Below, piece after piece: positions 1-64,000 of a stretch of DNA of 64,000 bases. Position 1 is the stretch's first letter, and every line of letters starts with the position of its first letter. Under the pieces are notes generated by a model, which was not told the DNA's origin, made no database searches, and saw only the letters and a list, made by a program, of their open reading frames with translations. Origin of the DNA: Aureitalea marina (GTDB lineage: Bacteria > Bacteroidota > Bacteroidia > Flavobacteriales > Flavobacteriaceae); the NCBI RefSeq assembly GCF_002943755.1, contig NZ_MQUB01000001.1:1538501-1602500 (forward strand). Reading direction: 5' to 3'. A program made the translations under genes and the position numbers.

Positions 1-1775
1 TGGTTGGAGATGTTGGAAAGGCCGGAGTGGCCATCGACTCTGTTGAAGATATGAAGATCCTCTTCGATCAGATACCCTTGGATAAAATGAGTGTTTCCAT
101 GACCATGAACGGTGCTGTTCTGCCCATTATGGCATTCTACATAGTAGCCGCGGAAGAACAAGGGGTGGAACCTAAAGCCTTGGCCGGGACCATACAAAAT
201 GACATCCTTAAGGAGTTTATGGTGCGGAATACCTACATCTACCCTCCTACGCCCTCCATGCGGATCATCAGTGATATTTTCGAATTCACTTCCAAGAACA
301 TGCCGCGTTTCAACTCCATTTCCATTTCGGGTTATCACATGCAAGAAGCAGGGGCGACCTGTGATATCGAATTGGCGTATACCCTGGCAGATGGATTAGA
401 GTACATCAGGACAGGATTAAAGGCCGGAATGGACATAGATTCCTTTGCACCCAGGTTATCCTTTTTCTGGGCCATCGGTATGAATCATTTCATGGAGATT
501 GCCAAGATGCGCGCAGCTCGTATGCTTTGGGCCAAGATCGTAAAGCAATTCGACCCAAAGAATCCAAAATCCCTGGCACTGAGAACACATAGCCAGACTA
601 GCGGTTGGAGCTTGACCGAACAGGATCCCTTTAACAATGTGGCCCGAACCTGCATTGAAGCGGCAGCAGCGGCATTTGGCGGGACCCAGTCATTACACAC
701 CAATGCCCTGGACGAGGCCATAGCACTACCAACCGATTTCTCGGCCCGTATCGCTAGGAATACCCAGTTGTACCTGCAGGAGGAGACTGAATTAACGCGG
801 ACCACAGATCCTTGGGCAGGAAGTTATTATGTGGAATCCCTCACCCGCGATATCGCAAACAAGGCCTGGGAATTGATACAGGAGGTAGAAGACCTGGGTG
901 GAATGACCAAGGCCATAGAGGCGGGAATCCCCAAGTTGAGGATCGAAGAAGCAGCTGCCCGGAAACAAGCCAGGATCGATAGTGGGCAGGATGTGATCGT
1001 CGGTGTGAATAAATATCGCCTGGAGAAGGAAGACCCCTTGCATATTCTGGATGTAGACAATCAAAAGGTAAGAGAATCCCAATTGGCCCGCTTAAAGAGC
1101 CTGAAAGAAGGGCGAGACGAGCAAAAGGTGCAAGCCTGCCTGCAAGCCCTGACCAAATGTGCTGGTAGTGGAGAAGGAAATTTGTTAGCTTTGGCCGTAG
1201 ATGCCGCCCGACAGCGAGCTACCCTGGGAGAGATCAGCGATGCCTTGGAAAAAGAGTTCGGTCGTTACAAGGCCCAGATCAAATCCTTTAGCGGAGTTTA
1301 CAGTAAAGAGATCAAACAAGACCCTACATTCGAAAAAGCCCGTGAAATGGCCGACACCTTTGCCGAACAGGAAGGTAGACGGCCCAGGATCATGATCGCT
1401 AAAATGGGACAGGACGGTCACGACCGGGGAGCTAAAGTTGTAGCCACAGGATATGCCGATGTTGGTTTTGACGTCGATATCGGGCCTTTGTTCCAGACGC
1501 CTTCAGAAGCTGCCAAACAAGCTGTAGAGAACGACGTCCATATACTGGGTGTCTCTTCCTTAGCCGCAGGCCACAAAACCCTGGTGCCCGAGGTGATAGA
1601 AGAATTAAAGGGATATGGTCGTGACGATATCATGGTGATAGTAGGAGGGGTAATTCCCGCCCAGGATTATCAGTTCTTATTCGATGCCGGTGCTGTAGCG
1701 GTTTACGGACCGGGTACACGGATCAGTGAAGCAGCTGTAGAAATACTGGAAATTCTCATTGAAAGCAATAAGTAA
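1..1775 (+). CDS. scpA: Methylmalonyl-CoA mutase, catalytic (B12-binding) subunit, 5' truncated
   Basis: Interconverts methylmalonyl-CoA and succinyl-CoA in propionate and odd-chain catabolism, using adenosylcobalamin, in the cytoplasm. The reading frame is open from base 3, and residues before the GTG at base 27 (GDVGKAG) already match the family, so the true start lies outside the window. The visible 591 residues hold the C-terminal half of the TIM-barrel mutase domain ([23 protein letters not shown]) and then the cobalamin-binding domain. The cobalamin-ligand motif DGHDRGA lies near bases 1413-1433, and a later GG-containing loop ([10 protein letters not shown]) is as expected for the B12 fold. 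The family is about 700 residues, so roughly 100 are missing. In Bacteroidota the small subunit gene normally lies just upstream, beyond this window. The stop codon lies inside an inverted repeat. Confidence 0.95.
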
Positions 1776-1805
1776 CAATTTAGTTACTTAGTGTTTTGTT
1801 ACTTA
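1769..1805. repeat. Perfect inverted repeat plus a direct copy (GTTACTTA)
   Basis: TAAGTAAC (1769-1776) and GTTACTTA (1783-1790) form a perfect 8-bp stem with a 6-base loop. A third copy of GTTACTTA follows at 1798-1805. The left arm contains the stop codon of the mutase gene. There is no clear U-tract, so it is a weak terminator candidate. The repeated arms just upstream of the ATPase gene would also suit an operator. Function is inferred only. Confidence 0.5.
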
Positions 1806-1837
1806 TTGATTTAAATTCGTAACTTGCCCTTGTGCAA

Positions 1838-2965
1838 ATGCCTTTCAAATTTGGTAAAGTTGTTCAGGACGACTTTTTTGTAAACCGGGAATCGGAGATA
1901 CATCATATCTCCAATCTCCTGGGATCCGGCATTAATGTTACCCTGATCTCACCGCGCCGCTGGGGCAAGTCGTCCTTGCTCTTTAAGATCGGACGGGAAA
2001 TGGAAAAGAAGAACCCCGGGGTACGATTTTGTTTTATCGACCTGTTCCAAACCCGTTCGGAGGAAGAATTCTACGCCTATTTTGCCACCGAAGTGATCCG
2101 TGCCTCCTACAGCAAGTGGGATGAGCGCATGGAACAGACCAAGAATTTCTTTAAACAGATCATCCCCCGCTTCAGCTTTGGCCTTGACCCCCAGGAACAA
2201 TTTTCGCTTTCATTTGATTGGGAAGAGGTCAAAAGACATCCCAACGAGATACTGGACCTGCCGGAGAAGATATCCATCCAAAAGAACATCAGGCTCATTG
2301 TGTGTCTGGACGAATTTCAGAATATCGCTCATTACGACGAAGACCTCGCTTTTCAGAAAAAACTGAGGGCTGTCTGGCAACGGCATCAACATTGCACTTA
2401 TGCGCTATACGGGAGTAAGCAACACATGATGGCGGAGTTATTCGAAAATAAGTCCATGCCCTTCTACAAATTTGGGGAGATCCTCTTTTTGGATAAGATA
2501 GATAACGACCATTGGAGGCGCTACATCAGCCGGAAATTCAGGAAAAGTGACAAGAAGATATCGGCAAAACTAGCTGGTAAAGTTGCCGACCTAGTAGACA
2601 ATCATCCCTACTTTGTACAACAATTGGCCAACGCGGTCTGGTTACATACGGATGAAGTTTGCACAGAGGATGAGATCAAACAGGGGTTAAATCATCTGCT
2701 AACTCAATACGATATGTTCTTTAGCCGGGAGGTAGATATGCTCTCCAATCTGCAGTTGAACCTGCTGAAGGCAATTGCCTGGGGAGAGGATCAACTGACG
2801 GCAAAATCGACCATAAAAAAATACAAACTATCCTCCTCTGCCAGTGTGATCCGGTCACGGGAAGCATTGGTACAAAAAGAGGTTATCGATATATTTAATC
2901 AACGAATCGAATTTTTGGATCCCCTTTTCGGACTATGGATCCGTTCGACCTATCAAAAACCATAA
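1838..2965 (+). CDS. AAA-type ATPase of the archaeal-ATPase-like (ATPase_2) group
   Basis: A P-loop ATPase of 375 residues resembling the family described as predominantly archaeal ATPase_2; members bind and hydrolyse ATP but their cellular role is mostly unknown. I see a Walker A variant, SPRRWGKSSLL at about residues 39-48, and a Walker B, LIVCLDEFQ at about 153-161. The C-terminal third (from about residue 270) looks like the winged-helix segment usual for this group. ATG 1838 is preferred over the GTG at 1832 because MPFKFGKVV is the normal N-terminus. It stands alone between two acyl-CoA metabolism genes, with the inverted repeat at 1769-1805 ahead of it, and its stop is 2 bp from the next ATG. 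Many Bacteroidota carry scattered copies, so horizontal spread is possible but not shown here. Confidence 0.8.
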   Translation: MPFKFGKVVQDDFFVNRESEIHHISNLLGSGINVTLISPRRWGKSSLLFKIGREMEKKNPGVRFCFIDLFQTRSEEEFYAYFATEVIRASYSKWDERMEQTKNFFKQIIPRFSFGLDPQEQFSLSFDWEEVKRHPNEILDLPEKISIQKNIRLIVCLDEFQNIAHYDEDLAFQKKLRAVWQRHQHCTYALYGSKQHMMAELFENKSMPFYKFGEILFLDKIDNDHWRRYISRKFRKSDKKISAKLAGKVADLVDNHPYFVQQLANAVWLHTDEVCTEDEIKQGLNHLLTQYDMFFSREVDMLSNLQLNLLKAIAWGEDQLTAKSTIKKYKLSSSASVIRSREALVQKEVIDIFNQRIEFLDPLFGLWIRSTYQKP

Positions 2966-2967
2966 CA

Positions 2968-3849
2968 ATGAAATATACAGAGGGAATGCTTAAAGCCGAT
3001 GCGCTAAAGGGAAAGAATATCATCGTTACCGGTGGTGGAAGTGGTCTGGGAAAGGCTATGACCACTTATTTTCTGGAATTGGGCGCCCAGGTGGTGATCA
3101 CATCCCGAAACATGGACAAGCTGCTTACTGTAAAAGAAGAACTGGAAAGTCAGACCGGAGGGACCGTGTTGCCGGTGGCCTGTGATGTAAGGAATTATGA
3201 AGAGGTAGTTAAAATGAGAGACAAGGCCATCGAGGCTTTTGGACGGATCGATGTGCTGCTGAACAATGCCGCAGGAAACTTTATCTCGCCTACCGAACGC
3301 CTGTCTGCCAATGCCTTCGATACCATCATCGATATTGTCCTTAGGGGAACCAAGAACTGTACCCTGGCCCTGGGAAAACACTGGATAGACAGCAAACAGG
3401 AACAGGCCAATGTGCTCAATATAGTGACCACCTACGCCTGGACCGGATCGGCCTATGTGGTACCGAGTGCCTCAGCCAAGGCGGGGGTACTGGCCATGAC
3501 GCGTTCACTGGCCGTAGAGTGGGCCAAATACGGTATCCGAAGCAACGCCATTGCACCAGGCCCCTTCCCTACTAAGGGAGCCTGGGACCGACTGCTACCA
3601 GGTGAACTGAAGGAAAAGTTCGACCCGGCCAAGAAAGTGCCGATTGCCCGTGTAGGGGACCATCAGGAATTAGCCAATCTGGCAGCCTACGTAGTTTCTG
3701 ATTACGCTGCCTATATGAATGGTGAAGTACTGACCCTGGATGGAGGAGAATGGCTGAAAGGAGCCGGACAATTCAACCTACTGGAAGCGGTACCGGAAGA
3801 GATGTGGGACATGCTGGAGATGATGATCCGCTCCAGGAAAAAATCCTAA
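2968..3849 (+). CDS. SDR family oxidoreductase, 2,4-dienoyl-CoA reductase-like
   Basis: A short-chain dehydrogenase/reductase of 293 residues using NAD(P)H. The nucleotide-binding motif TGGGSGLG is at about residues 21-28 and NNAAG follows near residue 100. The segment VVPSASAKAG in place of the classical YxxxK, and the phrase NNAAGNFISPTERLS, are typical of the bacterial FadH/mammalian DECR subgroup, which reduces 2,4-dienoyl-CoA in unsaturated fatty acid oxidation. ATG 2968 lies 2 bp after the preceding stop. An in-frame ATG at 2935 would overlap the ATPase gene and adds nothing family-like, so I reject it. Position near methylmalonyl-CoA mutase fits acyl-CoA catabolism. The exact substrate is inferred. 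Confidence 0.85.
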   Translation: MKYTEGMLKADALKGKNIIVTGGGSGLGKAMTTYFLELGAQVVITSRNMDKLLTVKEELESQTGGTVLPVACDVRNYEEVVKMRDKAIEAFGRIDVLLNNAAGNFISPTERLSANAFDTIIDIVLRGTKNCTLALGKHWIDSKQEQANVLNIVTTYAWTGSAYVVPSASAKAGVLAMTRSLAVEWAKYGIRSNAIAPGPFPTKGAWDRLLPGELKEKFDPAKKVPIARVGDHQELANLAAYVVSDYAAYMNGEVLTLDGGEWLKGAGQFNLLEAVPEEMWDMLEMMIRSRKKS

Positions 3850-4018
3850 GGGTTTTCCCACGCAAGATTTCTACAGGCGATTACGTTTTATCAAGAACCA
3901 AGAGCGCTCTATAATCCTTCGTTAGGCCTAGAATATACGGGGGTTCCTGAGTAGAATTGACCATTGATAAATTGGCTTGGTGTTAACAAATTTGATTTTC
4001 TATCCACATAATTAATCG

Positions 4019-4026
4019 TACTTTTA
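4019..4026 (+). promoter_or_regulatory. Candidate -7 element for the parAB block
   Basis: TACTTTTA resembles the Bacteroidota -7 consensus TAnnTTTG with one mismatch and lies 24 bases before the parA ATG. A TTTG at 3991-3994 is slightly too far upstream for an ideal -33 element. The 201-bp gap also holds two short palindromes, AGAGCGCTCT (3901-3910) and TAGGCCTA (3923-3930), of unknown role. Confidence 0.35.
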
Positions 4027-4050
4027 GAACCATAAAATTGTAGGAAACGG

Positions 4051-4836
4051 ATGGGTAAGATCATTGCGATTGCCAACCAGAAAGGAGGAGTAGGAAAAAC
4101 GACCACGTCAGTCAATCTGGCTGCCGGGCTCGGTGTGCTGGAGAGACGGGTTTTGCTTATCGATGCAGACCCACAGGCCAATGCCACTTCGGGCTTGGGT
4201 GTAGATGTGGATCAAGTAGAGAAAGGCACCTATCAATTGTTGGAGCATACGGCTAACGCTGATGAGGTCATTATCGGGACCAATTCACCCAATGTGGATA
4301 TCATACCGGCCCATATAGACCTGGTAGCCATCGAGATCGAACTGGTAGACAAAGAAGCCAGGGAATATATGTTGAAGGAGGCTATAGGTTCGCTTAGGGA
4401 TCAATATGACTTTATCCTGATCGACTGTGCCCCTAGCCTGGGCTTACTTACGCTAAATGCCTTGACTGCGGCAGATTCCGTCATTATACCCATACAGTGC
4501 GAGTACTTTGCTCTGGAAGGCTTAGGGAAACTGCTCAATACAATCAAAAGTGTACAGCGGATCCACAACCAGGACCTGGATATCGAAGGCCTGTTACTGA
4601 CCATGTACGATTCCAGGCTCAGATTATCTAACCAGGTGGTGGAAGAGGTCAAGAAACACTTTGACGAGATGGTTTTTCAGACCATTATTCAACGAAATGT
4701 GCGCCTGGGAGAAGCACCCAGTTACGGGGAAAGCATCATTACCTACGATGCAGGTAGTAAGGGAGCCAATAATTACTTAAGTTTGGCTAACGAATTAATC
4801 GAAAAAAACGCTGCCGTTCATGGCCAAAGCGACTAG
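4051..4836 (+). CDS. parA: ParA family chromosome-partitioning ATPase (Soj)
   Basis: Drives chromosome or origin segregation with ParB by ATP-dependent, non-specific DNA binding. The deviant Walker A KGGVGKTT is at residues 11-18, the A' motif LLIDADPQANAT is near residues 36-47, and Walker B FILIDCAPSLG is near residue 125. The length of 261 residues is normal for chromosomal ParA without an N-terminal DNA-binding domain. It overlaps parB by 17 bp, so the two are translationally coupled. No canonical parS palindrome was noticed in the window by eye. The following genes (DUF5683, dapB, lepB, wbqC) form the block commonly found behind parAB in flavobacteria. Confidence 0.95.
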   Translation: MGKIIAIANQKGGVGKTTTSVNLAAGLGVLERRVLLIDADPQANATSGLGVDVDQVEKGTYQLLEHTANADEVIIGTNSPNVDIIPAHIDLVAIEIELVDKEAREYMLKEAIGSLRDQYDFILIDCAPSLGLLTLNALTAADSVIIPIQCEYFALEGLGKLLNTIKSVQRIHNQDLDIEGLLLTMYDSRLRLSNQVVEEVKKHFDEMVFQTIIQRNVRLGEAPSYGESIITYDAGSKGANNYLSLANELIEKNAAVHGQSD

Positions 4837-5719
4837 AAAACAAGCACTTGGACGTGGTTTGTCCGCCTTACTCAAGGACCCGGAGAACGATATCCGATCG
4901 GTGGAGGACCGGCATGCGGACAAAGTTGTTGGGAACATCATTGAGCTGGATCTGGCGCTTATAGAGACCAACCCATTTCAGCCAAGGACTTCCTTCAATG
5001 AAGAATCCCTGCGGGAACTGGCCACCTCCATCAAAGAATTGGGGGTCATTCAACCGATTACGGTTCGAAAGGTAGATACTGACAAATTCCAGCTGGTTAG
5101 TGGAGAGCGACGCTTTCGGGCGTCTAAACTGGTTGGTTTGGAAACCATACCTGCCTATGTCCGTCTGGCCAACGACCAGGAATCCCTGGAGATGGCCCTG
5201 GTGGAAAATATCCAGCGTCAGGATCTGGATCCAATCGAGATCGCCTTATCCTATCAGCGGCTTATCGATGAGATCCAACTGACCCAAGAGGAACTCAGCG
5301 AACGAGTAGGCAAGAACCGCTCTACGATCGCAAACTACCTGAGGCTGTTAAAGCTGGACCCTATCGTTCAGACAGGAATGCGTGATGGCTTTATAAGCAT
5401 GGGACACGGAAGGGCCCTGATCAATGTAGATCAATTGGAGGATCAACTAGACCTCTATGAAAAGATACTGAGCCAAAATCTGTCAGTGAGGGAAACGGAA
5501 GCCATGGTGCGCAGTTACAAGGATCCGGGAGCCTCACCTGCAAAAGTGAAGCGGGAGACTCCGCAATTTGCCTTGGACGCAGCCCAGGAACTCAAAGATC
5601 GCCTGGGTGTAAAGGTTAAGGTGAAGGTAAATCCATCTGGCAAGGGTCAACTTGCTATTCCCTTTGGCAGTAAGCAGGAACTGCTCAGATTACTCCGGCA
5701 AATGAGTGGTGAGGACTAA
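4820..5719 (+). CDS. parB: ParB/RepB/Spo0J family partition protein
   Basis: CTP-dependent DNA clamp that loads at parS sites and activates ParA. The 299-residue protein shows the ParB N-terminal domain with NPFQPR near residue 51 and GERRFRA near 95, followed by VENIQRQDL. The helix-turn-helix region has TQEELSERVGKNRSTIANYLRLL around 155-178, and a C-terminal dimerisation segment ends the protein. ATG 4820 overlaps the end of parA. The next gene begins inside the parB 3' end. Length and motifs are those of a chromosomal Spo0J-type protein. Confidence 0.95.
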   Translation: MAKATRKQALGRGLSALLKDPENDIRSVEDRHADKVVGNIIELDLALIETNPFQPRTSFNEESLRELATSIKELGVIQPITVRKVDTDKFQLVSGERRFRASKLVGLETIPAYVRLANDQESLEMALVENIQRQDLDPIEIALSYQRLIDEIQLTQEELSERVGKNRSTIANYLRLLKLDPIVQTGMRDGFISMGHGRALINVDQLEDQLDLYEKILSQNLSVRETEAMVRSYKDPGASPAKVKRETPQFALDAAQELKDRLGVKVKVKVNPSGKGQLAIPFGSKQELLRLLRQMSGED

Positions 5720-6302
5720 TTGGGTACATATCATCCTATTCCTTTTCGGTTTTGGGGCTACAGCACAGGTCAGCGATTCGGTCCAGGTGGCCAAGGACGA
5801 CCAGGTTGAAGTAGTAGCCGAAGACCTGATCAAAGAACCGTATAACCCTTTGGCCCCCTCTACTGCAGCCTTCTATTCTGCAGTCCTACCCGGGCTTGGA
5901 CAGGCTTATAACAAACGCTATTGGAAGATTCCCATCATCTATGCCGGGCTGGCAACGGGAGTCTATTTCTACATTCAGAATGACAACGATTACAACCGGT
6001 TCAGGGATGCCTATAAAAGGCGATTGGCCGGGTTTACTGACGACGAATTCTATGGTCCGGGAGATAATCCCATTATATCGGATGATCGTTTGATCGATGC
6101 CCAGAAGTCCGCTCAGAAGAATAAGGATTACAGCCTGATCGTTGTCCTCGGCTTTTATGTACTCAATATCATTGATGCTAACGTAGATGCCCATCTGAGG
6201 CAATACAACGTGAGTAAAGATCTTAGCTTAAGCCCTGGCGTACAGCTGGACCCGATAAATGCCCAACCCAATTATTCACTTTCCTTTACCTGGGATTTCT
6301 GA
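5706..6302 (+). CDS. DUF5683 domain-containing exported or membrane protein
   Basis: Conserved Bacteroidota protein of unknown function, about 198 residues. An N-terminal hydrophobic segment (HIILFLFGFGATAQ) looks like a signal peptide ending at an AQ cleavage site. The family signature follows: AAFYSAVLPGLGQAYNKRYWK, a hydrophobic segment around YAGLATGVYFYI, the RFRDAYKRRLAGFTDDEF segment and a second hydrophobic stretch ending NIIDANVDAHL. Only GTG codons at 5706 or 5709 fit, both overlapping the end of parB, while no ATG is in frame near the signal peptide. It overlaps dapB by 1 bp. The parB-DUF5683-dapB-lepB order recurs in flavobacteria, but no function is known to me. Confidence 0.8.
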   Translation: MVRTNWVHIILFLFGFGATAQVSDSVQVAKDDQVEVVAEDLIKEPYNPLAPSTAAFYSAVLPGLGQAYNKRYWKIPIIYAGLATGVYFYIQNDNDYNRFRDAYKRRLAGFTDDEFYGPGDNPIISDDRLIDAQKSAQKNKDYSLIVVLGFYVLNIIDANVDAHLRQYNVSKDLSLSPGVQLDPINAQPNYSLSFTWDF

Positions 6303-7030
6303 TGAAGATTGCACTAATCGGTTATGGAAAGATGGGCAAGACCATCGAACGCCTGGCCCTGGAAGACGGTCATCAGATCACCCATCGCATCCACAAGCTG
6401 GAACGCAATGAAGATCTTTCCCTAGCCGATGTGGCCATCGAATTCTCCATACCCGAAGCTGCACCGGACAATATTTTATATTGCCTGGAGCAAGGTCTTG
6501 CCGTGATAAGCGGGACAACCGGCTGGTTAGATCGCTACCAGGAAGTGATAAATAAATGTGAAGCCTGTAACGGATGCTTTGTCTATGCGTCGAATTTCAG
6601 CATTGGCGTGAATTTGTTCTTTCACCTGAACCGTCAATTGGCTCAGATCATGAACAGCTACCCACAGTATGATGTTAGCATGGAAGAGACCCATCACATA
6701 CATAAACTGGACGCACCGTCCGGAACTGCTTTGACCCTGGCTGAATATATAATTGAGGCCCGGGATGAGCTGAGCGGATGGACCCTAGAGAATGGACAAG
6801 ACAATAATCTGTTTATCAATGCGATACGGGAAGGCGAGGTGAACGGAATACACGAGATCACTTACGGCTCTGAGGTAGACCGGATCAGCATTAAACATCA
6901 GGCAGATAGCAGGGATGGTTTTGCAAAGGGTGCTATCTTAGCGGCCCAATGGTCATTAGGGCGTCAAGGGGTGTTCTCTATGACCGATGTATTAAATTTA
7001 AACACCGCCCCTGGCGGAGAAAACAACTAA
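6302..7030 (+). CDS. dapB: 4-hydroxy-tetrahydrodipicolinate reductase
   Basis: NAD(P)H-dependent reduction of hydroxytetrahydrodipicolinate in the lysine/diaminopimelate pathway, cytoplasmic. The 242-residue protein starts with the Rossmann motif IALIGYGKMG, has the conserved SGTTGW, then ASNFSIGVNLFF, and the substrate segment EETHHIHKLDAPSGTA, which carries the catalytic His and Lys region. The length matches the short Bacteroidota form. ATG 6302 overlaps the preceding stop (TGATG). It lies upstream of lepB with a 6-bp gap. A second gene of the same pathway, dapD, is at 48.4 kb. Confidence 0.95.
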   Translation: MKIALIGYGKMGKTIERLALEDGHQITHRIHKLERNEDLSLADVAIEFSIPEAAPDNILYCLEQGLAVISGTTGWLDRYQEVINKCEACNGCFVYASNFSIGVNLFFHLNRQLAQIMNSYPQYDVSMEETHHIHKLDAPSGTALTLAEYIIEARDELSGWTLENGQDNNLFINAIREGEVNGIHEITYGSEVDRISIKHQADSRDGFAKGAILAAQWSLGRQGVFSMTDVLNLNTAPGGENN

Positions 7031-7036
7031 TCGAAT

Positions 7037-8616
7037 ATGAGTGTTACCACCTGGTTGATCATCTTTCTGATCATACAACTGATCCACGGTGCCGCAACCT
7101 GGAAAATGTACGTCAGTGCCGGTAGAAAAGCCTGGGAGGCTTTTGTACCTGTGTACAATGCTGTGATCCTGATGAAAATCATCAACAGACCATGGTGGTG
7201 GGTGATCTTGCTATTCATTCCGATTGTGAATCAAATCATGTTCCCGGTTATTTGGGTAGAGACCATTCGTAGTTTCGGATTTAACTCGTCCAAGGATACC
7301 TGGGCCGTCATATTGACATTGGGCTTGTATATGTTTTACATCAATTACACCCAAGAGCTCAATTATATTGAAGACCGTGATCTAAAGCCGCGAACAGCAG
7401 CCGGAGAATGGGTCAGTTCTATCCTATTTGCCGTGGTGGCCGCCACTATTGTGCACACCTATATCATGCAGCCCTTCACCATTCCAACCTCTTCCCTGGA
7501 GAAAACATTGTTGGTGGGTGATTTCCTATTTGTGAGTAAATACCACTATGGTGCTCGGGTTCCCATGACCCCAATCTCTATGCCCATGGTACACGATAAT
7601 ATCCCCTTGCTGAACAAACGTTCTTATCTAAATACCAATGGATATCCCTATATGCGATTTCCAGGTTTCCAGAAGATCAAGCGGAACGATATTGTAGTGT
7701 TCAGTTGGCCGGTGGATACCCTCGTGGATATTTTAAATCCTTACGGGGAGGTGTTGATCAAACCGATTGATAAAAAGAGTAATTACGTAAAGCGTTGTGT
7801 AGGATTGCCGGGAGATTCCCTCGAGGTAAGGGACGGATTGGTTTACGTGAACGGAGAGCAAAATGAGCTGCCAGATCGAGCCAAGCTACAGTTTTCCTAT
7901 GGCTTTAAGACCAGTGGCCCCTTGAGCCCCTCCTATTTTAAGCGATTGGATATCACCGATGGTGTTGGAGTGGACCCGGAGTCAAAGTCTTTTTATTATG
8001 TGCCTGCGGCCACCCCGGAGGCCATAGAACAATTGGAAGCCAACCCCAATGTGACCGAAGTATTTCGCTATGGTGCAGAGGCCGGAGAATGGGATCCCAA
8101 CGTATATCCACAGGATGACCGATATCCATGGAACCACGATTTCTTCGGGCCCATCTACATCCCGCAAAAAGGCGCAACAGTAGATATCAACCTCAACACC
8201 ATTCCTCTCTACAGAAGGATCATCGAGGTGTATGAAGGCAGTGAGCTGGGTATCGAGAACAAGATCTCTTTCAGCGGTAACCAAGTCTTGCTAAATGGTG
8301 TTCAATTAACGGAATACACCTTCAAAATGGACTACTACTGGATGATGGGAGACAATAGAAATAACTCCCAGGATGCCCGCAATTGGGGTTTGTCCCCTTC
8401 AATCACGTAGTGGGTAAGCCGGTATTCATCTGGATGAGCATAGACGGTATCAACGATGGCATGTCTAACTGGAAGTTCAAATGGGAGCGATTCTTTACCA
8501 CAGTTGGCGGAACAGGTAAGCCGGTCTCTTACTTCAAATACTTCCTGATCGTCGTTGCCGGATTGTGGATCTTCAGTTTTGTTCGTAAACGAAGAAAGAA
8601 GAAGGCCCAGCAATAG
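7037..8616 (+). pseudogene. lepB: Signal peptidase I with N-terminal DUF5684-like membrane region; frameshifted
   Basis: Membrane serine protease that removes signal peptides on the periplasmic side. As sequenced, the frame from ATG 7037 stops at 8410, but the missing C-terminal part is in the next frame and begins GFVPFNHVVGKPVF. Residues 1-130 hold several membrane segments, the N-terminal extension common in flavobacteria. The catalytic Ser is in PTSSLEKTL (about residue 153) and the catalytic Lys in YVKRCVGLPGD (residue 251), so both are before the break. The box MMGDNRNNSQDARNWG directly precedes it. The shift occurs at TTT (8389-8391), and one additional T would restore one 527-residue protein ending in a C-terminal membrane helix and a basic tail. 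Because lepB is normally essential, a base-calling error is more likely than a real mutation. Confidence 0.88.
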
Positions 8617-8627
8617 TCGGTAATGTT

Positions 8628-9254
8628 ATGGGACCTCTTTTAGTACATCCCACCTACTGGCCCTCCATTGCTCAGATGGCCTATGTCATACGAGCAAATG
8701 AAGTTGTATTTGAACGCTGGGATAATTACCAGAAACAAACCTATAGAAACAGGGCGTATATCGCTCATGCCAATGGTAAATTGAGCCTCAATGTCCCCGT
8801 GCTTCACTCGGTGGATGGAAGAAGGCAGACCAGCCGTGAAGTTAGGACGGACGGACGGTTTCCCTGGGCAGAACAGCATTGGAAGTCCCTACAATCTGCC
8901 TACAGGTCCAGTCCTTATTTCGAATACTACGAAGACGAACTCATCGATCTCTTCTCGGAGATGGATGTCAATCTAATGGACCATAACATGCGGGTCTTCC
9001 AGCGGGTCTGTGAATTACTGGGAACGGAAATTAATTGGCGCTTCTCAGATTCTTATCAGATGGAAGCAGATGAATTCTATGATAAGCGGAATCTGGTTGT
9101 CGCCAAGAAGGCGCCGACCTACTCCCTAACCCCCTACACCCAGGTACTGCAACCGCATGGAGAATTCCTCTCCAATTTGAGCATACTCGATCTACTCTTC
9201 AACGAAGGCCCTAATACCTTGTCTTATCTGATGGAGCAGAATCTAGATATCTAG
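8628..9254 (+). CDS. WbqC family protein
   Basis: The 208-residue protein belongs to the WbqC-like family (PF08889), whose members occur in polysaccharide clusters and, in Bacteroidota, next to lepB. The N-terminal LVHPTYWPSIAQMAYV corresponds to the family motif (usually a P-x-Y-P/L-P pattern), followed by ERWDNYQKQTYRNRAYI, a strongly conserved segment. The C-terminus LFNEGPNTLSYL is also typical. The biochemical role is not settled. It follows lepB by 11 bp and converges with the next gene, overlapping it by 4 bp on the opposite strand. Confidence 0.85.
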   Translation: MGPLLVHPTYWPSIAQMAYVIRANEVVFERWDNYQKQTYRNRAYIAHANGKLSLNVPVLHSVDGRRQTSREVRTDGRFPWAEQHWKSLQSAYRSSPYFEYYEDELIDLFSEMDVNLMDHNMRVFQRVCELLGTEINWRFSDSYQMEADEFYDKRNLVVAKKAPTYSLTPYTQVLQPHGEFLSNLSILDLLFNEGPNTLSYLMEQNLDI

Positions 9255-10279
9255 GGTAACTTCAAAGTAGCCATCACAGGATAGTGATCCGAGAAGGTTC
9301 TGTCCAGGGTCTGAAAGTCGAGGAATTTCAGCGAGGAATCGGCGAACAAATAATCGATCCGAAGTGGGTAAGAGTCAAATCGGAAGGTAGTTCCCAATCC
9401 GCGACCCTCTTCCCTAAATCCGTCCACAAGCTGTTTGTTAAGTTTCCTGTAGACATAAGAAAAGGGGGTGTTATTCAGGTCTGCACCCACTAGGATAGGA
9501 TATGGGGAATTGGTCATATGCTCCAGGATCACCTCCAGTTGTTCCTGTTGTCTGGCAAAACCATCGGCCATGCGTTTGCGGGTCCGCTCGGAATCGTTGT
9601 TCTGCAAATAATCCACAGTCGGTAGAATTCCCAGGGATTGCAGGTGAAGATTATAGAGACGCAATTTGTTCCCTCCTACTTCCAGATCAGTATAGACACT
9701 GTTGTTCCCGGTATCGTCAAAGTCAAAAGACCCTTTGGCAGTCATGGGATATTTGGAAAATATAGCATAGCCCAAGGCACTGCCATCACGGAAATGTGTG
9801 AACTGATAGGGATATTGGCTAAAATCTACCGGATGCTCCTTATAATATTCCTGTATACAGATCACATCCGGTTGATGTTCTTGAATGAGTTCGTCCAGGA
9901 GATGATCAACCACATCACCCGGTTCCTCTTCATAGGCGTTAAAAAGGCGAACATTATAGCTCATCACTTTCAAATGCGGTCCGTCTATGGCGAGTTCCGT
10001 ATTGGAACCAAAGCGATACAAGGGGCCATGCAATAAAAATCCGAGTAAAAGTACAGTTCCAGACAACCAAGACTGCCTTCTGAATCCAACCAACCAATAC
10101 AATAGGAATAACAAATTGATGACGATCAAGGGAGATACGGCCAGGCCGATCAACGAAATAGAAGGAAAACGAGCAGGGGGTACATATGGTACCAGGTAGG
10201 AGATCAGTAATAAGAGGGCCGCCAGGATATTGATCCCGTAGATGATTCTCCCCAAAAAACCACTGCGTCTCTTGCTCAT
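9251..10279 (-). CDS. Endonuclease/exonuclease/phosphatase family protein, membrane anchored
   Basis: A 342-residue member of the EEP superfamily (PF03372), a fold shared by nucleases, phosphodiesterases and lipid phosphatases. Residues 1-90 contain three predicted membrane helices, after which the EEP domain begins with LKVMSYNVRLFN. The motifs CIQEYY (metal-binding Glu), VGADLNNTPFS (Asp and Asn) and TFSDHYPVMATL (catalytic Asp-His) are intact, so the enzyme should be active. Because of the membrane anchors the domain probably faces the periplasm; substrate unknown. It follows the rhomboid gene by 3 bp in the mutL-rhomboid-EEP arrangement seen in flavobacteria. Confidence 0.88.
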   Translation of the reverse strand: MSKRRSGFLGRIIYGINILAALLLLISYLVPYVPPARFPSISLIGLAVSPLIVINLLFLLYWLVGFRRQSWLSGTVLLLGFLLHGPLYRFGSNTELAIDGPHLKVMSYNVRLFNAYEEEPGDVVDHLLDELIQEHQPDVICIQEYYKEHPVDFSQYPYQFTHFRDGSALGYAIFSKYPMTAKGSFDFDDTGNNSVYTDLEVGGNKLRLYNLHLQSLGILPTVDYLQNNDSERTRKRMADGFARQQEQLEVILEHMTNSPYPILVGADLNNTPFSYVYRKLNKQLVDGFREEGRGLGTTFRFDSYPLRIDYLFADSSLKFLDFQTLDRTFSDHYPVMATLKLP

Positions 10280-10282
10280 GGA

Positions 10283-11161
10283 TTAATCGTCCTTACCGGC
10301 CCGAAACAAGAAATCCTTTTCCGATTTACTCAGGCTCTCATATCCGCTTTTACTGATTTTATCCAGGATGGCATCTACCTTTTTCTGCTGATCACTCTTT
10401 TGATCCCGCATACTTTTACCCTGGGCCGATTTCGTCTTGGTATTCCTATGTACCTTCTTAAATGGACGCTGTTTACGACTTTTAAACAGATTGGCCACAC
10501 CGTCCATCATACGCTCAAATCCAAGGCCGATATCCTTCCCCCGGATCAATTGAACGGCATACACATACCCAAGTATGGCTCCACCCAAATGGGCCAGTAA
10601 TCCTCCGGCATTACCGGATGAGGGCAAGCGAACCAGATCCAGTAAGACCAGGAATACGGCTACCTGCCAGATCTTCAGGTTAAAAGTGAAGATGCGGATG
10701 GCGGTATTGGGCGCATAGGCCGCGATAAAGACCATCAGGGCAGTAACGGCACCCGATGCCCCTAATAGATAGCCACGAGCATTTTCAAATACAGGAAACA
10801 GCCCATAGGCCAGTACAAACAACAAACCTCCACTGATCGCTCCCATCAGGTAAACGGTCAAGAGCCGCTTTGCCGAGAACAGGTTGAGTATCATCTGGCC
10901 AAACCAATACAGCCAGAGCATATTGATCAGAATATGGAAAAAACCATAATGCACAAAGCTGTAGGTAATAAAGGACCAGGGTTGCAGCACAAATTCCGAC
11001 CAGGTATCCGGCAGAACGAACCACTTGGTCAATTCGTAGGGGTCTGTAAGAGTGAAGAACCCAAGCAATCGAACCACCAGGAAGATGGCCACATTGATCA
11101 CGATCAATTTGATCAGAATATTGGCCGTCTTGTACTGTTGTATGAGGTTGGTCTGCGGCAT
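10283..11161 (-). CDS. Rhomboid family intramembrane serine protease, with C-terminal cytoplasmic tail
   Basis: Cleaves transmembrane segments within the membrane. The protein has 292 residues: six predicted membrane helices over about residues 15-215, then a basic hydrophilic tail. The catalytic Ser is in LLGASGAVTAL, and the partner His is in LLAHLGGAILGY. The first loop FVHYGFFHILINMLWLYWFG is typical of the family. The tail ends with a conserved acidic-basic helix (ISKSGYESLSKSEKDFL). It is 2 bp from a second rhomboid gene upstream, so the two are co-transcribed. Confidence 0.9.
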   Translation of the reverse strand: MPQTNLIQQYKTANILIKLIVINVAIFLVVRLLGFFTLTDPYELTKWFVLPDTWSEFVLQPWSFITYSFVHYGFFHILINMLWLYWFGQMILNLFSAKRLLTVYLMGAISGGLLFVLAYGLFPVFENARGYLLGASGAVTALMVFIAAYAPNTAIRIFTFNLKIWQVAVFLVLLDLVRLPSSGNAGGLLAHLGGAILGYVYAVQLIRGKDIGLGFERMMDGVANLFKSRKQRPFKKVHRNTKTKSAQGKSMRDQKSDQQKKVDAILDKISKSGYESLSKSEKDFLFRAGKDD

Positions 11162-11163
11162 AA

Positions 11164-11874
11164 TCAGTTCCAGCGGGTGTCGTTAAAACTATTCTTTTTC
11201 CAGTAGTAAGCCATGATAAACCCAAATAAGGCACCCCCAATATGTGCCCAATTGGCAATATTCTGACCAAAGACCGAGAAGCCAGTTACCCCAGAGAACA
11301 GATCCAACAGGATCAGGGCTGGGATAAAATACTTGGCCTTGATCGGTATGGGCAGGAAGATCAGCATCAGCTCTACATTGGGATACATCAACCCAAAGGC
11401 CACCAGTATACCATAAATAGCACCGGATGCGCCAACCGCAGGCACATTGAACGCCTGAAACATTGTATAAACGCTATTACTCGGGTCAGATAAGAATGAT
11501 TCTATTTGTTCCGAACTCATACCTGACGAAACTAATATTTCTAAACCTTGGTGATAATTGTAGTAGTTAACAAAAGAGTGTACAAACGCCGCACCCAAGC
11601 CCGCAGAAAAATAGAAAAACAGGAACTTCTTCCTTCCCCATTGCATTTCCAGGGGTGTACCAAAGGCCCAAAGCGCATACATATTGAAGAGGATATGCAT
11701 AAACCCTCCATGCATGAACATATGCGTGACGGGTTGCCAGAACCGAAAATTGGGATTCTCAAAATAATAGAGTGAGAACAACCGATAAGATATCTCTTCG
11801 GCCAACAATGTTCCCCCAAAAAAGAGCACATTGACAATGATTAGAACCTTTACGGTCTCGGTAATTCTTCCCAT
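11164..11874 (-). CDS. Rhomboid family intramembrane serine protease
   Basis: A second rhomboid of 236 residues, without the tail of its neighbour. The membrane core includes FMHGGFMHILFNMYALWAFG in the L1 loop region, the catalytic Ser in AVGASGAIYGI and the His in NWAHIGGALFGF. Both catalytic residues are intact. The next gene in the transcript begins 2 bp downstream and the gene lies 2 bp after mutL. The two paralogues differ throughout, so they are not a recent duplication. Confidence 0.92.
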   Translation of the reverse strand: MGRITETVKVLIIVNVLFFGGTLLAEEISYRLFSLYYFENPNFRFWQPVTHMFMHGGFMHILFNMYALWAFGTPLEMQWGRKKFLFFYFSAGLGAAFVHSFVNYYNYHQGLEILVSSGMSSEQIESFLSDPSNSVYTMFQAFNVPAVGASGAIYGILVAFGLMYPNVELMLIFLPIPIKAKYFIPALILLDLFSGVTGFSVFGQNIANWAHIGGALFGFIMAYYWKKNSFNDTRWN

Positions 11875-11876
11875 AA

Positions 11877-13727
11877 TTAACTAAACTGCTTATCGAAAAA
11901 TTTGTTGTCCAAGGTGATCAGTACGGGCCGTCCGTCCGGGGCCCTGTCCGGCTCTTTGCATGCAAAGAGTTCGTGGACCAATTGCTCCCGCTCTTCTGCC
12001 TCTAGTATTGTTCCAGTCCTTATGGCCATGGAAGCGGCCAGGGACCTGGCCATACGATCATTGATGCTATAGCCCAATTCGGGTAATTCCTGATCCAAAT
12101 CGTCTATCAATTGCCCCAATACCCTTTCTACCTGAACTTCTTCCATCTCAGCAGGTAGGGCTTGAATGGAAATCCCATCCGAATGCCAATCGGCAAATTC
12201 AAAGCCCATTTGCTCCAAGCCCTCCCGTATATCTTCCAAAAGGGTCAATTGTTTGTTGTCATACTCGATCTTCACGGGAAATAACAATTGCTGAGAACCT
12301 CCCCTTTCCATAGTCAGTCGAGAAAGATAAGACTCGTACAGGATTCGCTGATGGGCCCGAGCCTGATGCAACATGATCATTCCATTTCGGATCCTGCATG
12401 CAATATACTTGGCTCCGACCTGGAAGGTTTCCTGCTTGCTTTCTACCGTATCCTGGTCAAATAGCCGGCTCTCCAGTTCCTCAGATTCTTCTAAGGGAAA
12501 CTCTGCAGGGTCGTGAAATCCTTGTGGATCGCTTATGGCTGTGCCTGAATAGAGAGACTCCCATTTTACTTCAGGTTTAGGCGGTTTTCCCGAAGAGTAT
12601 CCTGCTTTACCCTCCTTTTCACTGAATGGGTTGAAGTGTCTATCCACCTCGATCTTTGGTGAGACCGGGACTTGCTTGGTGCTCTCATAGCTTGGATTCA
12701 GATCCAGGGAATGATCAAAATCCAAAGATGCTGCTACCCTGTATTGACCCAGGCTGTGACGAATGGTGGACCGCAACATGGCATAGATCGCGTGTTCATC
12801 TTCAAATTTGATCTCTGTCTTTGTTGGGTGGATGTTAATATCGATAGCATTCGGATCAACCTCCAGGAAAATAAAAAAGCCCGGATGGGCACCCTCCTTG
12901 ACTATTCCTTCAAATGCCATTCCCACAGCGTGATTGAGGTAAGCACTCTTTATAAAGCGATCGTTCACAAAGAAGAACTGCTCTCCCCTGCTTTTTCTGG
13001 CGTATTCTGGTTTAAGGACAAAACCACTGATACAGACGATCTCTGTTTTTTCTTCCAGGGGGACCAGTTTCTCATTGGTCTTTGGCCCAAAGATCCCGAC
13101 GATACGCTTACGCAGGTTAGCCGATGGCAGATTGAAAAGATCATTGCCGTTGCTGATCAACTTGAAGTGAACCTTGGGGTGAGCCAAAGCCACCCTATGG
13201 AACTCATCCAAAATGTGCCTCTGTTCTACGGCATCGCTTTTCAGGAAGTTTCTCCTTGCTGGAATGTTGTAAAAGAGATTCTTAACAGAAATGGTTGTGC
13301 CAACAGGACCAGTAACCGCTTCGGCAGCTTCCATTTCGCCTCCGGATATCCGGATCTGAATGGCTAGTTCGTCCTCAGGCCTTCTGGTCCGCATTTCCAC
13401 TTGGGCAATCGCCGCAATGGAGGCCAGGGCTTCTCCCCTGAATCCTTTAGTGGATAAGCTGAAGAGGTCATCAGCTTCTTTTATCTTGGAGGTTGCGTGC
13501 CTGGAAAAGCTCAATTGAGCGTCGGCCTTACTCATTCCACAACCATTGTCTATCAGTTGGATCAGGGTCTTGCCGGCATCCTTAACAACCAGCTGCACCT
13601 GGGTCGCACCAGCATCAATAGCGTTCTCCATCAGTTCCTTGACAACGGAAGCAGGACGTTGGACGACCTCTCCTGCCGCGATCTGGTTGGCTACATGATC
13701 CGGTAATAGCGTAATGATATCCGCCAT
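11877..13727 (-). CDS. mutL: DNA mismatch repair protein MutL
   Basis: Mismatch repair mediator acting with MutS. The 616-residue protein has the GHKL ATPase N-terminus with all motifs: ENAIDAGA, LIDNGCGMS, HATSKI and GFRGEALASI. A variable linker follows at about residues 330-430, then the C-terminal dimerisation domain. The usual endonuclease motif DQHAxxExxxxE reads HQARAHQRILYE, and the CPHGRP-like motif reads APDGRP. The metal-binding residues expected for nicking are therefore largely absent. It is separated by only 1 bp from the upstream small membrane protein and heads the mutL-rhomboid-rhomboid-EEP run. Confidence 0.95.
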   Translation of the reverse strand: MADIITLLPDHVANQIAAGEVVQRPASVVKELMENAIDAGATQVQLVVKDAGKTLIQLIDNGCGMSKADAQLSFSRHATSKIKEADDLFSLSTKGFRGEALASIAAIAQVEMRTRRPEDELAIQIRISGGEMEAAEAVTGPVGTTISVKNLFYNIPARRNFLKSDAVEQRHILDEFHRVALAHPKVHFKLISNGNDLFNLPSANLRKRIVGIFGPKTNEKLVPLEEKTEIVCISGFVLKPEYARKSRGEQFFFVNDRFIKSAYLNHAVGMAFEGIVKEGAHPGFFIFLEVDPNAIDINIHPTKTEIKFEDEHAIYAMLRSTIRHSLGQYRVAASLDFDHSLDLNPSYESTKQVPVSPKIEVDRHFNPFSEKEGKAGYSSGKPPKPEVKWESLYSGTAISDPQGFHDPAEFPLEESEELESRLFDQDTVESKQETFQVGAKYIACRIRNGMIMLHQARAHQRILYESYLSRLTMERGGSQQLLFPVKIEYDNKQLTLLEDIREGLEQMGFEFADWHSDGISIQALPAEMEEVQVERVLGQLIDDLDQELPELGYSINDRMARSLAASMAIRTGTILEAEEREQLVHELFACKEPDRAPDGRPVLITLDNKFFDKQFS

Positions 13728-14018
13728 TTAGTTAGGCTGGGTAAAGATGGATAAATCGAAATCGATCAGGTAAAGGAAGATTAGCACCAAAATAGCAATT
13801 ATGATAAGGATCCGCCGGTTGGCATTCTTATCGGAACGATCCCGAAGGTCGTCCCAGGCAGCTTTGAATTTATTCTTTAAGCCTCGGTTAGATCCCACCG
13901 TCTTACGGAACTGATCGAATTTCTGTTCCATCCGGTAGGGACTACCCTCTTTCTCAGACGAATAATAACGAGGCGAATAGTTGAATTTCTTGTTCTTTTT
14001 GGTCTTTAATATTCCCAT
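13728..14018 (-). CDS. Conserved flavobacterial small membrane protein
   Basis: I recognise this only as a small protein commonly sitting upstream of mutL in flavobacteria; function unknown. The 96 residues are strongly basic in the first 70 (KTKKNKKFNY, FKAAWDDLRDRSDKNANRR) and end in one hydrophobic helix (ILIIIAILVLIFLYLI) and a short tail. It is therefore a tail-anchored-type membrane protein. Some databases name relatives as riboflavin synthase beta subunit; nothing here supports that, and the name probably came from the neighbouring ribH. Confidence 0.7.
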   Translation of the reverse strand: MGILKTKKNKKFNYSPRYYSSEKEGSPYRMEQKFDQFRKTVGSNRGLKNKFKAAWDDLRDRSDKNANRRILIIIAILVLIFLYLIDFDLSIFTQPN

Positions 14019-14031
14019 AATCCCTGTATTT

Positions 14032-14039
14032 CAAAGGTA
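14032..14039 (-). promoter_or_regulatory. Candidate -7 element for the mutL transcript
   Basis: On the minus strand this reads TACCTTTG, a full match to the Bacteroidota -7 consensus TAnnTTTG, 13 bases before the start of the small membrane protein gene. No well-spaced TTG was found at the -33 position. Confidence 0.5.
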
Positions 14040-14079
14040 GGTAAAAACAAAAACAATGCCGAGAAGGAAATCTTAAAAA

Positions 14080-14162
14080 GTGAGGGGTGTAGGGTGAAGG
14101 GTGAGGAGTTGGTTAGTCGTTAATAGTTAATGGTTAATCGAGTCAAATAACGAATAACGATT
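14080..14162. repeat. GTTA-rich intergenic island (first of three)
   Basis: This gap holds short degenerate units: GTGAGG/GTGTAGG/GTGAAGG steps, then GTTAGTCGTTA, ATAGTTAATGGTTAATCG and CGAATAACGATTCACGC. The same vocabulary recurs at 49206-49275 and 53216-53530 in this window and nowhere inside genes that I noticed. No open reading frame or clean terminator is present. Confidence 0.5.
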
Positions 14163-14167
14163 CACGC

Positions 14168-14674
14168 TTAACCCTTATAAAACTTGGCGTCCCTTCGCAG
14201 CTGGGCCATCTTGATAGCCGCTATGGCAGCCTCCGTACCTTTGTTGCCGTGCTCACCGCCACTCCTTGCCAAGGACTGCTCTATGTTGTTGTCCGTCAGT
14301 ACACAAAAGATCACCGGAATGTCACCACGTACATTGAGGTCCTTAATTCCCTGAGAAACGGCCTCACAGACAAAATCGAAGTGTTTGGTCTCCCCCTGGA
14401 TCACACTTCCTACCGCGATCACAGCGTCCAGCATATCGAAGGCCTCGGTCATTTTCTTAGACCCATAGACCAATTCGAAACTACCGGGAACATTCCATCG
14501 TACGATGTTCTCCTTTAGCGCACCACAATCGATAAGGGCATCGAAGGCACCCTGAAATAAGGCTTGGGTAATCTGATCGTTCCATTCAGAGACGACCAAG
14601 CCAAATCGCATGTCCCGTGCAGATGGAACATCTTTGGGATCGTAAGCAGAGAGATTATTTCCTGCAGTAGCCAT
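14168..14674 (-). CDS. ribH: 6,7-dimethyl-8-ribityllumazine synthase
   Basis: Condenses 3,4-dihydroxybutanone phosphate with the ribityl-aminouracil intermediate in riboflavin synthesis; forms icosahedral or pentameric assemblies in the cytoplasm. The 168-residue protein shows the family order FGLVVSEWND, NVPGSFELVYG, AVIAVGSVIQGETKHFDFV (catalytic His region) and PVIFCVLTDNN. Length is normal for Bacteroidota with a short N-terminal extension. It lies 2 bp after the TPR protein gene on the same strand. No FMN riboswitch is evident upstream. Confidence 0.95.
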   Translation of the reverse strand: MATAGNNLSAYDPKDVPSARDMRFGLVVSEWNDQITQALFQGAFDALIDCGALKENIVRWNVPGSFELVYGSKKMTEAFDMLDAVIAVGSVIQGETKHFDFVCEAVSQGIKDLNVRGDIPVIFCVLTDNNIEQSLARSGGEHGNKGTEAAIAAIKMAQLRRDAKFYKG

Positions 14675-14676
14675 GA

Positions 14677-15441
14677 TTATTGCATAGCTTCGGCCCGGCC
14701 TTTGAAGCTGCGGGCATTGCCCGATTCGGCCGAGTTAGGATATTCGTCAAGTATACGCTGAAAATAGGATACAGCATCTGCAGAATTCCCTAATTCAAGG
14801 GCCGTAACTCCGGCTTTTAATAAAAAGCGTGGAGTAGTCAGGTTATTGTTCCGCAAATTAGCTGCCTGTACATAATAACCCAAGGCCTCATCCATTTGAC
14901 CCAATTGGGCAAAGGCATCTCCAATGGCTCCTTTAGCTAACGGTGCAAGTACATCGTCCTCTCCATTGAACTTATCCAGATATTGAATGGCATCCTGATA
15001 ACTTCGTGTATTCATATAGGCCATACCCGCATAGTAGTGCGCGAGATTAGCTGCATCTGTTCCTCCGTAATTATCGATAATATCCAGGAATCCGTATTTA
15101 CCGGCACCCCCGTTTAGAGATAGATTGTACAGCGAATCTTTTTGCTGAGCAGTCATGGCAAGCTCGAAATAGTTCTGAGCCTGGAACATCTCGTTCATGG
15201 CTTCCTCTTCCTTGGGAGCCTGCACAAATTCCTGGTAGGCCAGGTATCCCAAAACCACCAGGGCGATACCTCCAACAATCCCCAGGATCAGGTTCTGATT
15301 CTTCTCGATCCAGGCTTCGGTCTTAGATGCCCCTTCATCCAACGACTTAAATACCTCCGCCGTTGCACTTCCGTCTTCCAGAACCTCCTGCTTTTCAGCT
15401 TTGGTCTTAGGCTTATATCCTCTTTTCTTGTAGGTGGCCAT
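14677..15441 (-). CDS. Tetratricopeptide repeat protein, single-pass membrane (YfgM/TPR_21-like)
   Basis: A 254-residue protein with a basic cytoplasmic N-terminus (KKRGYKPKTKAEK), one membrane helix at about residues 51-68 (LILGIVGGIALVVLGYLAY), and a periplasmic domain of TPR-like helices (LAHYYAGMAYMNTRSYQDAIQYL, AKGAIGDAFAQLGQMDEALGYY, LLKAGVTALELGNSADAVSYF). This is the architecture of YfgM-like ancillary proteins linked to the Sec translocon and periplasmic chaperones, but that role is only inferred. It precedes ribH by 2 bp and is divergent from recF. Confidence 0.82.
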   Translation of the reverse strand: MATYKKRGYKPKTKAEKQEVLEDGSATAEVFKSLDEGASKTEAWIEKNQNLILGIVGGIALVVLGYLAYQEFVQAPKEEEAMNEMFQAQNYFELAMTAQQKDSLYNLSLNGGAGKYGFLDIIDNYGGTDAANLAHYYAGMAYMNTRSYQDAIQYLDKFNGEDDVLAPLAKGAIGDAFAQLGQMDEALGYYVQAANLRNNNLTTPRFLLKAGVTALELGNSADAVSYFQRILDEYPNSAESGNARSFKGRAEAMQ

Positions 15442-15461
15442 AATATCGGTTTAATGTCGCG

Positions 15462-15469
15462 CAAAAATA
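15462..15469 (-). promoter_or_regulatory. Candidate -7 element for the TPR-ribH transcript
   Basis: Minus-strand TATTTTTG matches TAnnTTTG, 20 bases before the TPR protein start codon. It forms a divergent pair with the element at 15506-15513. Confidence 0.5.
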
Positions 15470-15505
15470 TAATTTTTATTCAAAAGTAAAAGCCAATTAA
15501 GTTGT

Positions 15506-15513
15506 TATTTTTG
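15506..15513 (+). promoter_or_regulatory. Candidate -7 element for recF
   Basis: TATTTTTG matches TAnnTTTG and lies 66 bases before the recF ATG at 15580, within the 138-bp divergent gap. Confidence 0.45.
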
Positions 15514-15579
15514 GCCGTTCAACCCGGTGTTTTTGTAACTTCAAGCCACCGTTTTGGTCCATTATTCACCCTGCTCAAA

Positions 15580-16659
15580 ATGAGATTGGAATCCCTGGCC
15601 TTACTGAATTATAAAAACTTTGAAACCCAGCGTTTTGAGTTCGACCCGCGTATCAATTGCCTAGTGGGCAACAACGGGGTTGGAAAAACCAATGTCTTAG
15701 ACGCCATCTACCACCTGTCCTTTGGCAAGAGTTACTTCAACCCGGTCACCAGCCAGAACATTACCCATGGCAAAGATTTTTTTGTCATTGAGGGTGATTT
15801 CGAGAAATCGGATCAGCCAGAAAAGGTCGTGGTCAGTGTAAAGAGAGGTCAGAAAAAGATCATCAAGAGAAATGGCAAGATCTACGAGCGTTTCAGGGAT
15901 CACATCGGCTTCATTCCCCTGGTGATCATCTCCCCTTCGGACCGGGACCTGATCATAGAAGGCAGTGAGACCAGGCGCAAATTCATGGACGGGGTCATCT
16001 CCCAAGGGGATGCCGATTATCTGCGAGCCTTGCTGTCTTATAACAAACTATTGGTACAGCGAAATTCCCTGCTCAAATACTTTGTAGCCAATAGAACCTT
16101 CAAACCGGATACCCTGGCCGTCTATGATGACCAGATGGATGCCCTTGCAGCAGTGATACACGGTAAAAGGAAGGATTTTATACAGGCGTTCACCCCCATC
16201 TTCCAAGGCCGTCACAAGGCAATAAGTTCTGGTAATGAAGAGGTTGCATTAATTTATCAAAGCCAATTGGACGAGGCTCCACTGCATCAATTGATGCAGG
16301 CCAGCCTGGAGAAGGATCGCTTCACACAATTTACCAATTACGGTATCCATAAAGATGATCTGCTTTTTCGGATAGGGGATAAACCCATCAAAAAATTTGG
16401 TTCACAAGGGCAGCAGAAATCCTATCTGATCGCCCTGAAACTAGCCCAGTTCGATTTCTTGAAAGGACAGACAGGGGTCAACCCTATACTTTTACTGGAC
16501 GATGTCTTTGACAAGCTGGACGAGGAAAGGGTTGCCCGTATCATTCAATTGGTGGACCAGGAAGACTTCGGGCAGTTATTTATCAGTGACACCCATGCAG
16601 ACCGGACAGAAGAGGTGGTCAAGCAGGTGCATCAATCCTATAAAATGATCCGCTTATGA
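15580..16659 (+). CDS. recF: DNA replication/repair protein RecF
   Basis: SMC-like ATPase that helps load RecA on gapped DNA with RecO and RecR. The 359-residue protein shows Walker [16 protein letters not shown] (about residues 30-44), the signature segment [20 protein letters not shown] and Walker [17 protein letters not shown] 15580 ([14 protein letters not shown]) is the correct start; earlier in-frame starts add sequence unlike the family and lie over the promoter. The stop overlaps the next gene by 4 bp (ATGA). Confidence 0.95.
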
Positions 16660-17071
16660 GAAGGTTATATCTCTTATTGATCACCGCCTGCCTGATGGCT
16701 TGTACAGGGCAGGATACGGATCAGATGTTGGCCTCCCTTCAAGGCTATTGGGAGATCAAAAAAGTGGAGTTGCCAGATGGGCAAGTCCGGGAGTTCTCCA
16801 TCAACACTACGGTCGACTATATTCAATGGGATGGTGAAAATGGGAAACGAAAAAAGTTGAGTCCAGCCTTGGACGGCAGCTTCAGCACCTCAGATATCAC
16901 CGAGACTTTTACAGCTGTGATTCGATCAGGGAAGTTGTTCCTGATTTACAAAACCCCTATAATGAATGGGAGGAGCAGGTCCTTCAGGCAGATGACCAAC
17001 AACTGGTGGTCCGCAATCAAGAGGATAAGATCTATACCTATCAACCCTTTGAATCCCTTACCCTGGACTGA
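16656..17071 (+). pseudogene. Small lipoprotein, lipocalin-like; frameshifted
   Basis: Begins [18 protein letters not shown], a lipoprotein signal with lipobox LMAC, followed by a lipocalin-like LASLQGYWEIKKVELPDG. The ORF as read runs into the downstream gene, which looks like a fusion. Adding one C to the CCCC run at 16954-16957 instead gives KTPYNEWEEQVLQADDQQLV and a stop at 17069-17071, 1 bp before a good ATG. That gives a lipoprotein of about 138 residues, a far more natural product. Function unknown. It is coupled to recF by an ATGA overlap. Confidence 0.75.
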
Positions 17072-17072
17072 T

Positions 17073-17369
17073 ATGGCCAAGAGAAAACGATCTGAACAAT
17101 CTATGGGCGATGCCCTCAATGAGATTCTCGGCAAAGGACCACTGTCGCGAGGATTGGACAAGGTCAGGGTAGCCGAGGCCTGGAATGCGGTCATGGGGCC
17201 GGCCATCGAAAAATATACCGATCGGATCTACCTGGAGAACCAGACGCTATACGTTTCCTTAAGTTCTTCCGTTTTGCGGGAGGAACTGAGTTATGGCCGA
17301 GAAAAGATCGTTCGGCTGCTGAATGAACAGCTTGAGAAAGAACTGGTAAAAGAACTTGTACTGCGCTAA
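17073..17369 (+). CDS. DUF721 / DciA-like protein
   Basis: A 98-residue protein of the DUF721 family, which includes DciA, the ancestral loader of the replicative helicase DnaB in bacteria lacking DnaC or DnaI. Residues 10-90 carry the family pattern: MGDALNEILGKG, VAEAWNAVMGPAIEKYTDRIYLENQTLYVSLSSSVLREEL and the C-terminal INE/LLNEQL helix. I start it at ATG 17073 rather than accept fusion with the lipoprotein upstream, because MAKRKRSEQSMGDAL is the family's usual N-terminus. Location after recF is common in flavobacteria. Whether this short form loads helicase is inferred. Confidence 0.85.
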   Translation: MAKRKRSEQSMGDALNEILGKGPLSRGLDKVRVAEAWNAVMGPAIEKYTDRIYLENQTLYVSLSSSVLREELSYGREKIVRLLNEQLEKELVKELVLR

Positions 17370-17372
17370 TAA

Positions 17373-17402
17373 AAAAAGCCGATCCAACTGGATCGGCTTT
17401 TT
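17373..17402. terminator. Bidirectional intrinsic terminator between dciA-like gene and ndk
   Basis: Arms AAAAAGCCGATCC (17373-17385) and GGATCGGCTTTTT (17390-17402) form a 13-bp perfect stem around the loop AACT, with A and T tracts on both sides. It lies between convergent genes and can serve both. Confidence 0.9.
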
Positions 17403-17422
17403 ATATATTGTTCGAACGTCAG

Positions 17423-17842
17423 TTAGAAGATCTCACGACCGGCAAAGTGAAACTGCCCTTCGATCTCGGCATTCTCGTCCGAGTCACTTCCATGAACTGC
17501 ATTTTCCCCAATAGAATCTGCGTACAATCTGCGGATGGTACCTTCGGCAGCTTCGGCAGGATTGGTAGCCCCGATCAGGGTGCGGAAATCCTCCACCGCA
17601 TTGTCCTTTTCCAGGATGGCTGCTACAATAGGACCTCTAGTCATATACTGAACCAACTCTCCAAAGAAGGGACGATCCTTGTGGATAGCGTAGAATTCCT
17701 GGGCATCAGCCACGGTCATCTGGGTTAATTTCATAGCGGCAATACGAAAGCCTGCTGCTGTGATCTTCTCCAGGATAGGACCGACATTTCCTTTTTCGAC
17801 ACTATCAGGTTTTAACATGGTAAACGTTCTGTCTGTTCTCAT
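17423..17842 (-). CDS. ndk: Nucleoside-diphosphate kinase
   Basis: Transfers the gamma phosphate from ATP to nucleoside diphosphates through a phosphohistidine. The 139-residue protein has the active-site motif NAVHGSDS with His117, the nucleotide-contact segment [15 protein letters not shown] and [13 protein letters not shown]. All key residues are present. Its promoter is one of the best in the window (17861-17890), and it ends at the bidirectional terminator. Confidence 0.97.
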
Positions 17843-17860
17843 CGCTTAAAAAAATTTTTG

Positions 17861-17890
17861 CAAAAATAGTCCTTTTCGAACCACTGGCAA
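17861..17890 (-). promoter_or_regulatory. Promoter of ndk, -33 and -7 elements
   Basis: On the minus strand TTG (17888-17890) is followed after 19 bases by TATTTTTG (17861-17868), a full match to the Bacteroidota -33/-7 arrangement. The start codon lies 18 bases downstream. Confidence 0.65.
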
Positions 17891-18035
17891 GGGGTTAACG
17901 CTAACTTAATACAGTCAGACATTTGACTCTTTAACTAGCAAGTGCTCCTAACCGATCTAGTCAGACCAAAAAGCCCCTATTTAGAGCCTGACTCTGCTAT
18001 CGCCTATACGATTAAATTGTATCTTCGCATCGCTC

Positions 18036-19058
18036 ATGAATCAAGATCAAATCAGCTTATTGCAGCAACTGCTGGACAGCCCTAAAAAGATAGTGGTGAT
18101 TGGCCATAAAAACCCGGATGGCGATGCCGTGGGTTCATGTCTGGGACTGAGCGGTTATCTGAATTCCTTGGGACACAATAGTCGGGTGATCATGCCCAAT
18201 GACTTTCCGAAATTCTTAAAATGGCTTCCGGATTGCGATAAAGTGATCATTTATGAACAGCAGCAGGAACGGGCGCAGCGTATGCTAACTCAGGCTGATC
18301 TCATCTTTACATTAGATTTTAATGCCTTGAACCGAACAGGGGATCTGGGAGTTTTATTGGAACAGGCACAGGCGGATTTTGTGATGGTAGACCACCATCA
18401 GCAGCCAGATGACTATGCCAAGGTAACGATCAGCGATCCTACGATGAGTTCTACTGCAGAGATGGTCTTCCACCTGATCCATGCCCTGGAAGGGGAATCC
18501 TATATAGACGCTGATCTGGCCACTAATCTCTACACGGGGATTATGACCGATACCGGATCGTTCAGATTTCCTTCGACCACAGCGGTTACGCATAGGGCTA
18601 TTGCAAGCCTGATCGAAAAAGGAGCAAATGGATCGGACATACATCGGGCCATCTATGACACGAACAGACCAGAGAAGTTGAAATTACTCGGAACGGCTCT
18701 GGAGAACATGGTTCACCTGCCAGAGTTCAGAACGGCTTATATCACCCTGAGTCAAAAAGAACTGGACGATCACAATTTTAAAAAGGGAGATACCGAAGGT
18801 TTCGTCAATTATGCCCTGTCCCTGAACGAGGTTATTTTGGCGGCCATCTTTATAGAAAATAAACAGGAGAGTATCACCAAGATATCCTTGCGCAGCACTG
18901 GTTCGTTCTCGGTGAACGAAATGGCCAGGACCCACTTCAATGGCGGAGGGCATATCAATGCCGCAGGTGGTCGATCTGTTAAATCACTACCGGATACCGT
19001 AGCCGACTTTTTAGCTATCTTGCCCACCTATCAAAATGCCCTGAATGACACCAATTAG
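18036..19058 (+). CDS. nrnA: DHH-family bifunctional oligoribonuclease/PAP phosphatase
   Basis: Degrades short RNA oligonucleotides and often dephosphorylates 3',5'-adenosine bisphosphate. The 340-residue protein has the DHH motifs GHKNPDGDAVGS (residues 23-34), FTLDFNALNRTG, DFVMVDHHQQP and GIMTDTGSFRF, and the DHHA1 motif GGGHINAAGG near residue 308. A -7-like element TATCTTCG (18020-18027) lies 8 bases before the ATG. It overlaps gldI by 14 bp, a gene order typical of flavobacteria. Confidence 0.92.
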   Translation: MNQDQISLLQQLLDSPKKIVVIGHKNPDGDAVGSCLGLSGYLNSLGHNSRVIMPNDFPKFLKWLPDCDKVIIYEQQQERAQRMLTQADLIFTLDFNALNRTGDLGVLLEQAQADFVMVDHHQQPDDYAKVTISDPTMSSTAEMVFHLIHALEGESYIDADLATNLYTGIMTDTGSFRFPSTTAVTHRAIASLIEKGANGSDIHRAIYDTNRPEKLKLLGTALENMVHLPEFRTAYITLSQKELDDHNFKKGDTEGFVNYALSLNEVILAAIFIENKQESITKISLRSTGSFSVNEMARTHFNGGGHINAAGGRSVKSLPDTVADFLAILPTYQNALNDTN

Positions 19059-19605
19059 ATTCATGCTAATGCTCCTGCTGATCATTGGGATCGGCAGTTG
19101 TGGCAAACCCGAAGCCAGGAAGCCGGTTTCCCGCGCAACAGGAAGCTATATTCAGCAGTCCGCAGAGCGCAATAAAGAATTGTACGCCCAGGAAAAACTT
19201 CAACTACAGCAATTGGTTGCTCAGGACAGCAGCAGAAATTATCAGAGTTCTCCAAATGGTTTTTGGTATACCCTTATCCAGCGGGATACCACCCAGAGCG
19301 GATCACCTCGAGTAGGAGATTTGGTCAGTTTTAGCTACGATATTCTGTCCTTGGAAGGAGACACCTTGATATCGCGATCGGAAAATGGGGTGATCAGTTA
19401 CAGCATAGACCAAAGCAACCAGGAACTGATATCAGGTATTCGGGAAGGCCTCAAAGTCATGCAAGCAGGCGATGTGACCCAATTCCTATTCCCTTCTTAC
19501 CTGGCCTATGGGTATTATGGGTCTCAGGGTGCGGTCAACCCCAACCAAATGGTCAGATCGACCATAGAACTGTATAGCATAGAAAAAAAAGAATCCAATA
19601 ATTAA
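19045..19605 (+). CDS. gldI: Gliding motility-associated FKBP-type peptidyl-prolyl isomerase lipoprotein GldI
   Basis: Lipoprotein needed in Flavobacterium for gliding, presumably by folding components of the gliding/T9SS apparatus in the periplasm. The 186-residue protein has a signal with lipobox IGSC (Cys about residue 19), a linker helix and an FKBP domain: [51 protein letters not shown] in two conserved parts. A PPIase of related fold follows 10 bp later. Translational overlap with nrnA implies coupling. Confidence 0.9.
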
Positions 19606-19615
19606 TACTCAATAC

Positions 19616-20725
19616 ATGAAAAATCTATTGATCATTTTACTAGTACTACCCTTTGCCCTGGGTAGTTGTCAGGATAAATATTCAGACTTGGAACCCGGAA
19701 TCTACGCGGAGTTCCAGACGAATAACGGAACCTTCGTAGCCAAGCTCTACGACGACGCCACTCCACTTACAGTAGCCAACTTTGTGGCCCTTGCAGAAGG
19801 GACAAACGAGATGGTAGACAGTACCTATAAGGGTAAGAAATATTATGACGGGCTGGTCTTTCACAGGGTGATCAAGGATTTTATGATCCAGGGAGGATGC
19901 CCTCTTGGTAACGGAACTGGGAGCCCAGGTTACCGATTTCCAGATGAATTCGTGGACAGCCTTAAACACGACCGAAAAGGAATCTTGTCCATGGCCAATT
20001 CCGGTCCTGGAACCAATGGCAGTCAATTCTTCGTTACATTAAAGGAGACACCTTGGTTGGATGGCAAACACACGGTCTTCGGAGAAGTGGTCGTTGGTCA
20101 GGAAATTGTTGATGCCATTGGCTTAGTTGCCACTTCCAAGCCCGGAGACAAGCCTGTTGAAACAGTGGTTATGGAACAGGTAAACATTATTAAACGTGGA
20201 AACGCAACCGTTCCCTCCTTCCAGGAGCAAATGGAGATCGCCGAGCGGGAAGCTCAGGAAAAGCGAGATCGCATCTTGAAGGTAGCCATGGATACCAAGT
20301 CTCAACTTGAGGCTGATATTGCCCAGGGAGAGGAACTGGAATCCGGTGTAAAGATCTTCTGGAATCGTCGCACCAAGGGAATCAAACCGGTTGAAGGATC
20401 TACCATCATGATCAATTATGCAGGATACTTTGACAACGGCTTGATGTTCGATACCAGCTATCTGGAGGTCGCCGAAAAATACGATGCTGTCGATCCGCAG
20501 CGACTGGCCTACAACCAATACGGGCCAAGCCAGACCACCTACAGCCCGGAAGCACAAATGATACCCGGACTTAGAGAGGCTATGCTGATGATGAACGCAG
20601 GAGAGATGATAACCGTTTATATCCCATCCCATTTGGGATATGGTCCAACCGGTTATCCACCGGTGATTCCGCCTAACCAAGACCTCTATTTCCAATTGGA
20701 ACTGGTCGATCTGGTACAGGACTAA
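19616..20725 (+). CDS. Cyclophilin-FKBP dual-domain peptidyl-prolyl isomerase lipoprotein
   Basis: A 369-residue lipoprotein (lipobox LGSC, Cys about residue 18) joining two unrelated proline isomerase folds. Residues about 30-190 are a cyclophilin domain with [13 protein letters not shown] (catalytic Arg) and [12 protein letters not shown] charged coiled linker ([19 protein letters not shown]) leads to an FKBP domain over about 255-368 with [39 protein letters not shown] and [13 protein letters not shown]. The FKBP part has an insertion of about 30 residues after FDTS. Both domains should act in the periplasm, and the neighbour GldI suggests service to the outer-membrane secretion or motility machinery. 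Confidence 0.92.
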
Positions 20726-20730
20726 AGAAT

Positions 20731-20754
20731 AAGGCCTCCGCGTTTGGAGGCCTT
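20731..20754. terminator. Intrinsic terminator between convergent genes
   Basis: AAGGCCTCC (20731-20739) pairs with GGAGGCCTT (20746-20754) around loop GCGTTT, followed by a T tract reaching 20758. It ends the nrnA-gldI-PPIase transcript, and the A-rich left flank (AAGAATAAGG) may also serve pepD from the other side. Confidence 0.88.
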
Positions 20755-20756
20755 TT

Positions 20757-22213
20757 TTATTTTGTCGGGGTCCGTTGCAGGGCCTGTTGAAGAAAGGGCC
20801 AGAATTTCTGCATGGACGAGATACTGGCGCGTTCATCTGGTGAGTGCGCACCGCGGATGGTAGGTCCAATGGAGATCATATCCATACCCGGGTAATTCCT
20901 CCCTAGGATACCGCATTCCAGCCCGGCGTGACAAGCGGCTACATGAGCAGATTTACCATTGAGTTCCTGATAGAGATTATCCAGGACCTTTAAAATAGCA
21001 CTGTCCATATTGGGTGCCCATCCCGGGTACTCCCCTGAGAATTGGACTGTATATCCGGCTAGTTCGAATACAGCCCTCAGACTGTTAACCAGGTCCCCTT
21101 TGGAAGACTCCACCGAGGATCGAGTCAGGCAATCCAATCGGACAGAACCATTCTCCGAATGAACCCTGGCCAGGTTGTTCGAGGTTTCCACCAGATCGGC
21201 AATAGCGGGACTCATTCTGTACACACCATTGTGAATGGCCTCTATAACATTAAGTAGTGTAGCCTGCTCCTGAACCGGCATCACCGATCCGCCTTCCTGT
21301 CCAATTTCTTCCCACTGAATCTGAAGATCAGGCTCCAGCAGGTGATACTCATCCTTGATTTCCTTCTTGATCCCATCTAGCAGCTTCTCTATCTCATTTA
21401 GCATCCCAGGATCAAAACTAACCCAAACACGGCTTTCCCGCGGTATGGCATTTCGCAGGCCTCCCCCATCGATCTTCTGTATTCGGATATGATCGCCCAA
21501 AGCCAGCAAGCATCGATTCATCAATTTGTTGGCGTTACCCAATCCCTTGTGGATATCCATCCCACTATGACCTCCTTGAAGTCCTTTTACGGTGATCAAA
21601 GCAGACTTTGACCCTTTTGGAGCTGATTCTGTTGCATAAGTGGCAGTAGCCGAAACATCTATCCCTCCGGCACAACCTACCCCGATCTCGTCGTCCTCTT
21701 CAGTATCAAGGTTGAGTAATATATCGCCGGTCAACCAGCCTCCTTCAAGCCCCAAAGCTCCAGTCATTCCCGTTTCTTCATCTATGGTGAACAAAGCTTC
21801 GATGGCAGGATGAGGAATGTCTGCGGAAGACAACACCGCCATGATACAGGCCACCCCTAATCCATTGTCCGCACCTAGTGTGGTCCCCGTGCCTTAACCC
21901 AATCCCCATCAACATACATTTCAATCCCCTGGGTATTGAAGTCGAAGATTGTGTCGGCATTTTTTTGATGGACCATATCCAAATGCGCCTGCATGACCAC
22001 CGTCTTCCTATCCTCCATCCCTGAGCTTGCCGGTTTTCTGATCAGGACATTGCCAACCACGTCTATCGCTGTTTCCAAACCGAGGTCCTTGCCAAAATTG
22101 ACCATGAAATCAATAACTCTTTCTTCCTTTTTCGAGGGCCTTGGGACGGCATTGAGGTCTGCGAAGTGGTTCCAGACTGATTTTGGGTCCAGTTCTCGTA
22201 TTGTTTGATTCAT
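20757..22213 (-). pseudogene. pepD: Aminoacyl-histidine dipeptidase PepD (M20); frameshifted
   Basis: Zinc dipeptidase cleaving Xaa-His and related dipeptides. The N-terminal part starts at ATG 22213 (MNQTIRELDPKSVWNHF) and ends early at 21875 after DGDWVKARG. The rest resumes in another frame as a segment containing GVACIMAVLSS and TIDEETGMTGALGL. Inserting one base opposite position 21884 gives WVKARGTTLGADNGLGVA, the invariant metal-site segment, and a 486-residue protein, which is the family length. Metal motifs VMQAHLDMVHQ, GADNG and DEETGM are then all present. The later out-of-frame GTG-type starts are shadows of this gene. Confidence 0.9.
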
Positions 22214-22227
22214 GAATTCGTTTTTCA

Positions 22228-22235
22228 CAAAGCTA
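22228..22235 (-). promoter_or_regulatory. Candidate -7 element for pepD
   Basis: Minus-strand TAGCTTTG matches TAnnTTTG, 14 bases before the pepD ATG. It lies 31 bp from the divergent element at 22267-22274. Confidence 0.5.
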
Positions 22236-22266
22236 CCAAATTAAGGTCTGGCTCTAAAAAGATTTG

Positions 22267-22274
22267 TAAGTTTG
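22267..22274 (+). promoter_or_regulatory. Candidate -7 element of the secreted serine hydrolase gene
   Basis: TAAGTTTG matches TAnnTTTG and is only 4 bases before the ATG at 22279. Transcription would start at or near the A of the start codon, giving a leaderless mRNA. Confidence 0.5.
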
Positions 22275-22278
22275 AAAG

Positions 22279-23778
22279 ATGCTCAAAAAAGGCCTCTTTT
22301 CGCTATTTGTTTGCTTGCTGCTAACTCCTTTTTCTTTCTGCCAATCTCTGGAAGAACAGTTGTTCCAGATCTTTGAAGAGAATGAGCTGATGGGGCTTTC
22401 GGTTGCGATAAAAACAGATCAGCAACTGCTGGATTTTCACTTTGGCCAGCGGGATTATTCGAGGGATCTGGCCGTTACCTCGCAGACCAGGTTTAGAATT
22501 GCCTCAATTTCCAAGACCTTCACTGCTTTGGGGTTAATGAGACTTCACGATCTGGGACTATTCGAGCTTGATGAGGACGTTTCGGGTTACCTGGGTTTTC
22601 AAGTCCGAAATCCAAATTTCCCCCAGCAGCCAATAACATTTAGGATGCTCCTCAGTCATCAAAGCAGCTTGCAAGACGGATCTGGTTATCCTGATTTCTT
22701 AAATGCTACCTACCAGGAATCACCGGTACCAACAATAGACGAACTATTGTTACCAAGTGGTGCTTATTACACAGAGAATTTGTGGCGTTCAGAATCTCCC
22801 GGGAGCTTTTTTGCCTACAGTAACCTGAATTTTGGTCTGATAGGCGCACTGATCGAGGCCCTGAGCGGCCAACGCTTTGACGTCTATATGAAGACACAGA
22901 TTTTGGAACCCCTTCAAATTGGCGGGAGTTATAATGTCCTGGACCTAGACGATATCGATCAAGTTGCCGTGCTGTATCGATTCAATGAAAAGTGGGAAGC
23001 ACAATTTGATCACTACAAAGGGGTTTATCCTCCTCCTAGGGATTTACAAGATTACCAACCAGGAACTAACGGACTCATTTTTGCGCCTCAGGGAGGGTTA
23101 CGGGCTTCTGCCTTGGAAGTAAATCGAATGTTGCATCTGTTTTCTGCAGGTGATGCCACATCAATCGGAATTTCTTCTCAGACGCTGGAGGAGATTACCT
23201 CCGCTCAGTGGTCCTACAACGGCAAAAACGGTGACAACTATTTTGGCCTTTTCAACAAATGGGGCCTTGGATTACACTTGGCAAACAACTCTGAAGATGA
23301 TGCTATCTGCCAATCGATCAGCTGGGGCCCATTTCTGGGTCATCCTGGAGAGGCTTATGGCCTGGTAAGCGATGCTTACTTCGATCCTGAACAAGGGACA
23401 GGGCTGGTTTTGATCATCAATGGAAAACAAAGCGGTTATCAAAGCGGGGAGAATTCTTCTTTTTACCAAATAGAGGAAGTTATTTTCGAGACAGTTTGCT
23501 CATACTGGGATGATCTTCTATCTGTGCAGACATCTGCCGTTAACGAATTGAGTATATCGCCTAACCCGGCCAGTGACCGAATCCTGCTTCACAATCCTGG
23601 AACGAGTGTCTATAGCTTGCACATCAAGGATATTCATGGCCGTATCAGCTTATCTTCATGGGAGATTAACCCGGGAAATCGGCATATTGAGCTTCCTGAT
23701 CTCTCAGCCGGATTGTATTTTGTTGAAATCGTTGGGAACAATGACAAAAAGGTCATTAAATTGCTGATTCAACAATGA
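22279..23778 (+). CDS. Secreted serine hydrolase (beta-lactamase/class C fold) with T9SS sorting domain
   Basis: A 499-residue protein with signal peptide (LFVCLLLTPFSFCQS), a class C beta-lactamase-like domain and a type A T9SS C-terminal domain. The active-site SxxK is SISK at residues 76-79 and YSN is at 180-182; LLSHQSSLQDG matches the family's LLxHTSGL-like motif. Such enzymes are usually D-aminopeptidases, esterases or penicillin-binding relatives rather than true beta-lactamases. The last 80 residues (ELSISPNPASDRI, LSAGLYFVEI, KVIKLLI) are the sorting signal for T9SS secretion or surface attachment. The gene overlaps DUF3810 by 4 bp (ATGA). Confidence 0.9.
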   Translation: MLKKGLFSLFVCLLLTPFSFCQSLEEQLFQIFEENELMGLSVAIKTDQQLLDFHFGQRDYSRDLAVTSQTRFRIASISKTFTALGLMRLHDLGLFELDEDVSGYLGFQVRNPNFPQQPITFRMLLSHQSSLQDGSGYPDFLNATYQESPVPTIDELLLPSGAYYTENLWRSESPGSFFAYSNLNFGLIGALIEALSGQRFDVYMKTQILEPLQIGGSYNVLDLDDIDQVAVLYRFNEKWEAQFDHYKGVYPPPRDLQDYQPGTNGLIFAPQGGLRASALEVNRMLHLFSAGDATSIGISSQTLEEITSAQWSYNGKNGDNYFGLFNKWGLGLHLANNSEDDAICQSISWGPFLGHPGEAYGLVSDAYFDPEQGTGLVLIINGKQSGYQSGENSSFYQIEEVIFETVCSYWDDLLSVQTSAVNELSISPNPASDRILLHNPGTSVYSLHIKDIHGRISLSSWEINPGNRHIELPDLSAGLYFVEIVGNNDKKVIKLLIQQ

Positions 23779-24845
23779 AGCGATCCCGAAGCGACCTGTT
23801 ATTAACCCTTTTCCTTCCCGTGCAGTTTCTTTTGCTCTGGTGGATCAGGCATTATCCGGAATGGATCGAATCTTGGTATAGCACGGGGGTTTATCCTTAC
23901 ATCTCGGTTTTACCTCGTTACCTGTTCGGATGGATCCCATTTTCGGTGGGTGATATCTTTTATCCATTGATCGGAATTATAGCCCTGCGCTGGGTGTATA
24001 AGAATTTTAGGCGACTTCGCTACGATACCCTCAATGTATTGTTTAGAATAGGTGCTGCAACCTCAGTTATCTATTTTGTCTTTCATATCATTTGGGGGTT
24101 GAACTATTACCGAGTTCCTCTCAATGAAAAACTCGACCTGGACCGGGACTATACCACGGCAGAACTGATCGATCTGACCAAGCGGTTTATCCAAAAGTCC
24201 AATGAGGTCCATGTAGCTCTGGGCTATGCCGACACGGCCAAGATAGACCTCCCCTACTCCAACCGGGAGATCATGGATTCTGCGGTACTCGGCTATGATC
24301 AATTGAAAGAGCAATACCCCAACTTGTCTTACGCTCCGATCAGCGTAAAACAAAGTGGATGGAGTCTTGGTTTGACTTATATGGGCTACAGTGGTTATTA
24401 CAATCCCTTTTCCGGGGAGGCACAGGTGAACAGGCTGATCAAATCCTACCGTTTCCCAGTGGTGAGCAGCCATGAGATCGCTCATCAATTGGGCTATGCG
24501 GCAGAGAACGAGGCCAATTTCCTCGCTACTTTGGCTACCATTCACCATCCTGACCCCTATGTACAATATACCGGCTACATCTTTGCCTTGCGATACCTGG
24601 TCAACGAAGTAGCCCGCCGGGACCTGGATACCTATCGTGAATTGGTGGAAGAGATCCACCCCGGGATCCTCAAAGGGTATAGGGAGATGAGGGAGTTCTG
24701 GGAATCCTATGAAAACCCCCTGGAGGACATCTCCAAGGCCTTCTGGAATCAGTTCCTTAAGGCCAATAACCAGGACAGAGGGATCATGAGCTATAGCTAT
24801 ATGGTCGCCTTGGTGATCAATTATTTTGAGGATAGGCCGTTATAG
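23775..24845 (+). CDS. DUF3810 family membrane protein with HExxH motif
   Basis: A 356-residue Bacteroidota protein with three membrane helices in the first 110 residues (LLLTLFLPVQFLLLWWI, IFYPLIGIIALRWVY, ATSVIYFVFHIIWGL) and then a soluble domain. The segment SSHEIAHQLGYAAENEANFLA carries HEIAH plus downstream NEANF, the arrangement of a gluzincin-like zinc site, so it is probably a periplasmic membrane-anchored peptidase. No substrate is known. Translationally coupled to the secreted serine hydrolase. Confidence 0.85.
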   Translation: MKRSRSDLLLTLFLPVQFLLLWWIRHYPEWIESWYSTGVYPYISVLPRYLFGWIPFSVGDIFYPLIGIIALRWVYKNFRRLRYDTLNVLFRIGAATSVIYFVFHIIWGLNYYRVPLNEKLDLDRDYTTAELIDLTKRFIQKSNEVHVALGYADTAKIDLPYSNREIMDSAVLGYDQLKEQYPNLSYAPISVKQSGWSLGLTYMGYSGYYNPFSGEAQVNRLIKSYRFPVVSSHEIAHQLGYAAENEANFLATLATIHHPDPYVQYTGYIFALRYLVNEVARRDLDTYRELVEEIHPGILKGYREMREFWESYENPLEDISKAFWNQFLKANNQDRGIMSYSYMVALVINYFEDRPL

Positions 24846-24946
24846 GGTAGAATCGCCCCTCTTTTCACTGTGTTAAAGCCTTTTTGAGTGCACCTTTTTG
24901 CGCTTAAGATTCTTATCTTATTCCAATTTTTTAACCAGATACGCAA

Positions 24947-27901
24947 ATGAAAAGAACTACTCTCCTTGTTCTCTGGCTCTTAGGCCTGGGAACAGTTTGC
25001 GCCCAGGATTATTTTCCGAACAATAGTGGCGTAAAAGAAAAGAATTCCAATTACACGGCCCTGACCAATGCGACCATCTACATCAGTCCTGGTCAGGTAG
25101 TGCAGAACGGGACACTACTGATCCAAAATGGTAAGGTTGTGGCCTCGGGGCGAAATGTTAGCGTCCCGTCCAATTCGGTCTCCATCGACCTGGATGGTAA
25201 GACCATTTACCCATCCTTTATCGATGCCTACACCGGCTTTGGAGTGGAAAAACCCAAAAGAGCCCCTGGCTCCGGTCGATCCCCTCAGTATGAGGCAACC
25301 AGACAAGGTTTTTATTGGAATGATCATATCATGCCGGAGAACCGGGCAATGGATAAGTTTAAATACGATTCTAAAGCCGCAACCGAAATGCGCAAGGCGG
25401 GCTTTGGGGTGGTAAACACCCACATCATGGATGGGATCGCCCGTGGGACCGGTGTCCTAGTGGCCTTGAATGATGATGGCAGCGATGCGGATCGGGTGCT
25501 TAATGACGACTCCGGTCAGTTCTTCTCTTTTTCCAAGAGTGTGACCAGCCGGCAATCATATCCGGGTTCCCTCATGGGGTCCATTGCTTTGCTTCGCCAA
25601 ATGCACTACGATGCGGATTGGTATGCCAAAGGAAATTCGGAAACCAAGGACAGAAGCTTGGAAGCCCTGATCGCCAGTCGTGGCCTGACTTCTTTCTTTG
25701 AAGCAGGGAATAAGGGCAATGACCTGCGAGCCGATAAGATTGCGGACATGTTCAACCTGAACTATGTCATCGTCGGTGGTGGGGACGAATACGAAATGAT
25801 GGATAAGATCAAGGCAACCAATGCCCGTTTCATCATCCCGATCAATTTTCCGGATGCCTTCGATGTAAGCGATCCCTATGCTGCTGACTTTGTTTCCCTG
25901 GCCGATATGCGCGAATGGAACCAAGCTCCGATGAACCCAAAAAGCCTCTCGGATGCCGGGGTCACTTTTGCATTGACTACTCACGACTTGAAAAAGGCGG
26001 GAGACTTCCACGGCAAATTGCGCAAAGCCCTGGAATATGGTTTTGATAAAACAAAGGCCTTGGAAAGTCTGACTACTGTTCCGGCGGCTATTTTGGGTCA
26101 GAGTGATGCCCTGGGTACCCTGGAAAACGGTAAAATGGCCAATTTCCTGATCACTTCGGGTGATATCTTTGACAAGAGTACCACCATTTATGAGAACTGG
26201 GTACAAGGAAAGAAACATGTGATCAACTCCATGGACCAGCGAGATATCCGGGGACAGTACAACCTGACCGCCGGTGGTAAGACCTACCAGGTGAAGATCG
26301 AAGGTAGTTATGGCAAGCCGAGCATGAGCACCACCATAGGAGAGACCAAATACCCTTCCAAACTGACCTACAGTAACGACTGGATCACCTTCTCTATTAC
26401 TGACGATGCCACCAAAGCGGTGAGTCGCGGTTCCGGATTGGTTCCTGCCAGCGGAAATACGATCAGCGGTAAGCTGGTCCTACCCAGCGGAATGGAAAGC
26501 AACTTTACTGCCACCCGAACCGGAGACCTGGAGAAGGACGAGAAAAAAGCAGAATCCGGAGCATCTCCCGAAATTATGCCAATGACCTATCCCAACATGA
26601 GCTATGGCTGGACGGCCCTGCCTACCGCTCAGAATATGCTTTTCCGAAACGCCACAGTATGGACTGGTGAGGCAGACGGAATACTGGAGAATACCGACGT
26701 CCTGATCCAAAATGGAAAGATAGCAGCTGTTGGTCAAAACCTGAATGCACGAGGAGCTCGGGTGATCGACGCCACGGGTAAACACCTTACGGCAGGGATC
26801 ATTGACGAGCATTCGCATATCGCGGCTCTGTCTATCAACGAAGGTGGGCACAATTCTTCGGCAGAAGTTAAGATAGAAGATGTGGTGGATTCGGAGGATA
26901 TCAACATCTACAGGAACCTGGCAGGTGGAGTAACTTCCATTCAGATCCTACATGGTAGTGCCAACCCCATCGGTGGCCGCTCTGCCATCATCAAACTGAA
27001 ATGGGGGATGGAGGCTGATGACCTCATCTATGACAACAGTCCAAAATTCATCAAATTCGCCTTGGGGGAGAACGTCAAGCAATCCAACTGGCAGAGTTAC
27101 TCCCGATTCCCACAATCCCGTATGGGTGTGGAGCAGGTCTTCGTGAACTACTTCAACCGGGCCAAGGAATACGATGCCATCAAGAAAAGTGGTAAAAGCT
27201 ACCGCTATGACGAAGAACTGGAGGTATTGGCAGAGATCCTGAACGGTGAGCGCTTTATCTCTTGTCACTCCTATGTACAAAGTGAGATCAACATGCTGAT
27301 GAAAGTAGCGGAGAGCTTCGATTTCAGGGTAAACACTTTTACCCACATCCTGGAAGGCTACAAAGTGGCGGACAAGATGAAGCAGCACGGCGTAGGAGGA
27401 TCTACCTTCTCCGACTGGTGGGCTTATAAATTCGAGGTGAATGATGCTATCCCATACAATGCGGCCATCATGGCGGCCGAAGGGGTAACGGTAGCCATCA
27501 ACAGTGACGATGGGGAAATGTCTCGAAGACTGAACCAGGAAGCTGCAAAAAGTGTGAAATACGGCGGTATGAGCGAAGAGGAAGCCTGGAAGATGGTGAC
27601 CATCAACCCGGCCAAGCTATTGCATTTGGACGAGCGTGTGGGAAGTATAGCTGTTGGTAAGGATGCTGATCTGGTCCTTTGGACCGATAATCCGTTGTCT
27701 ATTTATGCCAAGGCAGAAAAGACCATCATTGAAGGTACTGTATTCTTTGACCTGGAAACCGATAAAGCCAAGCGGGAAGCCATCAAGGCAGAACGATCCA
27801 AGTTGGTCAATATGATGTTGTCCGAAAAGAATGGAGGCGGCAAGACACGGGCGCCTAAACGAAAAGAAAACAGGCATTTCCACTGCGAATCCTTAAACTA
27901 A
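24947..27901 (+). CDS. Large exported amidohydrolase, two amidohydrolase modules
   Basis: A 984-residue protein with a signal peptide (LLVLWLLGLGTVCAQ). It contains two repeats of the amidohydrolase layout. Module 1, about residues 40-430, starts TNATIYISPGQVVQNGTLLIQNGKV but lacks the first metal-binding HxH (YPSFIDAYTGFG instead). Module 2, from about residue 560, starts NATVWTGEADG and keeps IDEHSHIA, CHSYVQSE, FTHILEG and INSDDGE, a full set of metal ligands, followed by the usual end KDADLVLWTDNPL. It is probably a periplasmic metal-dependent hydrolase of the imidazolonepropionase/prolidase-like group; substrate unknown. The next gene encodes a third such module 6 bp downstream. Confidence 0.88.
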   Translation: MKRTTLLVLWLLGLGTVCAQDYFPNNSGVKEKNSNYTALTNATIYISPGQVVQNGTLLIQNGKVVASGRNVSVPSNSVSIDLDGKTIYPSFIDAYTGFGVEKPKRAPGSGRSPQYEATRQGFYWNDHIMPENRAMDKFKYDSKAATEMRKAGFGVVNTHIMDGIARGTGVLVALNDDGSDADRVLNDDSGQFFSFSKSVTSRQSYPGSLMGSIALLRQMHYDADWYAKGNSETKDRSLEALIASRGLTSFFEAGNKGNDLRADKIADMFNLNYVIVGGGDEYEMMDKIKATNARFIIPINFPDAFDVSDPYAADFVSLADMREWNQAPMNPKSLSDAGVTFALTTHDLKKAGDFHGKLRKALEYGFDKTKALESLTTVPAAILGQSDALGTLENGKMANFLITSGDIFDKSTTIYENWVQGKKHVINSMDQRDIRGQYNLTAGGKTYQVKIEGSYGKPSMSTTIGETKYPSKLTYSNDWITFSITDDATKAVSRGSGLVPASGNTISGKLVLPSGMESNFTATRTGDLEKDEKKAESGASPEIMPMTYPNMSYGWTALPTAQNMLFRNATVWTGEADGILENTDVLIQNGKIAAVGQNLNARGARVIDATGKHLTAGIIDEHSHIAALSINEGGHNSSAEVKIEDVVDSEDINIYRNLAGGVTSIQILHGSANPIGGRSAIIKLKWGMEADDLIYDNSPKFIKFALGENVKQSNWQSYSRFPQSRMGVEQVFVNYFNRAKEYDAIKKSGKSYRYDEELEVLAEILNGERFISCHSYVQSEINMLMKVAESFDFRVNTFTHILEGYKVADKMKQHGVGGSTFSDWWAYKFEVNDAIPYNAAIMAAEGVTVAINSDDGEMSRRLNQEAAKSVKYGGMSEEEAWKMVTINPAKLLHLDERVGSIAVGKDADLVLWTDNPLSIYAKAEKTIIEGTVFFDLETDKAKREAIKAERSKLVNMMLSEKNGGGKTRAPKRKENRHFHCESLN

Positions 27902-27907
27902 GCCATC

Positions 27908-29200
27908 ATGAGAACATTAAAGAATTATATAGGAATATTTATTGTGCTGGCCGGTTTGCAAGCCTGGGCTCAGCAAACACCGGCTCCTGCTCAGCAGGGA
28001 GTCATAACCATTAACGGGGCAACTGCTCACGTAGGAGATGGTAATGTAATTGAGAACAGCGTGATCGTCTTTGAAAATGGGGTGATTACGGCTATTGGTG
28101 GTGCAGGAACTGCCACCCAAGGGATCGTTGTGGACGCAAGCGGCAAGCATGTTTATCCCGGCATAATCGCGCCTGGTAAATCCCTCGGTTTGGTTGAGGT
28201 GAATGCCGTGCGAGCCAGTGATGATGAAGAGGAAATTGGGGATATCAAGCCTCATATCCGCTCCATCATTGCCTACAATGCAGAGAGTAAAGTTGTGGAA
28301 AGCATGCGGCCAAATGGAGTGCTGTTGGCCCAAAGTACACCCAAAGGCGGGACAATTTCCGGCACCTCGAGTATTGTACAGTTTGATGCCTGGAACTGGG
28401 AAGATGCCATAGTAAAGGAAGATGACGGTATTCATATGAACTGGCCAAACAGCTACCGACGCGGACGTTGGTGGTTGGGTGAGGCCAGAGGATGGCGACC
28501 TAATAAGGATTACGCTAAGCAAGTTGGGAATATCGACGAGTATATGAGCCAGGCCTTTGCTTATGGAAAAGGAGGAGCCGATAGTCGAAATGAGGCCTTT
28601 GAGGCCATGCAAGGACTTCAGGACGGTAATAAGCGACTATACATCTATACCCATGGGCAGAAAGAGATCATCGATGCGGTAACTACGGCAAAAGCACATG
28701 GAGTGCAGCATGTGGTGATCGTGGGAGGTTATGAGGCCTATAAGGTGATCCCTTTCCTGAAGCAAAACAATATCCCGGTATTGGTCAGACAGACTCATGC
28801 CTTACCCTTTAGGGATGGCGACGATTACGACCTGCCGTATAAATTGCCGATGTTGCTTGCAGAAGGTGGCGTAATGGTAGGGATTCAGAATGCAGACATG
28901 TCCAACTTCCAGACTAGGAACCTACCCTTTTATGCAGGACAGGTAGTAGGTCAGGGAATGGATAAAGAGGAAGCCTTGAAACTGATCACCTCCAACACAG
29001 CGAACATATTAGGAATAGGTGACCATTACGGAACCCTCGAAGTTGGCAAAAGTGCCACTCTTTTTGTGAGCGAGGGAGATGCCCTGGACATGCGGACCAA
29101 TCAATTGACCCATGCCTTTATCGATGGTCGGGAAATTTCCCTGGAAACGCATCAGACCAAACTTTGGAAAAGGTATTCTGAGAAATACAATCAGGACTAA
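27908..29200 (+). CDS. Exported amidohydrolase-like protein, partner of the preceding gene
   Basis: A 430-residue protein with a signal peptide (IGIFIVLAGLQAWAQ) and an amidohydrolase fold like module 1 of its neighbour. The segment that should hold HxH reads VYPGIIAPGKSLG, so the first metal site is missing. HVVIVGGYEAYKVIPFL and LEVGKSATLFVSEGDALD mark the conserved late part. It may be a non-catalytic subunit of the preceding enzyme. This paired organisation recurs in Bacteroidota. A strong terminator follows at 29221. Confidence 0.85.
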   Translation: MRTLKNYIGIFIVLAGLQAWAQQTPAPAQQGVITINGATAHVGDGNVIENSVIVFENGVITAIGGAGTATQGIVVDASGKHVYPGIIAPGKSLGLVEVNAVRASDDEEEIGDIKPHIRSIIAYNAESKVVESMRPNGVLLAQSTPKGGTISGTSSIVQFDAWNWEDAIVKEDDGIHMNWPNSYRRGRWWLGEARGWRPNKDYAKQVGNIDEYMSQAFAYGKGGADSRNEAFEAMQGLQDGNKRLYIYTHGQKEIIDAVTTAKAHGVQHVVIVGGYEAYKVIPFLKQNNIPVLVRQTHALPFRDGDDYDLPYKLPMLLAEGGVMVGIQNADMSNFQTRNLPFYAGQVVGQGMDKEEALKLITSNTANILGIGDHYGTLEVGKSATLFVSEGDALDMRTNQLTHAFIDGREISLETHQTKLWKRYSEKYNQD

Positions 29201-29220
29201 TACTTCAAGCCTATAAAAAC

Positions 29221-29250
29221 AAAAAGGCAGCCGGCTCAGGCTGCCTTTTT
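29221..29250 (+). terminator. Intrinsic terminator after the amidohydrolase pair
   Basis: AAAAAGGCAGCC (29221-29232) pairs perfectly with GGCTGCCTTTTT (29239-29250) around loop GGCTCA, followed by more Ts. The symmetrical A and T tracts make it usable in both directions. Confidence 0.9.
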
Positions 29251-29376
29251 TTACACAAATAAAACTAACTTACAACGTAAACTGTAGTTTGATAGAAATA
29301 GATTAGGTAATCTAGAACAATCCGAAATTACCGATTAGAGTGGGCGTAAACGTAAATCCTGATAATAGTTTACCCC

Positions 29377-30186
29377 TTACCTCTGGATAATTTCTGCGGA
29401 AGATGGACGGGAAAAAAGATCATCTCCCAATTGAGCTTCACTGACGGCTACCTTCTCAAATAATAATTCATTTCGGGGTTCCGTAGGCTGATCATCTTCT
29501 ACCTGATACCATGTTAATGTCTCCGGCAAGGTCAATCCGTTTATCGGGCTCCATTTCGAATATTTAATATATCGCCAATTGTCACTACTCTCATTTGTTT
29601 TGAAGGTGACCGTATAGGCCAACCATTTCATCACATAGGTTTCGGGATCGTAATACAGTACATATTCATCCTTGTCGGAATCTCCTATTCCCAATTCATA
29701 GCTGATCCGGACACCGGGATAACTCACCCCGTCCAATTCCTTGGGCTCCACATCTTCGTATACAATCCCTTCGTCACCTAACACAAAGGGCATGGCGTAG
29801 AAATAAAAATACAGGTTATGGTAAAAACGGGCGTTGCCGCCATATGCGGAATCCACGGCCTGTTCCAGCCACACATCCTGTCCATCTGAACCTATGGTCC
29901 AATCTGGCCCGTCTATCCGGGTTCTTCGGTCCTTCAGCGAAACCTGGTGAACTTCTCTGCCGGATTCTTTGTTCAATTCGAAACGGAGTTCGTTCATTTT
30001 ATTCCATTGATCCATTCCTCCATGTACCTCCATAATCCTGGCGAGGTTTTCGGGATATTGGACGGTATCTTCGGCAGGAGCCTTCTCGTTAAAGGTGGTA
30101 ATGTCATCCACAGATGCTTCTTCCTGCTTGTTCTTACAAGCCAGGACGATCACGCTGAAGAGCAATAGATAGGTGATTTTCTTCAT
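29377..30186 (-). CDS. Lipoprotein of unknown function, possibly DUF6503
   Basis: A 269-residue lipoprotein with signal and lipobox VLAC (Cys about residue 17). The body has an outer-membrane-lipoprotein-sorting-like beta-rich pattern: MEVHGGMDQWNKMNELRFELN, SLKDRRTRIDGPDWTIGSDGQDVW in two parts, and YYDPETYVMKWLAYTV. I assign it tentatively to DUF6503 on the GGxxxW opening and the length. It is monocistronic, with a minus-strand TAACTTTA element (30189-30196) only 2 bases upstream of its ATG. Function unknown. Confidence 0.7.
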   Translation of the reverse strand: MKKITYLLLFSVIVLACKNKQEEASVDDITTFNEKAPAEDTVQYPENLARIMEVHGGMDQWNKMNELRFELNKESGREVHQVSLKDRRTRIDGPDWTIGSDGQDVWLEQAVDSAYGGNARFYHNLYFYFYAMPFVLGDEGIVYEDVEPKELDGVSYPGVRISYELGIGDSDKDEYVLYYDPETYVMKWLAYTVTFKTNESSDNWRYIKYSKWSPINGLTLPETLTWYQVEDDQPTEPRNELLFEKVAVSEAQLGDDLFSRPSSAEIIQR

Positions 30187-30312
30187 GGTAAAGTTAATTT
30201 GGTTAAGTGGTCGTTTGATTTTACAATTCCTTAAACCGATCGGAAAAAATTGGAGATAAATGATAGAAATTTTCTGATAGGCCAGCTGAAGTTACAAATT
30301 ATTTAATAGGAT

Positions 30313-30320
30313 TATCTTTG
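30313..30320 (+). promoter_or_regulatory. Candidate -7 element of the rRNA methyltransferase gene
   Basis: TATCTTTG matches TAnnTTTG, 6 bases before ATG 30327, implying a very short leader. Confidence 0.5.
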
Positions 30321-30326
30321 ATCGGC

Positions 30327-31123
30327 ATGAAGACAATAAGCAGCACAGCCAACCCATTGGTCAAAGATTTAGCCTTGTTGCAACGCAAATCTCGGGAACG
30401 AAAACAGCGAGGCATCTTTATCGTAGAGGGCCAGCGGGAGCTCTCCCTGGCACTGCAAGGAGGCTATGAACTGGACAAGTTGCTCTTTTACCCTGACCTG
30501 ATCAACTTACAAGATCTGCAGATATTGGTCGGCCCTCTGCCCGAGGAAACAATCGCAATCAGCAAAGATGTTTATGAGAAGCTGGCATACCGGAATTCTA
30601 CAGAGGGGGTCATTGCCTGTTTGAAGATCAAAGAGCATTCCCTAAGCTCGGCCGTTCTCACCAACGAAGATATGCTCCTACTGGTTGCCGAGGCCCGGAA
30701 AAACCAGGCAATATAGGTGCCTTACTACGTACCGCTGACGCTGCAGGCCTGCATGGGGTTATTATAGCCAATCCGCGGTCTGATCTATACAACCCAAACA
30801 TCATCCGATCTAGCGTAGGCACCGTCTTCACCATGAAGGTCTTTGAAGGATCGACCTCAGAGATCATTCATTGGTTAAAAGAGCAAAAGATAAAAGTTTA
30901 CTGTGCAGCTCTTCAGGCCTCTGAATCCTATTGGGAGACCGATCTTAGAGGTCGAACGGCCTTGGTGGTCGGTACGGAGGCAGATGGCCTTTCTCAAGAA
31001 TGGTTGGACAATAGCGATCAGAATATCGTCATTCCGATGGCAGGCGCGATCGACTCCATGAATGTATCCGTGGCAGCCGGAATCCTTATCTTTGAGGCCA
31101 AGAGACAAAGAAGCGCTCGTTAA
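30327..31123 (+). pseudogene. TrmH/SpoU family RNA 2'-O-methyltransferase; frameshifted
   Basis: SPOUT-class methyltransferase acting on rRNA or tRNA ribose with S-adenosylmethionine. The N-terminal frame from ATG 30327 (MKTISSTANPLVKDLALL) carries the substrate-binding domain, with GIFIVEGQRELSLAL, and ends at 30716. The catalytic half continues in another frame to 31123. The break is at GCCCGG (CCC at 30694-30696); one extra C gives VAEAPEKPGNIGALLRTADA, which is conserved motif 1, and a 265-residue protein, normal for the family. Motifs 2 and 3, VVGTEADGLSQEW and IPMAGAIDSMNVSVAAGI, are intact. Relationship to RlmB or other members cannot be fixed by eye. Confidence 0.88.
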
Positions 31124-31125
31124 AC

Positions 31126-32370
31126 ATGCAACCCACTACACTTTTCTACTTATTGATCGGGATCATTTTGCTCAGATTTTTGTTCGATCAATGGCTTAAT
31201 GGACTAAACAACAGCTACTTCGACAATCCAATCCCAAAAGAGTTGGAGAATGTATACGACCAGGAACAATACCAGCGTTCCCAGGCCTACAAAAAGGAAA
31301 AAAGTCATTTTGGCACCCGTTATGCCGTGGTCAGTCTGATCGCAACCCTGGCCTTTTTCCTTTTGGACGGCTTTGCCTGGGTAGATGAATGGGCCAGAGA
31401 TATGGTTGAAAATGAGATAGCGGTTGGATTGATCTTCTTCGGGGTGATCGGTCTGGGAAATGATCTGCTCAGTTTACCTTTTTCCTATTACAACACCTTT
31501 GTCATCGAAGAGAAATACGGCTTTAACCGCCGGACCAGGAAACTGTTTGTACTGGATAAATTAAAAGGCTATTTCGTGGGAGGATTGATCGGTGGGGGCT
31601 TGTTGGCTCTCATCATCTGGATCTACCAAAACTTCGGATCGAATTTCTGGTGGTACGCCTGGATCGCCATAGGGTTATTCACCGTCTTTATGAATATGTT
31701 CTATGCGCGTTTGATCGTGCCCCTGTTCAATAAACAAACCCCACTGGAAGAAGGAGAGTTAAAGCAAAGCATAGAAGAATATGCGAAAAAGGTGGGATTT
31801 AAACTGAATAATATCTTCGTAATTGATGGCTCCAAACGCAGTAGCAAGGCCAATGCTTATTTCTCCGGTTTTGGGCGCGAAAAAAGGATTACCCTTTTTG
31901 ACACCCTGATCAATCAACTGGACACTCACCAGATCGTAGCGGTTTTAGCCCACGAAGTGGGCCATTACAAGCGGAGACACATTATTTATAATTTGACCAC
32001 ATCTTTATTGCTTACCGGATTTACCTTATGCTTATTGGGCTCATTGGTAGGCAGCCCGCTGCTTGCCGAGGCACTGGGGGTACAAATACCTTCCTTTCAC
32101 ATTGGTCTGATCGCCTTTGCGGTTATCTTCACCCCGATTTCGGAACTGACTGGTTTGATCATGAACCGAATCTCCCGCAAATTCGAATATCAGGCAGACC
32201 ACTATGCCTCCAGCACCTACAAGGGTGAACCCCTTGAAGAAGCGCTAATCAAAATGTCTCGTGAGCACCTGGCCAACCTTACCCCTCATCCCACCTATGT
32301 AAAGGCCCACTACAGCCACCCTCCACTCATCGACAGGATCCGCCACCTGCGGTCCCTTCGCCATAATTGA
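31126..32370 (+). CDS. M48 family metalloprotease (Ste24/CAAX-protease-like)
   Basis: Integral membrane zinc protease of 414 residues, resembling the Ste24-type protease. Membrane helices occur near residues 5-20, 62-80, 100-120, 150-175, 185-200, and two more after the active site. The zinc motif is HEVGHYKRRH at about residues 275-284, with third ligand in the segment FEYQADHYAS near residue 355. The conserved start GSKRSSKANAYFSGFGREKRI is present. It begins 2 bp after the methyltransferase stop. In bacteria its role is probably membrane-protein quality control; substrate inferred only. Confidence 0.92.
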   Translation: MQPTTLFYLLIGIILLRFLFDQWLNGLNNSYFDNPIPKELENVYDQEQYQRSQAYKKEKSHFGTRYAVVSLIATLAFFLLDGFAWVDEWARDMVENEIAVGLIFFGVIGLGNDLLSLPFSYYNTFVIEEKYGFNRRTRKLFVLDKLKGYFVGGLIGGGLLALIIWIYQNFGSNFWWYAWIAIGLFTVFMNMFYARLIVPLFNKQTPLEEGELKQSIEEYAKKVGFKLNNIFVIDGSKRSSKANAYFSGFGREKRITLFDTLINQLDTHQIVAVLAHEVGHYKRRHIIYNLTTSLLLTGFTLCLLGSLVGSPLLAEALGVQIPSFHIGLIAFAVIFTPISELTGLIMNRISRKFEYQADHYASSTYKGEPLEEALIKMSREHLANLTPHPTYVKAHYSHPPLIDRIRHLRSLRHN

Positions 32371-32412
32371 CAGAACGTCAGACCTGGACAAGATTTCTAA
32401 CTTTGGTATTGG

Positions 32413-32447
32413 TTTTGCGGTGATGTAAAAGCAATATTGTACTTTTA
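32413..32447 (+). promoter_or_regulatory. Promoter of the relA/spoT homologue
   Basis: TTTTG (32413-32417) lies 22 bases before TACTTTTA (32440-32447), a one-mismatch -7 element. The ATG follows after 4 bases, so the leader is nearly absent. Confidence 0.5.
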
Positions 32448-32451
32448 ATTA

Positions 32452-34656
32452 ATGACTGAAAAAGTTCTAGAAGCGGAAAACAAGGAAATTGCCAAGCAAT
32501 ACAAAGAGCTGCTGAAGATCAGTTACAGAACCCTCACTGCAGAGGACAAAAAACTGATCCGGTCTGCCTTTGATGTTGCGGTCGATGCCCATAAAGAGCA
32601 AAGACGTAAGAGTGGCGAAGCCTATATCTTCCATCCGATTGCGGTTGCCAAAATTGTGGCTTCGGAGATTGGCCTGGATGCTATTTCCATTGCTGCCGCT
32701 TTGCTGCACGATGTGGTAGAGGATACTGCCTACACCCTGGCAGATATCGAGCAGATGTTCGGTGAGACAGTCGCCCGCATTGTTGATGGTCTGACCAAAA
32801 TCTCCAACATGCCCCTGGACGGAGATGTTTCCCTCCAGGCCGAGAATTTCCGCAAGATGTTACTCACCCTGCATGAGGACATCCGGGTGATCATCATCAA
32901 GATCGCGGACCGGCTCCACAATATGCAGACCATGGATTCCATGCCCCATCACAAGCAGGTGAAGATCGCATCGGAAACCCTGTATATCTATGCCCCCCTG
33001 GCCCACCGACTGGGATTATATAACATCAAGACAGAATTAGAAGACCTGGGTCTGAAATATACCGAACCCGATGTGTACGAGGATATACTATCCAAGATCA
33101 ATGAGAGTAAAAAGGAGCAGGATGCTTACATCCGGTCCTTCGCCAAGGTGATCAAGGATTCTCTCAATGCCGAGAAACTCAATTACACCATCAAGGGTAG
33201 GCCTAAGTCCATTTTCTCCATCCGCCGAAAAATGATCACTCAAAATGTGAGTTTCGACGAGGTCTACGACAAATTCGCCGTTAGGATCATCTATAAGAGC
33301 GATGCAGAGAACGAAAAATTCCTGGCGTGGAAAATCTATTCCATCGTTACTGATCACTTTAGGCCAAATCCACATCGTCTGAGAGATTGGATATCTTCTC
33401 CTAAGTCCACAGGATATGAAGCCCTTCATATAACTGTGATGGGCCCCAAGGGACGATGGGTGGAGGTGCAGATACGTTCCGAACGCATGAACGAGATAGC
33501 CGAAAAAGGCTATGCAGCACACTACAAGTACAAGAACGACGAAAAAGAAGATGCCGGGCTGGACGAATGGCTAAACAAACTGCAGGAATCCCTGGAGAAT
33601 TCTGAGGTCAATGCGGTAGACTTCGTGGAGACCTTCAAGCTGAACCTGTACTCCAAGGAGATCTTTGTCTTTTCTCCCAAAGGAGATCTGTATTCCTTGC
33701 CAAAAGGAGCTACTGCCCTGGATTTTGGCTTCCACGTACATACCGAAGTAGGTCTGCATACCCGTGGGGCCAAGGTCAACGGAAAATTGGTTCCGCTCAG
33801 TTATGAGCTAAAAAGTGGGGACCAGGTGGAGATCATGACCTCAGACAAGGCCAAACCGTCCAATAACTGGTTGGATTATGTGACTACCGGACGGGCACGT
33901 TCCAAGATCAAATCCTCCCTCAAGGAAGAGCAAAAACAAATTGCCGCAGAAGGAAAGGTGGTCTTGACCAGAAAATTGAAATCCCTCAAGATCACCCTGG
34001 ACGAAAGGACCGTTAACCAATTGGTGGTCTATTTCAAACTGAAGACCAGCCTGGACCTATTTTACCGGGTGGGAGCCGGAATTATAGACAATTCCATGCT
34101 CAAGGATTTTGCGGCCTCTCGAAACAATGCCTTTGTCAGTTTCTTTAAGAACAGGATCAGAAGGCCATCAGCACCAGAAGATGTGAACCGGGAAGAGCTG
34201 ACGGTGAAGTACGACCAACTCGTCTTTGGTAAGGACGAGGACAAGTTGGAATACAAGATGTCCAACTGCTGTAATGCCATCCCGGGAGATGATGTCTTTG
34301 GATTCCTGACCGTCAATGACGGTATCAAGGTGCATAAACTGAGCTGCCCCAATGCCCTGCAGTTGCAAAGTAATTACAGTTACCGCATCATGTCGGCCAA
34401 ATGGATAGACAGCACACAGTCCGAATTCAAGGCTGCGTTGCAGATCACAGGGATCGATCAGATGGGATTGGTGAACGACCTTACCAAAGTGATTTCTAAC
34501 AACTTACATATCGACATGAAAAGCGTTCATTTCGATACAGATGATGGTACCTTCAAAGGGAAGATCACCGTTGTTGTCAAGAACAAATCCAGCCTGGACA
34601 ACCTGGTCCGAAATATTAAAAAAATTAACGGCATAGAGAAGGTATCACGGGTGTAA
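32452..34656 (+). CDS. Bifunctional RelA/SpoT (p)ppGpp synthetase/hydrolase
   Basis: Controls the stringent response by making and degrading (p)ppGpp. The 734-residue protein has, in order, an HD hydrolase domain ([21 protein letters not shown], about residues 60-190), the synthetase domain (about 240-370: [35 protein letters not shown]), a TGS domain (about 395-460: [22 protein letters not shown]), a helical and zinc-finger-like region with [15 protein letters not shown], and a C-terminal ACT domain (about 660-734). Both catalytic domains look intact, as expected for the sole RSH of many Bacteroidota. It ends 34 bp before fur. Confidence 0.95.
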
Positions 34657-34672
34657 ATCCTTGGATTTTCAG

Positions 34673-34680
34673 TATCTTTG
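34673..34680 (+). promoter_or_regulatory. Candidate -7 element of fur
   Basis: TATCTTTG matches TAnnTTTG, 10 bases before the fur ATG and just after the spoT stop. No separate Fur box was recognised. Confidence 0.45.
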
Positions 34681-34690
34681 CCACTTCGAT

Positions 34691-35143
34691 ATGAACAACA
34701 AGACCGAGTCCAGTAATCAAGCCATCGTGCACAATGTCTTTACCTCCTTTTTGGAGGAAAACGGGCATCGTAAAACACCGGAACGATACGCTATTCTTCA
34801 GGAGATCTACGATCATGAGGATCATTTCGACATAGAGTCGCTTTATATCCTTATGAAGAACAAGAACTATCGGGTGAGCCGGGCAACGCTGTACAACACA
34901 ATCGAGCTTTTACTGGATTGCGGATTGGTCAGAAGACATCAGTTTGGACAAAACCAGGCTCACTACGAGAAGTCTTATTTTGACAAACAGCACGACCACG
35001 TGATCCTAGAAAGCGGAGAAGTGATCGAGTTTTGTGATCCGCGCATACAGTCTATCAAAAAGACAATTGAGGAAGTCTTCAATATCGAGATTACCAACCA
35101 CTCGCTGTACTTTTACGGCAATCGTAAATCAACCAAGGCTTAG
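34691..35143 (+). CDS. Fur family transcriptional repressor
   Basis: Metal-responsive repressor, probably iron (Fur) or peroxide type. From ATG 34691 it has 150 residues; the in-frame start at 34661 lies over the promoter element and is rejected. The winged-helix segment has [24 protein letters not shown] and the recognition helix [13 protein letters not shown]. The dimerisation domain begins [30 protein letters not shown] in two parts. The HDH metal ligands are there, but the usual CxxC is replaced (ILESG instead of CxxCG). Only one Cys, in EFCDPRI, remains there. It starts the fur-purA-LptA-like run. Confidence 0.9.
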
Positions 35144-35146
35144 TAT

Positions 35147-36418
35147 ATGGCAGTAGATTTGCTACTGGGGCTCCAATGGGGAGACGAAGGGAAAGGAAAG
35201 ATCGTCGATGTTTTGACCCGAAACTACGACATCATTGCTCGTTTTCAGGGCGGACCAAACGCAGGACACACCCTGGAATTTGACGGGATCAAGCATGTAT
35301 TACACACCATCCCCAGCGGGATCTTTCACGACAATGCGGAAAACCTTGTCGGAAACGGCGTGGTCATCGATCCAGTCATCTTTAAAAAAGAACTGGATAA
35401 CCTGGCTCAATTCAACCTGGATCTGAGTAAAAAGCTCAGGATCTCGCGTAAAGCTCACTTGATCCTTCCAACCCACCGCTTATTGGACGCTGCCTCAGAA
35501 GCTTCTAAGGGTAAGGCGAAGATCGGTTCGACACTAAAGGGAATTGGCCCAACCTACATGGACAAGACCGGACGCAACGGTATCCGTGTGGGGGACATCG
35601 AACTGGAGAACTGGAAAGAGAAATACCGGGCATTGGCCAATAAGCATGAGGCCATGATCGACTTTTACGGGGTGGACCTGCAATACAATCTACCCGAATT
35701 GGAAGAAGAGTTCTTCCAAGCGGTAGAGGTGTTAAAACAATTGCCCATCATCGATTCTGAGGAGTATATGCACCAGGCACAGCTTAAAGGAAAGACCATA
35801 TTGGCGGAAGGTGCTCAAGGATCCTTACTGGATATCGACTTTGGGACCTACCCCTATGTAACCTCGTCTAATACCACGGCAGCTGGAGCCTGTACTGGTC
35901 TCGGAATTGCTCCGGGAAAGATCGGTGAGGTATTCGGGATCTTTAAAGCCTACACCACCCGGGTAGGTAGCGGCCCCTTTCCTACCGAACTCTTTGACGA
36001 CTATGGTAAGACCATGGCCAAGGTTGGAAACGAATTTGGTGCTACAACAGGACGACCCAGACGTTGTGGCTGGTTGGATCTTGTAGCCCTTAGATATGCC
36101 GTCCAGGTGAATGGAGTGACCCAGTTGATGATGATGAAAGGCGATGTACTTAGTGGCTTTGATCACCTGAAGGTATGTACGGCCTATCGCTATAAAGGCG
36201 AGGTCATTCAGCACCTTCCCTACAACATCGAGGCGGAGAATGTGGAACCCATCTACACCGAAATGGCAGGATGGGAAGAAGATCTGACACAGATGAGTTC
36301 CGAGGATCAGTTCCCGGATGCCCTGAATGCTTATATTACCTTCCTGGAGAAGGAATTGCAGGTTCCGATCAGCATAGTCTCTGTTGGTCCTGACCGCAAG
36401 CAGACCATCCACCGCTAG
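35147..36418 (+). CDS. purA: Adenylosuccinate synthase
   Basis: GTP-dependent conversion of IMP and aspartate to adenylosuccinate, first step from IMP to AMP. The 423-residue protein has the phosphate-binding QWGDEGKGKIVD (residues 10-21, catalytic Asp13), GGPNAGHTL, LTLKGIGPTYMDK-like STLKGIGPTYMDK, AEGAQGSLLDIDFGTYPYVTSSN in two parts, and TGRPRRCGWLD. Length is normal. It follows fur by 3 bp, so both are probably on one mRNA. Confidence 0.97.
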   Translation: MAVDLLLGLQWGDEGKGKIVDVLTRNYDIIARFQGGPNAGHTLEFDGIKHVLHTIPSGIFHDNAENLVGNGVVIDPVIFKKELDNLAQFNLDLSKKLRISRKAHLILPTHRLLDAASEASKGKAKIGSTLKGIGPTYMDKTGRNGIRVGDIELENWKEKYRALANKHEAMIDFYGVDLQYNLPELEEEFFQAVEVLKQLPIIDSEEYMHQAQLKGKTILAEGAQGSLLDIDFGTYPYVTSSNTTAAGACTGLGIAPGKIGEVFGIFKAYTTRVGSGPFPTELFDDYGKTMAKVGNEFGATTGRPRRCGWLDLVALRYAVQVNGVTQLMMMKGDVLSGFDHLKVCTAYRYKGEVIQHLPYNIEAENVEPIYTEMAGWEEDLTQMSSEDQFPDALNAYITFLEKELQVPISIVSVGPDRKQTIHR

Positions 36419-36454
36419 AGCGGCGGAAATACCATTGAAAAACTGTTAGAAGGA

Positions 36455-38245
36455 GTGATCCGAATCATCCTCATTGTAGCGATATCCTTCAGCCTGTTCA
36501 ATTTACAGGCTCAGGATAGCCGTTCTGAGGGCACGACCAAGGTCTCTGTTAAATCCGGATACTTAGAGAAGAAACCGGAATTCCCAAACGCTGTAATCTA
36601 TACCAAGGATAATTCCGGCCAGGTCTATATTGTACACGAAGGCATAGAGATGTGGTGTGATCAGGCCTATGTCTATCTGAATGACAACTTTGTCAAGGCC
36701 TATGGAAATGTCCGCATTACCCAGGGCGATACGGTAACCATGCGATCCAAATACGGCGAATACAACGGAAACACCTCCTTTGCCTTTGCCAGTGGCAATG
36801 TGGTCCTGACGGAGCCCCAGACCACCTTACAGACCGACACCCTTTACTTTGACCGCATCAAACAGCAGGCCTATTACCGGTCTGGTGGCACAGTGAGGGA
36901 TACAGCCAGTGTACTGACAAGCCGGGTAGGTCGCTATTTTGCCGAGACCAAGAAATACCAGTTCCTCTCCAGTGTGAAGATCGTCAACCCCAAGTATGTG
37001 GTGCGATCACCCCAATTGGATTTCTACTCCGAATCTGGTGGAGCCTATCTTTATGGAAAATCAACCATAGAAGGAGAGACCAGTACGGTCTATTGCGAAA
37101 GAGGCTATTACGATACACGGCGGGATGTGGGTTACTTCATCAAAAATTCCCGGATAGATTACGACAACCGGACACTTTATGGAGATTCCATCTATTTTAA
37201 CCGCAACATTGGTTTTGCTTCGGCCACCAACCACATCAGGGTCTTGGACACCCTCAATCAAAGTGTGATCCGCGGACATTATGCAGAAGTATATAGGGAT
37301 CAGGATTCTGTATTTATTACGAAGCGAGCCGTTGCCGTTACCTTGCGAGACAATGATTCGGTCTATGTCCATGCCGATACCCTGAGAGTAACCGGTAAAC
37401 CGGAAGAACGAATTATACGGGGTTTTTACCGCGCACGTATGTTCAAACCCGGGCAACCGGGAGAAGAGCCCACCAGCGGAAAATGCGATTCCATCTTTAT
37501 GGACCAACAAGCCGGCATCACCAAACTGATACGGGAACCGGTGCTGTGGAGTGGAGAGAATCAGATGATAGGAGATACCATCCACATCCTGTCCAACAAA
37601 CAGACGGAACAACTGGATACCCTGAAGGTCTTTAACAACGCCTTCCTGGTCCAAAAGGACAGTGCTGGCTATAACCAGGTCAAAGGACAAAGACTGATCG
37701 GTTTGTTTACGGACAATGAACTGGACACGGTCAACATCATCAAAAATGCCCAGGTCATCTACTACAACCGCAACGATAGCGGAGAATTAGTAGGGATAGA
37801 TAATACCGTCTCTAGTTCCATTCAACTCTACCTGGAAGAGCAGCAGATACAGGGGATGCGCTTTATCAAGAAAGTTCCGGGCAAGGTCTATCCGCCGTCA
37901 GAATTCCCGGAAAATGCCAGAATACTGCCGGGCTTCCAATGGAGGGGAGATGAAAGGCTGATGACCATAGACGATCTTTTTTTAGGTAAACCGGAACCCG
38001 TCCTTCCCAAGATTAGAGGTATCCCCCTACCCAGTGATCAGGGTGCCTTCTTTGATCCCATACCGGAAGAAGAGATTCAGATCGCGCCTCAATCCAAGTT
38101 GCAGACCAAGGATCTGCAATCCCGAGAAGGCGAACCCTTGCCTTTATCACAACCCAAGGACGAAAAGGACAGTGAAGCACTTAGAAACAGGAGGGTCAGG
38201 GACAGTTTGATTCTGAACTCTACGCGAAAGAAGGACAACGGGTGA
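36455..38245 (+). CDS. LptA/OstA-like exported protein (LPS transport), 596 aa
   Basis: An exported protein with signal peptide (IILIVAISFSLFNLQAQ) and an OstA/LptA-type beta-jellyroll at the N-terminal half: GIEMWCDQAYVYLNDNFVKAYGNVRITQGDTVTMRSKYGEY read in parts, a pattern repeated several times up to about residue 420. The last 120 residues are proline-rich and charged. Such large proteins probably help bridge LPS transport across the periplasm in Bacteroidota. The start is uncertain: GTG 36455 is the only usable codon in this frame (RBS AGAAGGA is directly adjacent), and the upstream TTG is blocked by a stop in CTGTTAG. A missing base near 36445 could hide an earlier start. The stop overlaps the next GTG. 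Confidence 0.82.
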   Translation: MIRIILIVAISFSLFNLQAQDSRSEGTTKVSVKSGYLEKKPEFPNAVIYTKDNSGQVYIVHEGIEMWCDQAYVYLNDNFVKAYGNVRITQGDTVTMRSKYGEYNGNTSFAFASGNVVLTEPQTTLQTDTLYFDRIKQQAYYRSGGTVRDTASVLTSRVGRYFAETKKYQFLSSVKIVNPKYVVRSPQLDFYSESGGAYLYGKSTIEGETSTVYCERGYYDTRRDVGYFIKNSRIDYDNRTLYGDSIYFNRNIGFASATNHIRVLDTLNQSVIRGHYAEVYRDQDSVFITKRAVAVTLRDNDSVYVHADTLRVTGKPEERIIRGFYRARMFKPGQPGEEPTSGKCDSIFMDQQAGITKLIREPVLWSGENQMIGDTIHILSNKQTEQLDTLKVFNNAFLVQKDSAGYNQVKGQRLIGLFTDNELDTVNIIKNAQVIYYNRNDSGELVGIDNTVSSSIQLYLEEQQIQGMRFIKKVPGKVYPPSEFPENARILPGFQWRGDERLMTIDDLFLGKPEPVLPKIRGIPLPSDQGAFFDPIPEEEIQIAPQSKLQTKDLQSREGEPLPLSQPKDEKDSEALRNRRVRDSLILNSTRKKDNG

Positions 38246-39429
38246 AATCTGACTTTTTAAAATACCAGGCACAGACCACACCTCATCCTCTGGCCATGAC
38301 CGTGAAGCGGGCTAAAGGCTCTTATATCTACGATGAGCAGGACAAGGCCTACCTGGATTTTGTGGCGGGCGTATCCGCTTGTACACTGGGGCACAGCCAC
38401 CCCGCAGTGGTGAAGGCCGTAAAAGACCAAATGGATAAATACGCCCATGTGATGGTTTATGGCGAATATGTGCAGCAACCGGCCCTTGAGCTGTGCAAAT
38501 TGTTGGCGGATCAGTTACCACCAGAATTGTCTACTACCTATTTGGTAAACAGCGGAACCGAGGCCATGGAAGGGGCCATGAAGTTGGCCCGGCGGGTAAC
38601 TGGCAGAAGTAAATTCCTTTATGCAGACAAGGCCTATCACGGTAACACTTATGGCTCGTTAAGCATCATGGGATACGAACCCAGGAAAGCACCTTTTGAA
38701 CCCATGCTCCCTGATTGCCATGCCATTCCTTTCAACGATAAGGAGGCGCTGGATAAGATAGATGAGAATACTGCAGCTGTGATCCTGGAAACCATACAGG
38801 GTGGAGCTGGCTTCATTCTGCCGGAATTGGGTTACCTGGAGGCGGTCAGGAAACGATGTGACCAAGTAGGTGCGATGCTGATCCTGGATGAGATACAACC
38901 TGGATTTGGCCGAACCGGGAAATTATTTGGCTTTGAACATTACGGCATTCAACCGGACATCCTGGTTATTGGCAAGGGTATGGGCGGTGGCCTGCCCATA
39001 GGTGCATTCATCGGTTCCCACGATGATATGCAGTTGCTGGCTGACAATCCGAAACTGGGTCATATTACCACTTTTGGTGGCCATCCGGTCATCGCAGCCG
39101 CGGCTCTGGCCACGCTAAAAGAACTATTGAATACAGATCTTATCCCAGGAACACTGGAAAAGGAAATACTCATTAGGGAGCAATTAAAGCATCCTCTTAT
39201 TAAAGAGGTCCGAGGCCGGGGCCTTATGCTGGCTTTTATGCTGGAAGATCCAGAACAAGTGAACCGCCTGATCCTGACTTGCCAGGACCGTGGATTGATC
39301 CTTTTTTGGCTGTTATTCGAGCCTTGTGCGGTCCGCGTGACCCCACCACTTACCGTTAGCGAAGAAGAGATCATGGCGGGTTGTCAGCTTATTCGTACCG
39401 TTTTGGACGAAATTGCAGCCTCCAGCTAA
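38242..39429 (+). CDS. Class III aminotransferase, acetylornithine/aspartate aminotransferase family
   Basis: PLP-dependent transaminase of 395 residues. I see GxGVYVWDx-like YIYDEQDKAYLDFVAGVSACTLGH, NSGTEAMEGAMKLAR, the PLP-contact LILDEIQPGFGRTG and the Schiff-base Lys in LVIGKGMGGGLPIGA. The GTG start overlaps the previous stop by 3 bp, implying coupling. Substrate is uncertain: relatives include acetylornithine and 4-aminobutyrate transaminases. A palindromic AT-rich stretch (TGATTTAAATCA, 39432-39443) follows the stop. Confidence 0.88.
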   Translation: MKSDFLKYQAQTTPHPLAMTVKRAKGSYIYDEQDKAYLDFVAGVSACTLGHSHPAVVKAVKDQMDKYAHVMVYGEYVQQPALELCKLLADQLPPELSTTYLVNSGTEAMEGAMKLARRVTGRSKFLYADKAYHGNTYGSLSIMGYEPRKAPFEPMLPDCHAIPFNDKEALDKIDENTAAVILETIQGGAGFILPELGYLEAVRKRCDQVGAMLILDEIQPGFGRTGKLFGFEHYGIQPDILVIGKGMGGGLPIGAFIGSHDDMQLLADNPKLGHITTFGGHPVIAAAALATLKELLNTDLIPGTLEKEILIREQLKHPLIKEVRGRGLMLAFMLEDPEQVNRLILTCQDRGLILFWLLFEPCAVRVTPPLTVSEEEIMAGCQLIRTVLDEIAASS

Positions 39430-39512
39430 ATTGATTTAAATCACTTTATATCAATTACTTACAAAGTTTTTCCGTGTTGATAACCCCGTTAACAAGAATA
39501 GCGGCACGACTC

Positions 39513-39541
39513 TTGAACTCCTCTTTAGGTTACTATCTTTA
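39513..39541 (+). promoter_or_regulatory. Promoter of the TPR-repeat gene
   Basis: TTG (39513-39515), an 18-base spacer and TATCTTTA (39534-39541, one mismatch to TAnnTTTG). The ATG follows 28 bases later. Confidence 0.45.
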
Positions 39542-39569
39542 AGAAGAAGAACCTGTTAACGCCCCGCGT

Positions 39570-40969
39570 ATGCAACTAAGCCCTAACGAGCATAACGACT
39601 TCTCTCTTTCCAAATTCGAATCCATGCTGAAAACGAATGATGTCTACTTCTTCGACTCCGAAGAGTTTGAGAACATCATTCAGTATTATTTGGAGAATGG
39701 AAAGATCGCCTTGGCCAAAAAGGCTACCAAGATGGGTCTGGAACAACATCCTTCGAGTACCAACTTGAAACTGTTCCAGGTTGAGATGCATATATTCGAG
39801 AACGAACTGGACACAGCCGAGATACTTTTGGATGAGATCTACATCCTGGAGAAGTCCAACGAGGAGGTTTACATTCAGAAGGCAAATATCTGTTCCCGCC
39901 GGGACAAGCACAATAAGGCCATTAAGCTGTTGGAAAAAGCCCTTAGCATTACCGACGACCAGGCAGATGTACTTTCCCTATTGGGTATGGAATACCTCTT
40001 TATCGAGGATTTCGAAAACGCCAAGTACTACTTTATGAAGTGCCTGGAACAGGACGACTCGGATTATACGGCACTATACAATATCATTTACTGCTTTGAG
40101 TACCTGGAGCAGCATGAGGCAGCCATCGATTATCTGAATATATTCCTGAACAAAAACCCCTACAGCGAAGTGGGCTGGCATCAGGTAGGTAAGCAATATT
40201 ACATACTAAAGCAGTATCAAAAAGCGCTGGCCGCCTTTGATTTTGCCGTTATCAGCGACGATCGCTTTATTGGCGCTTACCTGGAGAAGGGTAAGACCTT
40301 GGAAAAATTAGGGCGCTACCAGCAAGCTATCGATTGTTATAGTATCACCCTAGGGCTGGACGACCCCACCAGTTTTGCCTTATTGCGGATCGGGAAGTGC
40401 CACGAGCGGTTAGGCCACCTGGACAAGGCCTTACAATTCTATAACAAATGTGTGGAAGAGGATGGCTTATTGGATAAAGGATGGATCGCTATAACAGACT
40501 TCTACTTCAGGCAAAAAAATTATCAGAAAGCCCTGTATTACATCGACAAGGCCATCAATATAGACAGTGAAAATGTCTTGTACTGGAAACGCTATGCCAA
40601 GATCAATAACCGCTTAAATCTGTTCGAAGAGGCCGAACACGGTTATCGTCGGGCCCTAGAGCTGGGAAATTATGAACAGGACACCTGGCTGGTACGATGT
40701 GATATCCTGTTACAGTTAGGTGAGAACCAGGCAGCGGTGAACAATCTCTTCCAGGCAGCAGAATTCTACCCGGAAAGCCCGGAGATCGAATTCCGCTTAG
40801 CCGGACTGTTCTTTACCCTGAACGAACCTTGCAAGGCCGAGTTTCACCTCAAGAATGGACTGGACCTGGACCCCGATTTCACCATAGTGATTGAGGAACT
40901 ATTCCCCAGGTTTACGACCGGGATACAGTCCAGCAAATTATCCGATCCCACCAAAAGCCTTCCCTATAA
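39570..40969 (+). pseudogene. Tetratricopeptide repeat protein; C-terminal frameshift
   Basis: A cytoplasmic protein built of about ten TPR units from residue 60 on (for example QADVLSLLGMEYLFIEDFENAKYYF and YQKALYYIDKAINIDSENV), a family found throughout flavobacteria. As sequenced the frame runs on to 41012, through a promoter element and into the next gene. Restoring a G after CCCC at 40904-40907 changes LFPRFTTGIQ to LFPEVYDRDTVQQIIRSH and a stop at 40967-40969. That makes a 466-residue protein with the charged ending usual for the family. I therefore give the corrected end. Function is unknown, presumably protein-protein scaffolding. Confidence 0.8.
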
Positions 40970-40975
40970 TTTCGC

Positions 40976-40983
40976 TACTTTTG
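40976..40983 (+). promoter_or_regulatory. Candidate -7 element for the DUF368-aroE transcript
   Basis: TACTTTTG matches TAnnTTTG in full, 18 bases before ATG 41002. It lies inside the uncorrected reading frame of the upstream TPR gene, which supports the corrected stop at 40969. Confidence 0.5.
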
Positions 40984-41001
40984 AGGTTTACTCAATAGTC
41001 T

Positions 41002-41976
41002 ATGCCGGGTAGGAATTTCAGACAGTATTTTCTGTTAAGTTTAAAGGGTATTGCTATGGGGGCCGCCGATGTGGTCCCGGGTGTATCTGGTGGTACCATC
41101 GCCTTTATTAGCGGGATCTACGAAGAGTTGATCGAGACCATACACGGTCTGGATCTGGGCTTTTTTAAGAGCTGGAAGAAGGATGGGATCAAAGCAGCCT
41201 GGAGCAAATATAATCTTGGATTTCTTACGGCCTTATTCGGGGGGATATTGGTGAGTATACTGTCTTTGGCCAAAGCAATTGCCTGGCTCTTGGAGCACCA
41301 CCCTATCGCCGTCTGGTCCTTTTTCTTTGGCCTGATTCTGGCCAGTATTATTTACGTAGGAAGAGACATCGGCAAATGGAATATTCCCGTGGTGGTAGCT
41401 ATTTTGTTGGGAGCTATCATTTCCTATATGATCACCATCACGGAACCCATTGGAAGCCCCGAAAGCACTTGGTTCCTATTCCTGGCCGGTTTTGTGGCCA
41501 TCATCGCCATGATATTACCCGGTATTTCTGGAGCCTTCATCCTCCTACTGATCGGCGCCTATACGGCCGTCATCGGGACGGTAAATGATTTTACGGCAGC
41601 CCTGGGGTCGGGAGACAGCAGTGCAATGGGCAGTGCAGGCCTAAAATTGACGGTCTTTGCGATAGGTGCGGTCATCGGACTCAAGGTATTCAGTGGTGGG
41701 CTCAACTGGATGTTCAAAAACTATAAGGATTTGACCCTAGCTGTGTTGACTGGATTTATGATCGGGGCCCTGAACAAGATCTGGCCCTGGAAGCAGGTGA
41801 TCAGTTATCGCACCAACAGCCATGGTGAAGAAGTTCCTTTCCTGGAGCGATCGGTTTGGCCTGCGGACTATACCGGTGAGCCTAAGCTTATGTTGGCGAT
41901 CGGTATGACAACAATCGGTTTTGGGATCTTGTTTGCAATCGAGTTCCTCGCAGCATCCAGAAAATCCCCAGACTAA
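41002..41976 (+). CDS. DUF368 family membrane protein, undecaprenyl-phosphate translocase type
   Basis: A 324-residue polytopic membrane protein. DUF368 proteins (PopT) have been linked to recycling of undecaprenyl phosphate, the lipid carrier of peptidoglycan and surface polysaccharides, across the membrane. The double signature is seen: GIAMGAADVVPGVSGGTIAFISG at the start and its internal-repeat counterpart MILPGISGAFILLLIGAY near residue 170. About eight membrane helices are predicted. The next gene, a second DUF368 paralogue, starts on the base after its stop. That the function here is lipid-carrier transport is inference from the family. Confidence 0.9.
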   Translation: MPGRNFRQYFLLSLKGIAMGAADVVPGVSGGTIAFISGIYEELIETIHGLDLGFFKSWKKDGIKAAWSKYNLGFLTALFGGILVSILSLAKAIAWLLEHHPIAVWSFFFGLILASIIYVGRDIGKWNIPVVVAILLGAIISYMITITEPIGSPESTWFLFLAGFVAIIAMILPGISGAFILLLIGAYTAVIGTVNDFTAALGSGDSSAMGSAGLKLTVFAIGAVIGLKVFSGGLNWMFKNYKDLTLAVLTGFMIGALNKIWPWKQVISYRTNSHGEEVPFLERSVWPADYTGEPKLMLAIGMTTIGFGILFAIEFLAASRKSPD

Positions 41977-43002
41977 ATGGAGCAGACCCGGACATTAAGC
42001 GACCGGATCTGGTTGTTCCTAAAAGGCCTCGCCATGGGGGCAGCCAACAAGGTGCCCGGTGTTTCGGGTGGTATGATCGCTTTTGTTGCCGGTTTCTATG
42101 AGGAGTTCATCTACTCCCTGCAGAAGATCAATAGCAAAGCCTTCAAATTGCTCATCAATGGCCGATTCAAAAGTTTTTATCAGTACATCAACGGTCGGTT
42201 CCTGGGATTGCTTTTCCTGGGGATGATCGTCAGTTACTTCAGTGTTTCCAAACTTCTAGACTACTTTTTGGTGCATTACGAACTCTATGTCTGGAGTGCA
42301 TTCTTCGGTATGATCATCGGCTCCATATACTATGTGGCCAAGGATTTTGGAGATTGGACCCGGGCCAACATGGTCTATTTGCTACTCGGGGTCATGGTGG
42401 GTATAGGTATCAGTTTCCTCGAACCCGCTACCGAGAACAGGAACCTGATCTTTGTCTTCTTTTGCGGAATGATCTCGGTGTCAGGGATGACCTTACCCGG
42501 ACTCTCCGGTTCCTTTATCCTGATCCTGATAGGAAATTATGTGCTGCTATTGGTCGATGCGGTAAATGCGCTTTACGATACCATGGCCGAACTCATCGGT
42601 GGTAGTACCGCGTTTATGGACAATCCAGAGCGGATCGACCTGCTGATCATCCTGGTGGTCTTTTCTCTAGGATCACTGGCCGGATTGATCTTCCTTTCCC
42701 ATATGCTGGCCTATGTATTAAAACGATTCCATCAGCCTACCTTCGCCGTGATCATCGGGTTCATTACCGGTTCTCTGGGGGTGGTTTGGCCTTGGAAGAA
42801 CACCATCTACGACCTCAAGCCAGACGGAACACCCATGCTGGATTCCAGCGGTAAACCTATTATCGATAATTACGAGAGATACTGGCCCAGTTCCCTGGAT
42901 GCTGAGAACTTGCTGGCCATACTCTTCATCTTGTTAGGGATAGGCATCGTACTGGGACTGGATATCTATCAAAGAAGAAATAAGCAATTAACGGATGGCT
43001 AG
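41977..43002 (+). CDS. DUF368 family membrane protein, second copy
   Basis: A 341-residue paralogue of the preceding protein, with GLAMGAANKVPGVSGGMIAFVAG and MTLPGLSGSFILILIGNY in the same positions. The copies differ enough (insertions around residues 190 and 270) to be an old duplication. A larger hydrophilic loop (YDLKPDGTPMLDSSGKP) lies near residue 275. It overlaps aroE by 8 bp, so all three genes are one transcript. It could work as a partner or have a different lipid substrate from copy one. Confidence 0.9.
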   Translation: MEQTRTLSDRIWLFLKGLAMGAANKVPGVSGGMIAFVAGFYEEFIYSLQKINSKAFKLLINGRFKSFYQYINGRFLGLLFLGMIVSYFSVSKLLDYFLVHYELYVWSAFFGMIIGSIYYVAKDFGDWTRANMVYLLLGVMVGIGISFLEPATENRNLIFVFFCGMISVSGMTLPGLSGSFILILIGNYVLLLVDAVNALYDTMAELIGGSTAFMDNPERIDLLIILVVFSLGSLAGLIFLSHMLAYVLKRFHQPTFAVIIGFITGSLGVVWPWKNTIYDLKPDGTPMLDSSGKPIIDNYERYWPSSLDAENLLAILFILLGIGIVLGLDIYQRRNKQLTDG

Positions 43003-43723
43003 ATTTGGACTGATAGGCAGGAACATAGACTACTCCTTCTCTCGTGGCTATTTTGCGAAGAAATTCGAGGAAATGGAGTTGGACCACAGTTATGAGAATT
43101 TTGATCTGCCTGGTGAAAGTGAATTGCAGCCGGTATTGCAAAATCTGACCGATGTTAAAGGATATAACGTAACCATCCCCTACAAGCAGGCTGTCATTCC
43201 CTTATTGGATCGACTGGATGAAGATGCCGAACAGATAGGTGCAGTTAACACCATTAAACGGACAGTTTACGGGGAATTGCACGGTTACAACACCGATCAC
43301 ATCGGTTTTGCTCGCGCATTGGAGAGTTACTTACCGCTGTCTTCCGATAAGGTCCTGGTCCTTGGAACAGGCGGAGCTTCCAAAGCTGTAGTTTACGCGC
43401 TAAAAATCATGGGTTATAATGTAAAGGTGGTCTCTCGCTCAATTGAGGCTGACCTGACCTATAGCGAGCTAAACGCTGACATGATTGCTCACTTTGGGAT
43501 GATTGTCAACTGTACCCCTTTGGGAACCCATCCAGAGGTTGATCGATACCCTGATATACCCTACGAAGGATTAAAACCCAAGCAACTCCTTTTTGACCTC
43601 ATTTACAACCCAGCCATAACCCAGTTTATGGCCAAGGGCGAGGAAATGGGGTGCCAAACCAGCAATGGTTATCAGATGCTGGTGGAACAGGCAGAAGCCG
43701 CCTGGGCCATCTGGAATCCCTAA
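42995..43723 (+). CDS. aroE: Shikimate dehydrogenase
   Basis: NADPH-dependent reduction of 3-dehydroshikimate in aromatic amino acid synthesis. The 242-residue protein has the substrate motif IDYSFSRGYF, the catalytic Lys in GYNVTIPYKQAV, AVNTIKR, GYNTDHIGF, the nucleotide motif LVLGTGGASKAVVYAL and the end GYQMLVEQAEAAW. It is a short form common in Bacteroidota. The start overlaps the DUF368 gene by 8 bp. Confidence 0.95.
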   Translation: MARFGLIGRNIDYSFSRGYFAKKFEEMELDHSYENFDLPGESELQPVLQNLTDVKGYNVTIPYKQAVIPLLDRLDEDAEQIGAVNTIKRTVYGELHGYNTDHIGFARALESYLPLSSDKVLVLGTGGASKAVVYALKIMGYNVKVVSRSIEADLTYSELNADMIAHFGMIVNCTPLGTHPEVDRYPDIPYEGLKPKQLLFDLIYNPAITQFMAKGEEMGCQTSNGYQMLVEQAEAAWAIWNP

Positions 43724-43760
43724 GAACTTATTAAGAAATAGTAAAAACAAGCCTCTTCCT

Positions 43761-43790
43761 TTGCGATTAAGGGGGTTGTTAGTATCTTGA
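43761..43790 (+). promoter_or_regulatory. Candidate promoter of the DUF349 gene
   Basis: TTG (43761-43763) and TATCTTGA (43783-43790) are 19 bases apart; the -7 element deviates from TAnnTTTG at its last two positions. The ATG is 32 bases further on. Confidence 0.35.
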
Positions 43791-43822
43791 CCCAAGCTTC
43801 AAGAACCTAAACATAGCCCGCT

Positions 43823-45952
43823 ATGTCCGACGAAAAATTGCCAGAAAAAGACAAAGAGATCACATCCAGTGATCCTAAAGAAGAAACCACTCCTACACCA
43901 GAGGTACCTGAGACTCCAGAACCCGAGGCCGCTGAAACTCCCGCCTCGCCCGAACCGGAAAAATCCGAAGAGCCGGTAGCAGAGGCTGCTTTAAAAGCCG
44001 AGGAAAAAGGTGCCGAGGAGACAGAACCGGCTGAAGATCCGGTCACTGAAAAGACCGAAACCGCTGAGCCTGAAAAGGAGGAAAAGCCTGCAGAAGCTAC
44101 TGCCGATCCAGAAAAGGCGGCAGATACTCCAGAAGACAAAGCCGAAGAATCTCCAGAGGAAAAACCTGAGGAGAAAAAGGTGGAGATCGACTACGGTAAA
44201 CTGTCCCAGCTGGAACTTATTGAAGCATTTAGAGGCCTGCTGAAAGCAGGTAATATGGGGCAGATCAAAAATGAAGTGGACCAGATACGGTCGTCATTTA
44301 ATGGTAAATTCCAGGCAGAACTGGATGCCGAAAAGGAAAAATTCCTGGCCGAAGGTGGGAACGAGATCGACTTCCACTATACCACTCCCCTGCGGAAGCA
44401 GTTCAATTCGGTCTATTTTGAATACAAGGAGAAACGGGCAGATCATTACAAGAAGGTAAAAAAGGATCTGCAGGCCAACCTGGAAAAAAGGCAAGAACTG
44501 ATCGAAGAGCTGAAAGGATTGCTCAGTGTAGACGAGAACATCAACACTACCTATAAACATTTCAAGGAAATACAGGACCAATGGCATATAGCTGGCCCAA
44601 TCCCGCGTGACCAGTACAATACCGTATGGAATACCTACCGGCATCATGTGGAGAATTTCTATGATTTCCTTCACTTGAACCGGGAATTCCGGGACCTGGA
44701 CTTCAAACATAACCTGGAAAAGAAATTACGTCTGATTGGACGGGCCGAAGAGCTTGGACAAGAAGAAAATGTTCCCAAGGCCTTCCGGGAACTGCAAACC
44801 CTTCACAAGGTATGGAAGGAAGAGATAGGACCTGTGGCCAAGGAACATCGTGAGGAAATCTGGAAGCGTTTTAGTGATGCTACCCAAAAGATTCACGACC
44901 GGCGAGAAGCTTTCTTGAAGGACCAGGATGTCATCCTGGAGGCCAATTATGAGAAGAAACAGGCGATAGTGGATCAGATCTCAGATCAGCAACCCAAGGC
45001 TGGCTCCAGTCACCAGGCCTGGCAGCAGGCCATCAAGCGGGTACAGAAATTAAGGGATGAATTCTTTGAACTGGGCCCTGTACCGCGCACCAAGAACAAA
45101 GAACTGTGGAATCAGTTTAAGGATGCCACCAGGGACTTCAACCGTCAGAAGAACAACTTTTATAAAGATCAAAAGAAGGATCAGTTCGTGAACCTGGAGA
45201 AGAAAAGAGAGTTGGTGAAGATCGCCCATGACAACAAGGATAGTGATGACTTTGAGACCACTACCGCATTGATGAAGAAGATCCAGCAGGATTGGAAGAA
45301 GATCGGACATGTACCTCGCAAGGAAAGTGATAAGATCTGGAAGGAATTCAAGGAAGCCTGTAACAACTACTTTGACCGAGTTCATGGGAAGCGCAACCAG
45401 GCCAGCAAACAAGAAGAAGAAAACCTGGTGACCAAACAAGCCATGCTGGAGGAGATCAAAGGCATGAAACTGTCTGGTGAGAAGGAGGCGGACTTGGAAA
45501 CCATTCGAGAAAAAATGGACCAGTGGAAGGCCATTGGCCGGGTACCTATCAAAAAGAAGAATATCGACCAGCAGTTTAACAAAGCGATCGATGCTCACCT
45601 GAACACCTTAAAGCTGGATAAGCAACAGTCGGAACTGTTTAAGTTTGAAGCCAAGGTAAATACACTGGTAGCCGAGGCAGACCAGCGTAAACTGAACAAC
45701 GAGGAGATCTTCTTGCGCAAGAAAATAGACGAGGTCAAAAAAGAGATCGGGCAATTGGAGAACAATCTCGGTTTCTTCCAACATGTTGCAGACGACAACC
45801 CCTTGGTGGCCGAAGTGCATAAAAATATCGGGCAGCATAAGACCGAATTGGAAAAATGGAAGGATAAACTAAAGACCTTCAGAGTATTGACCCGTCCTCC
45901 CAAGGAAGAACCAGCAGCAGCAGATACCGCCGAAGAGAGTAGTGAAGATTAG
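43823..45952 (+). CDS. DUF349 repeat protein with acidic N-terminal region
   Basis: A 709-residue, highly charged cytoplasmic protein. Residues 1-120 are almost only Glu, Pro, Ala, Lys and Thr, with repeated PExPE and EEKPE-like steps, probably disordered. Then come about five DUF349 units with the pattern W-x-IG-x-VPR...W..F..A, seen at QWHIAGPIPRDQYN, VWKEEIGPVAKEHREE, FELGPVPRTKNKELW, DWKKIGHVPRKESDKIW and QWKAIGRVPIKKKN. The rest is coiled coil. The family is widespread in Bacteroidota and Actinobacteria, but function is unknown to me. It converges with mazG, overlapping by 4 bp. Confidence 0.88.
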   Translation: MSDEKLPEKDKEITSSDPKEETTPTPEVPETPEPEAAETPASPEPEKSEEPVAEAALKAEEKGAEETEPAEDPVTEKTETAEPEKEEKPAEATADPEKAADTPEDKAEESPEEKPEEKKVEIDYGKLSQLELIEAFRGLLKAGNMGQIKNEVDQIRSSFNGKFQAELDAEKEKFLAEGGNEIDFHYTTPLRKQFNSVYFEYKEKRADHYKKVKKDLQANLEKRQELIEELKGLLSVDENINTTYKHFKEIQDQWHIAGPIPRDQYNTVWNTYRHHVENFYDFLHLNREFRDLDFKHNLEKKLRLIGRAEELGQEENVPKAFRELQTLHKVWKEEIGPVAKEHREEIWKRFSDATQKIHDRREAFLKDQDVILEANYEKKQAIVDQISDQQPKAGSSHQAWQQAIKRVQKLRDEFFELGPVPRTKNKELWNQFKDATRDFNRQKNNFYKDQKKDQFVNLEKKRELVKIAHDNKDSDDFETTTALMKKIQQDWKKIGHVPRKESDKIWKEFKEACNNYFDRVHGKRNQASKQEEENLVTKQAMLEEIKGMKLSGEKEADLETIREKMDQWKAIGRVPIKKKNIDQQFNKAIDAHLNTLKLDKQQSELFKFEAKVNTLVAEADQRKLNNEEIFLRKKIDEVKKEIGQLENNLGFFQHVADDNPLVAEVHKNIGQHKTELEKWKDKLKTFRVLTRPPKEEPAAADTAEESSED

Positions 45953-46722
45953 AGTTGCTTAGCCTCTTCCCAGAATACGTCCATCTCGGCCAGGGTCATA
46001 TCCCTTAACTGTTTACCGCTCTCGCGGGCCTTGCCTTCCAGGTATTGGAAGCGTTTGATGAACTTTTTATTGGTGCGTTCCAGGGCATTTTCCGGATCCA
46101 CCTTTAAGAAGCGGGCATAATTGATCATGGAAAAGAGCACGTCGCCAAACTCTTGCTCAATACGATCGGACTGACCCATTTTCACCTCTTCTTGAAGTTC
46201 GGACAGTTCTTCCTGCAACTTTTGGAACACTTGCTCCGGTTGCTCCCAGTCAAATCCAACCCCGGCTACCTTGTCCTGTATCCGATTGGCCTTGACCAGT
46301 GCCGGTAAAGACTTGGGTACGCCCTGCAGAACACTTTTCTTACCCTCCTTGAGTTTGAGATTCTCCCAATTCTGTTTGACCTCCTCCTCGTCGGCCACTT
46401 CTACATCTCCATAAATGTGGGGATGGCGGGCAATGAGTTTCTCACAGATATCATTGGCTACATCGGCAATGTCGAAATCTTTGGTTTCACTACCGATCTT
46501 GGCGTAAAAAACGATGTGCAACAGTAGATCCCCCAGTTCCTTTTTAACCTCTTGCAAGTCATTCTCCAAAATGGCATCTCCAAGTTCGTAGGTTTCCTCT
46601 ATGGTCAGGTGGCGTAAAGACTCCATGGTCTGCTTGCGGTCCCAGGGACATTGCTCTCTGAGCTCGTCCATGATGGTCAACAGGCGGTCCAGTGCCTGCA
46701 ATTGGGCATTGCGATTGTTCAT
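45949..46722 (-). CDS. mazG: Nucleoside triphosphate pyrophosphohydrolase MazG
   Basis: Hydrolyses (d)NTPs to monophosphates, house-cleaning and in some species modulating ppGpp. The 257-residue protein has the two tandem MazG domains of E. coli-type MazG: residues 10-110 with LREQCPWDRKQT, EETYELGDAI and KKELGDLLLHIVF, and residues 160-240 with EELSELQEEV and EFGDVLFSMINYARF. Metal-binding Glu and Asp residues are kept in both. It is the last gene of the minus-strand run ruvX-def-DUF5606-mazG. Confidence 0.95.
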   Translation of the reverse strand: MNNRNAQLQALDRLLTIMDELREQCPWDRKQTMESLRHLTIEETYELGDAILENDLQEVKKELGDLLLHIVFYAKIGSETKDFDIADVANDICEKLIARHPHIYGDVEVADEEEVKQNWENLKLKEGKKSVLQGVPKSLPALVKANRIQDKVAGVGFDWEQPEQVFQKLQEELSELQEEVKMGQSDRIEQEFGDVLFSMINYARFLKVDPENALERTNKKFIKRFQYLEGKARESGKQLRDMTLAEMDVFWEEAKQL

Positions 46723-46795
46723 AGGATAAATCTAATCGAAATTAAGGGGAATCGGGCATCAATTTATCAACAATGCAGCCCGTGAAAAGCTCAGC

Positions 46796-47215
46796 CTATT
46801 CTTCCTCTTCTGCTGCTACTTCTTCTGAAAGTGAAAAGTCGGTCAAGTCGTTCTTCACCAGTAAATTATACCACTGCACAACCTTCTTGATATCGCTGGC
46901 GTAGACACGATCTTCGTCATAATCTGGCAAGACCTCGAAGAAATACTCTTCCAGTTGATCTTTGCTGGACTTATGACTAATGGCCTCCTTGCCTTCCTCC
47001 TTGTCGTAGATCTTTTGGAAAACGTCTCCCAGTGGCACCTCTTCTGTGAGTGTATAGATGGCGATCTCGGACAACAGGCTTACACTGTTATGCCCATTGA
47101 CATTCAGCTTCTTACCATCCAGTAACGATTGGGCCAAAAACCCGGTACGGGTCTGGGTGATCAATTGGTAAAGTCCTGGTTTACCGGAAATCGAAAGAAT
47201 TTTATCCAAACTCAT
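46796..47215 (-). CDS. DUF5606 domain-containing protein
   Basis: A 139-residue conserved Bacteroidota protein. The N-terminal half looks like a small beta domain (SLDKILSISGKPGLYQLI, the family opening, then TGFLAQSLLDGKKLNV) followed by a helical part (YASDIKKVVQWYNLLVKND) and an acidic tail EEVAAEEEE. Function unknown. It sits between def and mazG, an order that is widely kept in flavobacteria. Confidence 0.85.
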   Translation of the reverse strand: MSLDKILSISGKPGLYQLITQTRTGFLAQSLLDGKKLNVNGHNSVSLLSEIAIYTLTEEVPLGDVFQKIYDKEEGKEAISHKSSKDQLEEYFFEVLPDYDEDRVYASDIKKVVQWYNLLVKNDLTDFSLSEEVAAEEEE

Positions 47216-47285
47216 GTGTTATGCTTTGAGGTCATTGGCTTATTGGCGGCAAAGATGAAAACTTTCTCTACAACGGACAATCGAA

Positions 47286-47876
47286 TTAACGTTTCTTTTT
47301 AGCCTGAGGAAACCGCATGCGGTATTCAATGTTAATCTTCCCCTTGGAGATATTGGCCAATTTCCCTTTGATCAGCCTCTTCTTTAAGGCGGAGAGTTTG
47401 TCGGTAAATAAAATACCCTCGATGTGATCGTACTCATGCTGGATAACCCGGGCGGCGATACCGTCATAGGTTTCCCTGTGCTTCTTGAAATTCTGGTCGT
47501 AGTACTCGATGGTAATGGTATCCTGACGGAACACGTCCTCCCGGATGTCCGGTATACTGAGGCAACCCTCATTGAAGGCCCACTCGTCACCGGTTTCCTC
47601 TATCATCCTGGCGTTGATAAAGACCTTCTTAAAACCAGTTAACTTTTCTTGTTCTTCCGGGCTTAGGTCCGGATCGTCAGCAAAAGGATCTGTGTCCACT
47701 AGAAAGATCCGAATAGGTAAACCTACCTGTGGAGCAGCCAAACCTACCCCATTGGCTCCATACATGGTCTCCCACATATTGGAGAGGATGTCGTCCAACT
47801 TAGGGTGATCTTGTTCAATTTCCTTGGCCTTCACCCTTAAAACCGGGTCGCCATATGCTACTATTGGGTAAATCAT
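47286..47876 (-). CDS. def: Peptide deformylase
   Basis: Removes the formyl group from nascent N-formylmethionine using Fe2+ or Zn2+. The 196-residue protein has all three motifs: GVGLAAPQ (residues 43-50), EGCLS (103-107, metal Cys) and HEYDH (147-151). The insertion around residues 60-80 (DPFADDPDLSPEEQEKL) is usual in Bacteroidota. It overlaps ruvX by 4 bp, so the two are coupled. Confidence 0.97.
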   Translation of the reverse strand: MIYPIVAYGDPVLRVKAKEIEQDHPKLDDILSNMWETMYGANGVGLAAPQVGLPIRIFLVDTDPFADDPDLSPEEQEKLTGFKKVFINARMIEETGDEWAFNEGCLSIPDIREDVFRQDTITIEYYDQNFKKHRETYDGIAARVIQHEYDHIEGILFTDKLSALKKRLIKGKLANISKGKINIEYRMRFPQAKKKR

Positions 47877-48286
47877 TGTTTTCTTTCTAAATAATCCTGC
47901 AGGATAATGGTGGCGCTAACTTTGTCTACCAAGCCCTTGTCGGCCCGCTTCTTCTTCCTCAAACCACCATCGATCATCGCCTGGAAGGCCATTTTACTCG
48001 TAAACCGTTCGTCCGCCCGCTCAACCGGGATTTGAGGTATTTCCTGCCGTAACCTCCGTACGAATTTCGCGATCCTCTCTTCTATATCGCTAGCCGAACC
48101 ATCCCGCTGCTTGGGTTCTCCAACCAGGATCAACTCGACCTCCTCCTGCTTGATGTACTCCTCAACAAAGGCGAACAATTCTGCTGTAGGAACCGTGGTC
48201 AGGCCAGATGCGATGAGTTGTAAAGGGTCGGTAACCGCTAATCCGGTTCGTTTTCTTCCATAATCTATCGCCAAAACTCGTGCCAT
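47873..48286 (-). CDS. ruvX: Holliday junction resolvase RuvX / YqgF family
   Basis: RNase H-fold nuclease family implicated in pre-16S rRNA 5' processing and formerly called putative Holliday junction resolvase. The 137-residue protein begins VLAIDYGRKRTGLAVTD with the first catalytic Asp, followed by LILVGEPKQRDGSASD, the RADERFTSKMA segment and the KGLVDKVSATIILQDYL end with the last Asp. It leads the run ruvX-def-DUF5606-mazG. Confidence 0.93.
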   Translation of the reverse strand: MARVLAIDYGRKRTGLAVTDPLQLIASGLTTVPTAELFAFVEEYIKQEEVELILVGEPKQRDGSASDIEERIAKFVRRLRQEIPQIPVERADERFTSKMAFQAMIDGGLRKKKRADKGLVDKVSATIILQDYLERKQ

Positions 48287-48294
48287 TGTCGGTG

Positions 48295-48302
48295 CAAATT
48301 TA
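48295..48302 (-). promoter_or_regulatory. Candidate -7 element of the ruvX-def transcript
   Basis: Minus-strand TAAATTTG matches TAnnTTTG, 8 bases before the ruvX start codon. A minus-strand TTTG (48324-48327) is 21 bases upstream, at a suitable -33 distance. Confidence 0.5.
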
Positions 48303-48354
48303 CGGCTTTGCCAAATAGTAAGCCAAATCCAATTTACTTCCCAACTGCCTTAAG

Positions 48355-48362
48355 TATCTTTG
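48355..48362 (+). promoter_or_regulatory. Candidate -7 element of dapD
   Basis: TATCTTTG matches TAnnTTTG, 27 bases before the dapD ATG at 48390 and divergent from the ruvX promoter. Confidence 0.5.
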
Positions 48363-48389
48363 CATCTCCAAAATAAACTGAAGCCTGAT

Positions 48390-49205
48390 ATGAACGATCT
48401 TCGGAACTTAATTGAAGCCGCCTGGGACAAGCGGGAACTACTAAACCAAGCTGAAACACAACAAGCCATCCGGGAAGTGGTTCGTCTTTGCGACCTGGGA
48501 GAACTGCGCTGCGCTGAACCCACTGAAAATGGTTGGCAAGTGAATGAATGGGTCAAGAAAGGGATCGTACTTTACTTCCCCATTCAACAAATGGAGACCA
48601 GCGAGGTTGGCATTTTCGAATACCACGATAAAATTCCGCTGAAGACAGGCTACAAAGAGAAAGGAATCCGGGTGGTACCCCATGCTGTTGCTCGTCATGG
48701 AGCATTTATCGCTCAAGGTGTGATCATGATGCCGAGTTACGTCAATATTGGCGCCTACGTAGACAGCGGAACCATGGTGGACACCTGGGCAACCGTAGGT
48801 AGCTGTGCCCAGATCGGTAAAGGGGTTCACCTGAGTGGTGGTGTAGGAATTGGCGGGGTCCTGGAACCCCTGCAGGCAGCCCCTGTGATCATTGAGGACA
48901 ATGCCTTTATCGGTAGTAGGTGTATCGTAGTTGAAGGCGTACGGGTCGAGAAAGAAGCCGTATTGGGAGCCAATGTAGTACTGACAGCATCGACCAAGAT
49001 CATAGATGTGACCGGACCGCAACCTTTCGAGACCAAGGGGGTGGTTCCTGCCAGATCCGTAGTGATACCAGGGAGTTATACCAAGACCTTCCCTGCCGGA
49101 GATTATCAGGTGCCCTGCGCCCTGATCATCGGAAAGCGCAAGGAAAGTACGGACAAGAAGACTTCCCTGAATTCTGCATTGCGGGAATATGGGGTGTCGG
49201 TTTGA
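48390..49205 (+). CDS. dapD: 2,3,4,5-tetrahydropyridine-2,6-dicarboxylate N-succinyltransferase
   Basis: Transfers succinyl from succinyl-CoA in the lysine/diaminopimelate pathway. The 271-residue protein has the family N-terminal helical domain (LIEAAWDKRELL), the turn GIRVVPHAVARHGAFI and a left-handed beta-helix of hexapeptide repeats (VMMPSYVNIGAYVDSGTMVDTWATVGSCAQIGKGVHLSGG read in parts), and the end VPCALIIGKRKESTDKKTSL. ATG 48390 is preferred over upstream in-frame codons as MNDLRNLIEAAW is the usual start. Confidence 0.96.
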   Translation: MNDLRNLIEAAWDKRELLNQAETQQAIREVVRLCDLGELRCAEPTENGWQVNEWVKKGIVLYFPIQQMETSEVGIFEYHDKIPLKTGYKEKGIRVVPHAVARHGAFIAQGVIMMPSYVNIGAYVDSGTMVDTWATVGSCAQIGKGVHLSGGVGIGGVLEPLQAAPVIIEDNAFIGSRCIVVEGVRVEKEAVLGANVVLTASTKIIDVTGPQPFETKGVVPARSVVIPGSYTKTFPAGDYQVPCALIIGKRKESTDKKTSLNSALREYGVSV

Positions 49206-49330
49206 TGCGTTAGTCGTTAGTCGTTATTAAAAGTTAAAATTTACGAATCACCAATCACGATTCACGAATTACTGCTCGCCCGCAAGAGGTAGGATTATCC
49301 ACACTTAAGGTTTAATACTTAACGGCTAAC
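49206..49330. repeat. GTTA-rich intergenic island (second of three)
   Basis: After dapD come GCGTTAGTCGTTAGTCGTT, AAAGTTAAAATTTACGAATC and ACCAATCACGATTCACGAATTAC, then ordinary sequence with TTAATACTTAACGGCTAACTC. The units GTTAGTCGTTA and GATTCACG also occur in the islands at 14.1 kb and 53.2 kb. Nothing else recognisable is in the 253-bp gap. Confidence 0.5.
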
Positions 49331-49458
49331 TCAGTTCTACCTTGGGGCGTTGTTCCCCTCCCGTTGTAAGTTAGTCCTTAAAAATCGGTTCCCAGGCAAA
49401 GATCAGAGCACCCTTTTGTGAATACTTGAATCCCGAGTCAAAATGCCGCAACAGAAAT

Positions 49459-50211
49459 TTAACTTCTTCTTCTGCGCCTTCTGACCTTTTTCGCAGTGAT
49501 CTTCTTCTGAAATTGGCCACTGTACCTGAGCATAAGCTCGTGAATGTGGTCTGTTGATTCGCCATACAATTCAGCATAGACAGGAGCCATCACCTTGATC
49601 ATTGCTTTGGACAGCCAGAGCCTCCGGAAATTTCTCATCCTGTTTTCCAGGTTCATGGTTCCAAATCGCATGCGGTTCAGGTCGATCAGATAGAAATGAT
49701 AGTCTTCCCCAACTTTAACGATGAGCGTATTCCCAGGAGAATGATCCAGGAATTGAATGCCTTGTTGGTGAAGGTCGTAGGTGAACTTTGTAAACTGCCG
49801 CAGGATCTTCTTTCGATCCGGATAGAGCGGTTTGTGGATCAGCACCCTGAAATCCAGATCATAGTCCAAATGACGGCTGATGTAAAAGCTCTGCTTCAGA
49901 CCGAGACCGAATTGCTCCAAATAAGCTACCGGGGTTGGTGTACCCAGATCGGCAGCCAGGAGTTTCATTCCGTAGAGATAAGAACGTTGCGCCTTGGACT
50001 TGCGCAGAAAGCGATAAACCAGGGATTGAAAGGCATTGGGTATCTTAAAGCGTTTGATGGAATACCAACTTCCGTTTATCTCTACTTTTCGGATGGTGTT
50101 GCGGTCTCCCGCCACGATGAGTTCCCCTGTCTGGTCAAACTGAGCCACGGCTTGCCTAAGCTGCTTGTTGAGCTCTTTGAATTCCGGGGCCACCACCCAA
50201 TTTTCGCGCAT
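49459..50211 (-). CDS. Lipopolysaccharide (Kdo/core) kinase family protein
   Basis: A protein-kinase-like enzyme of 250 residues of the InaA/KdkA/RfaP group that phosphorylates sugars of the LPS inner core. The nucleotide loop region includes VAGDRNTIRKVEINGSWYSIKRF, with Lys in the SIKRF motif. The catalytic loop is FLDHSPGNTLI and the metal motif is LIDLNRMRF, so the active site seems complete. I start at 50211 (MRENWVVAPEFKEL); a longer in-frame start would cross the divergent promoter region and code an unlikely hydrophobic string. Its C-terminus is a run of basic residues. A minus-strand TATCTTTT element (50228-50235 region) precedes it. It is divergent from the GT9 gene. Confidence 0.82.
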   Translation of the reverse strand: MRENWVVAPEFKELNKQLRQAVAQFDQTGELIVAGDRNTIRKVEINGSWYSIKRFKIPNAFQSLVYRFLRKSKAQRSYLYGMKLLAADLGTPTPVAYLEQFGLGLKQSFYISRHLDYDLDFRVLIHKPLYPDRKKILRQFTKFTYDLHQQGIQFLDHSPGNTLIVKVGEDYHFYLIDLNRMRFGTMNLENRMRNFRRLWLSKAMIKVMAPVYAELYGESTDHIHELMLRYSGQFQKKITAKKVRRRRRRS

Positions 50212-50260
50212 AGCTGCTCTGATTTTGGATAAAAAAAGATACTTTGCGAAGGTAAAGGAT

Positions 50261-51334
50261 ATGAAACAAATACTGGTGATACAGAATAAGCGGATTGGCG
50301 ATGTACTGATCAGTTCAGTGCTTGCCAATAACCTGAAAAAGGTCTTCCCCGACAGCCATATCACTTATTTTGTCTATGATTATACAGTCGGTGTTTTACA
50401 AGGCAATCCCAACATTGATCACATTGAGGTCGCTAACGATAAAGAGCTGAAGAAATTTGGGGTGCTGATATCCACCATCCGACAAATTCGAAAGAAGAAT
50501 TACGATATCATCTTTGACCCTTACGCTAAATTACAAAGCCGCTTGATGTGCCTGTTCTCCGGGGCTGATTATCGGATCGGGTTTGTGCGTCCCGGCAAGA
50601 GATTACCTCTGCCCTTTTACACTCATCCAGTTCCCTTTATCAAAACTCACAGCCGGGCCTGTGGCAAGGCTATCGAAAACAGAATCAACCTCATCGACCA
50701 AGTATTTCCCCTGGAAATGATAGACGATGTGCCGCGCATCCACCTCGAAGCAGAAGAACGTCAATATCGAGGACTGAATGAGATAAAACCGCCAGTTGTC
50801 ATGGTTGGAGTCCTGGGTAGTACCGCCATAAAATCGATGCCATATGACTACATCGTGCAACTTATCGATGGGATTTGCGAACGCTATGCAGTGACCCTAC
50901 TTTTCAATTATGCCCCTCATCAGAAAGAGGAGGCGCTCAAGATCTACCAGGCTTGTCGCTACCCCGATCAGATCAATATGGAGATCTACGAGGACAGTAT
51001 TCGGGGATTTGTCAAGCTGATGAACCAATGCGATCTGCTGGTGGCCAACGAAGGTGGTAGTGTTCATATCGCCAAAGCACTGAATAAACCGACTTTTACT
51101 ATCTACTCACCCTATATTGAGAAAGTGGACTGGAACAGTTTTGAAGATGGGATCATCCACAATTCCATGCATCTTCTGGACGAAAAACCCGAACTTTACG
51201 ACGGCTTCACCCGAGAGCAACGCAAGGCCATCGAACAAAACCCGGAAACCATGTACCGTGAACTGACCCCGGAAATGATAGCAGAAAAACTGACTCCCTT
51301 CCTGGACAATCACCTTAAGGCTTCGAGAAAGTGA
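50261..51334 (+). CDS. Glycosyltransferase family 9 (heptosyltransferase-like)
   Basis: A GT-B fold enzyme of 357 residues of the ADP-heptose:LPS heptosyltransferase group, acting on the LPS core at the inner membrane. The N-terminal motif ILVIQNKRIGDVLISSVLANNL is the family's opening; GVLGSTAIKSMPYDYIVQLI marks the start of the C-terminal domain and VANEGGSVHIAKALNKPTFTIYSP is the donor site (usually DTGxxHxA; here NEGGSVHIA). ATG 50261 is chosen since MKQILVIQ is family-like. It overlaps the next gene by 4 bp. Confidence 0.88.
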   Translation: MKQILVIQNKRIGDVLISSVLANNLKKVFPDSHITYFVYDYTVGVLQGNPNIDHIEVANDKELKKFGVLISTIRQIRKKNYDIIFDPYAKLQSRLMCLFSGADYRIGFVRPGKRLPLPFYTHPVPFIKTHSRACGKAIENRINLIDQVFPLEMIDDVPRIHLEAEERQYRGLNEIKPPVVMVGVLGSTAIKSMPYDYIVQLIDGICERYAVTLLFNYAPHQKEEALKIYQACRYPDQINMEIYEDSIRGFVKLMNQCDLLVANEGGSVHIAKALNKPTFTIYSPYIEKVDWNSFEDGIIHNSMHLLDEKPELYDGFTREQRKAIEQNPETMYRELTPEMIAEKLTPFLDNHLKASRK

Positions 51335-51912
51335 ATTGGCTAGACAAGTTTCATCATTGGAGAAGACGGCGTCGGTGGAATAAACAATACCGCAAAGGAC
51401 GTTGGAAAAGCTTGCAAAGTGAACGAGAAGCCACCCGCTATCTGCAGATCGTAGATTTCTTTAGGAAGTACGGGAAGTACAACCCTTCCATCCTGGATAT
51501 CGGGTGTGGGGATGGAGTGCTTAACAGGCGGATGACGGATTTTGAATTCCATCATTTCACCGGGGTGGATTTCTCCTCAGAATCCATCCGGCAGGCACAA
51601 GCCATGGATTACCCTAAGGCCGAATTTGTAACAGCCGATGCCATCGAATACCAGCCGGAACAATCGTACGATATCATCATTTTTAACGAGGCCTTTTACT
51701 ACATCCCGGATTCTAAAAAGCCAGCCGTCATGGACCGCATGCTGGCCCATCTGAACCCAGACGGATTACTGATCGTTTCCATTTTTCGGGAAGGTGTTGG
51801 TTGTTGGGAGTATTTCAAAGAAGAACCCCGCCTGGCCGAACTGGACTTTGTGACCGTGACCACAGACAAAGAGACTACTTATTGGAAGATCGGGGCGTAT
51901 CGGCTGAAATAA
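51331..51912 (+). CDS. Class I SAM-dependent methyltransferase
   Basis: A 193-residue methyltransferase with the SAM-binding motif ILDIGCGDGVLNRR (about residues 54-67), acidic VTADAIE and the motif-IV-like YDIIIFNEAFYYI. GTG 51331 overlaps the GT9 stop, so it is coupled. The N-terminus is very basic (HHWRRRRRWNKQYRKGRWKSL), suggesting association with membrane phospholipid or a phosphorylated acceptor. Its location suggests modification of a surface glycan, which is inference. Confidence 0.85.
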   Translation: MNWLDKFHHWRRRRRWNKQYRKGRWKSLQSEREATRYLQIVDFFRKYGKYNPSILDIGCGDGVLNRRMTDFEFHHFTGVDFSSESIRQAQAMDYPKAEFVTADAIEYQPEQSYDIIIFNEAFYYIPDSKKPAVMDRMLAHLNPDGLLIVSIFREGVGCWEYFKEEPRLAELDFVTVTTDKETTYWKIGAYRLK

Positions 51913-51914
51913 TG

Positions 51915-52916
51915 CTAAGGAAGCTTCTGTTCCCTTTTCTTCTTAAAGATCTTATACCCAAAGGCCAGCTTGGCCTGGGCAACGTTCAGGCGTTCGTAGA
52001 GATTGTCTGTGATGTCTGTGCCGTAGAAGCCCAATTCCATGGAAAGATTGAGGTAATACTGCTCCCGGACATAACCCAAGACACCTACCCCATTTAATTG
52101 GAAGAGCCAGGCACCGGGATCATAGCTGCGACCGTCCAGGCCTTCCACTTCCTTGAACATAAGCCCTAGCCCCGTGTTAAACGTGACTGACGAATAGAAA
52201 TTCCCGCCTAAGGAAAAGAAACCACCTACACCACCCAGTGCTCCAGCTCCCAACCCAAATACCCGATCTATCCCATTGGCTTCATTCTCCGGGTAGATCC
52301 CCTGGCCCAATATGGGCTGGTCTCCTTGGTGGGAGATCAGCAAGGTAAAACCTCCGGCTCCATAACTAAAGGCCGTGCTTATCTCTTTGGAAATCACCCT
52401 GCGGACTGGACCGGCCTGGTAGTCTTTCTCATTAAAGAGATACAGATAATTGATACCGTGAGTGACCGAGACCACATCGGGCCGAAAGACCGTAGGTTGT
52501 CCTGATACACGCTGGTCGAACCCTTTATAACGCTGAAAAAAGAAGTCGAAGAAATGCTGTTTGGTCTTATAAAAGGCCCTTAGGTCGAAGCGCTTGGTCG
52601 GGTTCTCTGTATCGGTTCTCAGGTTGAAGGCAATATCGATGAGCAATTTGGAGGAGGCCATCCCTATCCCGACCCCAAAACGATTATTGGGTGTATACTT
52701 GACCGTGGAGTTTCCATCGCCAAACCAGAAGCTCTGATTCTTGAAATTGGTAAATACTCGCAGCGAATAGTTGGCCGGGTTCCGGTCGATGAATAACGAG
52801 TCGATCACAGCCGGGGCTTGTATGCTGTCCAGGGAGATCCGGTCCTGGGCCCTCAGGTTCATACTTATGGGTAGCACGAAAATAAGGACCAATACACATC
52901 TCAAGTACAGATTCAT
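51915..52916 (-). CDS. DUF4421-like outer membrane beta-barrel protein
   Basis: A 333-residue exported protein with signal peptide (VLVLIFVLPISMNLRAQ). The body has alternating aromatic and polar strands (RFGVGIGMASSKLLIDIAF, FDLRAFYKTKQHFFDFF, YSSVTFNTGLGLMF), pointing to an outer-membrane barrel of about 12-14 strands ending in AKLAFGYKIF. I place it in DUF4421 tentatively by layout (NRFGVGIGMASSKLLID). Function unknown. It is convergent with the methyltransferase gene (2-bp gap). Confidence 0.75.
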   Translation of the reverse strand: MNLYLRCVLVLIFVLPISMNLRAQDRISLDSIQAPAVIDSLFIDRNPANYSLRVFTNFKNQSFWFGDGNSTVKYTPNNRFGVGIGMASSKLLIDIAFNLRTDTENPTKRFDLRAFYKTKQHFFDFFFQRYKGFDQRVSGQPTVFRPDVVSVTHGINYLYLFNEKDYQAGPVRRVISKEISTAFSYGAGGFTLLISHQGDQPILGQGIYPENEANGIDRVFGLGAGALGGVGGFFSLGGNFYSSVTFNTGLGLMFKEVEGLDGRSYDPGAWLFQLNGVGVLGYVREQYYLNLSMELGFYGTDITDNLYERLNVAQAKLAFGYKIFKKKREQKLP

Positions 52917-53528
52917 ATCAGAAAAATAGCTAAACTTTCAGGAATGCGCATCTTTTATTTCTGCTGATAATCAGCGAGTAACAACTTCGACAAAAACGGT
53001 AAGGGAGATTTTACAGCCAAGAGCCCAAATCTGTCCTCTTTTTTGATTAATTTGAAGTCACAAATAAAAACACCGGAACCGTCTCCCTCCGGATTATAGA
53101 GTTAGATAATGAAGTGGAGATATAATAGGTGATCTAGGGGATGAGCCCTTGGCGAGAGTTAGGAGTTATCCCCTTTTAGGGCCCAGCCGCCGTCATTTCT
53201 TTCCCCGTATTTTTTTCGTTAGTCGTTATTCGAGTGATGGCACTGTGTGCGTTAGCAGTTAGCCGTTAAGTGTTAGCCGTTAATTTTAGTGTGCCGGTAG
53301 TATGTAGTTAGTAGTCGGTAGTTGTTGAATTGTACTACAGACTCAGGACTAAAGTCTACGTACTCAGATAATGGGCGCTATGCGCGTTAGCCATTAGCAG
53401 TTAAGGGTTAAGCGTGGGGTATTTTCAAGATCGTGGTTACGGAAATCCATAAGGAAATGTAGGTGTAAAGAACTAGTTTTCTGGAATCTGAGTACCTGGT
53501 AAACATGCCCACGGCTAACCCTTAACCG
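52917..53528. other. 612-bp intergenic region with GTTA-rich island (third) and an inverted repeat
   Basis: No convincing gene is present. The first 230 bp are ordinary; a short hairpin CCGGA...TCCGG (53073-53092) with a 10-base loop is weak. From 53216 degenerate units take over: CGTTAGTCGTTATTCG, GCGTTAGCAGTTAGCCGTTA, GTGTTAGCCGTTAATTTTAG, AGTATGTAGTTAGTAGTCGG, GCGTTAGCCATTAGCAGTTA. GTTAAGGGTTAAGCGTGGG (53400-53418) is the inverted partner of 53508-53526, 17 of 19 bases pairing. The region shares vocabulary with the islands at 14.1 and 49.2 kb. Confidence 0.55.
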
Positions 53529-54350
53529 TTAACCCTTTTTTATCCCATACTCCGTCCAGACCTTCTTTTGATCCTTAACTTCTTTGCGGATGGCCAGGTT
53601 TCGATCCAAAGACTCTTTGGTCTTGTAACCACGGGCGTGATCTAGGTGTAGAACAATGGCTTGATGGCGGATTTGTTTGGACTTCAGACCGTAGTTCTCC
53701 AGGCGTTCGCCCAGTTCCCTATCAGGACCTCCGTATTGCATGCGCTCATCGTAACCGTTGATAGCGATCAGATCCTCTTTCCAGGCCGAGGAGTTGCAAT
53801 TGTTGAAGCTGGCATTGGTCGGAGTGATGAAATCCAGGAGACTAGATACAGTCGGTCCGGAATTCAGCTTTAGCGCTTGTGTCCCCTTAAGAGTACCTTG
53901 CTGTTTTAACCATTTCACATCGAAACAGCGCTCCGCGGCAATGTCTTCCGGAACTATGGCCTTACTGGTATCCATGGGCAGCTTGCAGTAACCCCCTGAT
54001 AGAAAATATCCTTCTTCTGCAAATTTGGCGTGGGTTTCCACAAAATCCTTTCGTGGGATACAATCCCCATCCGTAAAGAGGATATATGGCATATTGGCCT
54101 CGGTAATGGCTATATTCAGGATCCGCTGGCGTCGGTAGCCTTCATCTTCGTGCCAAACATGCAGCAAGGGTACGGGATAATCTGCCCGGAAGGAATCGAT
54201 CAATTCCTTGGTAGACGCTCTGGAACCATCGTCGGCCACCATGACCTCAAAATTCTCATAGGTCTGGTATTTATAACCCTCCAATACTTTGGCCAGCCAT
54301 TCCTCATTGTTGTAGGTGCTGACCACCACGGTTATTCCTAATCCTTGCAT
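53529..54350 (-). CDS. Glycosyltransferase family 2, with galactosyltransferase-type C-terminal domain
   Basis: A GT-A enzyme of 273 residues. The N-terminal segment GITVVVSTYNNEEWLAKVLEG is typical of GT2, and the DXD motif is in FTDGDCIPRKDF near residue 96. From about residue 170 it has the C-terminal half found in Glyco_tranf_2_7C proteins (NNCNSSAWKEDLIAINGYDERM, GGPDRELGERLENYG, HLDHARGY). Probably transfers a hexose to a surface glycan. Divergent from the next glycosyltransferase. A minus-strand TAAATTTG element (54368-54375) lies 17 bases before the start. Confidence 0.9.
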   Translation of the reverse strand: MQGLGITVVVSTYNNEEWLAKVLEGYKYQTYENFEVMVADDGSRASTKELIDSFRADYPVPLLHVWHEDEGYRRQRILNIAITEANMPYILFTDGDCIPRKDFVETHAKFAEEGYFLSGGYCKLPMDTSKAIVPEDIAAERCFDVKWLKQQGTLKGTQALKLNSGPTVSSLLDFITPTNASFNNCNSSAWKEDLIAINGYDERMQYGGPDRELGERLENYGLKSKQIRHQAIVLHLDHARGYKTKESLDRNLAIRKEVKDQKKVWTEYGIKKG

Positions 54351-54367
54351 ACCCCTAAATTGGACTG

Positions 54368-54404
54368 CAAATTTACGGTGTTTTCACAAAAGCCCCTACT
54401 TTTG
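54368..54404. promoter_or_regulatory. Divergent -7 elements between two glycosyltransferase genes
   Basis: Minus strand TAAATTTG at 54368-54375 serves the gene on the left. Plus strand TACTTTTG at 54397-54404 is 4 bases before ATG 54409, implying a leaderless transcript. Both are full matches to TAnnTTTG and only 21 bp apart. Confidence 0.5.
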
Positions 54405-54408
54405 TGCT

Positions 54409-55146
54409 ATGTCTGGTTTGACCGTCATCATACCCACCTTCAATGAGGAGGACTACCTCCCGGCGGCTTTACGTTCTGTTCGATTTGCCGATCAGATAAT
54501 AGTCGTGGATTCTTTCAGTACAGATCGGACACCAGAGATTGCCAAGCAGGTTACCGATGTATTCTTGCAGCGAGAATTCGACAATTTTTCGGCCCAAAAG
54601 AATTTCGCCCTGGAACATGCCACGGGGGATTGGATCCTTTTCCTGGATGCTGACGAGCGGATCACCTACCCCCTCCAGCAAGAGATCAAGTCGGCCATGG
54701 AGAGTGATCGTTATGGGGGATATAAGTTGAATTTCCCACATTTCTACATGAATCGTTTCCTGTATCATCACAGCAACGATGTGCTTAGATTAGTTAAAAG
54801 GGAAGGTTGCCATTACACCGGCCTTGTTCATGAGAAATTGCATTACGAGGGTCCCATTTCCAAGTTAAAGAATCCCGTTCTGCATTTTACGTATAAAGGC
54901 CTGGAACATTATATCCGTAAAAAAGAAAGCTATGCCTGGTTCCAGGCAGAGCAACTTCAGCAAAAAGGAAAGAAACCCAGTCTAGGCCTGATGTTCATTA
55001 AACCGACATACCGATTCTTCAGTTCCTATTTCTTAAAGGGTGGATTCAAGGATGGTATTCCCGGCTTGGTCATTTCTGCCATTAATGCGTACGGGGTCTT
55101 TTCGCGCTATGCCAAATTGATGCTGCTACATAGAGGATTGCGCTAG
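54409..55146 (+). CDS. Glycosyltransferase family 2, WaaE/KdtX-like
   Basis: A GT-A enzyme of 245 residues resembling WaaE/KdtX-type LPS-core beta-glucosyltransferases. LTVIIPTFNEEDYLPAALRS opens the domain, the DXD is in WILFLDADERITYPL near residue 83, and the late part has HYTGLVHEKLHYEG and a membrane-proximal end (YFLKGGFKDGIPGLVISAINA). ATG 54409 is chosen because the motif starts right there; the earlier in-frame codons lie in the opposite gene. The related gene at 55910 has the same layout. Confidence 0.88.
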   Translation: MSGLTVIIPTFNEEDYLPAALRSVRFADQIIVVDSFSTDRTPEIAKQVTDVFLQREFDNFSAQKNFALEHATGDWILFLDADERITYPLQQEIKSAMESDRYGGYKLNFPHFYMNRFLYHHSNDVLRLVKREGCHYTGLVHEKLHYEGPISKLKNPVLHFTYKGLEHYIRKKESYAWFQAEQLQQKGKKPSLGLMFIKPTYRFFSSYFLKGGFKDGIPGLVISAINAYGVFSRYAKLMLLHRGLR

Positions 55147-55147
55147 C

Positions 55148-55852
55148 TTAGAAGAATTTTCCGAATCTCAATTTACGTGCAAACCGACCCAGGGAGTATT
55201 CCCCTTTTATGTCCAGACGCTGTATTTGGTAGGGATCTTTAAAGGGAAAGCGATTCACCCGGTTTCCGATACGAAGCCCCCATTTGATGCCTTTGTCTTT
55301 TAGTATATCCTTAAAATTCTGGAATTCAGGACTGGTCCGTGGGAACTTCCCATATGGATATGCAATGGCCGGACTTAACCGCAACTGACCTTTAACTGAG
55401 GTTTGTATTGCCTGATCCAGGTCCGCCCATATTTCCTCCCGTTCCATTTGATCAAAAGGTTGATGGGCAAAGGAGTGGTGGGCTAGTTCGATCAGCTGCT
55501 GGTCCAATGAGCGCAACTCATCGGCCGAAAGTATATCAACCTCACCCTTGTTCCAGCTATCGGTTTTCCCTAGATGTCCCAGTGGCACAAAGAAGGTAGC
55601 CTTTAATTGCAATTCGGTAAGTAGCGGTGCCACCAGTTCCTGGTGGTCCTCCGTAGCATCATCAAAGGTGATCACCACATGCTTGCCGGAAGGCAGCTCA
55701 TCCAATTCCATAAGCTCGCTCAGATGCCAGGTCTGATACTTGTTGTCCCTCAAATAATTCAGCTGCTGTCGCAGATCATCAACAGATATGGTCAGGCCCT
55801 TACCGGGAGAACGGCTTACACGGTGGTACATTAAGATGGGGAGTCGGGCCAT
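55148..55852 (-). CDS. Polysaccharide deacetylase family protein (NodB homology)
   Basis: A CE4-fold enzyme of 234 residues that removes acetyl groups from GlcNAc-type polysaccharides. The metal motif starts with VVITFDDATEDH (catalytic Asp pair), followed by LAHHSFAHQPF giving H-x3-H, and AYPYGKFPRTSPE near residue 170. ATG 55852 (MARLPILMYHRVSRSPG) is chosen over GTG-like 55864. No signal peptide is seen, unusual for the family, so it may act in the cytoplasm or be membrane associated. It stands opposite to its glycosyltransferase neighbours. Confidence 0.85.
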   Translation of the reverse strand: MARLPILMYHRVSRSPGKGLTISVDDLRQQLNYLRDNKYQTWHLSELMELDELPSGKHVVITFDDATEDHQELVAPLLTELQLKATFFVPLGHLGKTDSWNKGEVDILSADELRSLDQQLIELAHHSFAHQPFDQMEREEIWADLDQAIQTSVKGQLRLSPAIAYPYGKFPRTSPEFQNFKDILKDKGIKWGLRIGNRVNRFPFKDPYQIQRLDIKGEYSLGRFARKLRFGKFF

Positions 55853-55875
55853 GGCCTTACACAAGCTTATCAGGT

Positions 55876-55892
55876 CAAAATTATTACTTTTA
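55876..55892. promoter_or_regulatory. Divergent -7 elements, deacetylase and glycosyltransferase
   Basis: Minus strand TAATTTTG at 55876-55883 is a full match for TAnnTTTG, 23 bases before ATG 55852. Plus strand TACTTTTA at 55885-55892 is a one-mismatch element for the gene starting at 55910. The two abut, so the promoters must compete. Confidence 0.45.
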
Positions 55893-55909
55893 CCTCAATA
55901 ATCGGACGG

Positions 55910-56671
55910 TTGGACACTACTCAAAAAATCTCGGCCCTGGCCATCACCTTTAACGAGGCCGCCCATATAGAAGGATTCATCAGGAGCCTGGATTTTGCCG
56001 ACGAGATCATCATCGTCGACTCTTACAGCCAGGACGACACCGTAAAGATTGCCAAAGGGTTTGAGAATGTGAAGGTAATTCAGCGCCCATTCGAAGATTT
56101 TAGCGACCAGAAGAATTTTGCTATCCAACAGGCCTCCCACCCTTGGGTCCTTTTCTTTGACCCGGATGAGGAGGTCACACCTCCCTTAAGAGAGGAGATC
56201 TTAAACGCGGTTGCCAATCCAAAGGCCGATGCCTACCTGGTGCGTAGACAATTCTATTTTATGGGCAAGAAGATTCGCTACAGTGGCTTCCAAACCGATT
56301 GGGTGGTCAGGTTGTTTCGGGCAGAAAGTGGACGCTACAACGGTCGGCTTGTTCATGAGACCCTGAATGTAAGGGGCACCACTGCCAGGTTAAGGACCCG
56401 TGTACCTCATCACACCTATACCGGCATGGACGACTATACGGCAAAATTGCACCGATATTCTGCCCTGCAGGCGCAGATGCTTTACGAACGGAAAAAACGG
56501 CCCAATCTGTTCCATTTTCTTTTCCGACCTTTTTACAGATTCTGGCACCAATACTTACTTCGATTGGGCATTCTAGATGGAAAAGAAGGATTTATCCTGG
56601 CTTACATTAACGCCTTTTCAGTCTTTAAACGCTATACCAATCTGTGGTTGCTCTATCGAAAAATTGATTGA
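55910..56671 (+). CDS. Glycosyltransferase family 2, WaaE/KdtX-like (second)
   Basis: A GT-A enzyme of 253 residues, paralogue of the gene at 54409: ISALAITFNEAAHIEGFIRSL, ADEIIIVDSYSQDDT, the DXD in WVLFFDPDEEVTPPL and YNGRLVHETLNVRG. The end (YLLRLGILDGKEGFILAYINAF) is the same amphipathic segment. No ATG is in frame upstream of the motif; TTG 55910 is the best start. The stop overlaps the next ATG by 1 bp. Confidence 0.87.
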   Translation: MDTTQKISALAITFNEAAHIEGFIRSLDFADEIIIVDSYSQDDTVKIAKGFENVKVIQRPFEDFSDQKNFAIQQASHPWVLFFDPDEEVTPPLREEILNAVANPKADAYLVRRQFYFMGKKIRYSGFQTDWVVRLFRAESGRYNGRLVHETLNVRGTTARLRTRVPHHTYTGMDDYTAKLHRYSALQAQMLYERKKRPNLFHFLFRPFYRFWHQYLLRLGILDGKEGFILAYINAFSVFKRYTNLWLLYRKID

Positions 56672-57741
56672 TGAACAAGCAAGTTTTTATAGAGGCGCAC
56701 AATTTGAAGAATCCCTACGGGGGGCTGGGGCAGTTCAACCTCAATTTATTGGATGCCATGAGCAAAGAGGATCTTACGGGCCTGGAGATCGTCCTGAACG
56801 TAAAAGATCCGGATAAATGGAAAGCAAGATGGGGGAGTATTTTTCAATATCGCAAATACAGCTCGCTTCATCGACACAAGCCTTTCAGGATTAGAAAGCG
56901 CTATGGCCTTTGGCACAGTTTGAACCAGAATATTAAGATCGAGCCAGCCAGGCCACTTCCCTACATTTTGACCATTCACGACATTCACTTCATGCATGAA
57001 GGGTCCCCTGGAGAGCGAGAGCGAATGCGGCTGCTCTTCCAGGATAAGATAGACCGGGCAGATATCATTGTCTTTATTTCAGAATTTGCCCGTCAGGACA
57101 CCCTGACCCATTTTGATCTGATAGGTATTCAGCATGAGGTGGTCTATAACGGCAATACCATCAATGACCCGGAGGTGCCAGCAGAATATGTACCGGAAAT
57201 ACTGCCCGATCTCCCTTACTTGTATAGCATAGGTGATTTTTCCGAGCGGAAGAACTTTAAAAGCCTGGTCAAGATGATGGCAGATCTACCGGGGATCGGC
57301 TTAGTGCTCTCAGGAAATGACAATACTAGTTACGCCAATGAAATCAGGGATTTAGCCAGGGAAATCGGAGTGGAAAAGCGTCTTTGGATCACGGGAAAGG
57401 TCGACGAGCTGCCCAAGAAATATTACCTGAAGAATTGCAAGGGTTTTGTATTTCCATCTCTTCGTGAGGGCTTTGGGATTCCGCCCATTGAAGCCATGAC
57501 CTATGGCAAACCCATCTTCCTGAGCAGGCTGACCTCTTTGCCAGAGATCGGGGGCGATCAGGCCTTTTATTGGGACGATTTCGAGCCAAAGTCCATGTCG
57601 GAATTGGTTGAAAAGGGCTTGGCAAAATACGATGAAGACCCCAGTGCGCATTCTAAAGCTGCGAAGCAAAGAGCTGCTTCATTTGACTGGGGCAAGGCTG
57701 CCAGGGCCTACCTGAAATTGTATCGGCAAATTTTGAGCTAA
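56671..57741 (+). CDS. Glycosyltransferase family 1/4 (GT-B)
   Basis: A GT-B enzyme of 356 residues using a retaining mechanism. The first part includes LKNPYGGLGQFNLNLLDAM and a His-rich LTIHDIHFMHEGSPGERER. The donor-binding domain shows YSIGDFSERKNFKSLVKMM, VFPSLREGFGIPPIEAMTYGKPIFLS, the E-x7-E motif EGFGIPPIEA, and DWGKAARAYLKLY. ATG 56671 overlaps the prior stop (TGATG). Probably extends a surface glycan. Confidence 0.9.
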   Translation: MNKQVFIEAHNLKNPYGGLGQFNLNLLDAMSKEDLTGLEIVLNVKDPDKWKARWGSIFQYRKYSSLHRHKPFRIRKRYGLWHSLNQNIKIEPARPLPYILTIHDIHFMHEGSPGERERMRLLFQDKIDRADIIVFISEFARQDTLTHFDLIGIQHEVVYNGNTINDPEVPAEYVPEILPDLPYLYSIGDFSERKNFKSLVKMMADLPGIGLVLSGNDNTSYANEIRDLAREIGVEKRLWITGKVDELPKKYYLKNCKGFVFPSLREGFGIPPIEAMTYGKPIFLSRLTSLPEIGGDQAFYWDDFEPKSMSELVEKGLAKYDEDPSAHSKAAKQRAASFDWGKAARAYLKLYRQILS

Positions 57742-57750
57742 TTTAGAGAC

Positions 57751-58671
57751 ATGCCAACCGTCGCCCTTATCCTGATCAATTACAATTCCGCTCGCTACAC
57801 CCTGGAGTGCCTGGAGTCGGTTCTGGAAAAGACAGCAAAGAACCTGGATTTCGAATTGGTGGTGGTAGACAATAACTCCAAGGAAGAAGACTATCAATAT
57901 CTACTGGACAATTGGCCCCAGGATCACAGGATCAATTTGGTCCGATCTGACATCAACACAGGATTTGGCGGTGGCAACATGCGCGGCCGGATAGAAGTCA
58001 GCGGGAAATACCTGCTCTTCCTAAACAACGACACCCAACTCTTGAATGACGGTCTGAGTCTCCTAAGTCAGTATATGGACGAACATCCCGAGGTTGGGGT
58101 CTGTACAGCTCAGAACTACGACGAACACGGGCAATTTGTACCCTCATTTGATCACAATAAAGGGTTGAGGAAATTACTTTTTGGTCGGGGTTTTTTACAG
58201 GCCTCTAATCCCAAGCGCTATCCGGACCGGAAGAAGGAATACGATCAACCTGTGGTGGTCAATTGGGTAAACGGTGCCTTTATGTTCTTCCGCAGCTCAG
58301 ATTTTGACGCTATAGGAGGATTTGACACCAATGTGTTCCTTTATTTTGAAGAAATGGACCTGGGCCATCGCCTCAGGAAGATCGGCAAACAGTGTGTGCT
58401 GCATCCCGGTGCCAGGATATTGCATTATCAGGGCGTTAGTATTGGCCGTTCCCGGGAAATAGACAAAGAAGCGTATATTTCCTATCTCTATGTGGTCCGT
58501 AAGAACCGAGGATGGGCCTATGCGTTGATGATCAATTTGTATCTGATCCTGGTCTGTCTGATCAAACCCAAAAAATGGTATTTATTACCAACCCTATTAA
58601 GGGGCGGATCACTCAAAAATTCACTAAAGAATAAACAAACGGCACGAACGAAGGATGCAAGCAGAAATTGA
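57751..58671 (+). CDS. Glycosyltransferase family 2 (rhamnosyltransferase-like)
   Basis: A GT2 enzyme of 306 residues. VALILINYNSARYTLECLESV opens the domain; DNNSKEED gives a metal-contact motif and FLNNDTQLL the DXD-like site. NWVNGAFMFFRSSDFDAIGGFD and FLYFEEMDLGHRLRKIG are typical of WbbL/RfbN-type rhamnosyltransferases. One hydrophobic helix (YALMINLYLILVCLI) near residue 265 suggests membrane attachment. It overlaps tsaC by 17 bp. Confidence 0.88.
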   Translation: MPTVALILINYNSARYTLECLESVLEKTAKNLDFELVVVDNNSKEEDYQYLLDNWPQDHRINLVRSDINTGFGGGNMRGRIEVSGKYLLFLNNDTQLLNDGLSLLSQYMDEHPEVGVCTAQNYDEHGQFVPSFDHNKGLRKLLFGRGFLQASNPKRYPDRKKEYDQPVVVNWVNGAFMFFRSSDFDAIGGFDTNVFLYFEEMDLGHRLRKIGKQCVLHPGARILHYQGVSIGRSREIDKEAYISYLYVVRKNRGWAYALMINLYLILVCLIKPKKWYLLPTLLRGGSLKNSLKNKQTARTKDASRN

Positions 58672-59215
58672 CAAAGCCTTAAAAACACTGAAATCCGGGG
58701 GGATCATTCTCTATCCAACTGATACCAGTTGGGGCATTGGCTGTGATGCAACCCATGCGACGGCTGTCGACCGTATCTTCGAACTCAAAAAAAGGCCTGG
58801 GGACAAGGCCATGATCTGCTTGGTCAATGACTTTCGCATGCTCTCCCAGTATTTGAACCAGGTACCGGAAATGGCATACGACGTTCTGAAATACGCCAAT
58901 AAACCTACTACAGTTGTCTATGATGATCCAATTCGTGTGGCCGAAAACCTGGTCGCTGCAGACAACAGCTTGGCCATCAGGGTGGTTCGAGATACCTTTT
59001 GCGGAGAACTGATCAAACGCTTGAAAAAACCACTGGTCTCGACCTCAGCCAACCTCAGCGGAGCGCCTACACCGGCTAAATTCAAGGATATTGACAAGGC
59101 CATTGTGCAGGGAGTTGATTATGTGGTCAATTGGAATCGAGACAAGGTGAATAAGAGGTCCTCCTCCATCATAAAAATTAAAAATGACGGAACCGTCAAA
59201 GTGATAAGAAGCTAA
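58655..59215 (+). CDS. L-threonylcarbamoyladenylate synthase (TsaC/Sua5/YciO family)
   Basis: Makes threonylcarbamoyl-AMP for the t6A tRNA modification. The 186-residue protein covers only the YrdC domain: SGGIILYPTDTSWGIGCDA, ELKKRPGDKAMICLV (KRP motif for ATP), VSTSANLSGAPTP and the C-terminal RSSSIIKI. Lacking the Sua5 C-terminal domain, it is TsaC-like, though a YciO relative cannot be excluded. It lies between a glycosyltransferase and a methyltransferase, an accidental-looking neighbourhood for a translation gene. Confidence 0.88.
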   Translation: MQAEIDKALKTLKSGGIILYPTDTSWGIGCDATHATAVDRIFELKKRPGDKAMICLVNDFRMLSQYLNQVPEMAYDVLKYANKPTTVVYDDPIRVAENLVAADNSLAIRVVRDTFCGELIKRLKKPLVSTSANLSGAPTPAKFKDIDKAIVQGVDYVVNWNRDKVNKRSSSIIKIKNDGTVKVIRS

Positions 59216-59219
59216 GCCT

Positions 59220-59882
59220 ATGAGCAAGACAACCGGGATGGATTACGAAAGTAAGCCACGCGACTATTACGAAAACGAGCGGGAAGAAATGTTGGAATTC
59301 TTGCCAGCCCAGGTGGAACACGTATTGGACGTAGGATGCAGCAACGGGAATTTTGGTCGTATGGTCAAAGAAAAGACCGGTGCCGAGGTACAGGGGATAG
59401 AACCCATGAAAGAGTTCGCCGACCTGGCCAGTGAACAACTTGACAAGGTTTATACGGCCACAGTCGAGGACGCCATCGCTCAACTACCCGATAACTATTT
59501 TGACGTGATCTATTGTAACGACGTGCTGGAACATCTGGTAGACCCATACTCGGTTCTGAGATCATTTAAGGCTAAACTTAAACCCGGTGGACGGGTCATC
59601 AGTTCCATCCCAAACATGCGTTATTTCAGGTCTTTTTTCAAGCTCTTGTTCCAAGGCGAATGGAAGCATGAGGATGAAGGGATCATGGACCGAACCCACC
59701 TGCGTTGGTTTACCCAAAAAAGCATGGTCCAGTTATTCGAAGATCAAGGATATGAGGTTTTCGAGCAAAAAGGTATCAACGCCAGTAAATCGCTTAAACC
59801 ACGTCTGATGAATCTACTGATGCTGGGAGGAGCCGCCGATATGAAGTATATGCAATTTGCTACTGTGGGCGTACTAAAATAA
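59220..59882 (+). CDS. Class I SAM-dependent methyltransferase (Methyltransf_23-like)
   Basis: A 220-residue methyltransferase with VEHVLDVGCSNGNFGRMV (SAM motif near residue 40), GIEPMKEFADLA, FDVIYCNDVLEHLVDPYSVL and the typical GGRVISSIPNMRYF. The segment DRTHLRWFTQKSMVQLFEDQGYEV is the family's substrate part. Such enzymes methylate O-antigen or other surface glycans. It is 4 bp after tsaC and ends the glycan run. Confidence 0.87.
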   Translation: MSKTTGMDYESKPRDYYENEREEMLEFLPAQVEHVLDVGCSNGNFGRMVKEKTGAEVQGIEPMKEFADLASEQLDKVYTATVEDAIAQLPDNYFDVIYCNDVLEHLVDPYSVLRSFKAKLKPGGRVISSIPNMRYFRSFFKLLFQGEWKHEDEGIMDRTHLRWFTQKSMVQLFEDQGYEVFEQKGINASKSLKPRLMNLLMLGGAADMKYMQFATVGVLK

Positions 59883-59893
59883 AGGCTACTTGC

Positions 59894-59924
59894 TTGATTG
59901 TAGACTGGGGTAGTCGTACCTTTG
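59894..59924 (+). promoter_or_regulatory. Promoter of cca, -33 and -7 elements
   Basis: TTG (59894-59896), a 20-base spacer and TACCTTTG (59917-59924), both full matches to the Bacteroidota pattern. The ATG is 15 bases downstream. Confidence 0.65.
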
Positions 59925-59939
59925 CAAAAGCAAAAGCAA

Positions 59940-61358
59940 ATGGCAAAAACATATCCCAAAGCGATCCATCATCCTGTCTTCAAGGATATTTCTTCCGCGG
60001 CCAGCGAGCTTCGTCTGGATGCTTATGTTATCGGTGGATTTGTACGGGATTTCTTCCTGGACCGAGGTACGCACAAGGATATTGATATAGTGGCCATTGG
60101 AAGCGGGATCGACCTGGCCAAGAAGGTCTCTTCCAAACTTTCTGGAAAACCCAAAGTGACCATTTTTAAGAATTATGGCACGGCCATGATCAAGGCCGGT
60201 GACCTGGAATTGGAATTTGTGGGCGCCCGCAAGGAATCCTATCGCAAGGATAGTCGAAATCCGGCGGTGGAAAACGGGACCCTGGAGGATGATCAGAATA
60301 GGCGGGATTTTACCATAAATGCGCTGGCCATTAGTTTGAATCCGGACAATTTCGGGGAATTACTGGACCCATTTGGAGGGATGACGGATCTGGAGAACAA
60401 ACTGATCCGTACGCCACTGGACCCGGATACCACCTACAGCGACGACCCGCTAAGAATGCTCAGGGCCATCCGTTTTGCTACACAGCTGGGTTTTACCATA
60501 GAAGAAACTTCCCTGGAGGCCATCGGCCGGAATGCGGAACGGATACGGATCGTATCCAAGGAACGCATAGTCGATGAGATCAATAAGATCCTGGCTACAG
60601 ATAAACCTTCTGTGGGTTTTGCTATCCTGCATAAAACCGGGCTGTTACCGGAGATATTTCCAGAGCTGTCCGCCTTGGAAGGGATAGAGGAAATGGAAGG
60701 TCAGCGCCACAAGGACAATTTCTGGCATACCCTGGAAGTGGTGGATAACCTGGCGGCTACCTCAGATGACCTCTGGCTCCGATGGGCAGCACTATTGCAC
60801 GATATTGGCAAGGCACCGACCAAACGCTTCGATAAGAAGATCGGCTGGACCTTCCACGGGCACGAATTTGTTGGCGGGAAGATGGTTTACAAACTCTTCA
60901 AGCGCTTGAAGATGCCGCTGAACGAGAAAATGAAGTTTGTGCAAAAGATGGTGACCATGAGTTCCCGTCCGATCGTTTTGGCATCTGATGTAACCGATAG
61001 TGCCGTTCGCAGGCTGGTTTTTGATGCGGGTGACCACGTAGACGATCTGATGACACTATGCGAGGCAGATATCACAACCAAAAATCCGAAACGATTTAAG
61101 CGTTATCACCAGAATTTCAAACGTGTCCGGGAGAAGATCGTCGAGGTAGAAGAGCGAGACCATATCCGAAACTTTCAACCACCGGTCAGCGGGGAAGAAA
61201 TCATGGCCACTTTTGGCATAGGACCCTCCCGGGAGATTGGGATCATAAAAGAAGCTATAAAAGAAGCCATACTCGAAGGACAGATTCCCAACGAGCATCA
61301 GGCGGCATATCAATTCATGCTGGAAAGGGCAGCCAGCCTAGGTTTAAAACCGGTTTAA
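59940..61358 (+). CDS. CCA tRNA nucleotidyltransferase (class II, with HD domain)
   Basis: Adds or repairs the CCA 3' end of tRNA. The 472-residue protein has the nucleotidyltransferase head (YVIGGFVRDFFL, then KDIDIVAIGS with the catalytic Asp pair), the DDQNRRDFTINALAI flexible loop and ERIVDEINK neck, and an HD domain with LLHDIGKAPTKR. ATG 59940 is preferred over TTG 59922 because MAKTYPKAIHHPVF is family-like. Relationship to poly(A) polymerase PcnB is excluded by lack of its basic C-terminus. It has its own promoter. Confidence 0.92.
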   Translation: MAKTYPKAIHHPVFKDISSAASELRLDAYVIGGFVRDFFLDRGTHKDIDIVAIGSGIDLAKKVSSKLSGKPKVTIFKNYGTAMIKAGDLELEFVGARKESYRKDSRNPAVENGTLEDDQNRRDFTINALAISLNPDNFGELLDPFGGMTDLENKLIRTPLDPDTTYSDDPLRMLRAIRFATQLGFTIEETSLEAIGRNAERIRIVSKERIVDEINKILATDKPSVGFAILHKTGLLPEIFPELSALEGIEEMEGQRHKDNFWHTLEVVDNLAATSDDLWLRWAALLHDIGKAPTKRFDKKIGWTFHGHEFVGGKMVYKLFKRLKMPLNEKMKFVQKMVTMSSRPIVLASDVTDSAVRRLVFDAGDHVDDLMTLCEADITTKNPKRFKRYHQNFKRVREKIVEVEERDHIRNFQPPVSGEEIMATFGIGPSREIGIIKEAIKEAILEGQIPNEHQAAYQFMLERAASLGLKPV

Positions 61359-61363
61359 TCATC

Positions 61364-62377
61364 ATGAAGGATCACAAAGGAGTTATCTATTGGCTGTTAG
61401 CGGGCTGCGCGCTAATCTTCACCATGGTCATAGTTGGCGGAATAACCCGTTTAACACATTCGGGTCTTTCCATGTCCGACTACAATCTCATCACGGGCAC
61501 CATTCCTCCCATGAATGAGGCCGAGTGGCAGGCTGCCTTTGAACTGTATCAGCAGTACCCGGAATTTCAAAAGATCAACTTTAATTTCACGCTGGAGGAC
61601 TTCAAACAGATCTATTTCTGGGAGTGGATACACCGAGTGATCGGACGACTGATCGGCGTGGTTTTCATTATACCATTCCTTTATTTCCTGGTGCGTAAGC
61701 AACTCAGTAAAGCGACTATCCGCAAATGTTTGGTTCTACTTTTTTTAGGTGGTTTTCAAGGTTTCCTGGGTTGGTATATGGTAAAAAGCGGCTTGGTAGA
61801 TCGACCGGATGTCAGTCACTATCGACTCGCCATGCACCTGACTACTGCCTTCATTACCTTTGCTTACACCCTCTGGGTTGCCCTTGATCTGATCTTCCCG
61901 GACAAAAAACCAATTGATCGCTCCATGCGTAAACTGATCCGCTGGGGTCTGGCGCTGTTACTGGTGCAGATCGTGTGGGGAGCCTTTGTGGCCGGCCTGG
62001 ACGCCGGTTGGATCCACAATCACTGGCCCAAGATGAGCGATGGCAAATGGATACACGAAACAGTGACCATAGAGCAGGATCCGGTATGGAAGAATTTCGT
62101 AGAAGGTAAGAGTGGTGTGCAATTTGTGCACCGATACATGGCTTACGCTGTTGTGGGAATTATCATCGCGATTTGGTTAAAAGGAAAGAAACGAGTCATG
62201 ACGACATTCCAAAGTCGAGGTCTGAATGTCCTCCTTGGTTTGGTATTTATACAATTCGTTCTAGGTGTACTAACCCTTCTGATGCAGGTTCCAGTCTGGT
62301 TGGGTGTGCTCCACCAGGTCTTTGCATTCTTGTTGTTGGCTGCCATGACTTTTTCCCTGCACAGGTACTCAAAATAA
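61364..62377 (+). CDS. Heme A synthase (COX15/CtaA family)
   Basis: Oxidises heme O to heme A for aa3-type oxidases. The 337-residue protein has eight predicted membrane helices, with heme-ligand His residues in FWEWIHRVIGRLIGV, YRLAMHLTTAFITFAY, VQFVHRYMAYAVVGI and WLGVLHQVFAFLLLA. The opening VGGITRLTHSGLSM is typical of the COX15 branch. It starts 5 bp after cca, so it shares that transcript. Confidence 0.93.
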   Translation: MKDHKGVIYWLLAGCALIFTMVIVGGITRLTHSGLSMSDYNLITGTIPPMNEAEWQAAFELYQQYPEFQKINFNFTLEDFKQIYFWEWIHRVIGRLIGVVFIIPFLYFLVRKQLSKATIRKCLVLLFLGGFQGFLGWYMVKSGLVDRPDVSHYRLAMHLTTAFITFAYTLWVALDLIFPDKKPIDRSMRKLIRWGLALLLVQIVWGAFVAGLDAGWIHNHWPKMSDGKWIHETVTIEQDPVWKNFVEGKSGVQFVHRYMAYAVVGIIIAIWLKGKKRVMTTFQSRGLNVLLGLVFIQFVLGVLTLLMQVPVWLGVLHQVFAFLLLAAMTFSLHRYSK

Positions 62378-62390
62378 GCCTGGCTTAAAG

Positions 62391-62398
62391 TATATTTG
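62391..62398 (+). promoter_or_regulatory. Candidate -7 element of the pRiA4b-like gene
   Basis: TATATTTG matches TAnnTTTG, 14 bases before ATG 62413 and just after the heme A synthase stop. Confidence 0.45.
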
Positions 62399-62412
62399 CA
62401 CCCTAATTGAAG

Positions 62413-62931
62413 ATGGAGATGATATATCGATTTCGCGTAATTCTGGATACTCACGAAGATGTCTTTCGCGACCTGGAGATCAATGCGGAGGATACCCTGG
62501 AGGACCTTCACAATGTGATCGTGCAAAGCTTTGGTTTTGGCGGTCAGGAAATGGCTTCATTTTACCTCAGCGATCCCGAATGGGTACAAGGTGAAGAGAT
62601 CCCGATGTTCGACATGAGTGAAGTTCCTGGGGAGATCAAAGTGATGAACGAGACCTTCCTGGAAGATGTGGTCAATGAGCAAAGTCCGCGCTTGATCTAT
62701 GTGTATGACTTTTTAAACATGTGGACTTTTCTAGTCGAGCTGGCAGAGATCGCAGAGATCGAAGAGGGTCGCACCTATCCCAACCTCATCTTTGCTCACG
62801 GGCATATTCCGGAAGAGGCACCCGAAAAAGAGTTCATCGCCGAACCGGAATCAGGCTCCCAGGATGCCCTGGACCGGGACTATGATACGGACGATTATCA
62901 GGACCTGGATTTTGACCAAAACTGGAACTAG
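62413..62931 (+). CDS. pRiA4b ORF-3-like / IS1096 TnpR-like family protein
   Basis: A 172-residue protein of the pRiA4b ORF-3-like family (PF07929), misleadingly named after plasmid and transposon ORFs; its function is unknown. The family pattern is seen in IYRFRVILDTHEDVFRDLEI, TLEDLHNVIVQSFGF, FYLSDPEWVQGEEI and VYDFLNMWTFLVELAEI. The last 40 residues are acidic (LDRDYDTDDYQDLDFDQN). There is no transposase or other mobile feature here. ATG 62413 is chosen; ATG 62419 is also possible. Confidence 0.85.
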   Translation: MEMIYRFRVILDTHEDVFRDLEINAEDTLEDLHNVIVQSFGFGGQEMASFYLSDPEWVQGEEIPMFDMSEVPGEIKVMNETFLEDVVNEQSPRLIYVYDFLNMWTFLVELAEIAEIEEGRTYPNLIFAHGHIPEEAPEKEFIAEPESGSQDALDRDYDTDDYQDLDFDQNWN

Positions 62932-62972
62932 GATTTCCATCCACGACTAACCACAAATACACCATTCACTAA

Positions 62973-64000
62973 GTGATCAATCTTTACAGTACCCAAATCG
63001 ACCAGTTGTCCATCCATCGGGTTGGAAACAAGAGTCGGGCTGAAGGACTTTTTCTTTCCGCCACACCCTGCCAGATGAATGACGAACTCCACGCCTTATT
63101 GAAGGAATATTTCTTTAAACCCTTTCGCGAAAAAGATGAGGACTACCTCCGTTTTGCTCACGAGGTGGATCTGGAGTTTCACACCCTCCAACAACTCGTT
63201 AAACGGGCTTTCGCAAAACAGGAGAATTTTACCAATATCGCCCAGGATATCACCCGTTGTCTATACGAACAATCTGATCATCCGCACATCAAAGGTGGAG
63301 AGGTCTACGTGACCTACCTTGAGGGAATCGTGCACGACAATGAGAAAGTTGATGGAATCGGGATCTTCAAATCGGAGTTGACCCAGGATTTTCTGCAATT
63401 TGACCAGGGTGAGACTCAATTGGTACCCCGCTTGGAACAAGGGATAAACCTCAGTAAACTAGATAAAGGAGCCCTTATCCTGAACGTGGATGGTGAAGAC
63501 GGCTTTAAACTACTATCAGTAGATAGCAATCGATACGATACCCGTTATTGGTTGGAGCGTTTCCTGGGGGCCGAACCGCTTGCTGACGAGAATTTCAAGA
63601 CCAAGCACTACCTGAAAATGTGCCAGGATTTTGCCCGTCAGGTTGTTTTACCGGCTGAGGACAAGAAAGAGGAAGTTTTGTTCATGAATCGCGCTGTGAA
63701 TCACTTCGCCAAGAACGATACTTTCGAAGAGACGCAGTTCATGAACGACGTGATCGAAAATCCGGATCTTATCCCGGAATTCCGTCATTTTAAAACGGAA
63801 CAGGCTCCTAAGTACAAGATCGAGGATCTGACGACCTTCCCCATCGCCAATACAGCCGTGACCGCTGCCCGAAAGAAGATTCGCAACACCATCGAGTTGG
63901 ATACCAATATCCAGATCAAGATGGATTTCATCAACCCGGAGAGTGCAGAGCGCTTCGTTGAAAAAGGTTGGGACGAAGAAAAACAGATGTACTACTACCT
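62973..64000 (+). CDS. Nucleoid-associated protein, NA37/YejK family, 3' truncated
   Basis: The frame from GTG 62973 (INLYSTQIDQLSIHRVGNKS) is open to the window's end, giving 342 residues of a nucleoid-associated protein of the YejK/NdpA family (PF04245), normally about 340-350 residues; only a few are probably missing. Family landmarks are LVKRAFAKQENF, GGEVYVTYLEG, VDGIGIFKSE, GALILNVDGEDGFKLLSVDS and YWLERFLG. Members bind DNA, with role unclear. The short gap before it (42 bp) has no recognisable promoter. Confidence 0.88.
   Translation, partial: MINLYSTQIDQLSIHRVGNKSRAEGLFLSATPCQMNDELHALLKEYFFKPFREKDEDYLRFAHEVDLEFHTLQQLVKRAFAKQENFTNIAQDITRCLYEQSDHPHIKGGEVYVTYLEGIVHDNEKVDGIGIFKSELTQDFLQFDQGETQLVPRLEQGINLSKLDKGALILNVDGEDGFKLLSVDSNRYDTRYWLERFLGAEPLADENFKTKHYLKMCQDFARQVVLPAEDKKEEVLFMNRAVNHFAKNDTFEETQFMNDVIENPDLIPEFRHFKTEQAPKYKIEDLTTFPIANTAVTAARKKIRNTIELDTNIQIKMDFINPESAERFVEKGWDEEKQMYYY

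Follow-up and report, generated by a model that had tools for sequence, protein, structure and literature searches.

One predicted metal-binding and two degenerate amidohydrolase modules in an exported protein pair of Aureitalea marina

Comparison across related bacteria suggests that, in an exported amidohydrolase pair of Aureitalea marina, two inactive copies have been kept as partners of an active one. The two genes, here called A and B, lie in tandem within the window, by which we mean the whole 64,000-nucleotide stretch that was analysed (contig NZ_MQUB01000001.1, with positions counted from its first letter). Both frames are open on the + strand and, as originally predicted, the large protein has two amidohydrolase modules and its partner a third; Pfam Amidohydro_1 (PF01979) matches A at 91.6 bits and B at 31.7 bits (curated cut-off 25), which places both in the superfamily. 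A and B are probably subunits of a heteromeric metallo-hydrolase in the periplasm, with one active site, in module 2 of A, and two pseudoenzyme modules packing on module 2. The gene pair and its surroundings are as follows.

23775..24845, + strand: upstream neighbour, a DUF3810 protein with an HEIAH motif (Pfam PF12725, E 7.2e-98)
24947..27901, + strand: gene A, exported protein of 984 aa in which a beta domain separates two amidohydrolase barrels (open frame)
24947..25003, + strand: signal peptide of A, residues 1-19 (judged by eye; likely cleavage just before Gln20)
26246..26530, + strand: all-beta domain between the modules of A, approximately residues 434-528 (predicted structure)
27908..29200, + strand: gene B, exported degenerate amidohydrolase barrel of 430 aa, starting 6 nt past A (open frame)

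The proposed periplasmic location gains support from N-terminal signal peptides in both A and B, called by eye. Gln20 of A, just past the likely cleavage site, occurs in 135/135 A proteins, and the corresponding column 22 of the B alignment, after the likely cleavage site, holds Gln in 118/150. The A alignment of 135 proteins omits L081, whose genome duplicates that of L044, and other redundant genomes remain; partial or frameshifted A loci (L115, L120, L134 and others) have no row, and 12 rows are A proteins unlinked to B (L222-L233). The beta domain of A gave no match in a Pfam search at E 0.01. The DUF3810 gene, with matches in 17/30 related loci, is a local neighbour outside the A/B unit, and a second neighbour gene, presumably PepD-like, has matches in 14/30; no recurring neighbour was seen around 18 diverse loci when the first 50 residues of each product were compared by eye, and none of the neighbours hints at a substrate.

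The complete metal site lies in module 2, which reads IDEHSHIA and continues with H774, H800 and D854, and the claim that only this module has HSH (H622/H624), the later His residues and the Asp holds. Its features are listed with their conservation among the 135 A proteins.

26624..27757, + strand: module 2, approximately residues 560-937, a barrel with the full metal-site set (predicted structure; fold match to 3ooq)
26810..26818, + strand: strand-1 HSH motif (H622-S623-H624), expected to bind metal (both His 135/135)
27053..27055, + strand: K703 on strand 4, the Lys that probably bridges the metals in carboxylated form (135/135; modelled strand 701-705)
27266..27268, + strand: H774, expected ligand on strand 5 (135/135)
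27344..27346, + strand: H800, expected ligand on strand 6 (135/135)
27506..27508, + strand: D854, expected catalytic Asp after strand 8 (135/135)
27884..27886, + strand: conserved tail residue Cys980, near the C-terminus of A (127/135)

All six ligands (HxH, Lys, His, His, Asp) are present in 135/135 fused A proteins and in 13/13 that are split between two genes. The invariant K703 on strand 4 was missing from the earlier ligand list. A Lys on strand 4 completes the usual binuclear amidohydrolase metal set, and K703 is probably carboxylated, bridging two metals. We infer that module 2 binds metal and is active. It would be the sole active site of the pair, a binuclear one in which strand 1 supplies two His, strand 4 the probably carboxylated Lys and strands 5 and 6 one His each, with the Asp following strand 8, and would hydrolyse an amide-, peptide- or lactam-like bond in a small substrate. 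C773 was considered as a disulphide partner of the tail Cys (within the last 45 residues of A); the two residues are not strictly coupled among the 135 A proteins (both present in 118, the tail Cys only in 11, C773 only in 2, neither in 4).

The solved structure closest to module 2 is the Thermotoga maritima amidohydrolase 3ooq (phmmer E 1.7e-51; Z 48.1, rmsd 1.8 over 366 residues), whose HSH and the four ligands after it (Lys, His, His, Asp) match module 2 in the alignment, and which is also the nearest solved structure to B by sequence (E 2.1e-26). However, each 3ooq chain is a single module with the complete set, whereas A has two modules and module 2 is paired with B; A/B lies outside the 3ooq-like single-module amidohydrolases, though these are nearest to it in sequence and fold. 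No paper naming TM0814, which we take to be the locus tag of 3ooq, was found among the open-access papers searched. The next folds for module 2 are the prolidase-like or isoaspartyl dipeptidase-like 3feq, 2p9b and 1onw (Z 24-25, 22-23% identity), again single modules as opposed to the two of A, and they allow no transfer of a substrate. Named NCBIfam enzymes (imidazolonepropionase, Xaa-Pro dipeptidase and others) were also rejected, the best scores being 92.1 bits against a cut-off of 500 for A (NF051886) and 30.9 bits against 253 for B, with all far under cut-off among the best 25 of 69 matches for A and the best 25 of 28 for B.

Module 1 and B are, to judge from the aligned sequences, amidohydrolase homologues without a metal site.

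25049..26230, + strand: module 1, approximately residues 35-428, a degenerate barrel (predicted structure; 0-2 of 6 ligands in 27/27 rows)
25229..25237, + strand: module 1 codons 95-97 (Y-T-G) in the place of HxH (alignment)
28175..28183, + strand: B codons 90-92 (G-K-S) in the place of HxH (HxH in 0/150)
28256..28381, + strand: conserved stretch of B, IRSIIAYNAES..RPNGVL..GTSSIVQ, residues 117-158 (alignment of 150)
28916..28930, + strand: conserved RNLPF of B, residues 337-341 (R337 in 143/150, N338 in 144/150)

The motifs first read at the HxH positions, FIDAYTGFG in module 1 (residues 91-99) and IIAPGKSLG in B (residues 86-94), are exact. Scoring of the six ligands splits the modules cleanly, with 6/6 in 27/27 rows of module 2 and 0-2/6 in 27/27 rows each of module 1 and B; when the sister pair described below is included, all 27 module-2 and 13 sister active rows score 6/6, and all 67 degenerate rows 0-2/6. 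The original prediction had turned on whether most relatives' degenerate modules keep HxH: it is kept in 1/135 fused first modules, 0/13 split first modules and 0/150 B proteins, and missing from the remaining 134, 13 and 150, respectively. In the exception, L208, the first module keeps HSH, but its four remaining ligand sites read S, D, G and E. Module 1 and B might instead be enzymes with a rebuilt active site, using another metal or none; the strand-5 ligand column of module 1 is often Glu (16/27 rows), and B retains other strongly conserved residues. However, the strand-6 His column is Gly in 20/27 module 1 rows and 24/27 B rows, and no invariant polar residue occurs in any of the six ligand columns of module 1 or B (27 rows each), which makes a rebuilt site quite improbable. 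Catalytic residues would also be the first to go in functionless, decaying duplicates. Yet loss of the site is shared throughout the phylum while B frames measure 421-511 aa in 148/150 loci (the other two, L071 and L119, are truncated by a contig end), some residues of B are 100% identical, and B is kept with module 2 in 155 genomes and never alone. Within the stretch 117-158, R134 and G137 occur in 150/150 B proteins and N124 in 140/150, and the invariance of the first two indicates that the dead modules remain under constraint. Pseudogene decay of module 1 or B is ruled out on this conservation, and we give it next to no credence.

In a quick, unrooted tree of 70 of the 107 module rows, a single split places every degenerate module on the same side (support 96). 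The same split had support 80 in an earlier quick tree, whose root was not used because its outgroup row (L007, picked by length) is not the amidohydrolase; we take it to be a formiminotransferase-like frame. The simplest account is that the active module duplicated once, long ago, giving rise to module 1 and B, which lost the metal site. The evidence for such a common origin comes from quick trees, in which long-branch attraction among relaxed modules may play a part. A sister pair, the active act and the degenerate par (e.g. L246), resembles A/B in having active and degenerate amidohydrolases side by side, but consists of two single-module genes, with no third module seen. The act proteins are 28-33% identical to module 2, and in the tree par groups with module 1 and B. 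Both sister genes are present in 66/66 genomes strongly matching either (par at E 1e-118 or better, act at E 1e-140 or better) and adjacent in 63, a count that leaves out G246, where one gene was matched by both queries, and G176, with an act fragment only. G274 is one of the three genomes in which act and par are non-adjacent.

Gene organization ties the degenerate modules to module 2. At 13 distant loci A is split in two and the gene order is module 1, module 2, B, so that the active gene sits between two dead ones. Among the 150 module-2 matches listed, 87 lie in open frames of at least 950 aa and 63 in frames of less than 700 aa. Across 296 sampled genomes of the phylum, module 2 and B occur together in 155 and are both lacking in 140, with module 2 alone in one and B alone in none; B accompanies module 2 in 155/156 genomes having it. 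In the lone genome with module 2 but without B, the sequence there runs into N. The presence cut for B was E 1e-70, by which 14 genomes with weaker B matches were scored as without B; all 14 carry the sister pair, 13 as neighbours and G274 on two contigs. Genome contigs were scanned for the best 80 matches. Co-occurrence persists without linkage: in 12/12 genomes searched (L222-L233) A is present but lies away from B, with 2 on the same contig at ~1 Mb or more and 10 on another contig, and no A was found beside B in the 7 of these genomes whose B loci were read. Co-occurrence and adjacency of A and B constitute a functional link, not contact.

The model of A alone has pTM 0.86, and fixed packing of module 2 and B, judged by pTM, is predicted when both are modelled as one read-through chain (pTM 0.82; covalently linked AF2 monomer, no non-interacting control), in line with the interface expected by the original prediction; the linker of this chain (residues 412-441) has pLDDT <50. 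The models give a weak indication that B orders the conserved loop 824-833, for which the nearest ten-residue blocks have mean pLDDT of 49 and 64 in A alone (821-840) and of 66 and 87 with B (823-842 in A numbering); a loop near 713-722 shows no gain with B (59 vs 52), and block alignments differ between the models. Alternatively, the degenerate modules could be independent periplasmic binding proteins, acting as substrate carriers or sensors in the pathway of module 2 and forming no stable complex with it. Such binders would fit the 12 genomes in which A and B are apart, a shared pathway alone would explain the co-occurrence, and the conserved residues of B may lie away from any interface. 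Nevertheless, module 1 is fused to module 2, by frame length, in 87 of the 150 matches listed, and the pTM of the module 2 + B model argues for packing; we regard independent binders as unlikely.

In the heteromeric metallo-hydrolase that we prefer, module 1 and B would pack on module 2 and either bind substrate or influence the shape or stability of its active site, and module 2 would depend on these partners. The original interpretation stands in part: HxH loss, predicted packing and export all support it, while the assembly of all three modules into a single complex, in which the dead ones may have a regulatory, substrate-binding or structural role, is our inference. More tentatively, and with the odds somewhat against it, A/B may belong to a phylum-wide set of heteromeric amidohydrolases whose active barrel needs one or two pseudo-barrels to work, the latter all tracing back to one ancient duplication. 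Here, act/par would be the two-chain form, module 1/module 2/B the three-chain form and A/B the fused form, and the dead barrels would act in trans to complete or gate the active site.

The active partner in Pseudomonas aeruginosa aspartate transcarbamoylase (ATCase) is a transcarbamoylase, of a different fold and cytosolic. Its activity needs an inactive pseudo-dihydroorotase (pDHO) chain, a dihydroorotase homologue, according to PMC7053772, and in this it resembles the A/B arrangement suggested by our models, where an inactive chain of the amidohydrolase superfamily would likewise serve an active partner in a heteromer. A/B differs in that its active and dead modules are paralogues, are exported, and include two dead ones.

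Among kinases and proteases, pseudoenzymes that form obligatory complexes with active paralogues are familiar, but they seem little described in the amidohydrolase superfamily; none of the open-access papers listed in a search deals with the A/B family, as judged by title and start of abstract. Module 2 and B, present in 155/296 sampled genomes of the phylum, are named by Pfam merely as amidohydrolase. The pattern of one active and two degenerate modules is old, and because nature holds the same design in split, fused and two-chain form, the role of a dead subunit is open to direct testing.

The paired genes under study encode three amidohydrolase barrels, two in protein A (modules 1 and 2) and a third in protein B:

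24947-27901, + strand: gene A, 984 aa
27908-29200, + strand: gene B, 430 aa, six bases after A

Both proteins exceed the Pfam amidohydrolase cut-off, and a structure prediction for A (from an alignment of 45 rows; mean pLDDT 89.1, pTM 0.86) shows the secondary structure (strands and helices) of two barrels and an intervening all-beta stretch. By sequence, the nearest solved structure to module 2 (E 1.7e-51) and B (E 2.1e-26) alike is 3ooq, a Thermotoga maritima amidohydrolase of one module, whereas A carries two. Comparison of the module 2 model with 3ooq gave Z 48.1 and an rmsd of 1.8 over 366 residues, the next matches lying at Z 25 or lower, and 3ooq is closest to module 2 in both sequence and fold. 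In the model, each of the six metal ligands of module 2 sits on its expected strand or immediately beyond it: H622 and H624 at 618–623, K703 on 701–705, H774 at the end of 770–774, H800 on 797–801, and D854 directly past 849–852. We take these to be the usual binuclear set with a carboxylated lysine. The set is complete in module 2 of 135/135 A proteins with both modules in one gene (fused), and of 13/13 divided over two genes (split).

As originally noted, the metal site is complete in module 2 alone, with module 1 and B degenerate, and the loss extends to relatives. The strand-1 histidine pair (HxH) is present in module 1 of 1/135 fused and 0/13 split proteins, and in 0/150 B proteins; the single exception (locus L208) keeps HSH, with S, D, G and E at the remaining four ligand places. 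Judged from these sequences, the degeneracy of module 1 and B is old and general. Conserved residues persist in the dead modules all the same: G94, R134 and G137 of B are invariant (150/150), and N338 and R337 nearly so (144/150 and 143/150). A always precedes B in the 31 loci compared, the window's own and 30 from related genomes, which yield 31 copies of each gene, including one B truncated by a contig end.

Among 296 genomes of the phylum, B profile matches at E 1e-25 or better occur in 169 and module 2 matches at E 1e-50 or better in 158. At 1e-70, both are found in 155, B alone in none, module 2 alone in one (where the sequence meets an N stretch within module 2), and neither in 140. Where a locus has a single A and a single B in the same orientation (124 loci), their spacing is –26 to +111 bases in 110, negative values depending on the choice of longest start. 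Seven loci read have no A near B; A is present elsewhere in 12/12 genomes searched (those seven and five others with a similar B). Directly 3′ of B in three of the seven are mutually similar genes of ~300 aa, by appearance presumably S9-type peptidases:

L193:7144-8037
L196:7178-8080
L200:7441-8340

Thirteen distant loci have two adjacent genes in place of A, giving the order module 1, module 2, B; among the 150 module 2 matches listed, the open frame is at least 950 aa in 87 and below 700 aa in 63. The partnership of complete and incomplete sites is conserved.

The weaker B and module 2 matches pointed to another pair, separate from that of the window though related to it, in which a complete single-module gene (act; DTHSH) precedes a degenerate one (par; IDAHSVVGL or similar):

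L246:1342-3944: act/par pair, also in 65 further genomes

The two genes overlap by four bases in 11/13 loci. With two unclear genomes set aside, strong matches to both occur in 66/296 genomes and to one alone in none; act adjoins par in 63 of the 66, and 52 also carry module 2 and B. The pair was not found in the window's genome at E 1e-60. By ligand number the modules form two classes, active rows with 6/6 (40/40) and degenerate rows with 0 to 2 of six (67/67), and the strand-6 histidine column is mostly glycine in all three degenerate groups (20/27, 24/27 and 12/13). In a tree of 70 module sequences, a branch with support 96 separates module 1, B and par from module 2 and act; the degenerate modules also join in a second tree of 111 rows (support 80), which includes four outgroup rows, one of them wrong. 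This grouping may reflect long-branch attraction. The simplest account of the sequences would have an ancient module duplicate once into an active and a dead form, the dead form duplicate again, and modules 1 and 2 later fuse (or split) in some lineages.

Since module 2 and B share a reading frame in the window and 28 relatives, they could be folded as a single chain, with stop codons read as glycine and rows paired. The best model had a mean pLDDT of 83.5 and a pTM of 0.82, with linker residues 412–441 below pLDDT 50; as a rule of thumb, two such barrels with undefined mutual position are expected to give a pTM of ~0.5. An interface between module 2 and B is predicted only in the indirect sense of a linked-chain pTM. 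The single complex of all three modules proposed originally would include this predicted packing.

Both proteins bear export signals, judged by eye. Signal peptidase I exposes an N-terminal glutamine in Bacteroidetes, as described in PMC5837995; A fits this pattern in 135/135 cases and B mostly does (118/150 at column 22). The C-terminal tail of A has a conserved cysteine (27884-27886; 127/135), by eye often with an acidic and a Ser or Thr residue after it. A substrate clue was identified neither among neighbor genes nor among named enzyme families. Nearby features are:

20757-22228, – strand: presumed PepD-like dipeptidase, here broken into two ORFs (20757-21854 and 21875-22228) that differ in frame, a single ORF in relatives; a frameshift or assembly error
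23775-24845, upstream of A: DUF3810 protein with a HEIAH motif, matched in 17/30 related loci; possibly an uncharacterised metallopeptidase
30318-31123, + strand: presumed RNA methyltransferase by appearance, two ORFs in different frames, one ORF of ~800-950 bases in relatives

The nearest precedent for a dead-module partnership is the pseudo-dihydroorotase of Pseudomonas aeruginosa aspartate transcarbamoylase (PMC7053772). In the A–B system, module 2 would be the sole catalyst of the three modules, and the dead barrels may hold or shape it.
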